A stretch of 64,000 bases of DNA from SAR202 cluster bacterium (lineage in GTDB: Bacteria > Chloroflexota > Dehalococcoidia > Lucifugimonadales > Lucifugimonadaceae), in the NCBI GenBank assembly GCA_009392215.1, contig VFGZ01000055.1, positions 1 through 64,000 of the forward strand, in the 5' to 3' direction. Made by a program: the position numbers and the translations under genes. The first letter of the stretch is position 1, and every line of letters begins with the position of its first letter. The notes below the pieces were generated by a model. It had not been told where the DNA came from, ran no database searches, and was given only the letters and a program-made list of their open reading frames with translations. This document shows, in pieces, positions 1 to 64,000 of this stretch.

Positions 1-387
1 GCCGATTCCGGTATTTCAAAAGGTAAACCATGGGTTCCGGTTAATTCAAAAACTCTGGAAACCTCTAGCGGAAATATTTTCGCTATTGGGGATGTAAACA
101 TAGTTCCATCGGGAGAATTCGCAATACCCAAGGCTGGAGTATTTGCGTCGGGGCAAGGAAGAAAGGTTGGCGAAATCATCTCCAGCCGAATCAATCGGTC
201 AGATATTCCAGATCCCTACGATGGAATCGGGCTATGTTACCTATCATATTCACGCGGCCGCTCGGCGACGGTTGGAGGAAAATTCCTGACTGGTTCAGGC
301 CCCGAAACCACACTGAGCGATCCAACCGTCTCAGGAAAAAAACACAAAGATCGATTTGAACAAGATTGGCGTAACTTTAAAATTTAA
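1..387 (+). CDS. FAD/NAD(P)-dependent oxidoreductase, sulfide:quinone/flavocytochrome c reductase-like (C-terminal part)
   Basis: The frame is open from base 1 to a TAA at 385-387, giving the last 128 residues; the start lies outside the window. The segment FAIGDVNIVP followed by IPKAGVFASGQG is the C-terminal FAD-binding signature of the NDH-2/sulfide:quinone reductase/FCSD flavoproteins, in which the Asp after G contacts the flavin and the KAG region lines the quinone or electron-acceptor side. A GIGLCYLSYSRGRSATVGG stretch and a polar tail match the C-terminal domain of SQR-like proteins in Actinobacteria and Chloroflexota. The substrate (sulfide, other reductant, quinone) cannot be decided without the N-terminal cysteines. 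The next small gene follows 19 bases later on the same strand and may be cotranscribed. Confidence 0.8.
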   Translation, partial: ADSGISKGKPWVPVNSKTLETSSGNIFAIGDVNIVPSGEFAIPKAGVFASGQGRKVGEIISSRINRSDIPDPYDGIGLCYLSYSRGRSATVGGKFLTGSGPETTLSDPTVSGKKHKDRFEQDWRNFKI

Positions 388-406
388 CCAAGCGAGAATA
401 ATTCCA

Positions 407-706
407 ATGATTGCAGTAAGACGAACATATCTTCCAAAACCAGGAGCAGGCGGGAAGTTAAACACGCTTGTAAAACAAGCATGTGTTGCCATGCAAGAGG
501 CAGGATTCAACAAGCCAACTGTATATAAAGCATGGCATGGTTCACACGGGGCTCTACAAACAGAACAATTATGGGATTCAATTAACGACTATGAACTTTC
601 AAGAGTAACAGTAAGAAAAACCCCAGAAATAACATCGGTATTCGACCAGATATATCCGCTTCTAGCCAAAACTCACAACACAGAAATCTTCGAGATATCT
701 AAGTGA
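407..706 (+). CDS. Small dimeric alpha/beta-barrel (NIPSNAP/EthD-like) protein
   Basis: A 99-residue protein starting MIAVRRTYLPKPG. I chose the ATG at 407 because the longer in-frame start at 356 would overlap the preceding gene by 32 bases and add residues that do not look like a barrel strand. The pattern of a first beta strand, a long helix (about residues 14-29), the strand TVYKAWHG, an LWDSINDYELSR helix and a final TEIFEI strand is what ferredoxin-like dimeric barrel proteins of the NIPSNAP/EthD type look like. Such proteins often have no assigned reaction. The related protein at 15468-15761 has the same layout. Function unknown; a role beside the upstream flavoprotein is only positional inference. 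Confidence 0.6.
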   Translation: MIAVRRTYLPKPGAGGKLNTLVKQACVAMQEAGFNKPTVYKAWHGSHGALQTEQLWDSINDYELSRVTVRKTPEITSVFDQIYPLLAKTHNTEIFEISK

Positions 707-707
707 C

Positions 708-1517
708 TTAACCCGAAACTCCGATAACTTCTACTTGAATAAACGCAAAAAACGCGCTTGGAATATTAACCCAGTCAAGCCAACCTTGTGAGATTTCCTC
801 AAGGTCGTGATCTGTAGCTATTCCGTAATCTATTGCACGCTTACCAAGTTCAGAATGCAAAATACGATCAGACCATTGCTCACCCCACCATTTCAACCCC
901 TTTTGGTCTGAAAACGACCAATTTGAAGTTGTCACCTTCAAATCCGAAAACTCAGCCTCTAGAAACCATTCTTTCAGTTGTCGACCAGCGCTCGCATCAC
1001 CTCCATTACGTGCCGCAACACGGTTATAAACATCTAAGAAGACAAGAAGCCGTTCGTCTGATGGCCACAATGCAGCGGTCCCCCAATCGACTTCCCGCAC
1101 AGCACATATTCCTTTCGGTTTTAAAACTCTCCTGGCCTCAGACAAGGCCCTGACGGGTTCGGAAAGATGCTGCAAAACCTGGTGGGCATAAACAACATCA
1201 AATGTTTCAGCGCCATACCCTGTTTCATAGATATTTCTAACCTCGAAACTAACATTCTGTGTTCCCTTTTCATCTGATCGAAGACGAGCTTGATCAATTA
1301 CCAGGCTTGAATTGTCTATACCCACTGCAGAACCGTTTGGGAGTAAATGCTCTGCGAGATCTATCGTGATTGTTCCTGGGCCACAGCCGAAATCTAAGAG
1401 CTGCATCGGTGATTTAAGTTGTGGCAAAACAAATGATGCGGAGTCACTAGCCCTCCTAGTTGAGTGAGCACTTGTAACTGATCGGTGATGTCCGTGTGTG
1501 TACTTGTCAGAATTCAC
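708..1517 (-). CDS. Class I SAM-dependent methyltransferase (UbiE-like)
   Basis: A 269-residue protein with the Rossmann-type SAM motif LLDFGCGPGTITIDLA (about residues 40-55), the acidic strand end AVGIDNSS that would bind the SAM ribose, and FDVVYAHQVLQHLSEP (motif post-II) followed by LKPKGICAVREVDW. The N-terminal YTHGHHRSV segment is typical of a subgroup of UbiE-like small-molecule methyltransferases. The start codon is GTG at 1517, with no strong ribosome site; it lies 18 bases after the stop of the AcoX-like gene, so it is probably the last gene of that leftward operon. The acceptor substrate is unknown. Membership of an acetoin-type operon does not predict a methylation step, so it may simply be a rider. 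Confidence 0.85.
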   Translation of the reverse strand: MNSDKYTHGHHRSVTSAHSTRRASDSASFVLPQLKSPMQLLDFGCGPGTITIDLAEHLLPNGSAVGIDNSSLVIDQARLRSDEKGTQNVSFEVRNIYETGYGAETFDVVYAHQVLQHLSEPVRALSEARRVLKPKGICAVREVDWGTAALWPSDERLLVFLDVYNRVAARNGGDASAGRQLKEWFLEAEFSDLKVTTSNWSFSDQKGLKWWGEQWSDRILHSELGKRAIDYGIATDHDLEEISQGWLDWVNIPSAFFAFIQVEVIGVSG

Positions 1518-1535
1518 AGATGAAAATGGATCCAG

Positions 1536-2513
1536 TTAAAGATTTGCCAGCAACATCATTGTGTGCGGAACATCAACTACCCAAGGACCATCAAGGTTCA
1601 ACATGGCATGAACTTTTTGGTTAGGCAAAAGCTCAACCTCACGTTCACCATCTAAAGCAATCGTCCCGGGGTGTAAATCAATCGAAATCTGCTCGCCTGG
1701 CATTATCTTGCGCCAGTCCATAATATCGACATCCGATACCGCGCCTGGCGCGATCGGGGCTCGAACTCTAGTGGCATTTGAACCCGGCTCACCATCCATA
1801 CGTATATAAAGACCATACGGATCGTCAATAGCAGTAGGCTCAAGCCTTGAACCTATAGAAGAAAGCCCTATGCTTGCAGGCTCTGCCCGTGTTAAAAACA
1901 TGGAATGCAGAGTGCTTGTATCCCAAACAGCACGAGCGCCGACAAACATTTGAGTGGAAACAGCAGCGTCCACCAGAGCATCGTCACAAAGCTCATTATC
2001 TATGTAAATATCGATCCGCTTAGAACGTCGGCATGCGTCTCTACGTGTCAATGTACGCGTAGCTACAGAACCTGCTGCAATACCTGCGAGTGTTCCTTCT
2101 GTGTTGGCTGGAAAAACATTATTTGTTCCAGTCGAAATAGGAACCAATGGAACCTCAAGACAGCCTTTAGCAACAACTCTGTTGGTTCCATCACCGCCGA
2201 GTGTGACTATACAATCCGCACCCTGTTCAACCATCGCCCTCGCAGCATTGGTTGAAGCCCCTTGGTGGTCCGCAGTAGGCATGTCGAGAAAATCTATTCC
2301 GATTTCACTTTCAACATCTGCGGTTGCCGGACGCGCTAATCCAGAGTGATCTGGCATTATCAAGATGCGATCAGTACCTGTAGAAACAATCCCAGCAAAA
2401 ACACGACGAAGAATATTCGCTTTTTCTTGATTAGAAACTACTCGCCCGTGTGCAACGAGTCTACGTATGTCTTTCCCGGCCGCCGGGTTAGCGATAATTC
2501 CGACGGTACTCAA
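1536..2513 (-). CDS. acoX: AcoX-like ATP-NAD kinase family protein
   Basis: A 325-residue protein with NAD-kinase/diacylglycerol-kinase fold motifs: GIIANPAAGKD at residues 5-15, the nucleotide signature GGDGT at 106-110 and STGTNNVFP at 127-135. Opening GIIANPAAGKDIRRLVAHG is characteristic of AcoX, the protein of unknown exact role encoded in acetoin dehydrogenase operons. The start is TTG at 2513, supported by a good GGAGGA site about 9-10 bases upstream in the short gap after the E2 gene. Its neighbours E2, E1 beta and E1 alpha make the AcoX label likely. Whether it phosphorylates NAD or a substrate-derived molecule is not known for the family. Confidence 0.8.
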   Translation of the reverse strand: MSTVGIIANPAAGKDIRRLVAHGRVVSNQEKANILRRVFAGIVSTGTDRILIMPDHSGLARPATADVESEIGIDFLDMPTADHQGASTNAARAMVEQGADCIVTLGGDGTNRVVAKGCLEVPLVPISTGTNNVFPANTEGTLAGIAAGSVATRTLTRRDACRRSKRIDIYIDNELCDDALVDAAVSTQMFVGARAVWDTSTLHSMFLTRAEPASIGLSSIGSRLEPTAIDDPYGLYIRMDGEPGSNATRVRAPIAPGAVSDVDIMDWRKIMPGEQISIDLHPGTIALDGEREVELLPNQKVHAMLNLDGPWVVDVPHTMMLLANL

Positions 2514-2543
2514 TTAACCAATTCCTCCAGCATCGAGTAACGC

Positions 2544-3758
2544 TTAAGCCCTCATCCAATCGGGATCACTCAACAATTTGGTTATCGATTGCAAGAATTC
2601 CGCAGCAGGGGCTCCATCCCACGCTCTATGATCAAAACTCAGGCTCAGATTTGCAATGGAGCGAATCAAAATTTCTCCATCAATTACAACAGGAGTGTCT
2701 TGTATAGTTCCAACACCAAGTATTCCTATTTCAGGTGGATTTAATAATGGGTTAAACGTATCAACCCCATAGGAATTTAGATTTGTAATCGAAAATGTAC
2801 CATTTGTCATCTCATCAATTGAAAGACTATTCGCTTTAGCTTTTCGTGCTATATCACGAATGTTTTGCGCTATTTCCAATAGTGATTTCTTATCGGCATT
2901 CTTGACAACCGGAACTAGAAGGCCCTCAGATACAGCCATGGCCACACCAACATTGATTTCATCCAGTATTCGAACCTCGTCACCTATCAAATGCGCGTTA
3001 GCTTTAGGAGCATCTCTAAGTGCCCTGGCTGTCGCTGCAATAACTAGGTCCTGATACTGAGGTCGTATCTTGTGAGGCCGCCAATCTGCAACTAACTCAC
3101 GCTGATACCCGATCATATCGGTAACATCAGCCGTCGCAGACAATGTGACTGTAGGAACATTTGCGCTCTCTGACATCCGTCGAGCAATCGTGCCGCGCAA
3201 ACCCGATAATTTGATCGTCTGCTTGACCGGTATCGTTGACTCAACGGCGGAACCATTCGACACCCCGGTCGAGCTGGCATTTTCCGCTGCAGATTTCACA
3301 TCATCTTCTGTCACCCGCCCACTTGGTCCAGTGCCTATTACATTTGCTAAATCAACACCGATTTCTTTAGCCAATCGACGTGCTCGAGGAGTGACAACCT
3401 GCTTGCCAGTTTTCGAATTTGAGGCAGTAACGGAAGGTGGTTTAGCGGCAACAACTGGAGCAGGTGTAGATGCAGAACCAACCACCGGTGCGACATCTGG
3501 AAGGTCAGATTCTAAATCCCCTGCCTCTAGAACATATCCCAGTACTGTTCCTACGTCGACTACACGACCTGGTTCAACGTCGATTCTACCGAGCGTTCCG
3601 TCAGCAGTAGATTCAACTTCAGCATTAACTTTGGCAGATTCTATTTCGACAAGTTGGTCGCCTTTAGCAACGGTGTCACCAACAGATTTCAGCCATTTTA
3701 TAATCTCACCATCGTTCATCCCCATGCCCCACTGAGGAAGGATGATTGGTACAGGCAT
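2544..3758 (-). CDS. acoC: Dihydrolipoamide acyltransferase (E2) of a 2-oxoacid/acetoin dehydrogenase complex
   Basis: A 404-residue E2 with the standard three parts. The lipoyl domain (about 1-80) carries the lipoylation Lys at residue 43 in VEIESAKVNAEV. A peripheral-subunit-binding domain follows near residues 120-155 (TPRARRLAKEIGVDLANVIG, then RVTEDDV). The catalytic domain ends with DHRAWDG (about 376-382), holding the His and Asp of the acyltransferase active site. Linkers are rich in Ala, Pro, Ser and Val. I start at the ATG at 3758 (MPVPIILPQWGMGM), since this is where lipoyl domains begin; a longer in-frame start at 3791 would add 11 unconserved residues. It transfers the acyl group made by E1 to CoA. 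The partner genes are at 4761-6793. Confidence 0.88.
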   Translation of the reverse strand: MPVPIILPQWGMGMNDGEIIKWLKSVGDTVAKGDQLVEIESAKVNAEVESTADGTLGRIDVEPGRVVDVGTVLGYVLEAGDLESDLPDVAPVVGSASTPAPVVAAKPPSVTASNSKTGKQVVTPRARRLAKEIGVDLANVIGTGPSGRVTEDDVKSAAENASSTGVSNGSAVESTIPVKQTIKLSGLRGTIARRMSESANVPTVTLSATADVTDMIGYQRELVADWRPHKIRPQYQDLVIAATARALRDAPKANAHLIGDEVRILDEINVGVAMAVSEGLLVPVVKNADKKSLLEIAQNIRDIARKAKANSLSIDEMTNGTFSITNLNSYGVDTFNPLLNPPEIGILGVGTIQDTPVVIDGEILIRSIANLSLSFDHRAWDGAPAAEFLQSITKLLSDPDWMRA

Positions 3759-3930
3759 AATTACTATTCTCGTGCCAATTGACGGACGCAACGCATTTTG
3801 GCAATGCTCAGTCGCATTATTGCAATACTATTTGAGCTCTGAATTTATGATCGAAATTAGCGTCGGCGGTTATCTTATCGCACATATAAGGTAAATCGGA
3901 GGCCGATCACACACCTGAACGATATTGAAC

Positions 3931-4638
3931 CTACGTAAGTTCAAATGTTAATTCCGTAAAATCTCTAACGGTTAAATCAGGTTCATATATTTCATGGGTC
4001 GCCTCAAACGGCAAATCATATCGGTTCACATATACGCCACGAAAACCACAACTCCTGCCACCCATAACATCAAAAGAGTTTGCTGAAACCATAATTATCT
4101 CTCCAGGCTCCAGCTCTAAGTTTCGAGCAGCACGCCGGTAAACACCTGATTTAGGTTTAAAAAAGCCTGCTTGTTCAACCGATATAACATCATCAAAATC
4201 GAACTGAATTCGATTTTCGACGAGATGGTCAAGAAACAAAGGATTGCCATTAGAAAGCGCTACTAACTTGAAGTGTTCACTCAACCTGTGTAGCGCGGCC
4301 AAACATTCAGAAAATGGTGAAAGTAACTGCCATCCTTCCATAAAGCGACTAATTTCCTCGCTTTTCGGATCTAACTTGTTCGCTCGGGCTACGTACACGA
4401 ATGCCTTTTGCACGGTTTCTAGGTACCCTGAATGACCCAGTTCGAGAAGTGTGTCTTGATACTGCTCTATCCTCTGCCGATAACGAAGTTGTTGCCACAT
4501 TGTTTCAGGATTAATATCGGATCTGTGGCTGTCAAGAAAAATCTTTAAATGAGGTGTAAGAGACCCACCCAAATCGAGAACCGTCCCAAATAGATCAAAG
4601 GTAAGCGCTTTACAGTTTTGAAATACGGGATTTAACAC
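3931..4638 (-). CDS. HAD-superfamily hydrolase, type II 2-haloacid dehalogenase-like
   Basis: A 235-residue HAD protein. The nucleophile is Asp15 in TFDLFGT. Motif II is SN at 129-130, motif III a Lys near 161-163 in FFKPKSGVY, and motif IV is VSANSFD at 184-190. The S-x-N-x-x-D spacing in motif IV, and the helical insertion after the nucleophile, match L-2-haloacid dehalogenases rather than phosphatases. The start is GTG at 4638 with a GGAA just upstream. It sits between E1 beta (122-base gap) and E2 (172-base gap) on the same strand, an unusual place within an acetoin-type operon. Dehalogenation of 2-haloalkanoates yields 2-hydroxyacids; that the product feeds the dehydrogenase is conjecture. 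A phosphatase activity remains possible. Confidence 0.78.
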   Translation of the reverse strand: MLNPVFQNCKALTFDLFGTVLDLGGSLTPHLKIFLDSHRSDINPETMWQQLRYRQRIEQYQDTLLELGHSGYLETVQKAFVYVARANKLDPKSEEISRFMEGWQLLSPFSECLAALHRLSEHFKLVALSNGNPLFLDHLVENRIQFDFDDVISVEQAGFFKPKSGVYRRAARNLELEPGEIIMVSANSFDVMGGRSCGFRGVYVNRYDLPFEATHEIYEPDLTVRDFTELTFELT

Positions 4639-4760
4639 TATTTCCGTTTCATTTATGATCTAATCAAATGTTGCTGGTTGATTAATTTAACGGACTTTTA
4701 TCAAGAAACATAATACATTTTTAGATAAAAGTATTTACCTTCTAAAAAAACCTAAAAATC

Positions 4761-5747
4761 TTAGCTTTCAAGAGTACGTTTTACAGCAGCAGTTACCTTT
4801 TCCACATCTGGGTAAACATGTGGCTCAAGGGCTGGAGTATAAGGAATATGCACTTGCTCAGAAGCAACTTTTTGAATCGGCGCCTGAAGTGACCAGAAGC
4901 CTTCTTCTGCAACAATAGATGCAATTTCTGAAGCAGCACTACAAACTTTATGAGCAGGATCCGTAATGACAAGTCGACCTGTTTTTTCCACAGAATTTAA
5001 AATCGTTTTCTTATCAAATGGAACTAAAGTTCTGGGATCAATAACTTCTACAGATATTCCTTCTTGAGCAAGCTGATCAGAAACAGAAGCTGCAATGTTT
5101 ACGCCGCCAGCAACCCCCACTATTGTGCAATCGGTTCCCTCGCGTACCATTTCAGCCTGCCCAAACGGCACAATTAACTCATCTCCTGGCAAGTCTTCAT
5201 TTTCAGGAACTTCGCCGCGCATGCCAGCCAATGTCCCATCTTCAAAAACAATACAAGGATCATTATCACGAACTGCAGACTTGAGAAGACCTTTCATGTC
5301 CGCAGGATTGGACGGAACTATGACCTTAATGCCAGGCATGTTCATAAACATCGGGTAGGAGCGATCTGAATGGTGGGCAGCGGATCCACCACCATAAAAC
5401 ATACTTGCGCGATAAACGACAGGAAGGGTTGCCTGGCCTCCAAACATGTACCGCATTTTTGCAGCCTGACTGATCAACTGGTCCATACCAACCCACATGA
5501 AACTGGTAAGAGTTTCGACTATCGGACGCATACCTACAAGTGATGCTCCGATTGCGGCTCCAAAAAATCCATTTTCTGAAAGAGGAGTATCTAAAACGCG
5601 TTTTTCTCCGAATTCACTTAGGAGATTGGCTGTAGCTCCATAAACAGATCTACGAATATCTTCACCCATGATAAAGACATTCTCATCTCGCCTCATCTCT
5701 TCGATAATTGCCTGATTAATTGCTTCTATAAATACTGTCTGGGCCAT
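4761..5747 (-). CDS. acoB: Thiamine-dependent dehydrogenase E1 component, beta subunit (acetoin/pyruvate type)
   Basis: A 328-residue transketolase-like protein, the usual length for the beta subunit of heterotetrameric E1 enzymes. The N-terminal pyrimidine-binding domain has VFIMGEDIRRSVYGAT and DTPLSENGFFGAAIGASL; the Glu in the latter region normally activates the ThDP aminopyrimidine. AHHSDRSYPMFMNMPGIKV is the conserved loop with two His seen in AcoB and PdhB. The C-terminal domain (about 200-328) has EVIDPRTLVPFD. It begins with ATG at 5747, 56 bases after the E1 alpha stop, so the two are surely cotranscribed. With AcoX downstream, acetoin is the favoured substrate; pyruvate or a branched 2-oxoacid cannot be excluded from sequence alone. 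Confidence 0.88.
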   Translation of the reverse strand: MAQTVFIEAINQAIIEEMRRDENVFIMGEDIRRSVYGATANLLSEFGEKRVLDTPLSENGFFGAAIGASLVGMRPIVETLTSFMWVGMDQLISQAAKMRYMFGGQATLPVVYRASMFYGGGSAAHHSDRSYPMFMNMPGIKVIVPSNPADMKGLLKSAVRDNDPCIVFEDGTLAGMRGEVPENEDLPGDELIVPFGQAEMVREGTDCTIVGVAGGVNIAASVSDQLAQEGISVEVIDPRTLVPFDKKTILNSVEKTGRLVITDPAHKVCSAASEIASIVAEEGFWSLQAPIQKVASEQVHIPYTPALEPHVYPDVEKVTAAVKRTLES

Positions 5748-5803
5748 TGCTATCTTTTACCTGTCAAGTAAGGAATTTCTAAAAAAATATCGCATTCAAT
5801 TGA

Positions 5804-6793
5804 TTATGGAAACGCTATCGGATCAGCCCACATATCATCGAACAAGTCGGACGGTTCCGGGAACGGACTATTTCGAGCAAACTCTGTAGCCTTTTCAACT
5901 TCTTCCACCGTTTTTGCGTTGATGGCATCACATTCTTCACGAGTTGCTACACCCTGCGAAATTATATTGTGCTCTAGAATATCCAGCGGGTCGCGTTTAC
6001 GCCAATTATCGATCTCCTCTTGCGTCCTATATTCACCTCGACGTACACGCCCAAGACCTAAAGAATGCTCCTCAAACCTGTATGTCAGTCCTTCGATAAG
6101 GCTTGGGCCATCCCCTGCACGCGCACGCCCTACAGCCGAAGCTGTTGCTTCATACATTGCAATGGCATCTTGACCGTCAACAAGAATTCCAGGCATGTTG
6201 TAAGCGGACGCTCTATCTGAAACATGCTCAACTGCAACAGTATCAGCATAGGAAGTTGTCACTGCGTATTGGTTATTTTCACATATAAAAATGATCGGCA
6301 AATTCCACACTGACGCAAGGTTCATAGACTCATGCAATGCACCCTGATTAGAGGCTCCATCCCCGAAAAAAGCAAGGGAGACGAATTTTTCACCTTTGAT
6401 GCTGGCTGCTAGAGCCGCACCAACTGCCACAGGTACAGATGATCCCAGTATTCCAGACTCTCCCAGAATTCCAATCGAATAATCAGCGAGGTGCATCGAC
6501 CCACCCTTCCCTTTGCAATATCCATCTACCCGTCCATAAAGTTCGGCCATAGCCTTATCCACTCGACCACCTTTAGCGATGGGATGTCCATGTGAACGAT
6601 GATTCCCCGCAATGTAATCTGTGTCTTCTAACGCTGCACAAGCACCAACCGCCACAGCTTCTTCCCCTATATATGGATGGGCGCCACCAGCAAATTCACC
6701 AGCAGAGTGCACTTCCATTACTTTTAATTCGAAATTTCGAATCATCCACATACGTCGCAGCATCAACAACAAAAGATCGCGATCAATATCCAT
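5804..6793 (-). CDS. acoA: Thiamine-dependent dehydrogenase E1 component, alpha subunit (acetoin/pyruvate type)
   Basis: A 329-residue E1 alpha with the ThDP/Mg motif starting GDG at 144-146 and ending NN at 173-174, and the conserved GGSMHLAD segment near 97-104. FRFEEHSLGLG-like sequence near residue 230 (YRFEEHSLG) replaces the RYHGHS phosphorylation-loop region of other E1s. It decarboxylates the substrate and passes the hydroxyacyl group to the lipoyl arm of E2. The ATG at 6793 has an AGAGG site seven bases upstream. It is the first gene of the leftward operon acoA-acoB-HAD-acoC-acoX-methyltransferase. The 179-base leader upstream contains hairpins and a TATAAT word. No lipoamide dehydrogenase (E3) gene is in the window, so E3 must be shared. 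Confidence 0.88.
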   Translation of the reverse strand: MDIDRDLLLLMLRRMWMIRNFELKVMEVHSAGEFAGGAHPYIGEEAVAVGACAALEDTDYIAGNHRSHGHPIAKGGRVDKAMAELYGRVDGYCKGKGGSMHLADYSIGILGESGILGSSVPVAVGAALAASIKGEKFVSLAFFGDGASNQGALHESMNLASVWNLPIIFICENNQYAVTTSYADTVAVEHVSDRASAYNMPGILVDGQDAIAMYEATASAVGRARAGDGPSLIEGLTYRFEEHSLGLGRVRRGEYRTQEEIDNWRKRDPLDILEHNIISQGVATREECDAINAKTVEEVEKATEFARNSPFPEPSDLFDDMWADPIAFP

Positions 6794-6972
6794 TTTTTTC
6801 CTCTACAACATCTCAAGATAAGTTATTCAACTAGTAGAGATTATCTTTTTACATCCATGAATCACCATTTCCGGGGAAACAATCCGTTCAGGGGAATACT
6901 TAACCCCGAAAGGGATGGCGGGATTATAGACCTGATAGGCACAGGTCGGTGGCTACTTTAGGTGTTCATTTG
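6794..6972 (-). promoter_or_regulatory. Leader/promoter region of the acoA operon with hairpin and -10-like TATAAT
   Basis: Non-coding between the DUF1294 gene and acoA, both leftward. On the minus strand, an inverted repeat GACCTG-N7-CAGGTC (6929-6947) is followed at once by TATAAT (6924-6929 region) and then by a GC-rich run holding CCC-GAAA-GGG-type pairs (6904-6914) about 110 bases before the acoA start. No good -35 sits 17 bases upstream of TATAAT. This could be a promoter overlapped by an operator, or a structured 5' leader. I could not match it to the TPP, cobalamin, glycine, SAM or c-di-GMP riboswitch cores I know. Confidence 0.35.
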
Positions 6973-7272
6973 TTAAATCATCGCGTATCTAAACAAAAAT
7001 AATCCTGAAATATGAATGATCACCATTAGCCAATATTGAACCAAAAATAAACGTTTAGAAGTCTTATGTCTTAACGCATACATAGCAGTAATACCACCAA
7101 TCCACCCTCCAACTAGAGCCCATACTAAGAGCGTGTGTTCAGATATCCGTTTTTTTCCGTTCTGAGCATTTCGTTTATCCAGCCACATAACTACAGCAGA
7201 AACAATGTTTAAAACCATACACATTAACAACCAGAAATTCACAAACTGAAAATCCTTTGAAATATTGGCCAA
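6973..7272 (-). CDS. DUF1294-family small membrane protein
   Basis: A 99-residue protein with three predicted membrane helices (about 10-30, 46-66 and 78-97). The signature of DUF1294 is visible: LDKRNA, then RISEHTLL, a GGWIGGI turn and MYALRHKTSK. Members are small inner-membrane proteins of unknown function. The annotated start is TTG at 7272; an internal ATG 16 codons later would also leave the family core nearly intact, so the start is uncertain. It is the first gene leftward of the gyrB divergent region and its stop lies 179 bases before acoA, so it probably belongs to a separate unit. Confidence 0.75.
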   Translation of the reverse strand: MANISKDFQFVNFWLLMCMVLNIVSAVVMWLDKRNAQNGKKRISEHTLLVWALVGGWIGGITAMYALRHKTSKRLFLVQYWLMVIIHISGLFLFRYAMI

Positions 7273-10024
<2,752 letters not shown>

Positions 10025-10042
10025 CTAACAAATTCAAATCCA

Positions 10043-10621
10043 TCAAACCACAACAGTGATCTTCCCTGTGGACGTCGATTCCCAAAGCTTGAAAAACGGT
10101 ATCCCGCGACGCTCTAACTCATCTCCTCCACCCTGATGGCGATCTAAAACAGCCATTACCGTTACAACAGTACAACCGAAATCTTGGACAGCATCGATTG
10201 CTTTGAACAAACTACCACCGGTAGAAACAGTATCATCGAATACCGCTACTCTCATCCCTGGTTTTAAATTACCTTCAATCTGTTTACCAACGCCATAATC
10301 TTTTGCTTGAGGCCGTACAAAAAATCCAGTAGTGGTTTTTCCTTTTAGATATGAATAAAGAGCTAGTGACCCAACAATTGGCACAGCAGCCACACTCGGA
10401 CCACCGAATGCCTCAGCACTAGATTCATCTATTACTAAGCTAAAAGCCCTGGATATCAAATCTGCACCTTCAGGGTCTGTAGAAAGCATGCGTCCATCAA
10501 AATAATAAGAACTCTGCTGTCCTGAAGACAGCATGAATTCTCCAAATTTCAGTGAATCCAGTTCAAGTGCTCTTTCATACAAGCGTGTTGCAATCCTATT
10601 AAGATCCGATCTTTGAGTCAT
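10043..10621 (-). CDS. pyrE: Orotate phosphoribosyltransferase
   Basis: A 192-residue type I phosphoribosyltransferase. The PRPP-binding motif RVAVFDDTVSTGGS lies near residues 124-137, and SSGQQSSYYFDGRML near 31-45 matches the orotate-side loop of PyrE. The FVRPQAKDYGVGKQIEG segment is the flexible catalytic loop with Lys and the neighbouring Gly residues. It converts orotate and PRPP to OMP in pyrimidine synthesis. Start ATG at 10621 is eight bases after the nadD stop, so obgE-nadD-pyrE form one leftward operon. No other pyrimidine genes are adjacent. The gene meets gyrB tail to tail. Confidence 0.92.
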   Translation of the reverse strand: MTQRSDLNRIATRLYERALELDSLKFGEFMLSSGQQSSYYFDGRMLSTDPEGADLISRAFSLVIDESSAEAFGGPSVAAVPIVGSLALYSYLKGKTTTGFFVRPQAKDYGVGKQIEGNLKPGMRVAVFDDTVSTGGSLFKAIDAVQDFGCTVVTVMAVLDRHQGGGDELERRGIPFFKLWESTSTGKITVVV

Positions 10622-10629
10622 GCCTGCTC

Positions 10630-11247
10630 CTATTCAAGATAAAGACCTTTGGTTTTAATGTAATCGGTAACAGCTTGAGTGGTAAGTTTTTCAATTTGTT
10701 TATGGCATTTATTGAAGTTACGAATCATGGTTGCCGATACATCTACCATGGGCCCCTCAAGATATTCCATTTGTATATCAATATCTAAATCACTTCCTAA
10801 TAAGGGAGAGTTAACTCGGATGGCAGGACGACCAACTACGACAACTGTCGCAAAAGATTGAATTTCTTCAACGCATTTCCACTGATGAAATGAATTGGCT
10901 GCATCTGTTCCTATGATGAGTTTCATAACAACTGAATCGCCCAGTTGCGCGTGCAAATCTCTTAGCGTATCGATGGTATAAGTGTGCCCGTGACGAACAA
11001 TATCTACATTTGACGCCGAAAAATACGTCCTATTTTTTACCGCTAACTCAACCATCTTAAATCGATCAGTAGCTGATGCTTCCGGAGGATATTTTCTTAA
11101 CCACTGATCATTAGCTACAACAAATATAACTCTATCCAAACTCAATTTCAGACGTACAAATTCTGCTATGGCTAAATGACCATTATGAATAGGATCAAAC
11201 GTTCCACCAAAAACTCCAATTGTCTTAATATCGGTTGGTGGAGTCAT
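10630..11247 (-). CDS. nadD: Nicotinate-nucleotide adenylyltransferase
   Basis: A 205-residue nucleotidyltransferase. The N-terminal GVFGGTFDPIHNGHLAIAE contains the GxFDPxHxGH motif that binds ATP, and the C-terminal VSATMIRN corresponds to the ISSTxIR motif. It forms deamido-NAD from nicotinate mononucleotide and ATP. I use the ATG at 11247, one base after the obgE TAA, because the family core begins within 10 residues of it; a longer frame with starts up to 11313 would overlap obgE and add an unrelated 22 residues. The one-base junction suggests translational coupling to obgE. Confidence 0.92.
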   Translation of the reverse strand: MTPPTDIKTIGVFGGTFDPIHNGHLAIAEFVRLKLSLDRVIFVVANDQWLRKYPPEASATDRFKMVELAVKNRTYFSASNVDIVRHGHTYTIDTLRDLHAQLGDSVVMKLIIGTDAANSFHQWKCVEEIQSFATVVVVGRPAIRVNSPLLGSDLDIDIQMEYLEGPMVDVSATMIRNFNKCHKQIEKLTTQAVTDYIKTKGLYLE

Positions 11248-11248
11248 A

Positions 11249-12535
11249 TTAATCCCAGTTGAATTCCCAATCTCCAACCATAACGGTATCACCGATTTCA
11301 ATACCTGCATCATTTAGAGCTTTAGTTACTTTCAACTGTTCTAATCGGCGTTGAAATTGAATGCGAGCTTCCCAAGTATCAAGGTTACTACCTTGAGCTA
11401 AGCGAACTGCTTTTTGATGGACTATACGCCATGAACCATTGCGATTACGTACTATTGCTTTTTCGAATTTTTTAGCAATGGGTTTAATTATGACAGCTTC
11501 GTCCTTCACAGCTTTAAAAGTTGTTTTTTGTTGTTGATTTTCTTCTAAATAATTAGACATAGCTTGTTTCAAGTCATCAACACCTAAGTATGTTGCAGCT
11601 GAAACAAACATAATTTTTGAATGTAATCCTTTAGTAGATTCAACCAATTCGATAATTTCACTTGTCAACATTGCAACTTCATCAAGATCAAATTTATTAA
11701 TGACAAGTATTTGAGGTTTTTTAGCAAGTTCAGTATCAAATCTTGTTATTTCATTATTGATGCTATTTATCCGCTCAACAATATTGTCTTCACTGCCGTC
11801 TACAACATGTACAAGGACACTTGTTCTTTGTATATGCTTCAAAAATTCATCGCCCAAACCTATGCCTTGATGAGCTCCTTCAATTAATCCTGGAATATCT
11901 ACAACCACAAAAGTTTTGTGTTTATAACCTACAACTCCTAAAACAGGTTCAATAGTTGTAAATGGATAATCAGCAATTTTTGGTCGAGCAGCACTAATTG
12001 CAGTTAATATGCTGGATTTGCCAGCATTGGGCATACCAATAAGGCCTATATCTGCTAAAAGCTTAAGATTAAGACGTATCCTACGAATTTCACCATCCTC
12101 TCCAGCTTCAGCTAAAAGAGGTTCTTGATGCGTAGAACTTACAAAATGGGCATTACCTCTACCACCTTTTCCTCCCTGAGCAACAATTATTTGATCACCT
12201 TCATGAATAAGTTCACCCATTAATTCTGTATCTTTGCCGTCTTCCCACACCCAAACTTCCGTTCCTACTGGCACAGAAACCCTAACTGCTTGACCATCAG
12301 CACCATTCTTATGATGTCCTTGACCATTCGATCCATTTTTAGCTATGAAATGTGGTTGCCAATGAAATTTTGTTAATGTATTGATTGAGGAATCAGCAAC
12401 TAACACAACATCTCCACCATGACCTCCATCCCCACCTCCAGGCCCACCACGAGGTAGTAAAGCTTCTCTTATAAAAGAAACTACGCCATGACCTCCATTA
12501 CCTGAACGAACTTCTATTACTGTTGAATCAATCAT
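11249..12535 (-). CDS. obgE: GTPase Obg/CgtA
   Basis: A 428-residue Obg protein with all three domains. The glycine-rich Obg fold (1-158) includes RGGPGGGDGGHGGDV. The G domain (about 160-330) has Walker A GMPNAGKSSI, switch region YPFTTIEPVLG, DIPGLIEGA and the NKFD specificity motif. The C-terminal OCT domain (about 345-428) is present, with KKFEKAIVRNRNG and QRRLEQLKVTKAL. Obg acts in large ribosomal subunit assembly and stress control. Codon use is strikingly A/T rich compared with neighbours. It heads the obgE-nadD-pyrE operon; the AT-rich gap upstream separates it from dnaA. No clear ribosome site is seen before the ATG. Confidence 0.94.
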   Translation of the reverse strand: MIDSTVIEVRSGNGGHGVVSFIREALLPRGGPGGGDGGHGGDVVLVADSSINTLTKFHWQPHFIAKNGSNGQGHHKNGADGQAVRVSVPVGTEVWVWEDGKDTELMGELIHEGDQIIVAQGGKGGRGNAHFVSSTHQEPLLAEAGEDGEIRRIRLNLKLLADIGLIGMPNAGKSSILTAISAARPKIADYPFTTIEPVLGVVGYKHKTFVVVDIPGLIEGAHQGIGLGDEFLKHIQRTSVLVHVVDGSEDNIVERINSINNEITRFDTELAKKPQILVINKFDLDEVAMLTSEIIELVESTKGLHSKIMFVSAATYLGVDDLKQAMSNYLEENQQQKTTFKAVKDEAVIIKPIAKKFEKAIVRNRNGSWRIVHQKAVRLAQGSNLDTWEARIQFQRRLEQLKVTKALNDAGIEIGDTVMVGDWEFNWD

Positions 12536-12809
12536 GTGAAAAAGGAGTAAGTGTTGTCTATTAATATTTAACAGTAGTAATAATAATGACTGTTGAAATG
12601 TTTATATCGTTCATGAGATACGTATAAAAAATGTGTGAATTAAATGAGAGGAATAATGAAATTTAGTGGAAAAGAAATCAAAAATGTGAACCTGTAAATA
12701 AAATTTTGACTTTTGTTAGATATGTAATTTTGAATTTATAAAGTTATTCACGAATAACAACAGTTATGTATGGAAACTTACACCATTGTTAGTAATAACT
12801 TTAAGAGGT
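12536..12809. other. AT-rich dnaA-obgE gap, candidate replication origin segment
   Basis: A 274-base non-coding stretch much richer in A and T than its surroundings, just downstream of dnaA. It contains TTATTCACG at 12744-12752 (one mismatch from TTATNCACA), placed inside a palindrome GTTATTC-AC-GAATAAC (12743-12758), and TGTGAATTA at 12634-12642, whose complement TAATTCACA is also one mismatch from a DnaA box. Runs such as AAAATTTTGAC could be unwinding DNA. Coding strand bias changes sign across this area. Origin status is inferred from position, base content and these two weak boxes. Confidence 0.4.
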
Positions 12810-14201
12810 TTAATTAGAAAATCGATGAGACCGAATCAATATGTTTCTGATTGCGGATAGGTGATCCCGCTTTGAGCTATCGATTTTCATTAACTGCTCA
12901 AAACGTTTATGAGCATATAAAACAGTTGAATGGTCTCTACCACCAATAGCTTCACCTATTCGTATCGAAGTTAAATGAGCGTCTTCTCGAAGCATATACA
13001 TTGCTATTCGTCGAGCTTCTGCAGTCGCCTGATCACGACGTTTTCCGGTGATGCGGTCAACTGAAACTCCTGTGTACTCTGAAACGGCTGATAATACTTG
13101 ATCTATTGATATGACATCTGCTGGTGTTTCTATCAATAAGTTTTTCAGAGCTTGGTTAGTAAGTTCAATTGTTATGGGATCACCAATAAGTTGCGAATAG
13201 GCGATGACTCTATTAAGTGCTCCCTCTAATTCACGAACGTTGCGATGAGGCCTCTGTGCAATTTCATTGAGTACATTTGTATTCAGGTCAGGCATTTTAC
13301 TTTGGAGGATTGCATAGCGTGATTCATAATCTGGTGGCTGAAGATCAACTTCCAGTCCTCCAGCTAGCCTAGATTGAATTCGTTCTTGGAGCAAACTTTT
13401 GCTTGCTGGCTCATCTCCACTAATAACAATTTGCTTACCGGCCATGTGTAATTCATTAAAAGTGTGAAAGAAGCCTTCTTGAGTTTGTGGTTTTGATGCT
13501 ATGAACTGAATATCGTCTACCAACAGCACGTCTGTATTGCGATATCTCTCCCGGAAATGGTTTGCAGATCCTTCTCGAATGGAGCTGATGTATTCATTCG
13601 TGAAGCGCTCACTACTTACGTACATTACTTTTAGTTTGCGTTGGATAAAAGCATGTCCAATGGCATGTAAGAGATGTGTTTTGCCAAGGCCAACTTCGGA
13701 ATAGATATAAAGTGGGTTATAAATTTTGCCTGGGGCTTCCGTGATTTTTATGGCTGCTGCCTGTGCAAGACTATTGGATGGCCCGACTATAAATGTGTTA
13801 AAGGTGAATGAATTTTTTAAAGAATAGGATTGTGTGTAAGCTATTTTCCCGTTTTGCTTGATGTTTGCTGATGTTATGGTTTGGGACACTTTTTCTGGCT
13901 GTTTTTCATCAATACTACGACTAGATGATCCTTGTACTGTGAATTCGACTGAAAGCTTGCGACCAGCTACGCGTGACACCGTGCGGTGTATAGTTCCAGA
14001 AAGTCGCTTTTCAAGCATCTCAGCTGCAAAAGGGCTTGGGGTTGAAATTGTAAGAGTATCGTTTTCTAAACTGCTTGGAACAGTTGGTTTTAACCACGTT
14101 TCATAGTTGGGCCTGGGTATTTCTAATTGAAGTTGACCTAAAGCAGCTAGCCAAATTTTTCTTGCGTTAATCGTTTCCGAACCCTCACTAAAATTACGCA
14201 C
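12810..14201 (-). CDS. dnaA: Chromosomal replication initiator protein DnaA
   Basis: A 463-residue DnaA. Domain I spans about 1-90 and includes the NYETWLKPT motif. The AAA+ domain starts at FNTFIVGPSN (about 134-143), with Lys174 and Thr175 in SEVGLGKTHLL, Walker B VLLVDDIQF and NVRELEGALNRV. Domain IV ends with GRDHSTVLYAHKRFE at about 421-435, the DnaA-box recognition signature. The start is GTG at 14201 with a GAGG site six bases upstream. Two things are odd: the first Walker A glycine is Ser168 (SEVGLGKT instead of GGVGLGKT), and the segment after QPPDYESRYAIL is several residues shorter than usual. It is otherwise intact, so I treat it as functional. Confidence 0.95.
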   Translation of the reverse strand: MRNFSEGSETINARKIWLAALGQLQLEIPRPNYETWLKPTVPSSLENDTLTISTPSPFAAEMLEKRLSGTIHRTVSRVAGRKLSVEFTVQGSSSRSIDEKQPEKVSQTITSANIKQNGKIAYTQSYSLKNSFTFNTFIVGPSNSLAQAAAIKITEAPGKIYNPLYIYSEVGLGKTHLLHAIGHAFIQRKLKVMYVSSERFTNEYISSIREGSANHFRERYRNTDVLLVDDIQFIASKPQTQEGFFHTFNELHMAGKQIVISGDEPASKSLLQERIQSRLAGGLEVDLQPPDYESRYAILQSKMPDLNTNVLNEIAQRPHRNVRELEGALNRVIAYSQLIGDPITIELTNQALKNLLIETPADVISIDQVLSAVSEYTGVSVDRITGKRRDQATAEARRIAMYMLREDAHLTSIRIGEAIGGRDHSTVLYAHKRFEQLMKIDSSKRDHLSAIRNILIRSHRFSN

Positions 14202-14523
14202 AACAAGCCTCAGGCCGGACCTGCCGGATAATTAAAAATCGACCATTATGTGGAATACATAGACCAACGAAATCGGTAACTGGACGTTACCTGTGGTGGT
14301 GCTGGCCTAAGGGCAACCGTACCATGTATAAGGGAGGGGCTTGCAACCCCTTCGGCGGTCTATTTTGCCCAGATTTACCATTAATTTCCCAACAATTTTG
14401 TGACAATATTCACAACTCAGTTTGGACATACATAATAAGCACCATTTTAGTGCCTTAGCGCGCCGGAGCCGCGCGGGGGATTTTGGCAAGCGCCTTGTGT
14501 CGCGACATGTTTAAAGTTTTTGA
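14202..14523. promoter_or_regulatory. dnaA-fmt divergent intergenic region with several palindromes
   Basis: 322 bases with no credible gene, between leftward dnaA and rightward fmt. Visible structure: GGTAAC-N5-GTTACC (14275-14291); AGGGG-N7-CCCCT around 14335-14351; the CRP-like TTGTGA-N6-TCACAA (14398-14415), which also includes ATATTCACA, one mismatch from a DnaA box; CGCGC-N7-GCGCG (14459-14475); and a perfect palindrome TGTCGCGACA (14498-14507) 16 bases before the fmt ATG. It must carry promoters for both genes. I looked for a small SRP RNA or tRNA here and found neither. Confidence 0.45.
14398..14415. promoter_or_regulatory. CRP/FNR-type palindrome TGTGA-N6-TCACA
   Basis: The bases TTGTGA CAATAT TCACAA form a perfect six-base inverted repeat with a six-base spacer. 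The inner TGTGA-N6-TCACA equals the E. coli CRP consensus. It lies 109 bases before the fmt start and 197 bases before the dnaA start. Chloroflexota encode CRP/FNR-family regulators, but no such gene is in this window, so the binding protein is unknown. The right half also resembles a DnaA box, which is an alternative reading. Confidence 0.4.
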
Positions 14524-15456
14524 ATGAAAATTATTTTTTTTGGTTCACCTAATGACGCTGTTCAATTATTAGACTCGTTAATTACAGCGGGTCATGAAAT
14601 TGCGGCGGTCTACACTCAGCCTGACCGTCAAGTCGGTAGGGGTCTCACAAAACAGGCGACAGCTGTGAAAATTTTTTCTGAACAATGTGGTTTGGAAACA
14701 TTTACCCCTGTAAGCCTTCGCGATGATGAAGAGGAGTTCGCTCGTATTTCAAATATAGGGGCGGATGCTTTTGTTGTTGTTGCATACGGACGTATCCTGC
14801 CACCTCAAATACTTGATATACCGCCACTTGGCGTAATTAATGTTCACCCTTCTTTGCTGCCTTTATATCGTGGGCCTAGTCCTGTATCTACCGCGATTCT
14901 TGACGGACAGTCATATACAGGCGTTTCATTGATGCTACTAGATGCAGGAATGGACACCGGGCCGGTACTCGCCCAGTCTCTTCCAATTAATTTGTCAGGA
15001 CGTGAACGTCGAGGTGAATTACAGACACGTCTTTTCAAAGAATCTAAGTCATTACTGCTGGACGTCCTAACCCAACTTGACTTGGGAACCATCACTCCTG
15101 TTATTCAGGACAACGCCGCAGCATCTATGACTCAATTGTTGCGTCGATCAGATGGTGAAATTGATTGGACGACATCGGCTGTTTATATTGAGCGTATGGT
15201 ACGCGCTTATGATATTTGGCCAGGTACTTTCACTACATGGAACGGAAAAAATGTGAAAATTCTTGAATCTCAATTAATCGATGGCCCTACAACAAATCCA
15301 GGTGAAGTTGTGCTTAATTCTGGACATTTAAATGTTAGTACTGGTGATGGATTGCTTGAAATTATTCAATTACAATTGGAAGGTCGCCAGGCGGCCATGG
15401 CGCCTGATTTTGTTCGTGGTTACCCTCAAATTAATGGAGTGATTCTGGGTAATTGA
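14524..15456 (+). CDS. fmt: Methionyl-tRNA formyltransferase
   Basis: A 310-residue Fmt of standard length. The formyltransferase domain (1-200) has GVINVHPSLLPLYRGPSP, with the Asn and His of the 10-formyl-THF active site, and the Asp in MLLDAGMDTGPVLAQ. The C-terminal OB-like tRNA-binding domain covers about 205-310. It formylates Met-tRNAi for initiation. In the same family formyl transfer also occurs in ArnA and PurN, but domain order and length fit Fmt. The ATG at 14524 lacks a strong Shine-Dalgarno site. It runs toward the small NIPSNAP-like gene, meeting it with an 11-base gap. Peptide deformylase, its usual neighbour, is absent. Confidence 0.94.
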   Translation: MKIIFFGSPNDAVQLLDSLITAGHEIAAVYTQPDRQVGRGLTKQATAVKIFSEQCGLETFTPVSLRDDEEEFARISNIGADAFVVVAYGRILPPQILDIPPLGVINVHPSLLPLYRGPSPVSTAILDGQSYTGVSLMLLDAGMDTGPVLAQSLPINLSGRERRGELQTRLFKESKSLLLDVLTQLDLGTITPVIQDNAAASMTQLLRRSDGEIDWTTSAVYIERMVRAYDIWPGTFTTWNGKNVKILESQLIDGPTTNPGEVVLNSGHLNVSTGDGLLEIIQLQLEGRQAAMAPDFVRGYPQINGVILGN

Positions 15457-15467
15457 CCATGGAAATC

Positions 15468-15761
15468 TTATGTGGTTTCAATCTGTACGATTTCTCGGTG
15501 GGCAATATGACTTCGCACGTGATCAACGTTGGCTAACCACCAGTCACTCCCGTAAAACTCTGCTTCATATTTGGCAATGTTCTCTACAGAATCGCCATAT
15601 GAGCGAATCCAAATAAATTGAGTGCGCTCTTCGTTGACCCATGAGCATTCAACTTTAATATTTGCCTCTTCCATTAATGGAATTAGCTTTGGAAAAAGCT
15701 CGAGCCAGCTATCAAGTTGACCCTTGTTAATGGTGTAGGTGCGTAAGTGGGCGACAGTCAT
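15468..15761 (-). CDS. NIPSNAP-family dimeric alpha/beta-barrel protein
   Basis: A 97-residue protein beginning MTVAHLRTYTINKGQLDSW, a typical first beta strand and helix of NIPSNAP-domain proteins, with TQFIWIRSY as a central strand and a C-terminal REIVQIET strand. I use the ATG at 15761; an upstream in-frame start at 15806 adds 15 residues with no barrel character. Bacterial NIPSNAP proteins rarely have known functions. It sits between fmt and ffh and faces fmt tail to tail. The region between it and ffh is short and shows no obvious terminator. Confidence 0.7.
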   Translation of the reverse strand: MTVAHLRTYTINKGQLDSWLELFPKLIPLMEEANIKVECSWVNEERTQFIWIRSYGDSVENIAKYEAEFYGSDWWLANVDHVRSHIAHREIVQIETT

Positions 15762-15896
15762 TGGGAATATGATCTCCGTATCTTTGTGTTGGTGCGTTAA
15801 AGACAATGAAGTGATTCAAACGGATCTTAATTTTTCCAGCATTATGTTCATTGAAACTAGTGTTTGGTAATTTATAAATGTCTTGTGGTGTAATTA

Positions 15897-17234
15897 CTAT
15901 CGTTTCATCATTCCCATGAGGGTCCGCTTACCGCCAGGTCCGGATAATTTTTTCATCATCTTTTGCATTTGTTTGAACTGCGATAGCAGTTGATTTACTT
16001 GTGTGATAGAGGTTCCAGAGCCTACAGCGATTCGTTTACGCCTTGAGCCATTAATGATTGTGGGTTCTTGCCGTTCAGATGGTGTCATAGAGTAGATAAT
16101 CGCTTCTACTCGTGATATTTGACGTTCGTCAAGATCTTTGGAGTTTATTTTTCCTTTAAGGGCACCAACGCCAGGCATCATACCTAGAATGTCACTGATG
16201 GAGCCCATTTTCTTGATGGTTTTAAATTGTTCCAGCATGTCGTCGAGATCAAACTGATTTTTTAGTATTTTATTTTTAAGTGCAACAGCTTGTTCGGTAT
16301 TGAATTGAGTTTCAGCCTTTTCAATAAGAGATTCCACATCTCCCATTCCGAGGATTCTAGATGCAATTCGATCAGGGTGGTAAATCTCTAACTGGTCGGG
16401 TCTTTCTCCAACAGTTATATATTTGATTGGAACACCAGTTACCGATCGCATTGACAGTGCTGCACCACCACGAGCGTCTCCATCCATCTTGGATAAAATT
16501 ATTCCTGTTAAACCTATACGTGAATTGAATGTACTACCTGAATTCACTGCATCCTGTCCCGTCATGGCGTCAACAACAAGTAGTGTTTCTACAGGAGATG
16601 CTGCATTTCGTATTTCTTCGAGTTCGTTCATTAATTCATCATTGATAGCAAGTCGACCGGCGGTATCAAGGATCAGGTAGTGTACGTGCTCTTTGGCAGC
16701 TTTATTAATCGCAGCTTTCGCAACATTTAATGGTGTAGAGTTGGGTGATTGTTCTGCGTAGACATCGATATCGAGTTGTAGGCCCAATTGTTTTAGTTGT
16801 TCGATAGCTGCTGGTCGCTGCAAGTCACACGCGGCCATCATTACTGAGTGTTTTTGTTTACGTAGATGGAGAGCTAACTTGGCGGCGGATGTTGTCTTAC
16901 CAGATCCCTGTAAGCCGGCCAACATAATCACGCTTGGTGGTTGATTGGCTCTATTTATTTCAACAGTTTCTCCGCCCAGAATGTTTTTTAACTCTTCTCG
17001 AACAATTCTAATCACCGTTTGTCCGGGAGTTAGAGAGTTATATACCTTGTCGCCACTCGCTTTTTGTTTAATGTTTTTTATAAATTGGCGTGTGACTTTG
17101 AAATCTACATCTGCTTCTAGTAGTGATAATCGCACTTCCCGCAGAGCGTCATCTATATTTTTTTCCGACAATTTGCCACTATTTGTTAGCTTGCCAAAGA
17201 TTCCATTAAGCTTGTCGGAAAGTGATTCAAACAT
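15897..17234 (-). CDS. ffh: Signal recognition particle protein Ffh (SRP54)
   Basis: A 445-residue SRP GTPase. The N domain helical bundle is followed by the G domain with GLQGSGKTTSAAKLA (near residue 107), DTAGR, and SKMDGDARGGAALS; the last is the SRP-specific closing loop. The Met-rich M domain (about 300-445) has GMGDVESLIEKA, RRKRIAVGSGTS and QMQKMMKKLSGPGGK, which bind signal peptides and SRP RNA. It targets nascent membrane proteins to FtsY. The start is ATG at 17234. The usual neighbours rpsP and rimM are not present, and I find no ffs RNA gene nearby. Confidence 0.95.
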   Translation of the reverse strand: MFESLSDKLNGIFGKLTNSGKLSEKNIDDALREVRLSLLEADVDFKVTRQFIKNIKQKASGDKVYNSLTPGQTVIRIVREELKNILGGETVEINRANQPPSVIMLAGLQGSGKTTSAAKLALHLRKQKHSVMMAACDLQRPAAIEQLKQLGLQLDIDVYAEQSPNSTPLNVAKAAINKAAKEHVHYLILDTAGRLAINDELMNELEEIRNAASPVETLLVVDAMTGQDAVNSGSTFNSRIGLTGIILSKMDGDARGGAALSMRSVTGVPIKYITVGERPDQLEIYHPDRIASRILGMGDVESLIEKAETQFNTEQAVALKNKILKNQFDLDDMLEQFKTIKKMGSISDILGMMPGVGALKGKINSKDLDERQISRVEAIIYSMTPSERQEPTIINGSRRKRIAVGSGTSITQVNQLLSQFKQMQKMMKKLSGPGGKRTLMGMMKR

Positions 17235-17366
17235 GATTAGAGTTTACAAGTATCGATTAGGAAACTTATAAGCATGAACTTTGTAATTAAAAAAGTTAAA
17301 CAATAATTGCATTTCAACGATTGATTGATCTTGGAACTTATATTGTAAAGCAGAGTTTATCTTTTG

Positions 17367-18164
17367 ATGAATAAGTCTAACCAAAAACAATTCACCCTGA
17401 TTGCTCATAGAGGAGCATCATATGATGCTCCTGAGAATACGTTTGAAGCGTTCGACCTTGCGTTGGAAATGGGATTCGACAATATTGAAACAGATGTCCA
17501 ATTGTCTAGTGATGGACGTTGTATCCTAATTCATGATGATTCGTTGTATCGAACTACCGGTATTCATGGCCTTGTCGCTGAGACTGGCATCGCAAAGATT
17601 AAATCACTGCATGCTGGCCTTTGGTTCGAGGGTCCAGATGATGGTGCTGGATCCATAGGTCCACTCGCATATCCTGATGCCTTCATACCGACTTTGGATG
17701 AATTCCTCGAGCGTTACGGGGGGAAAATTCATATTCATCTTGAATTAAAATCTACCCAACCCGCGTTGCCTGTCAAGGTGATGGAATCTTTGGAAAATTG
17801 GGGCGTTATTGGTCAGCACACAGGTGATTACTTATCCCCTGGGCTTACTATTTCGTCGTTTCATGTGGAACAGCTTGAGCGTTCCGTTGTACTAATGCCT
17901 GAAGTTGCACACGGGTGGTTGCTTGAGAAAATTAACCAAAGTTCCTTAAAGGTTGCATTGGATTTAGGGCTGGCAGGTATTTATCCAAATGCATCGAAAG
18001 TCACTAAACATCAAATAGAAATCGCCAATGAGTCCGGGGTGTCCGTTAGAACTTGGGGCATAGGCAATTCCGTAGAAGCTTTGAAACGTGCGTACAGATC
18101 AGGCGCTACTGGCACTACCGTTGATTGGCCTGTTAAGGCATATAAAATACTGGCTTCAATTTAA
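17367..18164 (+). CDS. Glycerophosphodiester phosphodiesterase
   Basis: A 265-residue GDPD-family TIM barrel. Catalytic signatures are HRGAS at residues 14-18, the PENT motif at 22-25 with the metal-binding Glu, ETDVQLSSDG, and the second His in LIHDDSLYRTT. The Glu in HLELK near residue 127 completes the metal site. It hydrolyses glycerophosphodiesters to glycerol 3-phosphate and an alcohol. There is no signal peptide, so it acts in the cytoplasm on imported or recycled lipid headgroups. I use the ATG at 17367 rather than the TTG just before it. It stands alone, divergent from ffh, with a 208-base gap before leuS. Confidence 0.9.
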   Translation: MNKSNQKQFTLIAHRGASYDAPENTFEAFDLALEMGFDNIETDVQLSSDGRCILIHDDSLYRTTGIHGLVAETGIAKIKSLHAGLWFEGPDDGAGSIGPLAYPDAFIPTLDEFLERYGGKIHIHLELKSTQPALPVKVMESLENWGVIGQHTGDYLSPGLTISSFHVEQLERSVVLMPEVAHGWLLEKINQSSLKVALDLGLAGIYPNASKVTKHQIEIANESGVSVRTWGIGNSVEALKRAYRSGATGTTVDWPVKAYKILASI

Positions 18165-18372
18165 AGTGTTTTGGGGGGTATTTCGGAGAGTTGGGAGGAA
18201 CGGGTTTGTGTGTGCGTCAGATTTACTGGAAGAATATGACATAAAAGGGCACTTGTTAATTGATTGATAAAATCAAGGATCTGGCAAATTTTACGCTTTA
18301 ACTAAATAGCTCCAATTGAATGAAACTATCTAGTGTTATTACATTGATGATTTATAAGTTCGGATAAAAGTA

Positions 18373-20871
18373 TTGACTACGACGGATAAGACTCTTGGTG
18401 GTTACGATAGCGGAGATTCAGATAATAACTTAAGTCGTTATATCCCTTCGGATATCGAGAGAAAATGGCAATCAAAATGGGAGTCTGATGGCATTTACAA
18501 TGCAGAAGACCATGTCGAAGGCAAGAAGAACTATTATGCCTTGACGATGTTCCCCTACCCGTCAGGAGATCTGCATATGGGTCATTGGTATGCCTATGCC
18601 CCGGCAGATGCATATGCTCGATTTAAGCGCATGCAGGGATACAACGTTATGCACCCGCAAGGATTTGATTCTTTCGGCCTGCCTGCGGAAAATGCCGCCA
18701 TTGAACGAGGTGCGGATGCGCGTGAATGGACTTACGAAAATATTGAAACGGCTCGAAGACAATTTCGTTCTATGGGTACTTCTTATGATTGGTCCCGCGA
18801 GTTGGTTACATCCAACCCTGAATATTACAAATGGAACCAATATTTCTTTTTGCAGTTCTATAAGAATGGTCTAGCTTATCGTGAACATGGTCAGGCGAAT
18901 TGGTGCCCGAAAGATCAAACCACTCTCGCAAATGAACAGGTAAAAGATGGTTCTTGTGAACGATGTGGCGCGAGTGTGGTTAAGCGAGCCCTTCCGCAAT
19001 GGTTCTTCGCTATTACTAAGTATGCTGATGAACTACTTCAAATGGATGGAATTGACTGGCCCGAGAAAATTAAGACGATGCAGCGTAACTGGATAGGACG
19101 CTCTACCGGGACAACTATTGGATTTGACGTAGATGAATTCGTGCCAGGCGAAAAAATTCAGACGTTTACGACACGTATAGATACGGTGTATGGAGTTACT
19201 TTTGTTGTTCTGGCACCTGAGCATCCTTTGGTTGAAAAATTAACTCAGGAATCCCAAAGGAAAATTGTTGAACAATATGTTGCACAGGCAGGTAAAGAGA
19301 CTGAAATTGAGCGTACTTCAACCGAGCGAGAGAAGACAGGGGTCGCAACTGGTGCTTATTGCATTAATCCACTGAATGGTGAACGCGTTCCTGTGTTAGT
19401 TGGTGATTATGTACTTGCGACATATGGAACAGGTGCTGTGATGGGTGTGCCTGCGCATGATGAAAGAGACTTTATATTTGCAAAAAAATACGATTTAGAA
19501 ATTCGGGTTGTAGTTGCACCACCCGATTGGGACGGCGCAGAGCTGACAAATGCATGGATAAAAGAAGGGTTACAAGTAAATTCAGCAGAGTTTAACGGAA
19601 TGCCTAGTAAAGATGGAAAAGAGGCCATCGCCGATAAAATTGAATTGAATAAATGGGGTTCTCGAACGGTTACTTATCATCTTCGTGACTGGTTGATTTC
19701 ACGTCAGCGTTATTGGGGTACACCCATACCAATTATCTACTGTGATGATTGCGGAACATTGCCGGTTCCAGAAAATGATTTACCTGTCTTGCTTCCAGAA
19801 AATGTGAAGTTTAGTTCTGATGGTAAATCACCTTTAACTAAGCATGCTGAATTTTTAAACACTGCATGTCCTGAATGTGGAAAAGGGGCAAAGCGTGAAA
19901 CCGATACCTTGGATACATTTGTGTGTTCGTCTTGGTATCACCTTAGATTTGCTAGCCCGAGCTTGGATGAATATCCTATCGATTCGGAAAAAATTCGGGC
20001 ATGGATGCCCGTTAGTCATTACATGGGTGGAGCTGAGCATGCAGTGATGCATTTGCTCTATTCGCGGTTCTTTAATAAGGCCTTGCGTGATTTGGGGTAT
20101 GTTGATTTCGATGAACCATATTCACGTTTAATGAACCAAGGGATGTTGATTAAAGACCATAAGAAGATTTCTAAACGGTCTAATCCTCTGACACCAGATC
20201 CCGTTGTTGCAAAGTATGGTGCAGATACGATCCGTTGTTATTTAATGTTTCTTGGGCCTTGGGATCAAGGTGGAGATTGGTCGGATTCTGGAATTAACGG
20301 GATTCGACGTTGGCTGGGTCGTGTTTGGGGTTTGGCTCAGCGAGATGAATCTACTTTAAATGGATCTCGGGGTGAACGTAGCCTACAACGCGTTGCTCAT
20401 ATAACGACCCAGCGTGTCACCAGTGATATGGACTCGTTCAAATTTAATACATCTATATCTGCTCTTATGGAATACACGACAGAATTGATACGTCGTTTTG
20501 ATGCAGGTGATGTTTCTGCTAATTCGTGGCGCGAATGTGTAGATCGATTGTTATTACACATTGCTCCCTTTGCTCCTCATTTGGCTGAAGAATTATGGGA
20601 ACGAACTGGCCATTCAAGTTCTATCCATTTGGAACTCTTACCTCAGTTCGATGAAAACTTGACGACAAGCGATACGATTACGCTTGCTGTTCAAGTAAAT
20701 GGTAAGCTCCGTGACCAGATTGAGGTGATTGCGGATATTGACCGGGAAGGTGCTATATCAGCGGTCAGGGAAAGTGAAAACGTTGCCCGTCATATGGAAG
20801 GTATGACTGAGGTTAAAGCTATCTACGTTCCGGGCAGGCTGGTTAACATCGTTGTTAAGCCTAGTAAATAG
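18373..20871 (+). CDS. leuS: Leucyl-tRNA synthetase
   Basis: An 832-residue class Ia synthetase. HMGH at 68-71 is the HIGH signature within PSGDLHMGHWYAY. The CP1 editing domain contains TGVATGAYCINP and GTGAVMGVPAHDERD, whose final Asp fixes the editing site. A zinc-binding CP region has CPKD...CERCG, and a second Cys cluster sits near residue 460-500. The KMSKS loop reads KKISKRSNP at about 597-605. The start is TTG at 18373: a stop at 18355 leaves no room for an ATG, and GGATAAAAG lies just upstream. The enzyme is cytoplasmic and essential. Confidence 0.95.
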   Translation: MTTTDKTLGGYDSGDSDNNLSRYIPSDIERKWQSKWESDGIYNAEDHVEGKKNYYALTMFPYPSGDLHMGHWYAYAPADAYARFKRMQGYNVMHPQGFDSFGLPAENAAIERGADAREWTYENIETARRQFRSMGTSYDWSRELVTSNPEYYKWNQYFFLQFYKNGLAYREHGQANWCPKDQTTLANEQVKDGSCERCGASVVKRALPQWFFAITKYADELLQMDGIDWPEKIKTMQRNWIGRSTGTTIGFDVDEFVPGEKIQTFTTRIDTVYGVTFVVLAPEHPLVEKLTQESQRKIVEQYVAQAGKETEIERTSTEREKTGVATGAYCINPLNGERVPVLVGDYVLATYGTGAVMGVPAHDERDFIFAKKYDLEIRVVVAPPDWDGAELTNAWIKEGLQVNSAEFNGMPSKDGKEAIADKIELNKWGSRTVTYHLRDWLISRQRYWGTPIPIIYCDDCGTLPVPENDLPVLLPENVKFSSDGKSPLTKHAEFLNTACPECGKGAKRETDTLDTFVCSSWYHLRFASPSLDEYPIDSEKIRAWMPVSHYMGGAEHAVMHLLYSRFFNKALRDLGYVDFDEPYSRLMNQGMLIKDHKKISKRSNPLTPDPVVAKYGADTIRCYLMFLGPWDQGGDWSDSGINGIRRWLGRVWGLAQRDESTLNGSRGERSLQRVAHITTQRVTSDMDSFKFNTSISALMEYTTELIRRFDAGDVSANSWRECVDRLLLHIAPFAPHLAEELWERTGHSSSIHLELLPQFDENLTTSDTITLAVQVNGKLRDQIEVIADIDREGAISAVRESENVARHMEGMTEVKAIYVPGRLVNIVVKPSK

Positions 20872-20934
20872 CCTAGCTATGGATATGTCTGTATCCGTTG
20901 TGGGTTTGAAGTAATTTTTGAGGACTATTTGTTA

Positions 20935-21936
20935 ATGCACGTGATGACATGGCATGGGGGGTCGGATTTTTCACTTGATCGAACACCCAACCTAGAAGCT
21001 TCCGCTGGAGAAGTGATCGTAAAAGTTGACACAGTGGGTGTTTGCGGTACTGATGTGCACATCACCCAAGGTTTATTTCCTGCCACACCACCTAAGGTTC
21101 TCGGACATGAAGGTTCGGGCATAATTATTTCTGTTGGTGAAGATGTAGATGCGAGTCGTGTTGGCGAACGGGTGGTTATGAATACGACCAGTCATTGTGG
21201 TGAGTGTCAGGCATGTATTACATGGTCTCAGTCCCGTTGTCAGAATTCTTATCTTACTTCTGGGATGTTTGCGGAATACGCAAGTGCCCCCTCTCAATCT
21301 GCGGTGAAAATACCTGACACGTTGGATCTTGAACACGCTGCATTGACTGAACCCGCATCATGTTGCCTTTCGGGTGCGGAGATGATGCGAATAGATGAAA
21401 ATGGCTTTGGAGTTGTCGTAGGGGGTGGAATTATGGGGCTATTCACGTTGGCTTTTTTGAAGCGGCTAGGCGTGGATAGGATAGTGATGTCTGAGCCGGT
21501 GGCAAGTAGGCGTGAGATGGCAATTCAATTTGGCGCAGACTTGCTTCATGATCCAGGGGAATGCGACCTAGAGGAATTTATAAAGGATCATAATGGTGGC
21601 AATGGAGCGAACATTGCTGTTGAAGCAGTAGGGCGTCCGAATCTTGTAGCTAAATGCTTCGATGTTGTTAGGCCTCGTGGCCAAGTACTCATGATAGGGG
21701 TTAATCCCGAGGGTGCTGCGTTACCGGTTGATATGTACGATATCCATTATCGAGAGATAACTCTGAAAGGTGCATTTGGGCGTGGGGATGTGTTTGCTAG
21801 AACTCCAACTGAAATAGATACGCTGAACTTGGATGGAGTAATATCTGGTCGTTATGTACTTGAGGATGCCCCGCAGGCGATTATTGATTCTGCTGAAGGA
21901 AAAGGGGTTAAGTTTGTCATTAAGCCTCATGGGTAG
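20935..21936 (+). CDS. Zinc-dependent medium-chain alcohol/polyol dehydrogenase
   Basis: A 333-residue MDR protein. The catalytic zinc site has Cys in VGVCGTDVHI and the GHEGSG motif. A structural zinc lobe is complete, with C-x2-C-x2-C-x7-C starting at HCGECQAC. The Rossmann motif is VVGGGIMGLFTLA. Overall it resembles sorbitol/threonine dehydrogenase-type enzymes. An ATG at 20935 and a TTG at 20929 are both possible; a GAGG at 20920-20923 gives spacing of 11 or 5 bases. The ATG gives a normal family N terminus (MHVMTWHGG). Its 3' end overlaps the convergent FGGY kinase gene by 17 bases. Substrate likely a sugar alcohol or hydroxyacid, unproven. Confidence 0.85.
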   Translation: MHVMTWHGGSDFSLDRTPNLEASAGEVIVKVDTVGVCGTDVHITQGLFPATPPKVLGHEGSGIIISVGEDVDASRVGERVVMNTTSHCGECQACITWSQSRCQNSYLTSGMFAEYASAPSQSAVKIPDTLDLEHAALTEPASCCLSGAEMMRIDENGFGVVVGGGIMGLFTLAFLKRLGVDRIVMSEPVASRREMAIQFGADLLHDPGECDLEEFIKDHNGGNGANIAVEAVGRPNLVAKCFDVVRPRGQVLMIGVNPEGAALPVDMYDIHYREITLKGAFGRGDVFARTPTEIDTLNLDGVISGRYVLEDAPQAIIDSAEGKGVKFVIKPHG

Positions 21937-23413
21937 TTGTGGGGGTGATGAAATTTAAAAATGACTTACTTGCCTCATTCAGCGAAGTGAACGATCCGTC
22001 TGCTACGGCCGCACATAGTGCCGCGCCTATGGCTGCTTCTTCATTGTGATGGCTCAACTGAACAGGTATGCCTAACTCAGTATTGATAGATTCCCATAAG
22101 ACGGGATTCAATTTTAGTCCGTTTCCCGACCCCACGAGAAACGAGCGTTCTCCAGCTCCGAGACGTATTGCTTCTCTGTAAGAGCTTGCCAGTTGAATTG
22201 CCATGGCTTCGAAAAGAGCTCGTGCTATGTGTCCGGGGGTGAACGTCCCTGGAGTAATCTCGCGTATTGCTGCTTTTGCCCTAGGGTTGCTACGAGAACC
22301 TGTGAAAAGTGGGTCTACGATTACACCTTCTGAGCCGGGCGGAATGTTGGTTGCCAACTCAACCAATTTTTCGTACATGATATCGGAATCTAGTTCGTAT
22401 CCAGTTAATATCTGCGTGGCGTTGTTAAAGAAATCTCTCAGAGTGCGGAACGTTCGACCTCCGACTACTCCTACTCCAGCCAGCAGGTAGCCGCCTTGAA
22501 TAAATGGTCTAAGTTCAAGCCATCCACGTGGGACGGCGTGTTGAATATAGACCGACGCTTGTCCACCTGTACCGATATTTATCGCTAGTGTGTTTTCATA
22601 ATCTGTCACAGTCCCTGCAAAGCTGCACTGATGATCACCAGAAGCAACGGAAACAGGAATTCCTGCATTTACACCGAGTTTTGAGGCCATCTGCCTGGTT
22701 AGGGTTCCTGCTGGTGTGCATGACTCTGCGAGATCTGATAGTAGTGACCGGTGTAGACCAAGCGAATCGATAAGGTTGTAGTTCCATTTCATTTTGCTTA
22801 AATCGTAAACACCCCAACTAACGGCATCGGTTGGGTCGGTGACAGGGCGAGTTCCGGTCAAGCGCGATACAACGAATTCAGGAGCTGTTGTTCCGTGGAT
22901 ATTGGAAACGTTTGATGAGAGCTCTTTATTAACTTTGAGCCAGTATAGATTTGGGGCGGTATAACCTGTGACAATCGGGCAGCCGGTGTTTTCAAAGGCT
23001 GGTAGTCCGCCAGTATCTGGTTTTGCACCCCCAAGCTTGCCCATCGCATCGAGGTAATTGTGGTTGTTACCTGGGATTACGTCTTTAGCACGTTGATCTT
23101 GCCAAGAGATGAAATTACCGATTGTCTTGAGTTGGTTGTCTAAAAGTTGTAGCCCCTGCTGTTGACCAGTAATTCCAATGGCTGCAGGTTGGGCGTTGGT
23201 GCACTTGATTAGATTTGCCGCGTTGGTGATAGCGAGATCGGCCATTCGCTCGATATCCCACTCAGATCGGCCGATTTTTTTGTTTGCAGCTGAGGTGATT
23301 TCGGATGCGTTGACCGCACTAGATGATCCGACAACCGATTTGGACTCGATATCGATAATTACAGCGGTCAAAGATGTCGACCCTACGTCGATAGAAAGAT
23401 ATTCAGTGGACAT
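21920..23413 (-). CDS. FGGY-family carbohydrate kinase
   Basis: A 497-residue two-domain kinase of the ASKHA fold. DVGSTSLTAVIID at about 9-21 is the phosphate-1 motif, ITGQQQGLQLL the sugar-side segment, and VASGDHQCSFAGT (near residue 255) carries the catalytic Asp. The C-terminal FGGY signature region is FLVGSGNGLKLNPVLW near 410, with AAIGAALCAAVADG following. Length and layout fit xylulokinase, gluconokinase and related kinases; the exact sugar is not evident. It starts with ATG at 23413 and lies downstream of the enolase paralog 23505-24740 on the same strand, 91 bases away, so a shared transcript is plausible. Confidence 0.85.
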   Translation of the reverse strand: MSTEYLSIDVGSTSLTAVIIDIESKSVVGSSSAVNASEITSAANKKIGRSEWDIERMADLAITNAANLIKCTNAQPAAIGITGQQQGLQLLDNQLKTIGNFISWQDQRAKDVIPGNNHNYLDAMGKLGGAKPDTGGLPAFENTGCPIVTGYTAPNLYWLKVNKELSSNVSNIHGTTAPEFVVSRLTGTRPVTDPTDAVSWGVYDLSKMKWNYNLIDSLGLHRSLLSDLAESCTPAGTLTRQMASKLGVNAGIPVSVASGDHQCSFAGTVTDYENTLAINIGTGGQASVYIQHAVPRGWLELRPFIQGGYLLAGVGVVGGRTFRTLRDFFNNATQILTGYELDSDIMYEKLVELATNIPPGSEGVIVDPLFTGSRSNPRAKAAIREITPGTFTPGHIARALFEAMAIQLASSYREAIRLGAGERSFLVGSGNGLKLNPVLWESINTELGIPVQLSHHNEEAAIGAALCAAVADGSFTSLNEASKSFLNFITPTTTHEA

Positions 23414-23504
23414 TTAGTTATATTACCGGTCCAGAAATCTATATTAGATTGTTTCAGTGAAACTATGGCGTTTCTGAATTAATGATGAAATATTTTCTTA
23501 GACA

Positions 23505-24740
23505 TTAATTTGGTTCTTCTTGACCCTTCGGGACGTTTGGTGAGAAGAAGTTAGCTACTTTTTGCCCAGGGTCCTTGAATCCCACGGGCTCCCATATTCG
23601 AGCTTCGGTGGTTTGTTCAACGTGGACATCATGTCTATCAAAAACACTGGTTTTGAGGCGGGTTCCCAGTCCGGGTCCTTCGGGTGCAAGCAGGTAGCCA
23701 TCCTGGATGATGATGTTAGGTTCTATGAATTTGTCATACCAGCCTCGGTAATAGGCACGGTTGGTTTCCTGAATCATTACGTTTTGGCAATTCATTGATA
23801 TGTGAGCACAGGCGAAGACGTTTACTGGTCCTGTCCAATCGTGTGGCGCAATTGGGGTTTGATAAGTATCGGCCAGTGTCGCTATCTTTTTAGTTTCTGA
23901 TATTCCACCAGTCCATATCAGGTCGGGCATTACAATTTCTGCAGCGCCCGTTTCAATATATTCGCGGAATTCGAAACGAGTCATCAATCGTTCAGCCGCA
24001 CATATTGGCGTTTTGGTTTCGTTGGCTAACTTTAGGTGGGTTTGGACGTTTACTGGATGGATCATCTCTTCCTGCCAAAGCAGATCGAATTCATCCATCG
24101 CTTGAGTGATTCTGATGGCTGGAGCTAATGCCCATTGACCGCCGCCATCATGAGCGATTTCGATCTGATCCCCCAGCGCTTTTCGCTGTTTTTTGAGCGG
24201 CGCCAAACCTTCTTTGATCTGCTTTGCCGAAACGAAGTTACCGCCGGACTCCGCGGCATACGGTGCCATGTAGTAAGCCTTTGCTGCAGTGATTCCTTCG
24301 TCAATCAGACTTTGTAAGAAACCAACGGGATCCTGTTGTTCAAATTCGTTGTCCTGCCATTTACCGTAGCTGCCAATGGTGTTGTAAATGCGGATTTTGT
24401 CGCGGCATTTTCCACCTAGAAGATTGTAAATTGGCTGGTCAAGCGCCTGACCTACGATGTCCCATAATGCTATGTCGATTGCCGAGAGCGCTCTTAATTC
24501 CGCGCCTGAGTATGTGAATATGCCTGCAAGCTTAAATAATTCGTCCCATATTCCTTCACGATCCATCGGGTCTCGGTCAATTAAAGTGGGACCGAAGATT
24601 TCGTGGACCACGGCGGCGACTGACCTTGGTAAATACCATGTTTCGCCTAGTCCGATCTCTCCAGAGTCAGTGTGAATACGTATCCAGCACATTTGCCAGA
24701 ATTCGTCAACGTAAATGGTTTCAACCTTGTTAATTTTCAT
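23505..24740 (-). CDS. Enolase-superfamily (mandelate racemase/muconate lactonizing type) protein 1
   Basis: A 411-residue protein with N-terminal capping domain (1-125) and barrel. LSAIDIALWDIVGQALDQPIY is the barrel-entry signature. Metal ligands appear as Asp in EIAHDGGG, Glu in LLWQEEMIHP and Glu in ICAAERLM. The late Asp of MPDLIWTGGISE pairs with the His in PIAPHDWTGP, the His-Asp dyad of the mandelate racemase group. The first catalytic strand reads TAAKAYYMAP, with one Lys but not a K-x-K. Members dehydrate sugar acids or racemise hydroxyacids. The flanking kinase and aldolase genes favour a sugar-acid dehydratase, by context only. Confidence 0.85.
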   Translation of the reverse strand: MKINKVETIYVDEFWQMCWIRIHTDSGEIGLGETWYLPRSVAAVVHEIFGPTLIDRDPMDREGIWDELFKLAGIFTYSGAELRALSAIDIALWDIVGQALDQPIYNLLGGKCRDKIRIYNTIGSYGKWQDNEFEQQDPVGFLQSLIDEGITAAKAYYMAPYAAESGGNFVSAKQIKEGLAPLKKQRKALGDQIEIAHDGGGQWALAPAIRITQAMDEFDLLWQEEMIHPVNVQTHLKLANETKTPICAAERLMTRFEFREYIETGAAEIVMPDLIWTGGISETKKIATLADTYQTPIAPHDWTGPVNVFACAHISMNCQNVMIQETNRAYYRGWYDKFIEPNIIIQDGYLLAPEGPGLGTRLKTSVFDRHDVHVEQTTEARIWEPVGFKDPGQKVANFFSPNVPKGQEEPN

Positions 24741-24869
24741 TTCATCAGGTTTTTCGTCTCGTTACGCGGTGTGATTTTATTCCAACTGTGCATCAGGATT
24801 CATTTTCTAATGGAATTATCACGACACATAAACTCCAGTTAGTGATAAATGATGAATCCTTGTGTTGTT

Positions 24870-25886
24870 TTATCGAACGTCTTCCAGGACGATATCGAAT
24901 ACCAGATCGGCATTTGGTGGAATTGCTGCACCCGCACCTTGAGGACCATATCCTTGATCGGCAGGTATGTACACACGTCGTTGTCCTCCGACTTTCATAC
25001 CCAGTATTGCGTCTCGGAAGCCCGGAATAACTCCACCGACGGGGAATGAGATTGACTGACCTCTTGTGTAAGAAGAGTCAAAGACGCAACCATCAGATGC
25101 TAGCCATCCTGTGTAATGAACATCAACCCGGTTATTTTGATCTGGGGTTTTGCCATCACCTACTTTTGTGTCGAATACACGAATCCCTGATGCCTCGGCG
25201 GTGTATTGATCTTCGGTTACGTCTTCGAACTGCGGAGCCGTTTCAGGGTAATCAGAGTTGTCACAATTAGACACTATCGACCCTCCTTCTGGTGTTGTAG
25301 TAGGAACTGGAGTAGCTGTCGCATTGGCAGCAATGGCTGTAGCCGTGGTAATTGCTTGTGCGGGGGTTAGAATACTGACCAGCTCAATTTCATAAGTTAG
25401 CGTGGCATTAGGTGGGATCATTGGTGGTGATCCGATTTCCTTGTATGCAAGAGAAGCCGGTATTTCCACGCGCCTTATCGTTCCAGGAGACATGGTTAAC
25501 ATCGCGTCTCTCCATCCTTGTATTACGGATACGAGGATGAGGTCAGTGGTTGTCCCGCGTGAATACGAAGAATCAAATACACATCCGTCATCAAGCCAGC
25601 CCGTGTAATTGACCGTAACCATATCTTCAATTCTTGGAGGGTTACCGTTTCCTGTTACTCGATCGTAAATTTTTATACCATCCACTTCGCCGACAAGTTG
25701 ATCAGCGGAAACATCCTCGAACCTTGGCGCTTCTTGTGGATACGCGTTGTTATGGCATAGAGATGTATCAGCGGTTGGCTGAATAATTGGAATTTTTACG
25801 TTATCTGGATTTTTGCCGGCTGCTTGGCATGCAGGCAGGATAAATAAGGTGGAAATTAAAGCAACCACCATAAGTCGTTTTGACAT
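24870..25886 (-). CDS. Lipoprotein with two FKBP-type peptidyl-prolyl isomerase domains
   Basis: A 338-residue exported lipoprotein: hydrophobic signal and lipobox ILPAC with Cys20. Two FKBP domains of about 110 residues (about 60-160 and 225-338) are separated by a Thr/Ala/Pro-rich linker. Each unit starts with a similar YP-x-x-AP-x-FEDV segment, then VNYTGW or VHYTGW, VFDSSY and IPP-NA, showing internal duplication of a longer module. The second domain keeps more active-site residues (VIPGFRDAI, GYGPQGAGAAIPP). I start at ATG 25886 rather than the TTG at 25898. It should act in folding of proteins outside the cytoplasmic membrane. Its place between sugar-acid genes seems incidental. Confidence 0.88.
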   Translation of the reverse strand: MSKRLMVVALISTLFILPACQAAGKNPDNVKIPIIQPTADTSLCHNNAYPQEAPRFEDVSADQLVGEVDGIKIYDRVTGNGNPPRIEDMVTVNYTGWLDDGCVFDSSYSRGTTTDLILVSVIQGWRDAMLTMSPGTIRRVEIPASLAYKEIGSPPMIPPNATLTYEIELVSILTPAQAITTATAIAANATATPVPTTTPEGGSIVSNCDNSDYPETAPQFEDVTEDQYTAEASGIRVFDTKVGDGKTPDQNNRVDVHYTGWLASDGCVFDSSYTRGQSISFPVGGVIPGFRDAILGMKVGGQRRVYIPADQGYGPQGAGAAIPPNADLVFDIVLEDVR

Positions 25887-25918
25887 CAATTTGTTCAATT
25901 TGTTAAATCTTGTATTGG

Positions 25919-26671
25919 CTATTTCGCAGCGTTTGCGTTTGCAATGAATTCATTGAAACCGTTGGCGATCCAGGGGCCGGCACCGGTCATAAAGAATCTG
26001 ACGCCCATCTCAGTGTAACTGGCGACATTTTCATTTGTGGCGAGAGCGCCAGCATTACGGCCTCCTGCAACAATTCGTGAAATCGAGTCGTTGATTTTTT
26101 CTTGTACATCGGGGTGCTGGATATCACCCATATGTCCCATAGACGATGCAAAATCAGAAGGCGCTACAAAGAAAACGTCTATATCATCAACCGCTATTAT
26201 TTCGTCTAGATTTTCCCACGCGATGATGTCCTCTATGAGAACAATTAACATTGATTGGTCATTGGCGTTATCAAAATAGTTTGAGACACCTAAACCTTGT
26301 CGGCTGGTGAACATTCCTCGCTTGCCCTTGGGTGTGAACTTACCACCTTCCACTACGTTTCGAGCTTCAGCGGCGTTGTTCACATGTGGTACGACAATAG
26401 CTTGAGCTCCACGATCGAGGGTACGGTAGATTAGTCCTTGTTCGTTGAGATTTATTCGGGCTACCGAGGTCATTCCCCAGATATCACATGCCCTAGTCAG
26501 ATTTCCGAGGTCGGAAGCGTCCGTAGCTCCATGTTCTCCTTCTAACCATATTCCATCAAATCCCAAGGGTCCTACGGCATCTATATCATCGGGATGAGTA
26601 ATTCCACTTACGATGGTGACAATTTCACCGTTAGTGAGTTTCTGTTTAGCGCGATTTACCCTGAGTTCCAA
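25919..26671 (-). CDS. HpcH/HpaI-family aldolase (class II pyruvate aldolase)
   Basis: A 250-residue barrel enzyme. GFDGIWLEGEHG, VVPHVNNAAEARNVVEGGKFTPKGKRG and the metal ligands Glu in VLIEDIIAWENL and Asp in FFVAPSDFASSMG are those of 4-hydroxy-2-oxoheptanedioate and 2-dehydro-3-deoxyglucarate aldolases. These cleave 2-oxo-4-hydroxyacids to pyruvate and an aldehyde. The start is TTG at 26671, with a GGGAG site seven bases upstream. A dehydratase (23505-24740) that makes 2-keto-3-deoxy acids and a dehydrogenase nearby would supply the upstream steps of a sugar-acid pathway. The aldehyde partner is not predictable. Confidence 0.87.
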   Translation of the reverse strand: MELRVNRAKQKLTNGEIVTIVSGITHPDDIDAVGPLGFDGIWLEGEHGATDASDLGNLTRACDIWGMTSVARINLNEQGLIYRTLDRGAQAIVVPHVNNAAEARNVVEGGKFTPKGKRGMFTSRQGLGVSNYFDNANDQSMLIVLIEDIIAWENLDEIIAVDDIDVFFVAPSDFASSMGHMGDIQHPDVQEKINDSISRIVAGGRNAGALATNENVASYTEMGVRFFMTGAGPWIANGFNEFIANANAAK

Positions 26672-26820
26672 TAGAGTGCTCCCAGAAAAATAATCGAAAA
26701 CGAATCGTCTGACATTAAGCTATGAGAATTCTAACCCTTGAGATGCTTTTGGTGTTGCACTTTAGGCAGGTCGCAAAATTAAAAATAAATGCTTCAAGTT
26801 AATGGTCTAGGATTAACCTG

Positions 26821-28470
26821 CTAAACAGTCCCATCTATTACGGCATCTATTACCAGCGGTTTGTTCAATTCACATCCTCTGCGAATTTGTGCGGTTAATT
26901 CATCTGGCGTTTCGACTCGTACCCCCTCAACTCCGTAAGCATCTGCTTGAGATTTAAAGTCGAGCGGTAGGTCGAAGTCTGAGGCGACGTAGCTGTCTGG
27001 TGTTGGTAGTTCTTGCATCCTGTGGTAAACATTTGAATTGAGTTTTAATATTCTGTATGACCGGTTGTTGCAGATAACGAAAACCGCAGGGATATTTGAA
27101 TTGGCGGCGGTCCATAAAGCCTGTACGGTCATTATGGCTGTTCCATCACCCATCACTCCCACTACTGGTCTATCCGGCAAGCCTAATTGAACTCCCATAG
27201 TTGCTCCCATTCCCCACCCGATAGCTCCTCCACGAATGGCGTAGTAGCTTCCTCGCTCATCTGGGCTCATTGCTTCGAAAATCAAGCCGGCGGTACTTAT
27301 TCCATCGTTAAAAACGGTGGCATCAGATGGCAGTGCCTCAGCAAATGTGGCTGCAAATGTAGCCGGGCTCATTGGAGACATATTTCGTTGCGTACTGACC
27401 GATTTAGCAAATGCTTCTCTGCGTGCAGTTGATATTGCTGCGGCATCTTTTATCCTGAGGGCTGCTTCTTCAGCTTTGGTCCCCGTAAATTCATATGAGA
27501 CAGCTTCAGCCAGTTGACTTACTACTTCCGAAGGTGCAGCAAGAATTGCAATGTCCGCTGGTTCGGACTTACCTACTGAGCCTGGGTCTGAATCGATGTG
27601 GACTAATTTAGTACTTTTAGGAATGATGTCTTCGGCTTGGTAGAAGAAATCATCAAATACTGTACATCCAGTAGCGATGATCAGATCGGCAGATCTAATT
27701 GCTTTGACTGCGTCAGGGTTACGTACTGAAAGGTTGCCCTGCCACAGAGGGTGTGTTGCAGGGAAGTTGACTTCGAATGAGCCATGTCCGTATACAGGAA
27801 TTCCTGCTGTTTCAGCCAGCTTTAATGCTGCTTGGTTACCTCCATTAAGCCGATCTCCAATAATCATGATTGGTTTGCTGGCTGTAGCAAGAAGATCACA
27901 GACTTCTCCTACTGCATTCAGGTCAGTTGATGAATTCTGCACAACTTCCGTCGAGCCTTGGATATTCACGTCTGCGATATCATCGAATGCATTAGCACTC
28001 ATTCCGACAAATACCGGTCCGGTTGGGGAAGTTTTGGCTTCCTGGAACGCTCGTCGTATGACTGATGGGACTTGTCCGGCGTGGGTGATTTCTGCGCTCC
28101 ATTTGGCAAAAGGCCTAGCCAATTCTGCCAGGTCTGAACGACCTGAACCGAGCTTTCTAATGTCTTTATTTCCAGCTGTCACTACCATCGGTGTTCCTGA
28201 ACGTAGCTGGTCAATCATCAATGACAGTCCATTGGCCAGTCCATTGTCAATGTGTAAAGACACCAGTGGTACAGTTCCTGTGCTTCTCCCATATCCCTCT
28301 GCCATGCCGACAGCGACTCCTTCTTGGAGGACAAGCATGTAATTTAAATCTTTGTATTCAGGCAGAATGGTCATCATAGGAGTTTCACTGGTGCCGGGAT
28401 TCCCGAACACATAGCTCACTCCTTCGGCCACAAACATCTGAAGTAAAGCGTGTTTGCCTGCGAGCTTCAT
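26821..28470 (-). CDS. ThDP-dependent decarboxylase/lyase, benzoylformate decarboxylase or acetolactate synthase-like
   Basis: A 549-residue three-domain ThDP enzyme. The activating Glu is at 50 in LQEGVAVG; His73 in SLHIDNG matches the active-site His of benzoylformate decarboxylase, and Thr27 in NPGTSETP takes the place of its Ser26. The ThDP/Mg motif begins MGDGTAIMTVQALW and ends CNNRSY near residues 430-460. The middle domain has normal length. No FAD-specific acetolactate synthase signature is obvious. It starts with ATG at 28470 and lies 98 bases after the deacylase gene. A 2-oxoacid decarboxylase or carboligase is likely; the acyl substrate is unknown. Confidence 0.82.
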   Translation of the reverse strand: MKLAGKHALLQMFVAEGVSYVFGNPGTSETPMMTILPEYKDLNYMLVLQEGVAVGMAEGYGRSTGTVPLVSLHIDNGLANGLSLMIDQLRSGTPMVVTAGNKDIRKLGSGRSDLAELARPFAKWSAEITHAGQVPSVIRRAFQEAKTSPTGPVFVGMSANAFDDIADVNIQGSTEVVQNSSTDLNAVGEVCDLLATASKPIMIIGDRLNGGNQAALKLAETAGIPVYGHGSFEVNFPATHPLWQGNLSVRNPDAVKAIRSADLIIATGCTVFDDFFYQAEDIIPKSTKLVHIDSDPGSVGKSEPADIAILAAPSEVVSQLAEAVSYEFTGTKAEEAALRIKDAAAISTARREAFAKSVSTQRNMSPMSPATFAATFAEALPSDATVFNDGISTAGLIFEAMSPDERGSYYAIRGGAIGWGMGATMGVQLGLPDRPVVGVMGDGTAIMTVQALWTAANSNIPAVFVICNNRSYRILKLNSNVYHRMQELPTPDSYVASDFDLPLDFKSQADAYGVEGVRVETPDELTAQIRRGCELNKPLVIDAVIDGTV

Positions 28471-28568
28471 GATGTAGATACCTTTCTTTTAAAGTTTTTC
28501 GCCAGATTGATTGATCAGTAGATATGTCACAATTATTTATGGGTTGGCTGGTGGTGAATGCTGAAGGT

Positions 28569-30158
28569 TTAATCTGTATAAGATCGAATCACGCGTCCTG
28601 GCCTTTTTCCCGTGACTTTTTTATTTCTTACTACAACAGTTCCGTTTACTAGCACGTCTTCTATTCCTTTTGAATATTTGTGAGGTTCTTGGAAAGTGGC
28701 CGTATCTTCTATTTCTGAAGGGTCAAGTATGGTGACATCTGCAAAATATCCCGGAGCTAAACGTCCTCTACGCGTAAGCTGAAGACGTTCAGCAGGGAGA
28801 GTTGTCATTTTTCTTATGGCCTCTTCAAGGGAGACTAGATTTGTTTCTCGAACTCTTTTTAAAAATCTTGGAAAAGTCCCATAGCTGCGCGGATGCGGTT
28901 TACCTGCACTCAAAGGACCAGTTGCTCGAAGGGAACTACCGTCTGATGCGATCGCGACCGATGGTGCAGCGCTGATGAGGTCAACATCTTGCTGAGCCAT
29001 ACCGGTGATTACGAGTTGTGCGTCGAATCCTTCGTAGATACGTGCTAAAGCTTCACTTTCAGTACAGTCCATTTGAGTAGCGATTTCTGGCAGCTGTTTC
29101 CCTTCGAGACTTGCATCTGGGGCGTAGTTTGCGATTGCTATTTTGCTTGGACCTGAAAATTTTTCAAAAGCTTGTTCCAATCCATTAACTATCTGTGCTC
29201 GCAGGTCGGCGTCTTTTAGTCTTTCTAGAGCCTGCTCCCTGCCTCCTTCAAGTGCCCAGCGTGGAAAAACGTTTCCGCTCATTGGTCCGCTGGCAGATAC
29301 GTATGGATAAACATCCGCGGCCGCATCAATACCGTCGTCTTGTGCTTTATCAATCATTTCTATTAGATCTGGAGATCTTCCTCTCAACGGTCCGTTGGCC
29401 TTGAGATGTGAGACTTGTACTTTGACTCCGGTCCTGCGGCCTGCTTCCAAGGCCTCCATAGTAGCTACGAACAGTCCGGGGCCTTCTGTAGACGAGTCGC
29501 GTATGTGCGATGAATAAAGTTTGTTTCTGTCAGCTGCTACCTGAACGAGTTCGAATACTTCTACCGCGAGAGAGTAGTATCCGGGAGCCATTGATAGGCC
29601 AGTTGAGAACCCAAGTGCACCTGCATCAAGACTCTCTGCTACCAGTGTTTGCATTCGTTTCAGATCACCAGAATCTGGAGCCCGTGTATCCATTCCCATC
29701 ACGGCTTTTCTGACCGTGCCGTGCCCCACTTGGGTAGCTATGTTGATATTGGAACCAGTTTTTTCTAGAGCATCTAGAAAATCACTAAAACTCGTCCAAT
29801 TAGGCGACCATTCTGTGTCATACCAAGCTTTACGGGTGTTTAGATCTGAAGCAGCTTCACCGATCAGTGGGGCGCAGAAGCTAATACCGCAATTTCCCAC
29901 GTACTCGAAAGTAACCCCTTGGGTTATTTTGCTGTCAGCGTCAGGGTCAATAAAAAATGACATGTCCGCATGACTATGCAGATCGATAAAGCCAGGTGTT
30001 ACGACTTTACCGGTTGCATCAATAACTTGATGTGCTTCTGCTTCTGTAGAATTCCCGATAGCGACGATTGTGTCGCCATTAATCGCTAAATCAGAAGAAA
30101 ATCCTGTGGCGCCAGTACCGTCTATTACTGTTCCACCGCGGATTACAACATCGAACAT
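28569..30158 (-). CDS. N-acyl-D-amino-acid deacylase (D-aminoacylase) family amidohydrolase
   Basis: A 529-residue amidohydrolase. Metal ligands His61 and His63 lie in GFIDLHSHAD, and Cys90 in YVGNCGISF is the Cys ligand that marks D-aminoacylases. LYSSHIRD and QVSHLKANG supply later His residues, and VAIASDGSS holds the catalytic Asp. The C-terminal beta domain (about 440-529) ends GKRPGRVIR. It hydrolyses N-acyl-D-amino acids or related amides. Its ATG immediately follows the TAA of the upstream ATPase gene with no spacer, and its ribosome site lies in that gene, so it is certainly part of the peptide ABC operon. The operon therefore probably imports its substrates. Confidence 0.88.
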   Translation of the reverse strand: MFDVVIRGGTVIDGTGATGFSSDLAINGDTIVAIGNSTEAEAHQVIDATGKVVTPGFIDLHSHADMSFFIDPDADSKITQGVTFEYVGNCGISFCAPLIGEAASDLNTRKAWYDTEWSPNWTSFSDFLDALEKTGSNINIATQVGHGTVRKAVMGMDTRAPDSGDLKRMQTLVAESLDAGALGFSTGLSMAPGYYSLAVEVFELVQVAADRNKLYSSHIRDSSTEGPGLFVATMEALEAGRRTGVKVQVSHLKANGPLRGRSPDLIEMIDKAQDDGIDAAADVYPYVSASGPMSGNVFPRWALEGGREQALERLKDADLRAQIVNGLEQAFEKFSGPSKIAIANYAPDASLEGKQLPEIATQMDCTESEALARIYEGFDAQLVITGMAQQDVDLISAAPSVAIASDGSSLRATGPLSAGKPHPRSYGTFPRFLKRVRETNLVSLEEAIRKMTTLPAERLQLTRRGRLAPGYFADVTILDPSEIEDTATFQEPHKYSKGIEDVLVNGTVVVRNKKVTGKRPGRVIRSYTD

Positions 30159-31235
30159 TTACGTCTCCTCTGATACTGATCCAGGCACAGGATTCTTAGA
30201 TTCATACCAGTCGCCTTTTATGCACGCAGCGCGATGATTTCCTGAAACACTCTGGAGTTCTGGTAGCTGGGTACTGCATTCTTTGGTAGCTAAGGGGCAA
30301 CGTGTACGAAAAACACACCCTGAGGGTGGGTTTAAGGGACTAGGAATATCTCCCTCAAGTACGATTCGTTCACGGCTGCGTTCTAATTCAGGGTTAGCGG
30401 TGGGCACCGCTGAGAGCAATGCTTGTGTGTAAGGATGCTTTGGATGATTGTAGATATCATCTCTAGAACCAATCTCGACGATTTTGCCCAGATACATTAC
30501 TGCGACACGATCGCTTATATTACGTACCACAGATAAATCATGGGCTATGAAGATATACGCGAGTCCAAATTCAGTCTGTAAATCTTTGATCAGGTTGATA
30601 ACCTGGGCCTGAATGGACACATCAAGGGCGGAAACAGGTTCATCAAGCACCATGACCTCTGGTTTTGCCGCTAGTGCACGCGCAACGCCGATTCGCTGTC
30701 GTTGGCCACCTGAAAACTCATGAGGGTATCGCCCGGCCATCATGGAGTTGAGGCCGACAATTTTTAATAATTCTGCGACTCTTCGTTTGTAGTCACTTTT
30801 TGTTGTGGTCAAACGATGAATCTTTAAAGGCTCTCCAACTAGATTGCCTGCCGACATGCGTGGGTTTAAGGATCCGAAGGGATCTTGAAAAACCATTCCG
30901 AGGTGACGCCGAACATCTCGTAGGCGGTTGCCTGTGGATTGTGTAATATCCTCTCCATTGAGCAATATCTGACCTTCGGTGGCATTTTCTAACTTGAGAA
31001 TTGCTCTTCCAATAGTGGTTTTTCCGGAACCACTTTCTCCTACCAGTCCGAGGGTTTCTCCAGAGTTAACGGTTAGGTTTACACCGTCCACTGCTTTAAT
31101 GACTCCGACTTGTCGTTGAAGGATAAAACCTTCAGTCACGGGGAAGTGAACTTTTAAATCCCGTATCTCTAACAAAGGGGATTGTGTGTTTGAGTCGGTC
31201 TGACTTATCGTAGAGTCAGCGGTTGTAGTTGTCAC
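30159..31235 (-). CDS. Peptide/nickel-type ABC transporter ATP-binding protein (OppF/DppF-like)
   Basis: A 358-residue ATPase. Walker A is GESGSGKTTIG, the signature FSGGQRQRIGVARAL, and Walker B VMVLDEPVSALD. The C-terminal oligopeptide-family extension has GCVFRTRCPLATKECS and further Cys. It powers a dipeptide/oligopeptide importer with the partner ATPase upstream. The start is GTG at 31235; its GTGA overlaps the TGA of the upstream gene, a four-base overlap typical of coupled translation. It is followed directly by the deacylase gene. Confidence 0.93.
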   Translation of the reverse strand: MTTTTADSTISQTDSNTQSPLLEIRDLKVHFPVTEGFILQRQVGVIKAVDGVNLTVNSGETLGLVGESGSGKTTIGRAILKLENATEGQILLNGEDITQSTGNRLRDVRRHLGMVFQDPFGSLNPRMSAGNLVGEPLKIHRLTTTKSDYKRRVAELLKIVGLNSMMAGRYPHEFSGGQRQRIGVARALAAKPEVMVLDEPVSALDVSIQAQVINLIKDLQTEFGLAYIFIAHDLSVVRNISDRVAVMYLGKIVEIGSRDDIYNHPKHPYTQALLSAVPTANPELERSRERIVLEGDIPSPLNPPSGCVFRTRCPLATKECSTQLPELQSVSGNHRAACIKGDWYESKNPVPGSVSEET

Positions 31236-32233
31236 GGAGTTATTCCTAGTAGGTTTTTGTTAACTCGTTGGTGTTCCCAGCATGCTCCGAAGTGCGCATC
31301 TTCCACTTCTTCCAACTCAGGTTCAGATTCTTGACATTTTTGTTCAGCATAGTCACATCGATCGATAAATGCGCAACCTTTGGGCAAATCAGTTAGGTTT
31401 GGTATTTCCCCGCGTATCGGTTGCAGTCTTATATCAGCATCGAGATCTAATGTCGGCACGGAGTTTAAAAGTCCTACGGTGTAGGGGTGCTTGGGTTGTT
31501 TATAAACTTGATCGAGGCTACCGGATTCTCGTAATTTTCCTGCATACATGACATTCACACTGTCAGCGTAACGGGCAACGACCCCAAGGTTGTGCGTAAT
31601 GATGATTACGGATGTGCCAAGTCGGTCAGTAAGTTCTTTGATGATTTCTAAAATCTGGGCCTGAATGGTTACATCAAGAGCGGTAGTGGCTTCGTCGGCT
31701 ATCAGTAACTTCGGTTCGCAGCTTAGGGCCATTGCGATCATGATTCTCTGTCGTTGACCACCTGAAGTCTGGTGGGGGAATGTTTTAAGTCTCGTTGCCG
31801 GATCGGGTATTCCGACCAGTTCAAGCAGTTCGCTCGACCTGCTCAATGACTGTTGTTTGGTCATACCCAGATGTAGTTCTAGTGGTTCACGTAATTGGCG
31901 TCCTATACTGAGTACTGGATTCAGCGATGTCATGGGCTCTTGAAAAATCATTCCAATATCGCGACCTCTGACGTTTTGCATTTCCTCTTCGGATATTTTC
32001 AAAAGGTTTTGGTCTTGGAAAATTACATCCCCGGATACGATTCTTCCCGGGGGAGATGGGACTAGGCGCATTATGGAAAGTGCTGTGACGCTTTTGCCGC
32101 AGCCACTCTCTCCGACCAGTCCCAATGTTTCACCTTCTCTTAATTTAAATGAAACGTCGTTTACTGCTTTAATCGTTCCTGCCGAGGTGTTGAAATGGGT
32201 CGAAAGATTTTTAACATCGAGCAATGTCGACAT
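31232..32233 (-). CDS. Peptide/nickel-type ABC transporter ATP-binding protein (OppD/DppD-like)
   Basis: A 333-residue ATPase with Walker A GESGCGKSVTALS, signature TSGGQRQRIMIAMAL, Walker B LLIADEATTALDVT and the OppD-type C-terminal Cys segment (GCAFIDRCDYAEQKC). The N-terminal half shows the Q-loop region MIFQEPMTSLNPV of the opp/dpp group. It starts with ATG at 32233, 91 bases downstream of the lipoprotein gene, and overlaps the next ATPase by four bases. It energises transport together with that subunit. Confidence 0.93.
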   Translation of the reverse strand: MSTLLDVKNLSTHFNTSAGTIKAVNDVSFKLREGETLGLVGESGCGKSVTALSIMRLVPSPPGRIVSGDVIFQDQNLLKISEEEMQNVRGRDIGMIFQEPMTSLNPVLSIGRQLREPLELHLGMTKQQSLSRSSELLELVGIPDPATRLKTFPHQTSGGQRQRIMIAMALSCEPKLLIADEATTALDVTIQAQILEIIKELTDRLGTSVIIITHNLGVVARYADSVNVMYAGKLRESGSLDQVYKQPKHPYTVGLLNSVPTLDLDADIRLQPIRGEIPNLTDLPKGCAFIDRCDYAEQKCQESEPELEEVEDAHFGACWEHQRVNKNLLGITP

Positions 32234-32324
32234 AGCCGATTAGCCTCTCTGTAAGAGTTTTGGTGAGGTGTATACATATTTGACATTAGGACGATTCATT
32301 TTGGTTGTCTCTAATCGCAAAAAT

Positions 32325-32978
32325 TCAGTATCCCAGTACAATATTGCAGTTCGTTAGTGTAAGGATTCTGTTGTCAGCATCCCATGTATCAATTGTTCCA
32401 ACGACTGAGTTTGTGCCGTCAGGTGTGAATCTACGGAGTTCAGCATCGGTGATGATTTCGAATATACATGTCACACGTCCGTTGCCAGCCTTGAAGCTGA
32501 CATAGGACTCTCCACCTGCATCAGTGCCGGCTTCTAGTACATTACCTTGGACTACAAATTTCTTGCCGATTTTTGGGGTTGCAGTATCAGGTGACTTGCG
32601 GAATTCCTTTTCAAGGTCTCTTGCACTTGTTCGTGTGAAGTCATCAGCCGATAATTCATCTACAAGTCCACCTGTAGATTTCTCGTCAATGGTTTTACTT
32701 GGTGGTGTGGGCGTTGGAGTGGCTTCAACTTTTTTCTCAATTGTCGGTGATGGTGCTACGGTAGCTTCTTCAAGTGGCGCTCCTATTACGGGAGATATTT
32801 TCTCCTGCTGGAACATTAGGTTATTTTCATCATCTTTATTATTTGTATTGGCTGGGTTGTTTTCGGTGGTTGTCGCTGAGCTACCGGAACCATCATCTGA
32901 TCCTCCACATGCGAGAACGCCTGATAGAAGAGCAGCCGAGAATATGAGCGTAACTAATTGATTTACGAACGTTTTCAT
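32325..32978 (-). CDS. Lipoprotein with C-terminal OB-fold (tRNA_anti-like) domain, within a peptide ABC operon
   Basis: A 217-residue protein. The N terminus is a lipoprotein signal with lipobox LSGVLAC (Cys24). A low-complexity Ser/Asn/Thr/Pro linker spans about 28-105. The C-terminal region (about 110-217) contains GKKFVVQGNVLEAGTD, SYVSFKAGNG, VTCIFE and VVGTIDTWD: alternating strands with a Gly pattern seen in OB-fold tRNA_anti-like domains. No enzymatic residues are evident. Its ATG follows the stop of the permease gene with no gap and has a GAGGAG site. It is thus a fixed member of the operon, which is unusual. It may be a periplasmic or surface accessory of the importer, or an envelope protein riding along. 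Confidence 0.75.
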   Translation of the reverse strand: MKTFVNQLVTLIFSAALLSGVLACGGSDDGSGSSATTTENNPANTNNKDDENNLMFQQEKISPVIGAPLEEATVAPSPTIEKKVEATPTPTPPSKTIDEKSTGGLVDELSADDFTRTSARDLEKEFRKSPDTATPKIGKKFVVQGNVLEAGTDAGGESYVSFKAGNGRVTCIFEIITDAELRRFTPDGTNSVVGTIDTWDADNRILTLTNCNIVLGY

Positions 32979-33899
32979 CTATTTTTCTCCTCGCAGGCGT
33001 GGGTCCAAAACATCTCTAAGTCCATCCCCAACTATATTTGCAGCAAATACTGTTAGAGCCAGGAACGCTCCCGGGAAAAATGCTATCCAAAAACCCACCC
33101 TGATGAATTCACGGCCAGACGAAATGATGTTGCCCCAACTCGGGATAAATTCTGGTGTTCCAACTCCCAGAAATCCTAATGCCGCTTCTGTGAGGATTGC
33201 TCCTCCAAAAAATATTGAAGCCTGAATGATCACAGGTGCTAGTGTGTTGGGGGCTATGTGCAAGAAAAGAATACGCTTTGTGCTTGCACCCGATGCTCTC
33301 GCTGCATCTACGTAAGTTCTTTCTCGTAGGCTCAAAACTACTGCTCTTACCACGCGAGTCATGGCGGGCGTATCGACAATTGCGATTATGATAATCACAT
33401 TGGTAAGGCTGCTACCAAGTGCTGCTACGAGAGCAAGTGCAAGTATCAATGTTGGAAACGACATCATGCCGTCCATAACCCGCATAACTATATTGTCGGC
33501 AACACGGTTGTATCCAACGATTACGCCCAACGTAACGCCTACTATGGTTACTATGATTGCGACGCCAATACCTACATACAGTGATGTTTTTGAGCCATGC
33601 AAAGTCCGTGAATACACGTCGCGTCCTAGTTTGTCGGTTCCAAACCAGTGGTCAGCTGATGGGCCATTAATTCGTTCAGATACTGCCAGTTCGGTAGGAT
33701 CATACCGCGCCACCGTTGAAGCGGTAGGCAGTAAAGTCAAGATAGCGATACCCACCATCACGGTTAGGATGATCGACCCGATCATCAGATTTGGATTTGA
33801 CTTTAATGTCTTCCAACTTGTCGCAACCATTTTGCGAAGACGAACTTTGAGCGGGGGATCTTCGTAAATATCTACGTCTGTTTCGTAAGTAGTTTCCAC
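32979..33899 (-). CDS. ABC transporter permease (OppC/DppC-like)
   Basis: A 306-residue membrane protein with an N-terminal cytoplasmic stretch, an early helix (about 40-60) and five more helices. A DNQ-type motif of OppC proteins is seen as GTDKLGRDVYSRTLHG near residues 86-101. The EAA loop is RASGASTKRILFLHIAPN. It forms the pore with OppB-like protein 33900-34841. The start is GTG at 33899, directly after the upstream TAA, with a GAGG site six bases ahead. Length is normal. Confidence 0.92.
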   Translation of the reverse strand: METTYETDVDIYEDPPLKVRLRKMVATSWKTLKSNPNLMIGSIILTVMVGIAILTLLPTASTVARYDPTELAVSERINGPSADHWFGTDKLGRDVYSRTLHGSKTSLYVGIGVAIIVTIVGVTLGVIVGYNRVADNIVMRVMDGMMSFPTLILALALVAALGSSLTNVIIIIAIVDTPAMTRVVRAVVLSLRERTYVDAARASGASTKRILFLHIAPNTLAPVIIQASIFFGGAILTEAALGFLGVGTPEFIPSWGNIISSGREFIRVGFWIAFFPGAFLALTVFAANIVGDGLRDVLDPRLRGEK

Positions 33900-34841
33900 T
33901 TAGAGCCTCACTCTTGGATCAAAAAAGACGTATGCAAGATCCACCATGAGATTTATAAATACGTAAAAAGATGCTAGAAGCATAAGCATTGATTGAACCA
34001 CAGGGAAATCACGATTTTGTACAGTTTCGGCAACTAGTCTTCCAAGGCCTGGGATTGTGAATACCGTTTCGGTTACCACAACTCCCGTAATTAAGGCTCC
34101 GGCCAGCGTTCCTATCACCGTGATAATTGGAATGGCTCCGGCTCGCAATGCGTGTCTGAATAGGACAGGTTTATTTGCCAATCCCTTAGCCCGTGCGGTT
34201 CGGATATAGTCTTCGCGCAGAACCTCGAGTATTGAGCCACGGGTCATTCGTATTATCACTGATGAGCCGCTGATGGCTAGCAGGGCTACTGGTAGCGTGA
34301 TGGACTTTATCCACCCGAATACATCTTCAGTTATAGATACGTAACCGATTACCGGAAACCACCTCAAATATACAGCAAATGCCAGAATGAAGATAAATCC
34401 TAGCCAGAATCCCGGTATAGAGATACCTAGCGCAGCGAATATTTGGATGCCTCTGTCCCATCGGGATCCAGCTTTCCATGCTGCGAAAACTCCCATAGGA
34501 ATTCCTAGGAGTACTGCGACAGTGCCGCCTACAATTGTAAGGGCGATCGTAGGCTCTAATCTTTGGCTGACAAGTTCGGCTACTGTTCTACCCGAGTAGA
34601 TTGATTTTCCGAAATCTCCCCTGAGTGTGCGACCGGCCCATTCCCAGAACTGGGTGGTGACTGGCTTGTCCAGCCCTAATTCAGCTCGAATGAGTTTCAC
34701 GTCGTCCGGACCGGCGTAGTCACCTGCCATGATATTTGCGGCATCGCCTGGCGCTATGTGGACTAGTGAAAACGTTGCGATTCCAACAAAGATTAATATT
34801 GGAATTACAGCGAGTACGCGCTTAAAAATATAAGCAGTCAA
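33900..34841 (-). CDS. ABC transporter permease (OppB/DppB-like)
   Basis: A 313-residue permease with about six membrane helices. The N-terminal VFFDPRVRL-ending C terminus and start AYIFKRVLAVIPILI are typical of OppB/DppB. The EAA loop reads DYIRTARAKGLANKPVLFRHALR. GDFGKSIYSGRTV is the conserved exit of the first periplasmic loop. Start is TTG at 34841; no strong ribosome site is visible. It is separated from the binding-protein gene by the hairpin at 34965-35000 and a 195-base gap. Confidence 0.9.
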   Translation of the reverse strand: MTAYIFKRVLAVIPILIFVGIATFSLVHIAPGDAANIMAGDYAGPDDVKLIRAELGLDKPVTTQFWEWAGRTLRGDFGKSIYSGRTVAELVSQRLEPTIALTIVGGTVAVLLGIPMGVFAAWKAGSRWDRGIQIFAALGISIPGFWLGFIFILAFAVYLRWFPVIGYVSITEDVFGWIKSITLPVALLAISGSSVIIRMTRGSILEVLREDYIRTARAKGLANKPVLFRHALRAGAIPIITVIGTLAGALITGVVVTETVFTIPGLGRLVAETVQNRDFPVVQSMLMLLASFYVFINLMVDLAYVFFDPRVRL

Positions 34842-34964
34842 TTAACCGTTCAAACCCTTATTTTCGAATTTATTCGAAGCTCGTCAAAAACTAACTATAT
34901 CGTGTCATCACCTAATTATTTTAGTTGGTTAAGTTTAGTGATACACGCGTTGCGAAGCTGACAA

Positions 34965-35000
34965 GCAGACGGCGAGACTCTTGTGAGTCCCGCCGCCTGC
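34965..35000 (-). terminator. 16-bp hairpin after the ABC binding-protein gene
   Basis: On the minus strand the arms GCAGGCGGCGGGACTC and GAGTCTCGCCGTCTGC, with loop ACAA, pair at all 16 positions if two G-U pairs are allowed. On the plus strand the same two positions would be A-C mismatches, so the structure belongs to the leftward transcript. It starts 37 bases after the end of the binding-protein gene. No U-tract follows, so it is more likely an mRNA stabiliser or partial terminator that keeps binding-protein levels above permease levels than a full terminator. Confidence 0.6.
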
Positions 35001-35036
35001 GATTAGTTGTACTTAGCACTCAACGATCAGAAGAAA

Positions 35037-36788
35037 TTACTTTGATCGCCAAGCGTTATAGACGTTCCAAGACATGCTGTACAGGCTTTGAGAACCTTGA
35101 ACGTCAGCGCGTATTGCTCCAACGCCAAAACTGTCACCGAACGAAATGTAGGGTACGTCTTGCCAGAAGACATTCTGCATTTCTTTTACGATGGCAAGCT
35201 GTTCGTCAGCTGAAGATGCTCTTGCGAGACTCTCCATTCCAGCAGTCATAGCACCAGATTCATCTTGATACTTGTTCCAGTACTTGTTCTTGGCCAAAGA
35301 GCTGTTGAGCAATGGGTTAGCGGCCCAGGCTCCTCCACCTGCGGTGTGGAATACGTCCCATAGTTCTGGCTTTTCACGCCAGTTGGTTTGGGTTGCCCAG
35401 TCTGTTTGCTTGAAGATGACGTTGAAACCCATCTTTTCAAGTGTCTGACGAGAGATTTCGGCCGGTCCTGAGAACCTAGCTCGGTCTCCAGCTTGAAGGA
35501 CAGTTATGTCCGTGCCGACTAATCCCAGATCTTTGATGGTTTGCTGCGCAGCTTCAAGTCCACCTTTGTCGTGGTAGTTGTAAACTCCTTCAGATCCGTC
35601 AGCCCAGCCACCCCACTTACCTGCACAGGCCATCATTGATGGGCACAGGGTATAGAATCGGCTGTCTCCGTGACCTGCGATTAGGGCATCCTCTACGGGG
35701 AAGGCCATCGCGAATGCACGTCGAACTCTTGCGTCGGTAAATGGACCATCTATATTGTCAATCCATGCACCTTCACGAGCAGGGCTCGTCGTGGCAATAG
35801 CAACTCTAACATCAGGATTTGCTGTTAGCGTATCTACCATGTCAGCCGGAACGTCACGACCCAATAGATCGACCTGACCGACTTCTAAAGCAGCGACTCT
35901 GGCATTGGAGTCAGGGATAACGACGTAATCTACAGTGTCGAAGAATGCGTCTTTACGACCTGCCATAAACGAAGCGGCAGAGTCTGCAGGGCTGTAATCC
36001 TCATAACGCTTTACGCGCAGGTGATCGCCAGTAGCCCATTCGTCGAGTTCATACGGTCCAGTGCCGATTAGTACATCAGCACCTTCAGCAGCTGGGACGT
36101 CGTACATCTCAGGCGGCATCATCACTGGAGCATATCCACCAATGCGTGCGAGGGCTTCAAGTATTAGGGCTGTTGGCTCTACCATGTCGATAGAAAACGT
36201 GAGATCTCCGGTTACAGAGATATCGTCAACGAAACCGAAAATCAGTGAGCCATAGTTGTCACGCTCTGCCCAACGTTCCCATGACTTGACAGCATGCTCT
36301 GCATTGAATGGAACTCCATTATGGAATTTAATTCCGTCACGAAGCGTGAAATTCCATTGCATGCCATCGTCAGAGACTTCCCAGGTATCTACCAGTAATG
36401 GCGTAGCCTGCAAGTCGCTGTTGTAAGCCATCATTCGCTCTTGGACAGCAAAAGAGGGCTCGTAAGCGGTTGTACCGGTGGTTCGGTGGACGTCGAGTGT
36501 CGAGATAGCAGCACCCAAGGCTACTTTCAATTCACCGCCGTATCTGTCGTCAGTCTGAGGAGCTTCGACTTCTTTTACGACTTCGACTTCCTTTACGACT
36601 TCAACTTCGACTTCCTTTACGACTTCAACTTCTTTCTCAACTTCCACTTCTTTTTCAACGACTTTTTCAACGACCACTGTTTCCACAACAGTGACAGTTT
36701 CCGTTTCACCACCGCAAGCGATGACCAGCATCGCAGATAGTGACAGTGACATGATAGCAATCAGCCACATTGTTTTTCGAAATACCAT
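35037..36788 (-). CDS. ABC transporter substrate-binding lipoprotein, family 5 (peptide/nickel)
   Basis: A 583-residue exported lipoprotein: signal with lipobox VIAC (Cys25), then a charged repeat of KEVEV-like units (about 40-75), then the family-5 binding domain from about residue 85. NFTLRDGIKFHNGVPFNAEHAVKSWER is the family signature, and the C-terminal part has PYISFGDSFG. Many family-5 proteins bind oligopeptides; some bind nickel, glutathione or sugars. ATG at 36788 has an AGGAG site 11 bases upstream. It is the first gene of the operon. The charged spacer may lift the binding lobe off the membrane. Confidence 0.92.
   Translation of the reverse strand: MVFRKTMWLIAIMSLSLSAMLVIACGGETETVTVVETVVVEKVVEKEVEVEKEVEVVKEVEVEVVKEVEVVKEVEAPQTDDRYGGELKVALGAAISTLDVHRTTGTTAYEPSFAVQERMMAYNSDLQATPLLVDTWEVSDDGMQWNFTLRDGIKFHNGVPFNAEHAVKSWERWAERDNYGSLIFGFVDDISVTGDLTFSIDMVEPTALILEALARIGGYAPVMMPPEMYDVPAAEGADVLIGTGPYELDEWATGDHLRVKRYEDYSPADSAASFMAGRKDAFFDTVDYVVIPDSNARVAALEVGQVDLLGRDVPADMVDTLTANPDVRVAIATTSPAREGAWIDNIDGPFTDARVRRAFAMAFPVEDALIAGHGDSRFYTLCPSMMACAGKWGGWADGSEGVYNYHDKGGLEAAQQTIKDLGLVGTDITVLQAGDRARFSGPAEISRQTLEKMGFNVIFKQTDWATQTNWREKPELWDVFHTAGGGAWAANPLLNSSLAKNKYWNKYQDESGAMTAGMESLARASSADEQLAIVKEMQNVFWQDVPYISFGDSFGVGAIRADVQGSQSLYSMSWNVYNAWRSK
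36564..36671 (-). repeat. Charged KEVEV-type repeat in the binding-protein linker
   Basis: Within the substrate-binding lipoprotein, about 36 residues after the lipobox are built from variants of EKEVEV and VKEVEV. At the DNA level this shows as tandem copies of a 12-18 base unit (plus-strand sense CTTCNACTTC with TTTACGA). The pattern of Val at alternate positions with Lys/Glu suggests an extended strand or coiled stalk. Similar spacers follow the lipobox in Chloroflexota lipoproteins. It is coding, not a CRISPR or intergenic repeat. Confidence 0.8.
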
Positions 36789-37070
36789 TTCTGATGTATC
36801 TCCTGAGAATATTAGTAAACCGATAACCCTGGATGGGGTACACCGACAGAATACAGTACATCAGGCGGTGTGGGTAGTATTTAGGCACAGGTATAAGAGA
36901 ACTGTATAAATATGTGTATTATTTATTTAGTTCTGTAGGCGTGTGGGCGAAATTATGCATACGCTCGAAACTCATTAGAAGAAATTACCTTGAATTTCCA
37001 CCGATCGTTTGAACGGATTTAATTCGAATAACAAGGAGTTAAAGCGCCAGCTTTAATAAAGGAATAAAAA

Positions 37071-38366
37071 ATGAATCGTATTGAAGCTAAATTTGTCGAG
37101 ATGCATCCTCAATCAAAACCATTAGCCGATAAAGCGAATGGTTTGTTTGCTCAAGGAGTGACTCATGTATCTCGTCAAATGTTTCCTTACCCGGTATACA
37201 TGGAGCGTGGATCAGGACCATTCAAATGGGACGTTGATGGGAATAAATATATAGACTATAAAACCGGTCACGGATCTATGATCTTGGGCCAGGCTCATCC
37301 AGCGATAGTTAATGCTGTTCAATCACAGATGGCAAATGGTACTCACCTGAGTTCTGGAACGCGTTTTGAGGTGGAATGGGGTGACGCGGTATGCAGATTA
37401 GTTCCATCGGTAGAAAAACTCCGTTTTGTTGGATCTGGTACCGAAGCCCTGATGATGGCTTTCAAGATGGCAAGAGTTTTCAGTGGGAAAGAAAAGATTG
37501 TTAAGTTCGCGGGTGCTTTTCACGGTTGGTCGGATCCGGCTTATGTTACGGATCCTGAGACAGATCGCCAGTATGGAATTCCAACTGGTACCAGCGACTC
37601 AATAATCAATGCTCCTCCTCACGATCTTGATGCGATCGATGAAATTCTCACGGCGCGTGATGATATTGCAGCTGTTGTGTTTCAGGGAAATGACATTGCT
37701 CCTCCTGAATTTATACGTGGTTTGCGCGAATTAACGAAAATACACGGCATTTTGTTGATTTTCGATGAAGTTGTAAGTGGGTTCAGGTGGTCCAATGCTG
37801 GATGTCAGGGACGATACGGTATAACCCCTGATTTAAGCGCGTTTGCAAAGATACTTGCAGGAGGATTGCCGGGTGGATGTGTTGGTGGTAGAGCTGATGT
37901 GATTGACACTGTTGGAGAAGGAGGGATTCGCCACCCTGGCACATTCAACGCAAATCCTTTATCAGCCGCTGCAGGGAGCACTGCTCTTGGCATAGTTGAG
38001 CGTGACGGTGTAGTCGAAACTGCTGAAAAGCAGGCAGTGCGATTAAAAGATGGCATAAATAAAGTTCTTCAGTCCATGGAAATCCCTGGTGGAGCTTACG
38101 GTGTATCATCGATAGTCATGGTCAGTCTTGGTACGCCAGTTGACACCGATGATCCTCATGCTGTTCCTGTTGGTGTTGAGCAGGGAGGTCGTCCGGTAGC
38201 AAATGAAGTTCTCGATCAGCTTCAACTTGCGATTATTAATGAAGGGTTATGGACGCATCCTGCCTCGATGATACTGTCGGCTACCCACAGCGATCATGAT
38301 ATAGATGAAACGGTGAACAAATATGAGGCAGGACTCCAAGCGGTGCGGTCGTCTGGTTTGATTTAA
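37071..38366 (+). CDS. Class III aminotransferase, glutamate-1-semialdehyde aminomutase-like
   Basis: A 431-residue PLP enzyme of fold type I. GSGTEALMMAFKMAR near 122 is the PLP phosphate region, AFHGW and FDEVVSGFRW the cofactor ring contacts with Asp, and the Schiff-base Lys (about 260) lies in SAFAKILAGGLPGG. HPGTFNANPLSAAAG is the GSA-aminomutase-type segment. It is close to HemL in layout, but such paralogs often act on beta-amino acids or other amines. An AAAGGA site sits seven bases before the ATG. It is divergent from the ABC operon and converges with the M28 peptidase. A second copy of hemL is likely elsewhere, so I give no symbol. Confidence 0.85.
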   Translation: MNRIEAKFVEMHPQSKPLADKANGLFAQGVTHVSRQMFPYPVYMERGSGPFKWDVDGNKYIDYKTGHGSMILGQAHPAIVNAVQSQMANGTHLSSGTRFEVEWGDAVCRLVPSVEKLRFVGSGTEALMMAFKMARVFSGKEKIVKFAGAFHGWSDPAYVTDPETDRQYGIPTGTSDSIINAPPHDLDAIDEILTARDDIAAVVFQGNDIAPPEFIRGLRELTKIHGILLIFDEVVSGFRWSNAGCQGRYGITPDLSAFAKILAGGLPGGCVGGRADVIDTVGEGGIRHPGTFNANPLSAAAGSTALGIVERDGVVETAEKQAVRLKDGINKVLQSMEIPGGAYGVSSIVMVSLGTPVDTDDPHAVPVGVEQGGRPVANEVLDQLQLAIINEGLWTHPASMILSATHSDHDIDETVNKYEAGLQAVRSSGLI

Positions 38367-38384
38367 CCATTAATTTTGACAGCG

Positions 38385-39767
38385 TCACATGGTCCTTGCA
38401 GCAGACCCTCGTTCACTGGCGGTTCTTGCTGCTATTTCGTCGATGTCAAGGGACTTTTCTGGCCATTGATCGGGAGTGGTGTGAGACACACGCAAGAGCA
38501 ATCTGGCGAGTAATCCTGCATACTCTTTCAGTTCTCGAGTTCGCACTTTATCCAGTGTGTCTGACGAGCTGTGCCCAAAGCTCGCATCAGGGTGCCGACC
38601 GACGAATCTCCAGCGCCAGAGCATTCCCGATTGTATGCCCTTCAAAGCAAACGGGAACATGTCTCCTGAAGAATCCATTTGTGACATGACATGACAAGTC
38701 AATCCCTCATTCATTGCATCGAGTTCTCGTTGAATTAGTGGACGTAATTCTGGAAATTGCAGAGCGACGCCTTTCATGCTGCCTGTCGCTAGTTCATCCA
38801 GATTGATCATTAATCGTGGGATTGGATCATTGCCGTAATGTTTTTTTACAAACGCTGTAGAACCCTGTAAACCTTGTTCTTCTGAACCGAATGTAACGAA
38901 CCGTATTGACCGACCGGGGCCTATGTTGTATTCCCGTTGTAGTCGTGTGAGTAGGCGTGCAGTTTCTAAAACTACTGTGCAACCCGAAGCATTATCATTG
39001 GCGCCTGGAGAATCCACGGTGGTGTCATGGTGAGCACCAAGAACTATCCATTCATCTGGCCAGTTTTTACCTGCCAGATCACCGATTACATTTGAGGAAG
39101 TTTCCTTGAGCTGTTTGGAATCGACGTGCACAGTTACCGAAGCACCAGCAGCGGCTCTGCGCTTCAATAATGCTCCGTCTTCACGCGAGGTATGAATTAA
39201 TGGCAAAGGAACATCGTTGGGATTGTGGTCACGCCAATCACTTGCATGACCGTGTGCCGTGTGGCGGCCGCCAGTAGCGTGGGGACTAATACACGCTAAC
39301 ACACCTAATCTGGACAGGCGTTCAAGTCGCACGGTTACAGATTCAGGTAAGGTGAACGGTTCATAGCCACTTGACATCAAAGCAACCGTTCCCTTCAGGC
39401 TTTGGTTTAGAGCTTTGACTTCATGCGGCATTCCGAATCCGACATCTACCAATGGTGCCGTTGCGTTTATTGACGGACAGAATAAGCTGGCTCTCGCATC
39501 AATTGTCCTGTTTGTTTCCTGACTGAGTAAAATATCAGTAGACATAGCCTCCCAAGTATTAACTTGAAAAGATTCGATTGAAGTAGATGTTAGTCCGAAC
39601 GATTTAAATTGTGATTGGATGTATTCTGCAGCGCGTCGTTCACCTAGGGATCCTCCCCAACGTATTCCGATCGAATCACATAGTGTATTGATGTGTTTAT
39701 TGGCGAGGGAATCGGTTGAAGCGCTTCCCATAAGCCACCTTTCGGCTCTAGACCAATCAACTGTCAT
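38385..39767 (-). CDS. M28-family zinc aminopeptidase
   Basis: A 460-residue peptidase. The zinc motifs are present: His and Asp in GAHHDTTVDSPGANDNASG (near 242), the Glu pair in FGSEEQG, Asp in INLDELATG and the last His in FGHSSSDTLDKV. A protease-associated-like insertion (about 95-215) precedes the catalytic domain. No signal peptide is seen, so unlike most M28 enzymes it appears cytoplasmic. It starts at ATG 39767 with an AAGGA site six bases upstream and follows enolase paralog 2 by 12 bases, so the two are cotranscribed. It would trim N-terminal residues from imported peptides or amides. Confidence 0.87.
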   Translation of the reverse strand: MTVDWSRAERWLMGSASTDSLANKHINTLCDSIGIRWGGSLGERRAAEYIQSQFKSFGLTSTSIESFQVNTWEAMSTDILLSQETNRTIDARASLFCPSINATAPLVDVGFGMPHEVKALNQSLKGTVALMSSGYEPFTLPESVTVRLERLSRLGVLACISPHATGGRHTAHGHASDWRDHNPNDVPLPLIHTSREDGALLKRRAAAGASVTVHVDSKQLKETSSNVIGDLAGKNWPDEWIVLGAHHDTTVDSPGANDNASGCTVVLETARLLTRLQREYNIGPGRSIRFVTFGSEEQGLQGSTAFVKKHYGNDPIPRLMINLDELATGSMKGVALQFPELRPLIQRELDAMNEGLTCHVMSQMDSSGDMFPFALKGIQSGMLWRWRFVGRHPDASFGHSSSDTLDKVRTRELKEYAGLLARLLLRVSHTTPDQWPEKSLDIDEIAARTASERGSAARTM

Positions 39768-39779
39768 GTCTATTCCTTT

Positions 39780-40949
39780 TTAAATTGATAGCAAGGTTTG
39801 ATCTTTGATTTGATCCCATTTAATTTCTCTGCCTAACCCTGGTGTTTGGGGTACGTGCATATATCCGTTTTCAATCCAATGGGTGTTCCTGATTAACTTT
39901 GAAGTTTCAGTTGTGAGTACACGATCTGGTGATGTAGGCTGCCACGCGGGATGCTCCCACCAATCGTCATTTCTGATAGCAGCTACTACATGAGGGTTGC
40001 CGCCATGACAGTTTATTCCGAACATCTCCGCCAAATTGGCCAGTTTAATTTGACCCGTTATGCCTAATCCCGTTTGGCGTACTATGTCTATTGATCCCGA
40101 GCTTAGATATGGTACTGCCAGATAAGGTGCACCCTGAACAGATTCCAAGGCGAGAATAGCTATATCCAGAGCGCCAGAAATCCGTTTTAGGCCACTGATG
40201 TCGGATTCTTGCAGAGGCTCTTCCATCCACAGAAAACCTAGCTTTTCGAGTTCTCTGCCGACCTTTATAGCTTCATCTACCGTGTATTGCTGGACTGGAT
40301 CATGCATTAGGACCATGTCGTCGCCAACGACATTACGTAATTCACCTGCCAATTTAATATTGGTTTCTACCCCTAGAATTGCATGGTCTTTAAATCCCAG
40401 AAATCCCTGAGCTTTTGCTCTGTCGGCTGAGGCTAAAGTGTCTTCGAAAGAAACAGCGGTTTCTGTCAGGTATGCCGGCACCTTGTCACGGAATCCGCCA
40501 ATCAGTTTATGTACTGGTAATCCTGATTTTTGACCGGCAAGATCCCAAAGCAATTCGTCAATCAGTGATAAAGGGCCGATTGTTGGCATGTGGAAATAGC
40601 GACGAGCCATCCACATTTTGTGCCAAATGTATTCCCTGTCCAGAGCATTCATACCTACCAGTTCGGGATCCCACTGAACTTTGAATGTTCGTGAATCCCA
40701 CTCTAATTGTTCCTTGCTCCAGGAAGACCACAGTACTCCTGGAGTTTCAATTCCGTCAGCAGTTTGTATGTTTAATATTGCAGCGTAGGCGGGTGTTGGC
40801 TTTCCGGTAATACCCGTGCCTTCAAAAGGTCTATGAGCGAATTTGGTACGGTGTGAGTCGGGATACTCTTGCATTTGGCGGAGGGGTCGCCATTCCGGTT
40901 CGAGTACGCCCAGATCGATTATGTCTATACGTAGTTCTTCAATCTTCAT
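39780..40949 (-). CDS. Enolase-superfamily protein 2 (divergent active site)
   Basis: A 389-residue enolase-superfamily protein with IGPLSLIDELLWDLAGQKSG as barrel entry. Metal ligands are seen as Asp in VLMHDPVQQY, Glu in LWMEEPL and Glu in AILALESV. The first catalytic strand has GFKDHAI (K-x-H instead of K-x-K), and the usual Pro-Asp in the later strand is replaced in DIVRQTGLGITGQ, so the His-Asp dyad is broken. A His remains in GINCHGGNPHV. It is therefore a diverged subgroup whose reaction cannot be inferred from mandelate racemase. It starts with ATG at 40949 and is followed by the M28 peptidase. Confidence 0.82.
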   Translation of the reverse strand: MKIEELRIDIIDLGVLEPEWRPLRQMQEYPDSHRTKFAHRPFEGTGITGKPTPAYAAILNIQTADGIETPGVLWSSWSKEQLEWDSRTFKVQWDPELVGMNALDREYIWHKMWMARRYFHMPTIGPLSLIDELLWDLAGQKSGLPVHKLIGGFRDKVPAYLTETAVSFEDTLASADRAKAQGFLGFKDHAILGVETNIKLAGELRNVVGDDMVLMHDPVQQYTVDEAIKVGRELEKLGFLWMEEPLQESDISGLKRISGALDIAILALESVQGAPYLAVPYLSSGSIDIVRQTGLGITGQIKLANLAEMFGINCHGGNPHVVAAIRNDDWWEHPAWQPTSPDRVLTTETSKLIRNTHWIENGYMHVPQTPGLGREIKWDQIKDQTLLSI

Positions 40950-41017
40950 TATTTGATCCGGTTTAAAAGATTTTCATGTCGAATGGCCTTGATTTTGGTG
41001 TGTTGTTCACACCCTCT

Positions 41018-43360
41018 TTATTCTTCAAGATCTCTGGGGGCAAAAAATTCATGTACAGCCTCTTTGCTTATGTCATTTTTATCCATCAATAGTGGATGGT
41101 ATTGGTTTTTCAAAGTTTCCATTACTCTATCGTCGTAATTAACGCTGCCAGGCTGGCCTGATTGCCCGGCGAGCGTAGCGCCCCAGGCCACATTTGATTG
41201 TGACATGTCTACAAATAGTCGATAGCTGACACCACTGGCATTTTCAAAACCAGTATCTGTTTCAATCGGCCTACGATTGTTCACGGTTCCACTTCCACCC
41301 GGACAGCTGAAGGGGCCAAGATTGAAAAGTTGTTTCATAGTTTGAGTTTTTGCCGCAGGGTGAACTAGTTTCACCGTGTGGGCCCGAGTCCATCCCCAAT
41401 TCTCAATGTCTGGCCCAAATGTTTTTTTGAGGTACGTTATTGCTTCATTTGCTGCTTTATCGACTATCGATTTTAAATTGATCTGATGATCTGCCGGATT
41501 TTCCTCTCCAAGTAATAATGACCGAACAAATCCTCCCGCTGATTCGGCCATTAGATTTGCTGCGGGTTGTGTAAGTACTGTATTGCCGATATCAATTACC
41601 AATCTTTTCCATAAAGCTTCCCATATGGCCGGTGCGGAACTTGTCCCCTCGAATCTGCAGTCCCATGACTCAAGTGATTGGGCAGCGTAGATACTTTCAT
41701 CTTTACCCGCGGATTTAAGCAGACGAATGAGTTTACTTTTCAGTTCGACTGCTCTGGGATCTAAATTATCCCATTGCAAGCCTTTGACAGTTTCAGGTGA
41801 TACCGTGTCGGTTTCGGTTAGTACCTGCCTGATTCGCCTGAACCTGTATCCGTCCGCATATGCTCCAGTAATTTCACCTAAAAGTGAACGAGGTGCAGGA
41901 GTGTTATTGGCGCTGCCTGTCCAACCTCGTTTTGGGTTGTGAAGGCCCGGCAGCGTGTCAGTATCGCTGTATCCGATCCATTGGTCTTCCAATGCCGACC
42001 CATTACGAGTTCCACGAGTTTTTCGTTCGCGTTTGGGGATGTTTCCGCTCATCTGATACCCATAATTTCCATTGTCATCTGCGTATATGGCATTCCATAC
42101 AGAAAGCCTCCAAGTTGAGAGGATACTTTTGATTTCATCTGTGGATTGGGCATGATTTAGTCCAAAAAGTGATTTCATGTCATCAATCCGTTCATGTCCG
42201 ATCCATTTAAGAGATATAGGGCTATCTCCATCAGGATCAACCGATGGAATGAATTGATTTACTATTGGGCCTCTAGTGGTCAAGTTGATTTTCAACTCAG
42301 ATAATCCACTATCTTTGACAGCAATTTGTTCACTAATAATTTCAAAAGGGACTGATTGAATTCCATCAATGTATTTGGATGGATTATTTGGGTCTACTTG
42401 TTCGTGGTAAAGATCGCGGGTGGAAGAACTGTTGTTTGTACGCGCCCATGTTGCGTGACGAGTACGACCGAAAATTACAGGTGGAGCTCCTGCGTATGCG
42501 GCTCCAATGCAATCTATTCCAGGGCCAACTAAATGCTGTTCGTACCATAAATCCGGAAAATGGATGGGCCAATGCGGGTCTGATGCGAGTAATGGTAGAC
42601 CTGTTGTGGATTTTGGCGCCCCAACTACCCAATTATTAGAACCGGTGCCATCATCGCCTCCTCCTTCGGGGTGTAATTCTGAAGACGAGGATTGATCGGG
42701 TACGATGTACTCCGCGGCTTCGGGTTGAAGAAATTTATCTACTAACTCAGGAGACGTATGGCGTATTACTCTTTCAGGTCCAACGATTTGTTGAAGCCTC
42801 CCAGTAAGAGACCACCAGAACTCCCTCATTACTGCAAGAGTGGCGGTAGATGACCATGCCAGCGGCTCATAATCCAACACATCAAATTCAACGGGTAAAT
42901 TATCTATAGCTGTGTCGATCCATGCGTTGACTCCGCGAGTGTAAGAATCTATGGATGAAGCTGATCGATCATCCAGTGTTTTTAGTTCAAGCTTTGCTGC
43001 ACGTTCGAATCCTATTGTTCTATTCTGTTTGTCACTATGGAGATTATCCTCGCCGGTTACCTCTGCCAGTTTTCCTGTAGCTGATCGATGTCGATAATCT
43101 AGTTGCCATAAACGATCCTGTGCTTGAACGTATCCGCAGGCGAACCATAGATCTTTTTCGGTTTTGCCGAAGATATGTGGGATTCCGAATCGATCACGAA
43201 TTACTCGCGCACCGCTACCCGGCGGATGATCTTTAATCAGCTCTTGGGGTAACTTGGATCTTAGATACTGTTGGAAATGTGCGAATAATGGTGATGTGTT
43301 GTTGCTGTTAATATTTTCGTCACGCAGTGAAGCGATTAAATTTGCTTTTTCATAGCTCAT
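41018..43360 (-). CDS. Penicillin-acylase-family Ntn hydrolase
   Basis: A 780-residue precursor of the penicillin amidase family. Residues about 50-235 form the alpha chain with RDRFGIPHIFGKTEKDLWFACGYVQAQDRLWQ; a short spacer with Ser/Glu/Gly follows; Ser241 in GTGSNNWVVG would be the new N-terminal nucleophile of the beta chain. The Asn and Arg residues of the oxyanion region are in the beta chain (GRTRHATWARTNNSS). Such enzymes hydrolyse amide bonds of acyl amino acids, acylhomoserine lactones or beta-lactams. No signal peptide precedes the alpha chain, which is unusual as these are generally periplasmic. ATG at 43360 is preferred to an upstream TTG at 43372. Confidence 0.87.
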   Translation of the reverse strand: MSYEKANLIASLRDENINSNNTSPLFAHFQQYLRSKLPQELIKDHPPGSGARVIRDRFGIPHIFGKTEKDLWFACGYVQAQDRLWQLDYRHRSATGKLAEVTGEDNLHSDKQNRTIGFERAAKLELKTLDDRSASSIDSYTRGVNAWIDTAIDNLPVEFDVLDYEPLAWSSTATLAVMREFWWSLTGRLQQIVGPERVIRHTSPELVDKFLQPEAAEYIVPDQSSSSELHPEGGGDDGTGSNNWVVGAPKSTTGLPLLASDPHWPIHFPDLWYEQHLVGPGIDCIGAAYAGAPPVIFGRTRHATWARTNNSSSTRDLYHEQVDPNNPSKYIDGIQSVPFEIISEQIAVKDSGLSELKINLTTRGPIVNQFIPSVDPDGDSPISLKWIGHERIDDMKSLFGLNHAQSTDEIKSILSTWRLSVWNAIYADDNGNYGYQMSGNIPKRERKTRGTRNGSALEDQWIGYSDTDTLPGLHNPKRGWTGSANNTPAPRSLLGEITGAYADGYRFRRIRQVLTETDTVSPETVKGLQWDNLDPRAVELKSKLIRLLKSAGKDESIYAAQSLESWDCRFEGTSSAPAIWEALWKRLVIDIGNTVLTQPAANLMAESAGGFVRSLLLGEENPADHQINLKSIVDKAANEAITYLKKTFGPDIENWGWTRAHTVKLVHPAAKTQTMKQLFNLGPFSCPGGSGTVNNRRPIETDTGFENASGVSYRLFVDMSQSNVAWGATLAGQSGQPGSVNYDDRVMETLKNQYHPLLMDKNDISKEAVHEFFAPRDLEE

Positions 43361-43485
43361 AAATAGATCCAATATCTCATCGGTAGCAGTAGGTTAGATT
43401 CTATTATGCCGTTACGTATGGAGAGCCACCGTTTTAGACTGGACCAAGCAATATCGCTCAGTCGTTATTGCGGGTTCTGGGATGT

Positions 43486-44610
43486 TTAGGTTAACTCTGG
43501 GTCCGTGTGAATTTCATGCGGGTCAATTTCATCTGGACTAAGCTCTCGGCAAAGTTTTTTGTAAACCTGTATTCGATAGCGTCCTGAATCGACCATGAGA
43601 ATACTGTCATCAGGACCAATAGTTACCGATGTGGGGTTCTTGAATCTTTTTTCATCGTCGAGATTGACAACGTTTTCCCGTATTCGAACCATGTCGAGAT
43701 TTGTCATTAGTTTTCTGATGCCGCGTTCATTAAGGGTTGCATCTCCACGGAATGACTCTATGTACATCCCCCTAGGGTTGAACATTACAACCCTATGGTT
43801 ATTGCGATCTGCAACGTATATATCTCCATGGCTATCAACGGCTACTCCGCTGGGACGATTAAGCTCACCCGGTCCGTTCCCGGATTTACCGATAACTTGC
43901 AGAAGTTCGCCATTGAGGTCAAATCGTTGCAAACGGTCATTACGCCAGTCAGCGATGACCAGAGTGTTGGTGACTGGATCTAAGGTGACGCCCCAAGGGT
44001 GGTTGAATTGACCAGGTTTGATGCCAAAAGTCCCGAATCCAGAAATGTGCTTTCCTGCCGGGCTGAATCTTTCTAACCTGTGATTCAGGGTGCTTACGAC
44101 CCAAACGTTCCCATCAGAATCCAGTGTTATTCCAGATGGACCGTTTAGTTCTCCCGGCTTATCACCTGTTTTACCCCAATGATCAACAGCCGCTCCCGTT
44201 GATGAGTCAAATCTGGCTACTACGCCTGCATGCTCGTCAGTTACGTAAAGTACTCCGTTATTGTCGATTGTGCACATAACCGGCGATGGAAGAGTTTCTG
44301 AACCAACCTCATCTAATTCACCTGATAATGAGATTACGATATCGTTCTCATAGCCATCATCATTGAGGCGCACGCGGACGAAACGACTTCTGGGAACCGC
44401 AGTTCCTGATTCGGAGAAGCGATTTATTACATATAGCCATCCATCAGGACCTACGGCTACGTCTTGAGGACCCTTGAAACCACCTTGCGCCAGTCTTTGA
44501 CCAAGCGATATCTCATAACGATGACCAATGCGCAGCATTGGTGGATACAGGTTAATAGGATCAAACGTTTCTGAGTTGTGACCAATATTTGGAGTGGTTG
44601 TTGTCGTCAT
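43486..44610 (-). CDS. NHL-repeat six-bladed beta-propeller protein
   Basis: A 374-residue protein with about six NHL repeats, each with a GV-x-D/V-G-N-x-YV-D/A-x-x-N-HR pattern (for example GPSGITLDSDGNVWVVST and RPSGVAVDSHGDIYVADR). Propellers of this type bind ligands or carry peptidyl-alpha-hydroxyglycine lyase or lactonase activity. No signal peptide is present, and the N terminus is Thr-rich and polar. It starts at ATG 44610, 23 bases after the DUF1501 stop. It is the last gene of a leftward run with the DUF1501 and DUF1800 genes, so a shared function is likely. Confidence 0.85.
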   Translation of the reverse strand: MTTTTTPNIGHNSETFDPINLYPPMLRIGHRYEISLGQRLAQGGFKGPQDVAVGPDGWLYVINRFSESGTAVPRSRFVRVRLNDDGYENDIVISLSGELDEVGSETLPSPVMCTIDNNGVLYVTDEHAGVVARFDSSTGAAVDHWGKTGDKPGELNGPSGITLDSDGNVWVVSTLNHRLERFSPAGKHISGFGTFGIKPGQFNHPWGVTLDPVTNTLVIADWRNDRLQRFDLNGELLQVIGKSGNGPGELNRPSGVAVDSHGDIYVADRNNHRVVMFNPRGMYIESFRGDATLNERGIRKLMTNLDMVRIRENVVNLDDEKRFKNPTSVTIGPDDSILMVDSGRYRIQVYKKLCRELSPDEIDPHEIHTDPELT

Positions 44611-44633
44611 GGGATCATTCTTTCGAACAGAGA

Positions 44634-45815
44634 CTACAAAGGGTTTAGGATTCCTTCAAACTTTTCGAATTTACCGTTCACTATGGGTTCTGGTTGGACA
44701 TTTAGCCAGTCGTCCAGAATCGACGAATAAGTTGAACGGAAATCGTTGTTATAAGCCATGTCTCCGCTTACCTGGTTGGCTGGAGAGAGACTTGGGTATT
44801 CGCCGTATAGGCCTCCGTTTACCCGTTTACCGATTAGTAACGCGCCTCCACCAGAACCATGGTCGGTTCCATTTCCATTGTCTCTAACACGTCTTCCAAA
44901 TTCGGAAAAAACTAGCATGATTACTTCTTCATCTGCATTGTGATGTCGAAGATCGCTGAAAAAATCGTCGACAGCACGAGACACCTGCCCCCACAGTTTT
45001 GTCTGGGTCTGTATCTGGCTTCCATGTACGTCATACCCGCCATGTTGGGCATAAAAAACCCTTGTTCCTATGCCAGATAAATGAACTTGCGCAATCCCTC
45101 GCAGGCTTTGTGAAAGTGGGTCATCTGCGTATTCAACGTTTGACTTGTACTGGTTAGACACGTCACTAAGAGCCTCGATGCCAGCCATTGCATCAGTGCC
45201 GGTCTGTCCAATGTGTTTCATGATCATCGCAGCTTCATCAAACTCTTCTGGTGTGTACATGCGTGTAAAGGCGTTTAATGCCCGACGCTGTGCTTTGCCT
45301 GCCAGTGAGGTCAATAGTCCATAACTCTCTAGTTCGGTTACCGATATGGCCGGCGTACCACTCAAGTACATTGCACGTGGTAGCCCTGATCCGAAACTTA
45401 CTCCCGTGACCACGTTATGTTTTTTAGGATCCAGTTCTCTTATGGTCCTCCCAAGCCAACCTTCGCTGCTAAATTTATGTGGTTCTGCAGTGTGCCATAT
45501 ATCCATTGACCTGAAGTGGGATCGATCGGGATCCGGGTATCCGATTCCTTGAATTATCGCTACATCACCCTTGTCATAAAGAGATTTGATTGCTGCCATA
45601 GATGGATGAAATCCCACATGGTTGTTTATGTGGAGAATTTCATCTTCAGGTAGCCCGACTGTTTTTCGGAAATCGTAATAAAGGGTGTCTCCGTACGGTA
45701 CGACTGTGTTCATGAAGTCGTTTCCACCTGAAAGCTGTAGTACTACTAGTGTCGGTGTTGGGGATTTTTTGTTTCCGTTGATGTTAATTGACATTGTTAC
45801 CGCTTTCTTGCGCAT
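44634..45815 (-). CDS. DUF1501-family protein without an export signal
   Basis: A 393-residue DUF1501 protein, a member (as I recall) of the alkaline phosphatase/sulfatase clan. LVVLQLSGGNDFMNTVVPY is the opening metal-site segment, GYPDPDRSHFRSMDIWHT the region corresponding to the nucleophile, and TDHGSGGGALL plus VFSEFGRRVRDNGNGTDHG the late metal ligands. Most DUF1501 proteins have a Tat signal; none is seen here. The ATG at 45815 and one at 45794 are both possible, neither with a strong ribosome site. It lies between the DUF1800 gene (45 bases upstream) and the NHL gene (23 bases downstream). Confidence 0.85.
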   Translation of the reverse strand: MRKKAVTMSININGNKKSPTPTLVVLQLSGGNDFMNTVVPYGDTLYYDFRKTVGLPEDEILHINNHVGFHPSMAAIKSLYDKGDVAIIQGIGYPDPDRSHFRSMDIWHTAEPHKFSSEGWLGRTIRELDPKKHNVVTGVSFGSGLPRAMYLSGTPAISVTELESYGLLTSLAGKAQRRALNAFTRMYTPEEFDEAAMIMKHIGQTGTDAMAGIEALSDVSNQYKSNVEYADDPLSQSLRGIAQVHLSGIGTRVFYAQHGGYDVHGSQIQTQTKLWGQVSRAVDDFFSDLRHHNADEEVIMLVFSEFGRRVRDNGNGTDHGSGGGALLIGKRVNGGLYGEYPSLSPANQVSGDMAYNNDFRSTYSSILDDWLNVQPEPIVNGKFEKFEGILNPL

Positions 45816-45860
45816 ATCCCTGAATCAGTGGTAGTTCTTGTGAATATCTGATTGAATTAT

Positions 45861-47222
45861 TCATAACATTTGATATTCCTTCGAAGTACTTATCATGGTC
45901 AGTACTTCGGCTACTGCGTTAGTGAGTTCTGGTCCTTCACATTTGACGTTGTCATCTAATGACAATTCCTGCAGAAGTACTGTCCTTGTGGATTCATCAA
46001 GGTCAACGCATGCAAATTCGATTGCGCATAAATCCAGAAGATTTTCTCGGGTGATGGTCGAATGCTTGGCGCCAATTCTGTTGGAAATTTCGATAATTCC
46101 AGGTGATTTGGTATCACTTAGCTTTTCTGCAGCGAAGTTCAATCTTTCCACCAGGAATGCTGAATCTATCCATTCTCTACCTGTATGCCATCCTTCAACT
46201 GTAGGAGGATTCAACAGTTCCTGCCCCATCATGGATGAAAGTTCTGCGAGTTTGGCAAGCCCGAATTGTTGTGGGCTTCGGTGCTGTCCAGCTAGTTGCA
46301 CTGTGCCGACAATGAACTCTATTGGGCTTTTAACCCGGTTGAATCTTGATGATTTGAAGAAATCAGAGTTGAAAACGAAACGTAGCACGTCACGTATTTC
46401 ATATTTGTTGGTTAAATAGATATTGGCTATCTGATCTACTGCACTTTGATCTATTTCATCTGCGACAAAAAACTTGTAAATCTCTTGAGCTACGAATTTG
46501 CTTGTTGCAGGCTGTTTGACAATGATTTCAATCACGTCATCGCCGTTGAAATTTCCTGTTTCGCCTAGGAATGTTTTTTCAGTATCGTCGTGGTCGTCAC
46601 TTCTGTACACAAATTTTGATGGCCAGTACCCTGTTGGATAGCGAGGCAGAACGTGCGTTATTGTCCAACCACTGAAAGCCCTGGCACACGATCTGACGTC
46701 TTCTTCGGTGTAATTTCCTCGCCCCATGCTGAATAGTTCGAGTAGTTCTCTACCGTAGTTTTCATTCACTGCATCCGCGTGGTTAGTTTGTTGGTCGAGC
46801 CAATAGAGCATGGCTGGATCCCGAGATAGTTTTTGTAATAGAGTTTGAAAGTTATCAAGACCGTGCTCTCGTAGCATTTCATATTGTTCGGTCATCATGG
46901 GTCCGTTGGTAACTTTGGCCCATCCTGTAGCGAATATCCCGTGCCACATCAGCGCTATTTTTTCTTCCAACGGGTTTCTAGTGTTGATCATTCGGAAAAC
47001 CCATTTCACAGCCGACCAGCGTGGTGATTCTTCATCACAATGTTCCGAGTGAAAACGGTCTAACAGGTCTTCGTATGCTTCCTCGTTTTGGGTTGGGGCC
47101 AGAAGATTCTCGACGGTTTTTTCGTAACCAGCTTGTAATGCTGAATCTATGTCCGAATGATTTGCACTAAATCCGGTTCTTCTGAGCAAATGCGCAATAA
47201 GTTCACGGTCTTCGTTCGACAT
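45861..47222 (-). CDS. DUF1800-family protein
   Basis: A 453-residue DUF1800 protein, the common partner of DUF1501. LIAHLLRRTGFS at the start, LMWHGIFATGWAKV, NENYGRELLELFSMGRGNYTEEDV and ARAFSGWTI are family landmarks. No export signal is visible. I choose ATG at 47222 because GGAG lies six bases upstream; an in-frame start at 47294 would add 24 residues with no family match. Function unknown; the DUF1800/DUF1501 pair usually accompanies secreted degradative systems in Planctomycetes and Bacteroidetes. Here the pair is followed by an NHL propeller and preceded by a radical SAM maturase. Confidence 0.87.
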   Translation of the reverse strand: MSNEDRELIAHLLRRTGFSANHSDIDSALQAGYEKTVENLLAPTQNEEAYEDLLDRFHSEHCDEESPRWSAVKWVFRMINTRNPLEEKIALMWHGIFATGWAKVTNGPMMTEQYEMLREHGLDNFQTLLQKLSRDPAMLYWLDQQTNHADAVNENYGRELLELFSMGRGNYTEEDVRSCARAFSGWTITHVLPRYPTGYWPSKFVYRSDDHDDTEKTFLGETGNFNGDDVIEIIVKQPATSKFVAQEIYKFFVADEIDQSAVDQIANIYLTNKYEIRDVLRFVFNSDFFKSSRFNRVKSPIEFIVGTVQLAGQHRSPQQFGLAKLAELSSMMGQELLNPPTVEGWHTGREWIDSAFLVERLNFAAEKLSDTKSPGIIEISNRIGAKHSTITRENLLDLCAIEFACVDLDESTRTVLLQELSLDDNVKCEGPELTNAVAEVLTMISTSKEYQML

Positions 47223-47472
47223 AAGAGGCTCCACTACGATTAATGATATATCGCCGGCATTATGGCATGAAATCTGTACAAGCGCACCTGTCAATTTATT
47301 GGCGTATTACTTGAACATAAAGTTTGCATCGAGCGTCTTAATTTTTTCGACGGGCAATTTTTTTTACAACAATGCCGAGTATGGGAGAAATATCTGATTT
47401 TCGACTGGTTATTGAGATTGCAAATTGTCAAACTTCCCGCCTGTGCCTGAGCGCGCCAGTTGATGAACTTAC

Positions 47473-48822
47473 CTAAGATGATCCATGGCATCGTTTGAAT
47501 TTTTTACCACTATCACAGGGGCAATTATCGTTGCGTCCTACTCCTGTGTATGGATTGGGCGATGACTCTGGTATGAGACTGGTTTTCTGCATTATGTTTG
47601 CAGCTGGCTGGCCATTTCTAAGTTCGTTGACCATTGCCTTCATGTAGGGTTGGGTGTGCCCGAAGAATGTCTTGTAACCTGCGCAAAGATAGTTCAATCC
47701 ATCTTCACCATCGGGAGTCTTAATAAATCGCTGTTTGGGACAGCCCCCATTACAAGCGAAGCGGAATTCACATTTTCGACAGTATTCTGGTAGCGTATCT
47801 CTTTTATCGGTTCCGAATTTACGCTGCTTTGGGCTTTCTGCCATTTCGCGAATGGTTGTATCTGCTACATTACCGAGGTTGTATTCTGGATATACAAAAT
47901 GATCACATGAATACACATCTCCATTATGTTCTATGATCATTGCATCACCGCAAGTTTCTGCGAATATGCAAAGCCCCGGATTTTGTCCCATCCAGCCTGC
48001 TAGGGTGGTGTCGAAAATTTGTATGAAGTACTGTCCGATATCCTTTCGCACCCACTGATCGAACACGCCATTTAAAAATCGTCCGTACTGTTCGGACCCC
48101 ACAGACCATTCAGTGACGGTTGCACCATCTCTGAATTCGGGTCCAACCAACTGTAGGAAATGGGCAGGTAATTTATCGGCTACTCGTTCGACTATTGGGA
48201 TGAATTGCAGGAAATGACTGCCTACTTCTCTAGTGAGGAACTGGTATAGCTCCTTAGGGTGGTCTGCATTGTGTTTATGTAACACCGTAAGTGTGTTGAA
48301 TTCCACATTGTGCTTTTTGAGCACTTCGATGCCGGCCATCACCTTGTCCCAGGTCGGCTCACCGCCACGTCCGACTCTGTATCGATTGTGAATATCTTCA
48401 GGTCCGTCTATGGAAACACCAATGAGGAATTTTTCTTTTGCGAGAAACTCGCCCCATTCGTCGTCTATCAGGATTGCATTGGTCTGAAAAGCATTTGAAA
48501 TTTGTTTGTTGCCAGCGTATTGCTTTTGAAGCTTTACGGCTTTGCGGTAGAAATCGACCCCCAATAACGTAGGCTCTCCGCCCTGCCACGCAAAGTTTAC
48601 GACTGGGATGTCTTGAGCCTCTATGTATTGTTTTACATAAGCCTCGAGTTCTTCGTCGCCCATTTTCCACTGTCCGCGGGCTTTGTCTGGATAGAGTTTC
48701 TCTTTTTCAAGGTAGAAGCAATATGTGCAATCGATATTACAAATAGCTCCGCTGGGCTTTGCCATGACGTGCACGGCGAGCGGTCTTTTCATTTTTGGAC
48801 GGTTTTGATGGATTGTAGTCAT
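47473..48822 (-). CDS. Anaerobic sulfatase-maturase-type radical SAM/SPASM enzyme with C-terminal SEC-C zinc motif
   Basis: A 449-residue radical SAM protein. The SAM [4Fe-4S] cluster Cys are 28, 32 and 35 in CNIDCTYC. The barrel has NFAWQGGEPTLLG and FLIGVSIDGPEDIHNRYR. A SPASM domain (about 270-390) supplies further cluster Cys, with CGDAMIIEHNGDVYSCDHF and CRKCEFRFACNGGCPKQR. Residues 429-449 form a SEC-C motif with Cys434, Cys436, Cys445 and His446. Such enzymes convert a Cys or Ser in sulfatases to formylglycine. No sulfatase is in the window, but DUF1501 downstream has a sulfatase-like fold. ATG 48822; an ATG at 48792 is also possible. Confidence 0.9.
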   Translation of the reverse strand: MTTIHQNRPKMKRPLAVHVMAKPSGAICNIDCTYCFYLEKEKLYPDKARGQWKMGDEELEAYVKQYIEAQDIPVVNFAWQGGEPTLLGVDFYRKAVKLQKQYAGNKQISNAFQTNAILIDDEWGEFLAKEKFLIGVSIDGPEDIHNRYRVGRGGEPTWDKVMAGIEVLKKHNVEFNTLTVLHKHNADHPKELYQFLTREVGSHFLQFIPIVERVADKLPAHFLQLVGPEFRDGATVTEWSVGSEQYGRFLNGVFDQWVRKDIGQYFIQIFDTTLAGWMGQNPGLCIFAETCGDAMIIEHNGDVYSCDHFVYPEYNLGNVADTTIREMAESPKQRKFGTDKRDTLPEYCRKCEFRFACNGGCPKQRFIKTPDGEDGLNYLCAGYKTFFGHTQPYMKAMVNELRNGQPAANIMQKTSLIPESSPNPYTGVGRNDNCPCDSGKKFKRCHGSS

Positions 48823-48850
48823 TGATAGGGTTTGGTGATTGTATGGGATT

Positions 48851-49696
48851 TTACGATGGGGTTGGTGTATGGTCGCTAAACCATAGGGCTTGGGCAGTTT
48901 TACCTAGAATCGCTTTTTGGTCACTTTTTGAAAGACTTAATTCATCGGTAAATAGTGAAAGGTTTTGTGCATAGCTTGTACCTTTCGACCAAAGCGAGTT
49001 TGGGAAATTCGATCCCCACACGCATCTATTAGGAGTAAATGTATCGATTACCTGCTTCAAAAGTCCGTGCATGTCTTCATGGGGGTACACTCGTGCGGAG
49101 CCGTGAGTTCCGCTGGTCAATTTGGCGTACACGTTGGGAAGGCTTGACAATTTTTTCATGGAGTTGAGAGTTGATTCGGTCTTTCTGGTCGAATTAAGCA
49201 TCAGGCAGTGATCTATTACGATTCGGAGGTCATCCAATTTAAGGGATAGTTTTTCGATCTGCGATACCAGATCAAGATTATCCATAATCATGCAATTGAC
49301 AACTATTCCGAGATCACGGGCTTTGGCCCAAAGCCTTTCCACATTATTGGAGTGAATGTTCCCGTCTTTGTCTGGCGTGCCTCTCAAGCCACGGACAAAA
49401 TGATTCTTGACTGCGTCTTCAAGAATTTCGAGGTGTCCTTCGTCGTCAGGATTCAAAGTCACAACTCCGGTAGCCCATTCAGAGAACCGACGGGTTGAGT
49501 CCAAAATATAGCGATTGTCCCATCCGTAGAACGTACCGGTTTGTATGAAAACCGCACGGTCAACTCCTGCTGAATCCATTTTGAGTTTTAAATCCTCTGC
49601 CGTTGCTGGCTCTCCAGGATTCCAAGGGTCATTGATGGTTGGATATTTGTTTCGATTATTTGAATAAATATGTGGATGAGCGTCGACGATATGCAT
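48851..49696 (-). CDS. TIM-barrel amidohydrolase (LigI/ACMSD-type)
   Basis: A 281-residue amidohydrolase of the amidohydrolase-2 group. His7 and His9 in VDAHPHIYS are metal ligands, VIDHCLML holds a later His, and WGSNFPNSLW replaces the usual G-S-D-F-P with Asn at the catalytic Asp position. Members hydrolyse lactones (LigI) or decarboxylate aromatic acids. The Asp-to-Asn change makes normal catalysis doubtful or the subgroup distinct. I start at ATG 49696; an in-frame TTG at 49708 is less likely. It lies 28 bases before the maturase start on the same strand, so it may be cotranscribed. Confidence 0.8.
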   Translation of the reverse strand: MHIVDAHPHIYSNNRNKYPTINDPWNPGEPATAEDLKLKMDSAGVDRAVFIQTGTFYGWDNRYILDSTRRFSEWATGVVTLNPDDEGHLEILEDAVKNHFVRGLRGTPDKDGNIHSNNVERLWAKARDLGIVVNCMIMDNLDLVSQIEKLSLKLDDLRIVIDHCLMLNSTRKTESTLNSMKKLSSLPNVYAKLTSGTHGSARVYPHEDMHGLLKQVIDTFTPNRCVWGSNFPNSLWSKGTSYAQNLSLFTDELSLSKSDQKAILGKTAQALWFSDHTPTPS

Positions 49697-49778
49697 TTTT
49701 CTTATCAAGTTATTGGAAGATTTAAGATTTTCACTTTAGTTGTTGTGGTTGAGATTTAATACTTGATTATCTATGTGT

Positions 49779-50897
49779 TTATCGGTTGAATCTTTCCGGC
49801 CTATAGGGTGCGAGTATTTCCGTTTCGACGCCTGTTTTAATTTCTAAGGCGGCTATTTCTCCTATCAAAGGGGCGAGAGTTACACCTGAGTGAGTGTAAG
49901 AGATATATGCGTTTGGAGTTGATACTAGACGTCCGAGTACGGGCAGGCCATCGGGAGGCATTGGCCTTAAGGCGGAGCGCACCTCTTGGACTCTGAGATC
50001 TCTTGTCGAGGGTAGGTATTTGGCCGTTTCTTGGATAAGCATTTCTGCATCCTCTATAGATTTGTCCGCAATTGAGCCTGAGTGCGTGCCGCCGTGAATC
50101 ATTACCCGCCCGTCAGTTAGTTGTCGTGAGTTGATCAGGACACCTTCTAAATCTCTCGGGCTGTGCATCGCGGCGATGGAATTAAATAAAGGTTCGGTCA
50201 AAATATTGGTGATAACTGTTGCGCCTGGAGAATGGATGTTTTGAAATTTATATCCCAACATCTCTGCAATCTTTGGGGTTTCTGTACCAGCAGCTATTAC
50301 GACGGAGTCGCACGGGTACGTGTCTTTTGTCGTGACCACGTGACTGATTGAATTACGGTCTTTGATGAAGTTTGTTACCGATTCGTTTGTATGTATCAAG
50401 CCTCCGGTTTGTCTGACTGATGAGAGGCATCCATCTACGACTTTTTCTGGGTCTACATGTCCATCAGAATCTGTATAAGACACCGAAGTAGGATTCCCGA
50501 AACATATACCAGGTTCTAATTCAGTGGCTTCTTCAAGAGATATCTCACGGATTGAGTAACCCCACTCCTGTAGTTCGGTGATTCTAGAACGAAATTGCAT
50601 CGCCCCTGTTTCCGTGGCTGACCAACGCATTTCACCGCCCCATACCAATCCTATATCTGTCTGTAGATCATCTTCGAATCTTCTCCACATATCCTGAGAT
50701 CTACGGTTTAATTCGTGATATCCGAACGGATGTTTATCTCGTGCGTTTATCCATGCGTAAGAAACTTTTGAGGCTTGCTGTGCTGGTTGTTGGGATTCAA
50801 TAACATCCACTTGCATACCACTCTTTGCAAGATGAAAAGCTATTGAAGCACCTACAATGCCTCCACCGATAACGATCGTGTGTTTTGGATGGGTCAT
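49779..50897 (-). CDS. FAD-dependent oxidoreductase, DAO/glycine oxidase type
   Basis: A 372-residue flavoprotein. The dinucleotide motif is VIGGGIVGASIAFHLAKSG near residues 9-27, with Glu at the end of the second strand (VIESQQP). SDGHVDPEKVVDG and VIAAGTETPKIAEML are typical of DAO/DadA and glycine oxidases. The C-terminal HSGVTLAPLIGEIAALEI closes the FAD domain. It oxidises an amino group of a D- or N-substituted amino acid to an imine. Its ATGA overlaps the end of enolase paralog 3 by four bases. Genes for amide hydrolysis nearby fit an amino-acid product. Confidence 0.87.
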   Translation of the reverse strand: MTHPKHTIVIGGGIVGASIAFHLAKSGMQVDVIESQQPAQQASKVSYAWINARDKHPFGYHELNRRSQDMWRRFEDDLQTDIGLVWGGEMRWSATETGAMQFRSRITELQEWGYSIREISLEEATELEPGICFGNPTSVSYTDSDGHVDPEKVVDGCLSSVRQTGGLIHTNESVTNFIKDRNSISHVVTTKDTYPCDSVVIAAGTETPKIAEMLGYKFQNIHSPGATVITNILTEPLFNSIAAMHSPRDLEGVLINSRQLTDGRVMIHGGTHSGSIADKSIEDAEMLIQETAKYLPSTRDLRVQEVRSALRPMPPDGLPVLGRLVSTPNAYISYTHSGVTLAPLIGEIAALEIKTGVETEILAPYRPERFNR

Positions 50898-52096
50898 CTG
50901 ATAGAGTCCTCAGGCGAGAGATAAGTAACCCGAGATTGATTTCCGTGCTCCCACGGGACAATCCAATCCTCATGTACTTCTAATCCGAATCCTGGCGCGT
51001 CAGATGGGATAACCGTTCCGTTTTCAGGTATGGAAACGCCCGGTAAAAGCCTATCGCCGAGAGCTTGCCCAACATTTGTATCCATAAACCATTCAGCCAA
51101 AGATGATTCAGGCATGGACATTGCAAAGTGCTGACCCCATGCGGTATTGCCACCCATGTGAGTAATAGTTTCTATTCCTGCAGCTTCAGCATTTGTGTAT
51201 ATCTTCAAGGTTTCTGACAGTCCACCTGTGTATTCGATGTCGGGCTGGAGGATGTCGGCAGCTCTTGCTGAAATCAATTGGTGGAAACTTTTGCGTCCAT
51301 AGTGATGCTCACCTGTTGCCAGTGCTGTCCAGGTCATTGCACGTTTTAGTTCGATGTAACCTTCAAGGTCCCATGGTGGTAGAGGTTCTTCAAACCATCT
51401 CAGATTGTATGGGCGAAGTCGTTCTGCTACTCGGAGTGCTAAATCCGTATTGAACGACATGACTGGATTGAATGTCAGTTCCGCATTTTCGCCTACTATT
51501 TCTCTGGATTTTGCAACATGCTCTTCAAGCTTTTTGAGTCCTTCAGATCCTTCTTCGTAAAAAAATGGGTTACTGATTTTGAATCTCTTAAAGCCAAGCT
51601 CTTTCATCCATTCAAGATCGTCACCGGTAGCGTACAGTTCGACCGCTTCTCGGCTGGGACCACCGATGAGTTCGAAAACGGGCCTGCTCAGTAATTTACC
51701 TTTTAGATCCCACAGTGCCAGGTCGACGCCACTCTGAGCTGCGGTTGCAATGCCGCCCTGAAATCCTTCACTTGAACGCCAGATCAAATCGTTTATTAAT
51801 TCAATGGCGAGCGCGTTTTTCCCTTCTATCAGTGGAGCAATGAAGTAGTCAATTAAAGACGCGCCGACTTGTCCGTGGGCGAAAGATCCTAGACCAAACG
51901 TACCGTCTTCAGCGGTAATTTGGACCCAGGCTTTTTTTGTTGTCCCTGGCTTATGACCGTCTACTCGCGTAAATTCTGGATATCTTGCAATGGGATTTGA
52001 TCGTATTGCATGGGTGTTCCATCCGGGTCTAGTATCGGGACCAGGTGTGATTAGTGGTGTGTTTATTTGTACACAGCGAACAGTTTTTATCTTCAT
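50894..52096 (-). CDS. Enolase-superfamily protein 3, rhamnonate-dehydratase-like, Asn at first metal-ligand position
   Basis: A 400-residue protein. SGVDLALWDLKGKLLSRPVF and the ELYATGDD segment match the L-rhamnonate dehydratase subgroup. The first metal-ligand position reads LTFNPVMSFN, with Asn where RhamD has Asp; Glu in RWFEEPL and Glu in LATGEHHYG follow. The first catalytic strand is FKRFKISNP. His is present in THMGGNTAWGQHF. I use ATG at 52096, one base after the TGA of paralog 4; the ATG at 52135 overlaps that gene and adds unmatched residues. Paralog 4 and this gene are tandem duplicates. The Asn suggests altered metal binding or a different substrate. Confidence 0.85.
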   Translation of the reverse strand: MKIKTVRCVQINTPLITPGPDTRPGWNTHAIRSNPIARYPEFTRVDGHKPGTTKKAWVQITAEDGTFGLGSFAHGQVGASLIDYFIAPLIEGKNALAIELINDLIWRSSEGFQGGIATAAQSGVDLALWDLKGKLLSRPVFELIGGPSREAVELYATGDDLEWMKELGFKRFKISNPFFYEEGSEGLKKLEEHVAKSREIVGENAELTFNPVMSFNTDLALRVAERLRPYNLRWFEEPLPPWDLEGYIELKRAMTWTALATGEHHYGRKSFHQLISARAADILQPDIEYTGGLSETLKIYTNAEAAGIETITHMGGNTAWGQHFAMSMPESSLAEWFMDTNVGQALGDRLLPGVSIPENGTVIPSDAPGFGLEVHEDWIVPWEHGNQSRVTYLSPEDSIR

Positions 52097-52097
52097 A

Positions 52098-53267
52098 TCA
52101 GCTTGTGCCCCATTCGCTGATATCGCCATGCTCAATGGCCATGCCGAAGCCCGGTTCTGATGATGGAACTATTTTGCCGTTTACTGGTGTTGCGGTGCCG
52201 GGGATACGGATTGTGTTTTCAAGTGGCACGCCCGGATCTGTGCCCAGCCAGTATTCTGCCATTGGGGATTCGGTGGCTGCCATTGCGAAGTGTTGTCCGA
52301 ACGGATTATTGGCACCGCCATGAGGGATCGTCGCGATTCCAGCGGTCTCTCCGATTGTGTGTATTTTCATTGCCTCCGTCAGCCCTCCGCCCCAATTTAG
52401 ATCAGGCTGTAGGATGTCTGCCGCACGTTTTTCAACTAGGTCAAGAAACGCATGTCGACCGTGGTGGTCTTCTCCTGTAGCGATTGCAACCCATGGTGCT
52501 GACTTTCGTAGTCTGGCGAGGCCGTCATTGTCTGTAGGAACTAATGGTTCCTCAAGCCACCTTAGATTGTATGGTCGCAAATGTTCAAGCAGGCGCTGGG
52601 CGAACTCGAAGTTGTAAGACATCACTGGATTGATCATTAGGTCGCGTTCTGCTCCGACACGTTCTCTTGCTTGAGAGACGTGATCGACCACAGCCTTGAT
52701 GCCGGCATCTCCGTCTGAGTAGTGCGATGGGTTAGTGATCTTGAATTTGGTGAAACCAAGTTCTTGAGACCAGTCCAAATCGTCTGATGTTGCGTAACAC
52801 GTAATAGACTCTCGGACTGGTCCTCCAAGAAGTGCGTAAACAGGTTGGTTGAGAATTTTGCCTTTAAGATCCCATAACGCTAAATCAACTCCACTCATTG
52901 CCGTTGAGGCTGTACCTGAAGTTCCAAATCTTTGAGAGACTCGCAGGATCAAGTCATTTAAGTGTTCGATTGCCATACAGTTTTGACCTTCGATAATCGG
53001 AGCGATCACGGTGTTGATGAAGGCTGAGACAGGCTCTCCAAATGCACACTCTCCCAGGCCCCATGTGCCATCTTCTGCGACCACTTTTACCCATACTGTG
53101 TCTAGTTGGCCTCCGGGCATATCGTGGGGATATCGTGAAAACCTAGGGTATAAATTTATAGGCATAGCTCGTTTGGCTGACTTATTCCAAGACGGGCGAC
53201 GTGGATTAACCTTACTGATTTGTTCGGGTAGGCTTACTCGTACGGACCTGACGGATTTAATTTTCAA
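52098..53267 (-). CDS. Enolase-superfamily protein 4, rhamnonate-dehydratase-like, Asn at first metal-ligand position
   Basis: A 389-residue paralog of the gene downstream. SGVDLALWDLKGKILNQPVY and ITCYATSDD, and SEPGFGMAIEHGD near the C terminus, match rhamnonate dehydratase layout. DLMINPVMSYN has Asn in place of the metal Asp; Glu in RWLEEPL and Glu in IATGEDHHG remain. FTKFKITNP has a K-x-K, and His lies in IPHGGANNPFGQHF. Start is TTG at 53267 with an AGAG six to eight bases upstream. A one-base junction links it to paralog 3, whose product starts right after. These two and the DAO gene form one operon. Confidence 0.85.
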   Translation of the reverse strand: MKIKSVRSVRVSLPEQISKVNPRRPSWNKSAKRAMPINLYPRFSRYPHDMPGGQLDTVWVKVVAEDGTWGLGECAFGEPVSAFINTVIAPIIEGQNCMAIEHLNDLILRVSQRFGTSGTASTAMSGVDLALWDLKGKILNQPVYALLGGPVRESITCYATSDDLDWSQELGFTKFKITNPSHYSDGDAGIKAVVDHVSQARERVGAERDLMINPVMSYNFEFAQRLLEHLRPYNLRWLEEPLVPTDNDGLARLRKSAPWVAIATGEDHHGRHAFLDLVEKRAADILQPDLNWGGGLTEAMKIHTIGETAGIATIPHGGANNPFGQHFAMAATESPMAEYWLGTDPGVPLENTIRIPGTATPVNGKIVPSSEPGFGMAIEHGDISEWGTS

Positions 53268-53307
53268 CTAAATTCTCTTTTGATTTGAGATACCAGATTA
53301 AACGACA

Positions 53308-54369
53308 ATGGATATTCGCAGAGCCGAAAGTCTACCAATGCGAGAGGGAGAAAGATCGGTGATAGGCCAATCAGTTAGCTTGGATCATTTTCAATCGTCA
53401 TGGTCTGACGAACCAGGCTATGAACAACTGGTAGTTAATCGGATTCATCATTCAGGAGAGATGATTGAGCTGCCCGTAGCGCGTATACGTGGTGCTCAAC
53501 CTGGACCTTTTCTTACAGTGATGTCAGGGATGCATGCAGGTGAATACTCGGGGATTCTTGCCGCCCAGAAACTTATTTCAACTGTAGATCCGATGGAACT
53601 TTCAGGGACTCTTATTGTTATTCCTGTGATTTCGACCCGTGCATTCATGGAACGAAATATGCAGTTGAGTCCTGTAGATCAGAAAGAAGTTCATTTTATC
53701 CGACCAGGAAATTCGGGTGGGACATACAGTGACTTACTGATCGACACACTTTTTGAGGTGGTAAAAAACTCAGATTACCTGATCGATTCGCACGCGGGAG
53801 AGATGGCACAGGCGTTAATGCCCTGGGTCCCAATTCCCATTAAAGGCTCTAATAGCTTGATTGAGCAGTCACTCTCGCTTGCTCGTGGGTTTGATGTCAA
53901 ATACATCGAGCCGAGAAGCGATGAAGCTTCGATCCCACCTTTTTGCCTGGCTCTTCTGGAAGAGGGGATTCCTAATATATGGGTTGAGTGCGGAAAAAAC
54001 GGTGTTCCGACTTCAAAAGATACTGCTACTCATTTAGAAGGCTATATAGCTGCTATGCAAACGCTGGATATGATTGACGGAGAACCGGCCCGCCCACCTC
54101 AGGAAGTACTAAAAGGCCGACGCTATCAAATCAATGCGAATATGTCAGGCGTATGGCATCCCGCGGTCAATGAAGGGGAAATCGTTGAATCAGGTCAGTA
54201 CCTAGGACGCATGACGGATTATTTTGGCAACATACTAGAGGAGTTTCATGCTCCACATCGCTCACTCGTTTTGTACTACTGGTCAAGCCCTGCCATTAAT
54301 GTAGATCGTCGACCTTTTGGATATGACTGGCATAGTGGTCTTGTTAGTTTGTTGGACCTTGAGTCATAA
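53308..54369 (+). CDS. Succinylglutamate desuccinylase/aspartoacylase (AstE/AspA) family protein
   Basis: A 353-residue M14-type zinc deacylase. GMHAGEYSG near residue 74 gives the His and Glu zinc ligands, IDSHAGEMAQ the second His, and IWVECGKNG the catalytic Glu. The C-terminal beta domain is about 260-353. It deacylates N-acyl amino acids or similar amides. ATG at 53308 has no good ribosome site; an in-frame ATG at 53338 is an alternative. It is divergent from paralog 4 and followed by an M19 dipeptidase eight bases later, so the pair form an operon. Confidence 0.85.
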   Translation: MDIRRAESLPMREGERSVIGQSVSLDHFQSSWSDEPGYEQLVVNRIHHSGEMIELPVARIRGAQPGPFLTVMSGMHAGEYSGILAAQKLISTVDPMELSGTLIVIPVISTRAFMERNMQLSPVDQKEVHFIRPGNSGGTYSDLLIDTLFEVVKNSDYLIDSHAGEMAQALMPWVPIPIKGSNSLIEQSLSLARGFDVKYIEPRSDEASIPPFCLALLEEGIPNIWVECGKNGVPTSKDTATHLEGYIAAMQTLDMIDGEPARPPQEVLKGRRYQINANMSGVWHPAVNEGEIVESGQYLGRMTDYFGNILEEFHAPHRSLVLYYWSSPAINVDRRPFGYDWHSGLVSLLDLES

Positions 54370-54376
54370 TCTCACA

Positions 54377-55384
54377 ATGTCTGATTTTCCTGTTTATCTT
54401 GCACACGATCATACCCAACGGGCGGAAGACTACCTGCGAGATCTTCAAGGTGGAGTTACCGGTAAGATACTCCACCTTACAATTGACTCGTGGATTGAAG
54501 CGCCAACTAAGCAAAAATACCTTGAAGCATATGATAGCTACGATGGTTTTAGGCAACGTGGCCTTGATGCGTTAACGAAATTGCATGCCATTGCCGATGA
54601 CCCTAGAAATAAGGTTCGTGTCATCCGAGAGTTTTCGGATCTTGAGATGGCTCGCAATGCAGGTCAATTGGCTATTATTGCGGGCAACGAAGGAGGCAAG
54701 ATTCTCGGGTCCCGTACAGGTTTAATCGATGCCTGGTTTCCCATGGGTTTGCGACATGTTCAATTTAACTGGGCAATGCCGAATTTACTGGGTGCCTCCC
54801 AGACACAAGAAGACGATCCGGATCAACCTGGTCTTACAGAGTTTGGCCGAGAGGCGATTGAAATAATGAATGCGCGGGGAATGATAGTTGATGTTTCACA
54901 TTCTGCTCCTCAAACGATTATCGATGCATTAGAAGCTACTTCTAAACCGATATTGAACTCTCATTCTGGTGGTAGATCTATCGCGGACAAGCAACAAAAT
55001 TTGTGGGATGGACAGATACGTGCAATGGCGGATAATGGAGGTGTTATAGGGATACATTTTTGTTCAAGATTGGTACTTGGCCAAAATGGTGTCCAGGCAG
55101 AAATCAGTGACGTTGTGCGTCAGATTCGCTACGTGTACGAAGTTGGTGGAATCGATGTTGTTGGGTTGGGTCCTGATTGGGTTTTAGGTGATCCTGCCCG
55201 TGATGTTCCCTACCTGCGTAACACCGATCAGGAAGATTTGACCTGGGCAAAGGGGCTGGAAGATTCAGGTGAATTGCCAAATCTGTGGGACCCACTATCA
55301 GCATCAGGTTTTACGTCTGCTGAAATTGAAAAGATAGCTGGTGGAAATATGCTGCGATTGTTTAGGGATGTTTTACCAAGCTGA
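54377..55384 (+). CDS. M19-type (renal dipeptidase-like) membrane dipeptidase homolog
   Basis: A 335-residue protein. IAGNEGGKIL replaces the E-G-G loop, MIVDVSHSAPQTIIDA and ILNSHSGGRSI are the M19 His-rich segments, and VVGLGPDWVLG stands where G-S-D-F-D-G is usual. The N-terminal His-x-Asp motif is shifted (LAHDHTQRAE). The change G-S-D-F to G-P-D-W suggests a diverged subgroup. M19 enzymes cleave dipeptides, often with a D-residue at the C terminus. I start at ATG 54377, eight bases after the upstream stop, rather than an in-frame ATG inside the previous gene. It is cotranscribed with the AstE/AspA gene. Confidence 0.82.
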   Translation: MSDFPVYLAHDHTQRAEDYLRDLQGGVTGKILHLTIDSWIEAPTKQKYLEAYDSYDGFRQRGLDALTKLHAIADDPRNKVRVIREFSDLEMARNAGQLAIIAGNEGGKILGSRTGLIDAWFPMGLRHVQFNWAMPNLLGASQTQEDDPDQPGLTEFGREAIEIMNARGMIVDVSHSAPQTIIDALEATSKPILNSHSGGRSIADKQQNLWDGQIRAMADNGGVIGIHFCSRLVLGQNGVQAEISDVVRQIRYVYEVGGIDVVGLGPDWVLGDPARDVPYLRNTDQEDLTWAKGLEDSGELPNLWDPLSASGFTSAEIEKIAGGNMLRLFRDVLPS

Positions 55385-55406
55385 AAAGTGTTGGTATAAG
55401 CAGTGC

Positions 55407-55428
55407 ATTAACAAAAGACGTTGTTAAT
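55407..55428. repeat. Perfect inverted repeat between convergent genes
   Basis: ATTAACAA, six bases, then TTGTTAAT form a perfect eight-base inverted repeat, 23 bases after the dipeptidase stop and 58 bases before the nudC stop. It is AT rich and has no T-run on either strand, so a rho-independent terminator is doubtful. A weak bidirectional terminator or protein site is possible. Confidence 0.35.
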
Positions 55429-55485
55429 ACAGTTGATTGTTGCTGGGAGCAGTAAATTTGTTTTAAAGGTAATTTCTTAGATCTA

Positions 55486-56412
55486 TTATCTATTCATTTC
55501 ATATGCCCATGATTTGATCAGGTGATGTGCGATCGCGATGGGGCCGGGGATATTGACGCCGTCTAGTTTGTCTTCCAATGCTAGTTTTACGTCTTCTTTG
55601 GTGAACCATCTAACATCTGACATTTCGCCCGGATCAGAGATGATTTCATCTGAGATAGCTTCTGCATGGCATCCGATCATCAAGGAAGAAGGAAAAGGCC
55701 AGGGCTGGGATGAATGGTATGTCACTTTTCCAACTTCTAATCCGGATTCTTCCTTAACTTCCCGCCTGACACCTTCTTCTATTGATTCTCCTTGGTCCAT
55801 AAACCCAGCCAAACAGGAGTAGAAAGTAGAATTTGATCGGGCGAGTGTTTGGCCCATTACACATCGTTCGCCTTTGTACACAAGCATAATGGCTACTGGA
55901 TCAGTCCGAGGGAAATGTTGTGTTTTACAACTATGGCATTCTCTCATTAGACCGCCGCGTTGACTTTCGGATTCTGTTCCACAAACGGAGCAGAATCTGT
56001 TTTGGGTATGCCAGTTTAGGTTTGAACGGGCTTGAGCCAATATTCCAGACTGTTCATTGGTAATTGAAGCAGCTGCTGAGCGACCGTCCTCAAAATTCAC
56101 CTGCCCTGCAAACTTTAAGATGTCAGATGGATTTTCTAAAAGAGATACGTCTACAGCAAAATAAGGAGTTCGTTGCGTGTCGAAGCCGAGAAATGTTGGA
56201 CTACTGGTTTTTTCAGGAAATTCCTTTAGAAATTCGTTGTCGATCCAGGCTAACTCAGCCTGTTGCTTCTTGAGTATTAGCGGATTCAGTTTGTGAAAAG
56301 GTAGAAATTTGGCGTTATCTTGCCAAACCATATCCTTTAGTAATTGTTCGTCTCGACGTTCAACGTCCCCTCTATCAAGTGGGTTTCCGGCGAATATGTG
56401 GGTATACGACAA
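55486..56412 (-). CDS. nudC: NADH pyrophosphatase/NAD-capped RNA decapping Nudix hydrolase
   Basis: A 308-residue NudC. A zinc ribbon (C-x2-C at FCSVCGTE, and CHSCKTQHFPR) precedes the Nudix box GFMDQGESIEEGVRREVKEE (G-x5-E-x7-REVxEE), and the NADH-specific signature SQPWPFPSS follows. It hydrolyses NAD(H) and removes NAD caps from RNA. The start is TTG at 56412 with a GAGGA about nine bases ahead; no in-frame ATG is available nearby. Upstream is a gap of 165 bases to the next gene on the same strand. Confidence 0.92.
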   Translation of the reverse strand: MSYTHIFAGNPLDRGDVERRDEQLLKDMVWQDNAKFLPFHKLNPLILKKQQAELAWIDNEFLKEFPEKTSSPTFLGFDTQRTPYFAVDVSLLENPSDILKFAGQVNFEDGRSAAASITNEQSGILAQARSNLNWHTQNRFCSVCGTESESQRGGLMRECHSCKTQHFPRTDPVAIMLVYKGERCVMGQTLARSNSTFYSCLAGFMDQGESIEEGVRREVKEESGLEVGKVTYHSSQPWPFPSSLMIGCHAEAISDEIISDPGEMSDVRWFTKEDVKLALEDKLDGVNIPGPIAIAHHLIKSWAYEMNR

Positions 56413-56577
56413 TTGTCGAGTTCCTCATGGCTTGTGACGTGGTGGTTTAAGTTATTTCATATATAACCCGTTTATGCTCGATGGCATACGGTGTTATTGA
56501 AGCAGGTATTAGTTGGAATAATTTCGAAAGTTACGTTGTTTCGTGTCGCGGCTGGGTAATTGCAAGAGGTCTTTGCA

Positions 56578-57810
56578 TTAGTCCTTATCTTGAGTAGCCC
56601 ATGCTCCAGTAGATTTTTTAGTATCGCCTGTAATGTAATTGTTCCACCATCCTGGTTGTGCTTCGGGCGAATCGACATCAATTTTGAATTCGTCTATTGC
56701 CTCTGGTATCAGTTCAATCCCGAGTCCCGGCCGTCCATTAGGGAATATAGAGCCATTTCGGATATCAAACATCGGTGTGATGATCTTTTCAAAAGTTTCA
56801 AACCATGTGTGTAGGCATTCTTCGCGATATAAATTTGGAATGGCTATTGAAGCTTGAAAAGAGGCTGCTATTGCCACTGGGCCGAGTGCATCATGGGGAC
56901 TTACCCTTATGTATTGTATTTCTGCCATTGAAGCGATGCGTCGAATCTCACTGATGCCTCCGCACCACGCAATGTCGGGCATTATGTAATCGACCAGCCT
57001 GTCGCTGAGGATTTTATCGTAGTCCCAGCGTGTAAAGTGACGCTCGCCTACGCATAGGGGGACACTCGTGTTCTCACGTATTTGGCGAAGAGAGTTGTGG
57101 TTTTCCACGTGTGTTGGCTCTTCAAACCACACTAGGTCAACATGCTCTATTGCATTTGCTGCTTTTATGGCTGAAGCAACGTCCATTCTTGCATGGGCGT
57201 CCACGAGTATTTCGTAGTTCGGGCCAACGGTTTCTCTTAGAGCTTCCATCCATTCAACGGCATCGGCAATCGCTTTAGGTTCCATGCGTTCGACCATGTT
57301 TGCACCGTAGTATGTTTCGCCCATAGTGCGTCGATTTGGAAACGGGTCGGTTTTGATTGCTTCATAACCTGCTTCAACAGTGAGCTTGGCTTCTTGTATT
57401 AAAACGTCGATGCCCTGGCCATAACTGAGGTCTCGAACATGGGTGTACAGGGGGACACTTTCGTGGACAGGACCTCCCAGTAGGTCGTAAATAGGTGTCC
57501 CCAGAACTTTGCCTTTAATATCCCATAAGGCGATGTCTATCGCGCTAATTAAATGAGAAATATAGCCGCGTCCATTTAAGTCCGAGTTGACATGGAAAAT
57601 ACGCTGCCAAATTTCTTCGATGTTCTTTGGGTCGCTTCCGATTACTAGGGGTTTTATGGCCTCTAGGCCACGTAATAGGTGTCCATTTACAGCGTAATCT
57701 GTGCATTCCCCCAGACCAGTGATTCCTTCATCTGTTTCGACTTCTACGAACAGCCATGCGAGGCCAGGAATTGGCATCACAAGGTGGCTTTTTATATCCG
57801 TAATTTTCAA
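56578..57810 (-). CDS. Enolase-superfamily protein 5, galactonate dehydratase-like
   Basis: A 410-residue protein. ISAIDIALWDIKGKVLGTPIY is the barrel signature. Active-site residues follow the galactonate dehydratase pattern: YEAIKTDPFP, EILVDAHARMD (Asp and His, as in DgoD), VWFEEPT, CVGERHFTRWDY, and His in RVSPHDALGPV with the Asp in IMPDIAWCGGIS. It would dehydrate a sugar acid to a 2-keto-3-deoxy acid. The start is TTG at 57810 with AAGGA ten bases before it. It is divergent from the YjhG-type dehydratase, and the 231-base gap between them holds a palindrome, so the two are likely regulated together. Confidence 0.88.
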   Translation of the reverse strand: MKITDIKSHLVMPIPGLAWLFVEVETDEGITGLGECTDYAVNGHLLRGLEAIKPLVIGSDPKNIEEIWQRIFHVNSDLNGRGYISHLISAIDIALWDIKGKVLGTPIYDLLGGPVHESVPLYTHVRDLSYGQGIDVLIQEAKLTVEAGYEAIKTDPFPNRRTMGETYYGANMVERMEPKAIADAVEWMEALRETVGPNYEILVDAHARMDVASAIKAANAIEHVDLVWFEEPTHVENHNSLRQIRENTSVPLCVGERHFTRWDYDKILSDRLVDYIMPDIAWCGGISEIRRIASMAEIQYIRVSPHDALGPVAIAASFQASIAIPNLYREECLHTWFETFEKIITPMFDIRNGSIFPNGRPGLGIELIPEAIDEFKIDVDSPEAQPGWWNNYITGDTKKSTGAWATQDKD

Positions 57811-58041
57811 ATTATTGAGTTCCTTGTGGTATCTGTTATTGGCGATATGGGTGGATTGTAGTCCAAGTCTTTAGGTTCCGATCTCTCTGTCTTGACTTAT
57901 ATCTTGCGATCGTCATTGGTACGATCACTTTTTCAATTAAAGGTTTGCGTGTAGAACAATAATGAAACGGTTCTAAGAAGTATTATTCTTTTTGTTGTGA
58001 ATCTCTTTTAAATAAAAATACAAATTCGACTGGAACCAGTA
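57811..58041. promoter_or_regulatory. Divergent promoter region between two sugar-acid dehydratase genes
   Basis: 231 non-coding bases between the enolase-type dehydratase (leftward) and the YjhG-type dehydratase (rightward). GATCGT-N7-ACGATC (57908-57926) is a perfect six-base inverted repeat with a 19-base overall size, similar to operators of LacI/GntR regulators. A TTGACT at 57893-57898 is a possible -35 for the rightward gene, but no matching -10 was seen 17 bases later. No regulator gene lies nearby. Confidence 0.45.
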
Positions 58042-60063
58042 ATGACCTCACGAGTTTATCCTGATCATGATACGGCCGAAGTTGCGATTGACGATATTCT
58101 TGGCATTGACGAGGATCCTGCAAACCGTGAGATCCAAACCCATGCTGATGGTCCTAAGGGGACCGTTCCATTTACGGCTGAGTTTCTTATTGAAGAACCC
58201 AGTGGTAATCATTTTGGAATGACTCAGAATGCCGGGATGGGCTGGAATCCTTCAGAGTTGATGCGAAAGCAATTCATTATTCTTTCAACTGTTGGTGGCG
58301 TTAAACACGAAGATGGTTCACCCATAGCGCTCGGGTTGCACACAGGTCATTTTGAATTGCGTGACATGGTTACCGACGCTGCTGAAGAACTAAAAAAACT
58401 GAAATCTGTTCCATTCGCAGCTTTTTGTTCCGATCCTTGTGATGGCAGGACTCAAGGAACTACTGGCATGCTCGATTCACTTCCTTATCGGAATGATGCA
58501 GCTCAGGTTTTCAGGCGCATTGCCCGCTCATTGCCCACCGTGCGAGGAGTTTTGGGGGTTGCTTCCTGTGATAAGGGCTTGCCTGCAATGATGATGGCTT
58601 TGGCTGGGCTTCGCAGTCAGCCTACGGTTGTCGTTCCTGGCGGAACGACACTCAAGCCTAATGTCGGAGAGGATACGGGTCAGATTCAATCAATTGGAGC
58701 CAGGTTTGCTCAAGGTGAAGTGACTCTTGAGTATGCACAGGATGTTGGGTGTCGATCATGCGCGTCACCCGGAGGAGGGTGTCAATTTCTTGGGACCGCT
58801 GGTACTTCACAGGTTGTTGCTGAGGCGCTGGGTCTTGCAATAACCCATTCCGCCCTTTCACCAAGTGGAACTCCTGCCTGGCATGACATTGCACGTCGTT
58901 CTGCACGTGCCTTAGTGATGATGGAACATCGCGGAGTAACTTCTAGAGATATTTTGGTAGACGCTGCTTTTGAGAATGCGATGGCGGTTCATGCTGCTTG
59001 CGGAGGTTCCACAAACCTGTTGTTGCACATGCCAGCGATTGCCCATGCCGCCGGGCGAAAGCGTATGACTGTCGAAGACTGGAACAGAGTCAATTTAGAT
59101 GTTCCCAGATTGGTTGATGTTTTACCGAACGGACCAGTTGGGCATCCTACTACCCAGCTGTATGCTGCAGGTGGTGTTCCAGAGGTGATGTTGCACCTGC
59201 GCAGTTTGGGTCTTATAAACACGGATGTTCTTACTGCTACAGGTCAGACACTTGATGAGAACCTTGATTGGTGGGAAGACTCTGAGCGACGCCATGATGT
59301 CCGAAAATACCTCAAAGACGTTGACGGTGTAAATCCCGAGGACGTCATCATGTCGCCGGATCGTGCAAGTGAAAAGAAACTTACCAGTACCGTGACATTC
59401 CCCAGAGGCAACATTGCACCCGAAGGTTCTGTAATTAAAAGTACTGCAATAGATCCTTCAGTTGTCGACAGTGACGGCGTGTATAGAAAAGTTGGTCCTG
59501 CTCGAGTATTTCGATCAGAGCGTGCTGCGATGGGTGCGATTAAGTCTAGAGATGACGAACATAAAATTAAGGCAGGTGACATCATGATCGTCACATGCGG
59601 CGGCCCTCTTGGAACGGGTATGGAGGAGGTGTATCAGTTGACAGCCGCGCTCAAACATCTTTCATATGGTAAACACGTAGCGCTGATAACCGATGCAAGA
59701 TTTTCTGGGGTATCAACAGGAGCCTGTATTGGTCATGTGGGCCCAGAAGCACTTGCAGGAGGTCCGATTGGCCGCGTAAGAGACGGGGATCTGATCGAAA
59801 TTAACATAGATCGAAAAGACCTGTCAGGTTCACTTAACCTCATTGGGAACAGTGGTGAAAATAAAGGTGTTGATTGGGGTACTGACGAGCTAGAAAGACG
59901 ATCTACCCCAAGTGACTTAGCACCGCATCCGCAGTTGCCTGACGACTCTCGCTTGTGGGCTGCCCTTCAATCTGCGAGCGGAGGGACATGGGGAGGATGT
60001 GTTTTTGATGTGGACTCTATAGTCGAGACGATCGAAGCGGGGAAGAAAGCTTTAGGGCGTTAG
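58042..60063 (+). CDS. yjhG: YjhG/YagF-type sugar acid (D-xylonate) dehydratase, IlvD/Edd family
   Basis: A 673-residue IlvD/Edd dehydratase. [10 protein letters not shown]-like [45 protein letters not shown] and [17 protein letters not shown] carry the Fe-S Cys, and [22 protein letters not shown] is the C-terminal signature. The length (about 650-670, longer than IlvD or Edd) and these segments match YjhG/YagF, known as D-xylonate dehydratases in E. coli. It removes water from a sugar acid to a 2-keto-3-deoxy acid. ATG at 58042. Its stop is adjacent to that of the convergent amidohydrolase (60064). With the neighbouring galactonate dehydratase-like gene it suggests pentonate or hexonate use. 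Confidence 0.88.
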
Positions 60064-61323
60064 CTAAACTAGAACCCTGTCATTTAACTTGATGACCTGA
60101 CCTGACTTCACGACTGTCGAGGCGCAGTCCATATCACGTATCGCTTTAGACGGATCACCTGTGAATACCGCTATGTCGGCGACGTATCCTTTTTTAAGTT
60201 TTCCGACTTCTTTGTTTACACCCAGAGCTTCTGCAGTTCCTGCTGTATTAGCATGTATTGCTTTCCAGTTAGACCATCCAAGAGTTTCAACGAAAGCCCA
60301 GGCATTTGCGCATGATCGATCGTGGGTGCCGTATGGCATACCCATGTCGAGGCCGGTTGTGAACCTGACACCTGCGTCATGCATTTTATTTAGTGTTTCG
60401 ATATGTTCGTGCTCTTCAACGACTGTACTGGAAACAGACCAATGTGGATCACTTGGTCCCGGCTCACCTCTTTCCTTAGCTTCTTGCCCCAATAGATGGT
60501 GTCCGATGGTTGGGTCTACCCATTGGCCGTTATCGACCATTTGGTCAACAGTTAATGGGTCGTAATCTAATCCTTTTGTGGGATCTGAGTGATACCACCG
60601 TGAATGAATGAGGTGATCTACACCTGCTTCGACGACATTTTTGACCCCTTGAGCGGAGAGGGTATGAGTGGCAATAGGAATATTTACCCTGTGTGCCTCT
60701 TCAACAGCGGCTTTTAAAGCATCAACGGAATATTGTGGTTGCCTTGGGTTTGCTGTTGGCGTGAACATTCCTCCTGTTGCCATCATTTTGATTACGTTTG
60801 CGCCAAGTTTCACCTGTGTTCGAACTGCTTGTCGCACTTGATCTTCTGTATCAGCTTCAGTACCGAAGAACCAACAGTGTCCGGCTGTAATAGTGATGGG
60901 GGTGCCGGCCAGCAATAATCTTGGTCCCGGAACATGACCATTGTTAATCATCTCTCGGACCGGGAATGCAACTTCGTTTCGCGATCCTAGATCGCGAATA
61001 GTAGTAACGCCTGCAAGCACCGCTTTACGCATGTTGTTAGTGGCTCGAATTGTTAACTGCTGGACGTTTTCAGTTAACGCGAGTGTTTGTGCCTCTGGTG
61101 TCGCGCTGCAGTGCATGTGCGAATGCGCATCAATAAGTCCCGGTAGAATCGATTGATTTCCGAGATCGTGAACTTCGTACGATTCGTTGGCGCCAGTAAT
61201 ACTAGACGTTGGTTCGACGGCGGTGATAATACCGTTTTCAACTACTATTGCGTGATCATCTAGCCATGCTGAAACATTTTCATTTGCTACACGCTTGGCT
61301 TTGAAAATACTTTTTTTCGTCAT
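60064..61323 (-). CDS. Imidazolonepropionase/prolidase-type amidohydrolase
   Basis: A 419-residue amidohydrolase-1 protein with N-terminal and C-terminal beta segments. His67 and His69 lie in LIDAHSHMH. Lys in NVIKMMATGG, His in ATHTL, His in HLIHSRW and Asp in TGLDMGMP complete the binuclear site of the imidazolonepropionase/Xaa-Pro dipeptidase group. It hydrolyses cyclic amides or dipeptides. ATG at 61323; the upstream gap of 222 bases is AT rich and probably holds its promoter. No histidine-degradation genes are nearby, so imidazolonepropionase itself is unlikely. Confidence 0.85.
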   Translation of the reverse strand: MTKKSIFKAKRVANENVSAWLDDHAIVVENGIITAVEPTSSITGANESYEVHDLGNQSILPGLIDAHSHMHCSATPEAQTLALTENVQQLTIRATNNMRKAVLAGVTTIRDLGSRNEVAFPVREMINNGHVPGPRLLLAGTPITITAGHCWFFGTEADTEDQVRQAVRTQVKLGANVIKMMATGGMFTPTANPRQPQYSVDALKAAVEEAHRVNIPIATHTLSAQGVKNVVEAGVDHLIHSRWYHSDPTKGLDYDPLTVDQMVDNGQWVDPTIGHHLLGQEAKERGEPGPSDPHWSVSSTVVEEHEHIETLNKMHDAGVRFTTGLDMGMPYGTHDRSCANAWAFVETLGWSNWKAIHANTAGTAEALGVNKEVGKLKKGYVADIAVFTGDPSKAIRDMDCASTVVKSGQVIKLNDRVLV

Positions 61324-61545
61324 AAGTTTTCTTAGTGATTTCGTTGTTGAGGGGTAATGATTTTTTGTTCTGCTTCTGTATACCGTAAATAATTACTAAC
61401 CGCATGCAGCGGACAATAATTTATGCACTTTTCTTTTTATGTGCAATAAAAATTGTTATTGATTGATGCGTTATAACGATAGCTACGGTATGAATTGGTA
61501 ATTGTTGTTTGTGGATTGAACTTTTATAGATCAAGCATTCGGCTA

Positions 61546-62409
61546 TTACAACGCTTGCCAATATCTTCGACCGTTCCACCGTATTAAAGTGCCCCATCCG
61601 GGGTAACTCAGATGGCTTCCAAGAACAATGGCATTCTCTTTTTCCGCTTGATCAAGGATAGTATTGCGGGCTTCAACCCCCATTTCCGCATTCCAATCAG
61701 GAGTGTAACGGTATGCAGTTTCAGTTGCCTGCATTGGTGAGCCGAGTATGTCGCCTACAAGTAATGCGCGTTTGTTGTTGGAGGCGATTAACAGGCTCAT
61801 GTGACCGGGAGTGTGCCCTGGCGTTGGGAATGCGGTAATCCCTGGAGCCAGTTCTGTCTCGCCGTCCATCAGATCCAGTACACCTTGTTCCTTGAGTGGC
61901 ATTACGCTTCTATTTGTCGTTTTGCTTACTAAAGGGTCATTCAGCAGTTCCTTGCTGGTGAAATGATTCCAATCGGCTTCATGAACCCGATAGCGTGCGT
62001 TAGGAAAGGTGACTGGTCTTTCTGGGAGGTCCTCGCGCAGGTTCCATCCGACATGATCGCCGTGTAAGTGGGTGAGAAAAACGGTGTTGATTGTGTCCAG
62101 CCCTATATCATTTCTTTCGAAGTCTTTAATTAATTCTCCGGGAGCTGGATATCCGATCATGTCGCCATGCGGTCCATAGCCTGAATCTGCTACTACTCGC
62201 TGGTCGTTTGAAGTTAAAACAAAAGATCCTAGGTTGTTTCGAAAATACTGACCTTCAAAGTACTCAGGGAATCGGTCGTGAAATGGTGACCATGCCTCTA
62301 GTGGAGTTTCGGGGAATAAGATTCTGGGATCGAACGTGATACTGCCGTCGGTGAGTCCTGTTATGTGGACATCGCCTATTTGGAGTGTGTTGCGAGAAGA
62401 TGCTGGCAT
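61546..62409 (-). CDS. MBL-fold metallo-hydrolase
   Basis: A 287-residue metallo-beta-lactamase-fold protein. HLHGDH at 114-119, the His in FPTPGHTPGH, the Asp in LLVGDILG and the His in VLGSHLSYPGWG provide all metal ligands. The pattern resembles quorum-quenching lactonases and related alkaline hydrolases (PF00753). No signal peptide. ATG at 62409. The tRNA-Asp terminator separates it from the tRNA upstream, so it has its own promoter. Substrate unknown. Confidence 0.87.
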   Translation of the reverse strand: MPASSRNTLQIGDVHITGLTDGSITFDPRILFPETPLEAWSPFHDRFPEYFEGQYFRNNLGSFVLTSNDQRVVADSGYGPHGDMIGYPAPGELIKDFERNDIGLDTINTVFLTHLHGDHVGWNLREDLPERPVTFPNARYRVHEADWNHFTSKELLNDPLVSKTTNRSVMPLKEQGVLDLMDGETELAPGITAFPTPGHTPGHMSLLIASNNKRALLVGDILGSPMQATETAYRYTPDWNAEMGVEARNTILDQAEKENAIVLGSHLSYPGWGTLIRWNGRRYWQAL

Positions 62410-62513
62410 TTTGAGTTGAGCTTTAACATTTTTTATTAGGTTAAGTAAGTTCTACACTTTTTTACCATTGAGCTCAACAAGAGGTTTCTGGTAGCTGGTG
62501 AGGAATTAATATA

Positions 62514-62542
62514 AAAGCCCTCGGTGATAAACCGAGGGCTTT
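62514..62542 (-). terminator. Rho-independent terminator downstream of tRNA-Asp
   Basis: AAAGCCCTCGGT and ACCGAGGGCTTT form a perfect 12-base stem with a five-base loop; on the minus strand it ends GGGCTTTTATATTAA, giving a T-run. It lies 13 bases after the tRNA 3' end. It also separates the MBL gene from the tRNA. The A-run in the other arm would allow it to work in both directions. Confidence 0.88.
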
Positions 62543-62555
62543 CATTGTGTTTGCT

Positions 62556-62632
62556 TGGCGATCCCGAGCAGATTCGAACTGCCGATCTCCTCCTTGACAG
62601 GGAGGCGTGTTAGGCCGCTACACCACGGGACC
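62556..62632 (-). tRNA. tRNA-Asp (GTC)
   Basis: On the minus strand a complete cloverleaf: acceptor arms GGTCCCG and CGGGATC, D arm GTGT...ACAC, anticodon arm CCTCC CTGTCAA GGAGG with GTC anticodon at 62596-62598, T arm GGCAG TTCGAAT CTGCT, discriminator G, then an encoded CCA. The G73 discriminator is the usual Asp identity base. A terminator follows. The gene stands alone, with the glutaredoxin gene 101 bases upstream. Confidence 0.95.
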
Positions 62633-62732
62633 TTGTCGCAGAATTAACCGCTGACATTGAGAGTACGGCTCGGACCCAAGGTCAGTCAACAGTCTGCAAG
62701 GGTCTGGTAACCATAATCCGGAGATCAAGTGA

Positions 62733-62990
62733 TTATCCGTAATTACACCCAATACCTTTGTAGCCGATCTCCACTTCACCTTCGGCCGTAACCATTACCG
62801 GTGTGATTTTATCGCCGCCTGAAAGTCGTTCTACTTCTGTCCATTGTTCGGGTTGTTTTGAGACGTCTATCTCGCGGTAGGCGATATTGTCCTTTGTCAG
62901 ATCTTCTTTAAGTAAGTCGCAATAGCCACATGTGGGATGCGTGTAAACGGTGGCGAGGCCATCGGCTGCTGGAGGTTCAGTTTTAGGCAT
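62733..62990 (-). CDS. Glutaredoxin/mycoredoxin-like protein
   Basis: An 85-residue thioredoxin-fold protein with the redox motif CGYC at residues 21-24 in YTHPTCGYCDLL. ITPVMVTAEG supplies the cis-Pro near residue 63, and the C-terminal GYKGIG the glutathione/mycothiol side. C-G-Y-C in place of CPYC is typical of the actinobacterial and Chloroflexota NrdH/mycoredoxin type. It reduces mixed disulfides. ATG at 62990 has an AGGA site six bases ahead. It is cytoplasmic. It follows the copper genes on the same strand but is not clearly one transcript with them. Confidence 0.85.
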   Translation of the reverse strand: MPKTEPPAADGLATVYTHPTCGYCDLLKEDLTKDNIAYREIDVSKQPEQWTEVERLSGGDKITPVMVTAEGEVEIGYKGIGCNYG

Positions 62991-63087
62991 TTATATTCCT
63001 GATTTGATGTTTTTGAAATTGTTTCTAATTTAGATTCTGTACATCGTGATCGTGATTGCATAGGTGTATGAAAAATCTCTGGATAGT

Positions 63088-63288
63088 CTACATCTCGATC
63101 GATTTGTCTCCTGAGATGTAGCCTTGGGGATCTTCTTCAAACGCAACGCGGCATCCAGGACCACAGAAGTAATAGGCGTTACATTGAAAAGTAGCCGTTC
63201 CACCTGGCGGGCTATCAGTGTTGACCTTCATGTTGCATACAGGGTCAATCGCGATTTCGGATTTTATTCTTAGAAATGGAATTTTCAC
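63088..63288 (-). CDS. YHS-domain protein
   Basis: A 66-residue protein with a YHS domain: IDPVCNMKV (Cys near 19) and YYFCGPGCRVAFEEDPQGY carrying two further Cys. YHS domains are often next to or fused with copper-type P-type ATPases, and bind a metal. The start is GTG at 63288. It lies 85 bases after the ATPase stop in the same direction, so it is probably cotranscribed. A role in metal handling is inferred from this pairing. Confidence 0.82.
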   Translation of the reverse strand: MKIPFLRIKSEIAIDPVCNMKVNTDSPPGGTATFQCNAYYFCGPGCRVAFEEDPQGYISGDKSIEM

Positions 63289-63373
63289 GGTAGTTTTAGA
63301 ATTATATGTTCGTTCATCTGTCAGATTTAAGTCTTGGGATCAAATTTTTAATTGAAGTAGCGGTGGTTGCTGG

Positions 63374-64000
63374 TTATGACCGTCCGGGAATTTGAAGGCC
63401 TAATCGTAATGAGTTGCCGACAACGGTTAATGAGCTTAAAGCCATTATGCCGGCGGCAACGATAGGATTTAGGAATCCAAAGTGCCCGATGATGGGATGC
63501 AAAAATCCAGGTGCGGTTCCATCACTGAATAATGGATAGAGGATTCCAGCAGCGATAGGAATAAACAGGATGTTGTAGAAGAAGGCCCAGAATAGGTTCT
63601 GCTTGATGTTTCTCATAGTGCTACGGCTTAGATGTATTAAATCATCGACGAATGTTAAATCTCCTGAAGTAATCGTTACATCAGCAGCTTCAATTGCTAT
63701 ATCCGTTCCCGTGCCGATCGCTACACCTACATTTGCTGTTGCTAATGCTGCTGCATCATTAATCCCATCGCCAATCATTGCGACGGTCTTTCCACTTTCT
63801 TGCAATGTAGTTATAGCCCGCGTTTTCCCTTCGGGGAGAACACCAGCGATTACTTCCTTGATACCGACGGATTTGGAGACCTTTTCGGCTGAATGTTTAT
63901 TATCTCCACTGAGCATCACTGTACTTATGCCGCGTGCGTGGAGCTTTTCTATGACCTCTGCGGCTTCTGGCTTTATTGCATCAGATATGCCGAAGAATCC
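63374..64000 (-). CDS. Copper-type heavy-metal P-type ATPase (C-terminal part)
   Basis: The last 208 residues of a P1B-type ATPase; the frame is open to the window edge at 64000, so the start and phosphorylation site lie outside. Visible are GISDAIKPEAAEVI, SGDNKHSAEKVS, the hinge GDGINDAAALATANVGVAIG with the conserved Asp residues, and two final membrane helices, including IMALSSLTVVGNSLRL, typical of copper transporters (the Met and Ser residues of the exit helix). It exports copper or silver using ATP. The next gene on the strand encodes a YHS protein. Confidence 0.9.
   Translation of the reverse strand, partial: GFFGISDAIKPEAAEVIEKLHARGISTVMLSGDNKHSAEKVSKSVGIKEVIAGVLPEGKTRAITTLQESGKTVAMIGDGINDAAALATANVGVAIGTGTDIAIEAADVTITSGDLTFVDDLIHLSRSTMRNIKQNLFWAFFYNILFIPIAAGILYPLFSDGTAPGFLHPIIGHFGFLNPIVAAGIMALSSLTVVGNSLRLGLQIPGRS

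Follow-up and report, generated by a model that had tools for sequence, protein, structure and literature searches.

A tandem pair of rhamnonate-dehydratase-like proteins from a SAR202 bacterium belongs to a clade with asparagine at the first metal-ligand position of the enolase superfamily

The site formed by three metal ligands is one of the most basic features shared across the enolase superfamily. Three acidic ligands are a common trait of its members but not a strict criterion, as D-glucarate dehydratase is a dehydratase of this superfamily in which one metal ligand, at the third position, is an asparagine. In L-rhamnonate dehydratase (RhamD), the first metal ligand is presumably the aspartate of the DCWMS motif (D226). 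In the SAR202 cluster, an expansion of enolase-superfamily (COG4948) paralogs is already known (PMC6946804, PMC10444878). According to the available text of PMC10444878, SAR202 group I strains in culture make use of L-fucose and L-rhamnose together with their lactone and acid forms, and the enolase paralogs have been proposed to serve the non-phosphorylative catabolism of sugars and sugar acids. For the terms searched in the accessible parts of both papers, no mention was found of metal ligands, asparagine or an Asn subfamily, and a literature search for an Asn ligand in the enolase superfamily, with incomplete coverage of enzymology journals, returned nothing on such a ligand-swapped subfamily.

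We analysed a stretch of 64,000 nt from a SAR202 cluster bacterium (positions 1 to 64,000 of contig VFGZ01000055.1, assembly GCA_009392215.1; referred to as the window). In its 1.8-Mb genome 57 enolase-superfamily proteins were readable, which fits the expansion described for the same superfamily and the same kind of genome (PMC6946804, PMC10444878); together with relatives labelled Dehalococcoidia or Chloroflexi, this expansion suggests that the window comes from SAR202 group I. The first ligand position was occupied by Asp in 47 of the 57 proteins, by Glu in seven, by Gly in one and by Asn in two, the latter being exactly the products of two adjacent window genes (referred to as A and B). 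Gene B (52098..53267, minus strand) encodes 389 aa with MR_MLE_N and MR_MLE_C domains above gathering scores, and gene A (50894..52096, minus strand) encodes 400 aa when counted from its ATG. The scores for PF02746 and PF13378 were 42.4 and 157 bits for A, and 49.8 and 142.1 bits for B, against cut-offs of 22 and 29.4; by domains and fold, both proteins belong to the MR/MLE type of the enolase superfamily. In the list of open reading frames gene A begins with a TTG at 52135, but the ATG at 52096 is the most likely start, given the conserved M-K-I-K and the resulting gap of 1 nt to B. Specifically, the TGA of B (52100-52098) is separated from the ATG of A by a single T (TGATATG), and this tandem spacing of 1 nt was found in 13 of the 15 pairs measured. 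At its other end, the TGA of A overlaps the ATG of a gene for a DAO-family FAD oxidoreductase (49779..50897, minus strand; Pfam DAO) by 4 nt (50894-50897).

For both A and B the best solved match in phmmer was the RhamD chain 2oz3_A (E 1.4e-53 and 2.6e-58, respectively), and the NPVMS of both proteins lay over the DCWMS of solved L-rhamnonate dehydratases in a stretch free of gaps. This alignment with RhamD structures, which the first-pass annotation of this DNA had proposed as a check, bears out its claim that both paralogs carry Asn at a metal-binding Asp position. The codon is AAT in both genes (52629..52631 for Asn213 of B and 51467..51469 for A, both on the minus strand), as placed by the phmmer and clade alignments. 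A misalignment or a displaced aspartate was rejected: the nearest and sole nearby acid is a D/E four positions upstream and, because it was likewise present in the two Asp-type sister rows examined, it is not a displaced ligand. Asp267, directly after the third ligand, was also rejected as a compensating acid, since this residue is Asp in B and in 41 of the 63 Asn-type proteins described below but His in 21 of them, including A, and therefore offers no general substitute for the lost Asp. The His complement of the two copies differs accordingly at this position.

The other two Glu ligands and the late His, which had also been noted before, were found in B as Glu239 (52551..52553), Glu266 (52470..52472) and His316 (52320..52322), all on the minus strand and all present in 63/63 Asn-type rows; we take them to correspond to E252, E280 and H329 of RhamD. 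Instead of the three acidic metal ligands of the enolase type, the predicted set in A and B is thus Asn-Glu-Glu. The His-Asp dyad of L-rhamnonate dehydratase is retained, as His316, the presumed general acid/base, has its partner in Asp289 (52401..52403, minus strand), which is Asp in 62 of the 63 rows and Glu in one. Lys176, Asp163 and His326 were invariant as well (63/63), as was the Asn itself.

For B, an AlphaFold model built on 22 Asn-type rows (mean pLDDT 87.5, pTM 0.90) has strands at 174-177, 209-212, 237-239 and 261-264, at or beside Lys176, Asn213, Glu239 and Glu266. The end of one strand at 212, just before Asn213, fits a ligand at the end of a barrel strand. Among 999 chains aligned, the best fold matches of the model were RhamD entries (Z 44.6-46.1), and superposition on 2oz3_F (Z 46.1, rmsd 2.4, 376 aligned) gave the modelled B the overall fold of RhamD. 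The scores against NF011968 (L-rhamnonate dehydratase), being 218.3 bits for A and 244.2 bits for B, are far under the equivalog cut-off of 393, so that A and B should not be named L-rhamnonate dehydratase or RhamD. The same warning holds for the annotation of Asn-type genes in general.

Relatives were drawn from 60 related genomes, 40 wider stretches and a named genome collection. The sample from the latter consisted of the best 80 of 583 relatives among the matches listed and was biased, because the search patterns derived from the Asn-type alignment; 25 of these 80 loci had an Asn-type gene. Seven near-duplicate rows were removed before counting, along with five fragments, of which two had Asn, one had Asp and the remaining two, both parts of L144, had Ala or a gap at the ligand position. 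Trees were made from RhamD and the rows above 215 bits (119 of 137), by quick searches with SH-aLRT branch support and without bootstraps. The ligand column of this set holds Asn in 63 rows and Asp in 56. With the five motif columns left out, the tree revealed one change of state, with an SH-aLRT of 100 for the Asn branch. Leaving out 24 columns, those marking the clade among them, and dropping seven odd or long rows (60 Asn and 52 Asp rows kept) led to the same outcome, with an SH-aLRT of 99. Asn was found in 63/63 rows of its clade and Asp in 49/49 rows of the sister clade, which excludes seven outlying Asp rows of the 56. Given the Asp of RhamD and of the remaining outlying rows, Asn is derived, and because A and B sit in separate sub-branches inside the Asn clade, the single Asp-to-Asn change predates their split. 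What had been called a parallel change in the two copies is thus one of shared ancestry. Since Asn was inherited once by both, A and B are not two independent witnesses, and the true support for an Asn subgroup lies in its 63/63 conservation over at least six phyla.

These phyla include Chloroflexota, Poribacteria, Gemmatimonadota, Latescibacterota, Planctomycetota and Pseudomonadota. Among the Pseudomonadota are Pigmentiphaga kullae K24 and Hydrogenophaga sp. 2FB, neither of which is called a MAG in its record title; most other members are metagenome bins, so that single phylum assignments may be wrong. The search for further Asn members, another check suggested at the outset, yielded 63 proteins in one clade. 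The A-B pair was found in 16 of the 19 genomes of the window's genus (G000-G018), with only matches of about 40% identity in G001, G007 and G009, and with a broken gene B in the relative G013 (for which the enolase reading comprised 30 loci of 78 matches, with 34 proteins). A search of 294 genomes sampled from the class gave matches to the Asn-type profile at 1e-100 in only 11, some of these matches being Asp-type. In loci from outside the genus, the Asn-type gene mostly occurs singly.

The Asn clade is under strong purifying selection, with a Nei-Gojobori dN/dS of 0.03-0.16 in 8 of 16 pairwise comparisons (dS was saturated in the other 8). The Asn codon itself is AAC in 38 rows and AAT in 25. 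Because all sites but the first ligand have been kept, decay does not account for the Asn, and the earlier view of a stable subgroup holds. Compared with the sister clade, which has Trp at both sites in 49/49 rows, the Asn clade also shows W to V at 215 and W to H at 268. As His268 is present in RhamD too, only Val215 of these two changes is peculiar to the Asn clade. Together, they could mean a different reaction.

From the 1-nt and 4-nt junctions, the pair and the DAO gene had been proposed to form a single operon. While both junctions were confirmed in the window, adjacency of the DAO gene did not prove general, being seen in only 3 of the 15 other genus loci, and a shared DAO operon was therefore discarded as a functional signature. 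Most other genus members have a third, more distant enolase-superfamily gene in the DAO slot. The DAO link is thus lineage-specific, whereas lactonase-like and aldolase-like neighbours are steadier. In the window, an Amidohydro_2 protein (48851..49708, minus strand), distantly related to L-fuconolactonase and 4-sulfomuconolactone hydrolase, is judged from its sequence a likely lactonase, and 15 of the 16 genus genomes with the pair have such a lactonase-like amidohydrolase after it, the contig of the sixteenth ending before this position. An HpcH/HpaI aldolase is located near the pair in 10 of the 16, and the window itself showed none next to its pair. Syntenic genes further encode an anaerobic sulfatase-maturating radical SAM enzyme (47473..48822, minus strand; NCBIfam TIGR03942 above cut-off) and, upstream on the plus strand, a divergent AstE/AspA-like deacylase (53308..54369) and a Peptidase M19 family protein (54317..55384), the latter two recognised by domain matches. 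AstE-like and M19 genes were each found within 5 kb upstream in 10 of 15 genus loci. One neighbouring ORF cluster was rejected as a real gene, as its ORF proved to lie in the wrong frame across the gene of an IclR regulator.

The recurrence of lactonase-like and aldolase neighbours within the genus gave way to varied neighbourhoods outside it. In one locus (L083) the Asn-type gene stands between a DHDPS-family gene on one side and genes for a Gfo/Idh/MocA dehydrogenase and then an amidohydrolase on the other, and in another (L127) a DHDPS-family ORF overlaps the Asn-type ORF. A UxuA-like relative of mannonate dehydratase is located nearby in L074-L076, as are D-2-hydroxyacid dehydrogenases in L082 and L091. 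Over the 32 non-genus Asn-type loci, kin of DHDPS were counted 3 times, of Gfo/Idh 2 or 3 times (depending on the seed) and of the lactonase-like protein once, against 2, 10 or 11, and 5 times over 48 Asp-type loci. No fixed neighbourhood was found among these 32 loci, and no enrichment relative to the 48 Asp-type loci, so that context proves neither one substrate nor even dehydration. The neighbours nevertheless suggest sugar-acid catabolism, without fixing the substrate.

We consider it reasonably probable that A and B are functional sugar-acid dehydratases of an old RhamD-like subfamily, in which Mg2+ is held by the predicted Asn-Glu-Glu set. The divalent metal (Mg2+) would be bound with the amide oxygen of Asn in place of the Asp carboxylate and would anchor a sugar acid by its carboxylate, upon which the His316-Asp289 pair would take the adjacent proton and help to expel the neighbouring hydroxyl, yielding a 2-keto-3-deoxy acid. 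With less negative charge, the site might in turn differ in metal affinity and substrate preference, as a more negative substrate or a different metal could be preferred when the ligand is neutral. A and B may differ in substrate, and the pathway could extend from a lactone to an aldolase step. An active dehydratase with an Asn ligand is made plausible by the precedents of D-glucarate dehydratase (Asn) and the structures 3stp, 3ssz and 3sqs (Glu), and the sugar-acid reading draws on the lactonase-like amidohydrolase and the HpcH/HpaI aldolase of the genus (15/16 and 10/16 genomes), on the neighbours in L083 and L127, and on the sugars and sugar acids used by the cultured SAR202 group I strains (PMC10444878). 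The RhamD scores (218 and 244 versus 393 bits) and the varied non-genus neighbourhoods were counted against this explanation. More speculatively, the Asn clade might be a distinct and widespread family, in which one ligand change with aromatic remodelling brought a new metal preference or reaction class, followed later by the A-B duplication in SAR202, translational coupling of the copies and a split of their substrates.

It is also possible, though rather unlikely, that A and B run another reaction of the superfamily (epimerisation, cycloisomerisation or di-anionic-acid elimination), with the neutral Asn suiting a more negative substrate. Such tuning might be suggested by the third-position Asn of D-glucarate dehydratase; moreover, the first ligand varies within the window's own genome (D 47, E 7, N 2 and G 1 of 57), the Glu at this position in 3stp, 3ssz and 3sqs indicates that swaps are tolerated, and the DAO, AstE-like and M19 neighbours are not classical sugar-acid genes. 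RhamD enzymes are, however, the closest solved relatives by sequence and fold, the Asp and His of the dyad are kept, and lactonase and aldolase kin are located nearby, all of which speaks against such a reaction.

Having lost one acidic ligand, the Asn proteins might instead bind no metal and have a non-catalytic or regulatory role, for example as partners of other enolases of the cluster, and within the genus A and B indeed occur together and often beside the third enolase gene. Metal loss would normally relax the ligand and dyad positions, however, whereas both Glu ligands, the Lys and the Asp-His dyad have all been retained and the gene mostly stands by itself outside the genus, making such a role improbable. 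Finally, the window's genome is a draft in 69 contigs and gene B is broken in one relative (G013), which might raise the suspicion that the Asn is an artefact of sequencing, assembly or decay. The breadth of its conservation, which spans numerous independent assemblies from at least six phyla, its encoding by both AAC and AAT, and the low dN/dS refute this and leave an artefact with hardly any probability.

Forming a large and old clade whose first ligand is neutral, the Asn-type proteins represent a natural test of how much charge at the metal proton abstraction requires. Within the SAR202 enolase expansion, itself relevant to ocean carbon cycling, they also constitute a unit that can be annotated. 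Among known systems, RhamD (2oz3, 2i5q, 2p3z/3box, 3fxg) resembles A and B in its two Glu ligands, Asp-His dyad and two-domain enolase fold, and is their best match in both sequence and fold, yet with an identity of only about 30%, and with Asp as first ligand and Trp at +2 where A and B have Asn and Val. The Asp-type sister clade ('LMLDCWMA'; for example L055, L059, L098 and the Devosia protein L114) has the family and the other ligands in common with the Asn clade, but differs in its uniform Asp and in the Trp at 215 and 268. The structures 3stp, 3ssz and 3sqs, which were deposited as putative galactonate dehydratase or mandelate racemase/muconate lactonizing proteins, are RhamD-like and also devoid of Asp at the first ligand position, but carry Glu there and not Asn. 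In D-glucarate dehydratase, in turn, it is the third ligand that is an Asn, whereas in A and B it is the first.

In most members of the genus, the position beside the tandem pair that the FAD oxidoreductase gene (DAO) holds in the window is taken by a distant third enolase carrying a GENLFG motif (L040:11541-12776 and its orthologues). At other loci (L074-L076 and L072), a gene with Asn at the first metal-ligand position is adjoined by, or lies close to, a relative of UxuA-like mannonate dehydratase. In the window itself, a gene for a YjhG/YagF family D-xylonate dehydratase of the IlvD/EDD type (58042-60063, plus strand), scoring far above the family cut-off, lies approximately 5 kb from the pair.

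In the relative genome G013, the orthologue of B (L037:10169-11338) is split into two ORFs of 265 and 115 aa, reflecting either decay or an assembly error, limited to this one genome.

In a further enolase-superfamily protein, conserved between the window's genome and G013 (L158 and L187), the residue that aligns with the first ligand is Gly, within LEVGIGTH; this is possibly another ligand variant, or the alignment may be shifted. A divergent member of the superfamily in the window (39780-40949, minus strand) reads LMHDPV at the first ligand, and its third-ligand context is unusual.

Three adjoining ORFs of the window at 43486-47294 (minus strand), read from their sequences, presumably encode an NHL-like repeat protein and probable DUF1501 and DUF1800 proteins. 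According to PMC6946804, counts of a COG3391/4102/5267 set correlate with the paralog expansions of SAR202, and the three-ORF group may be the counterpart of the set described there.
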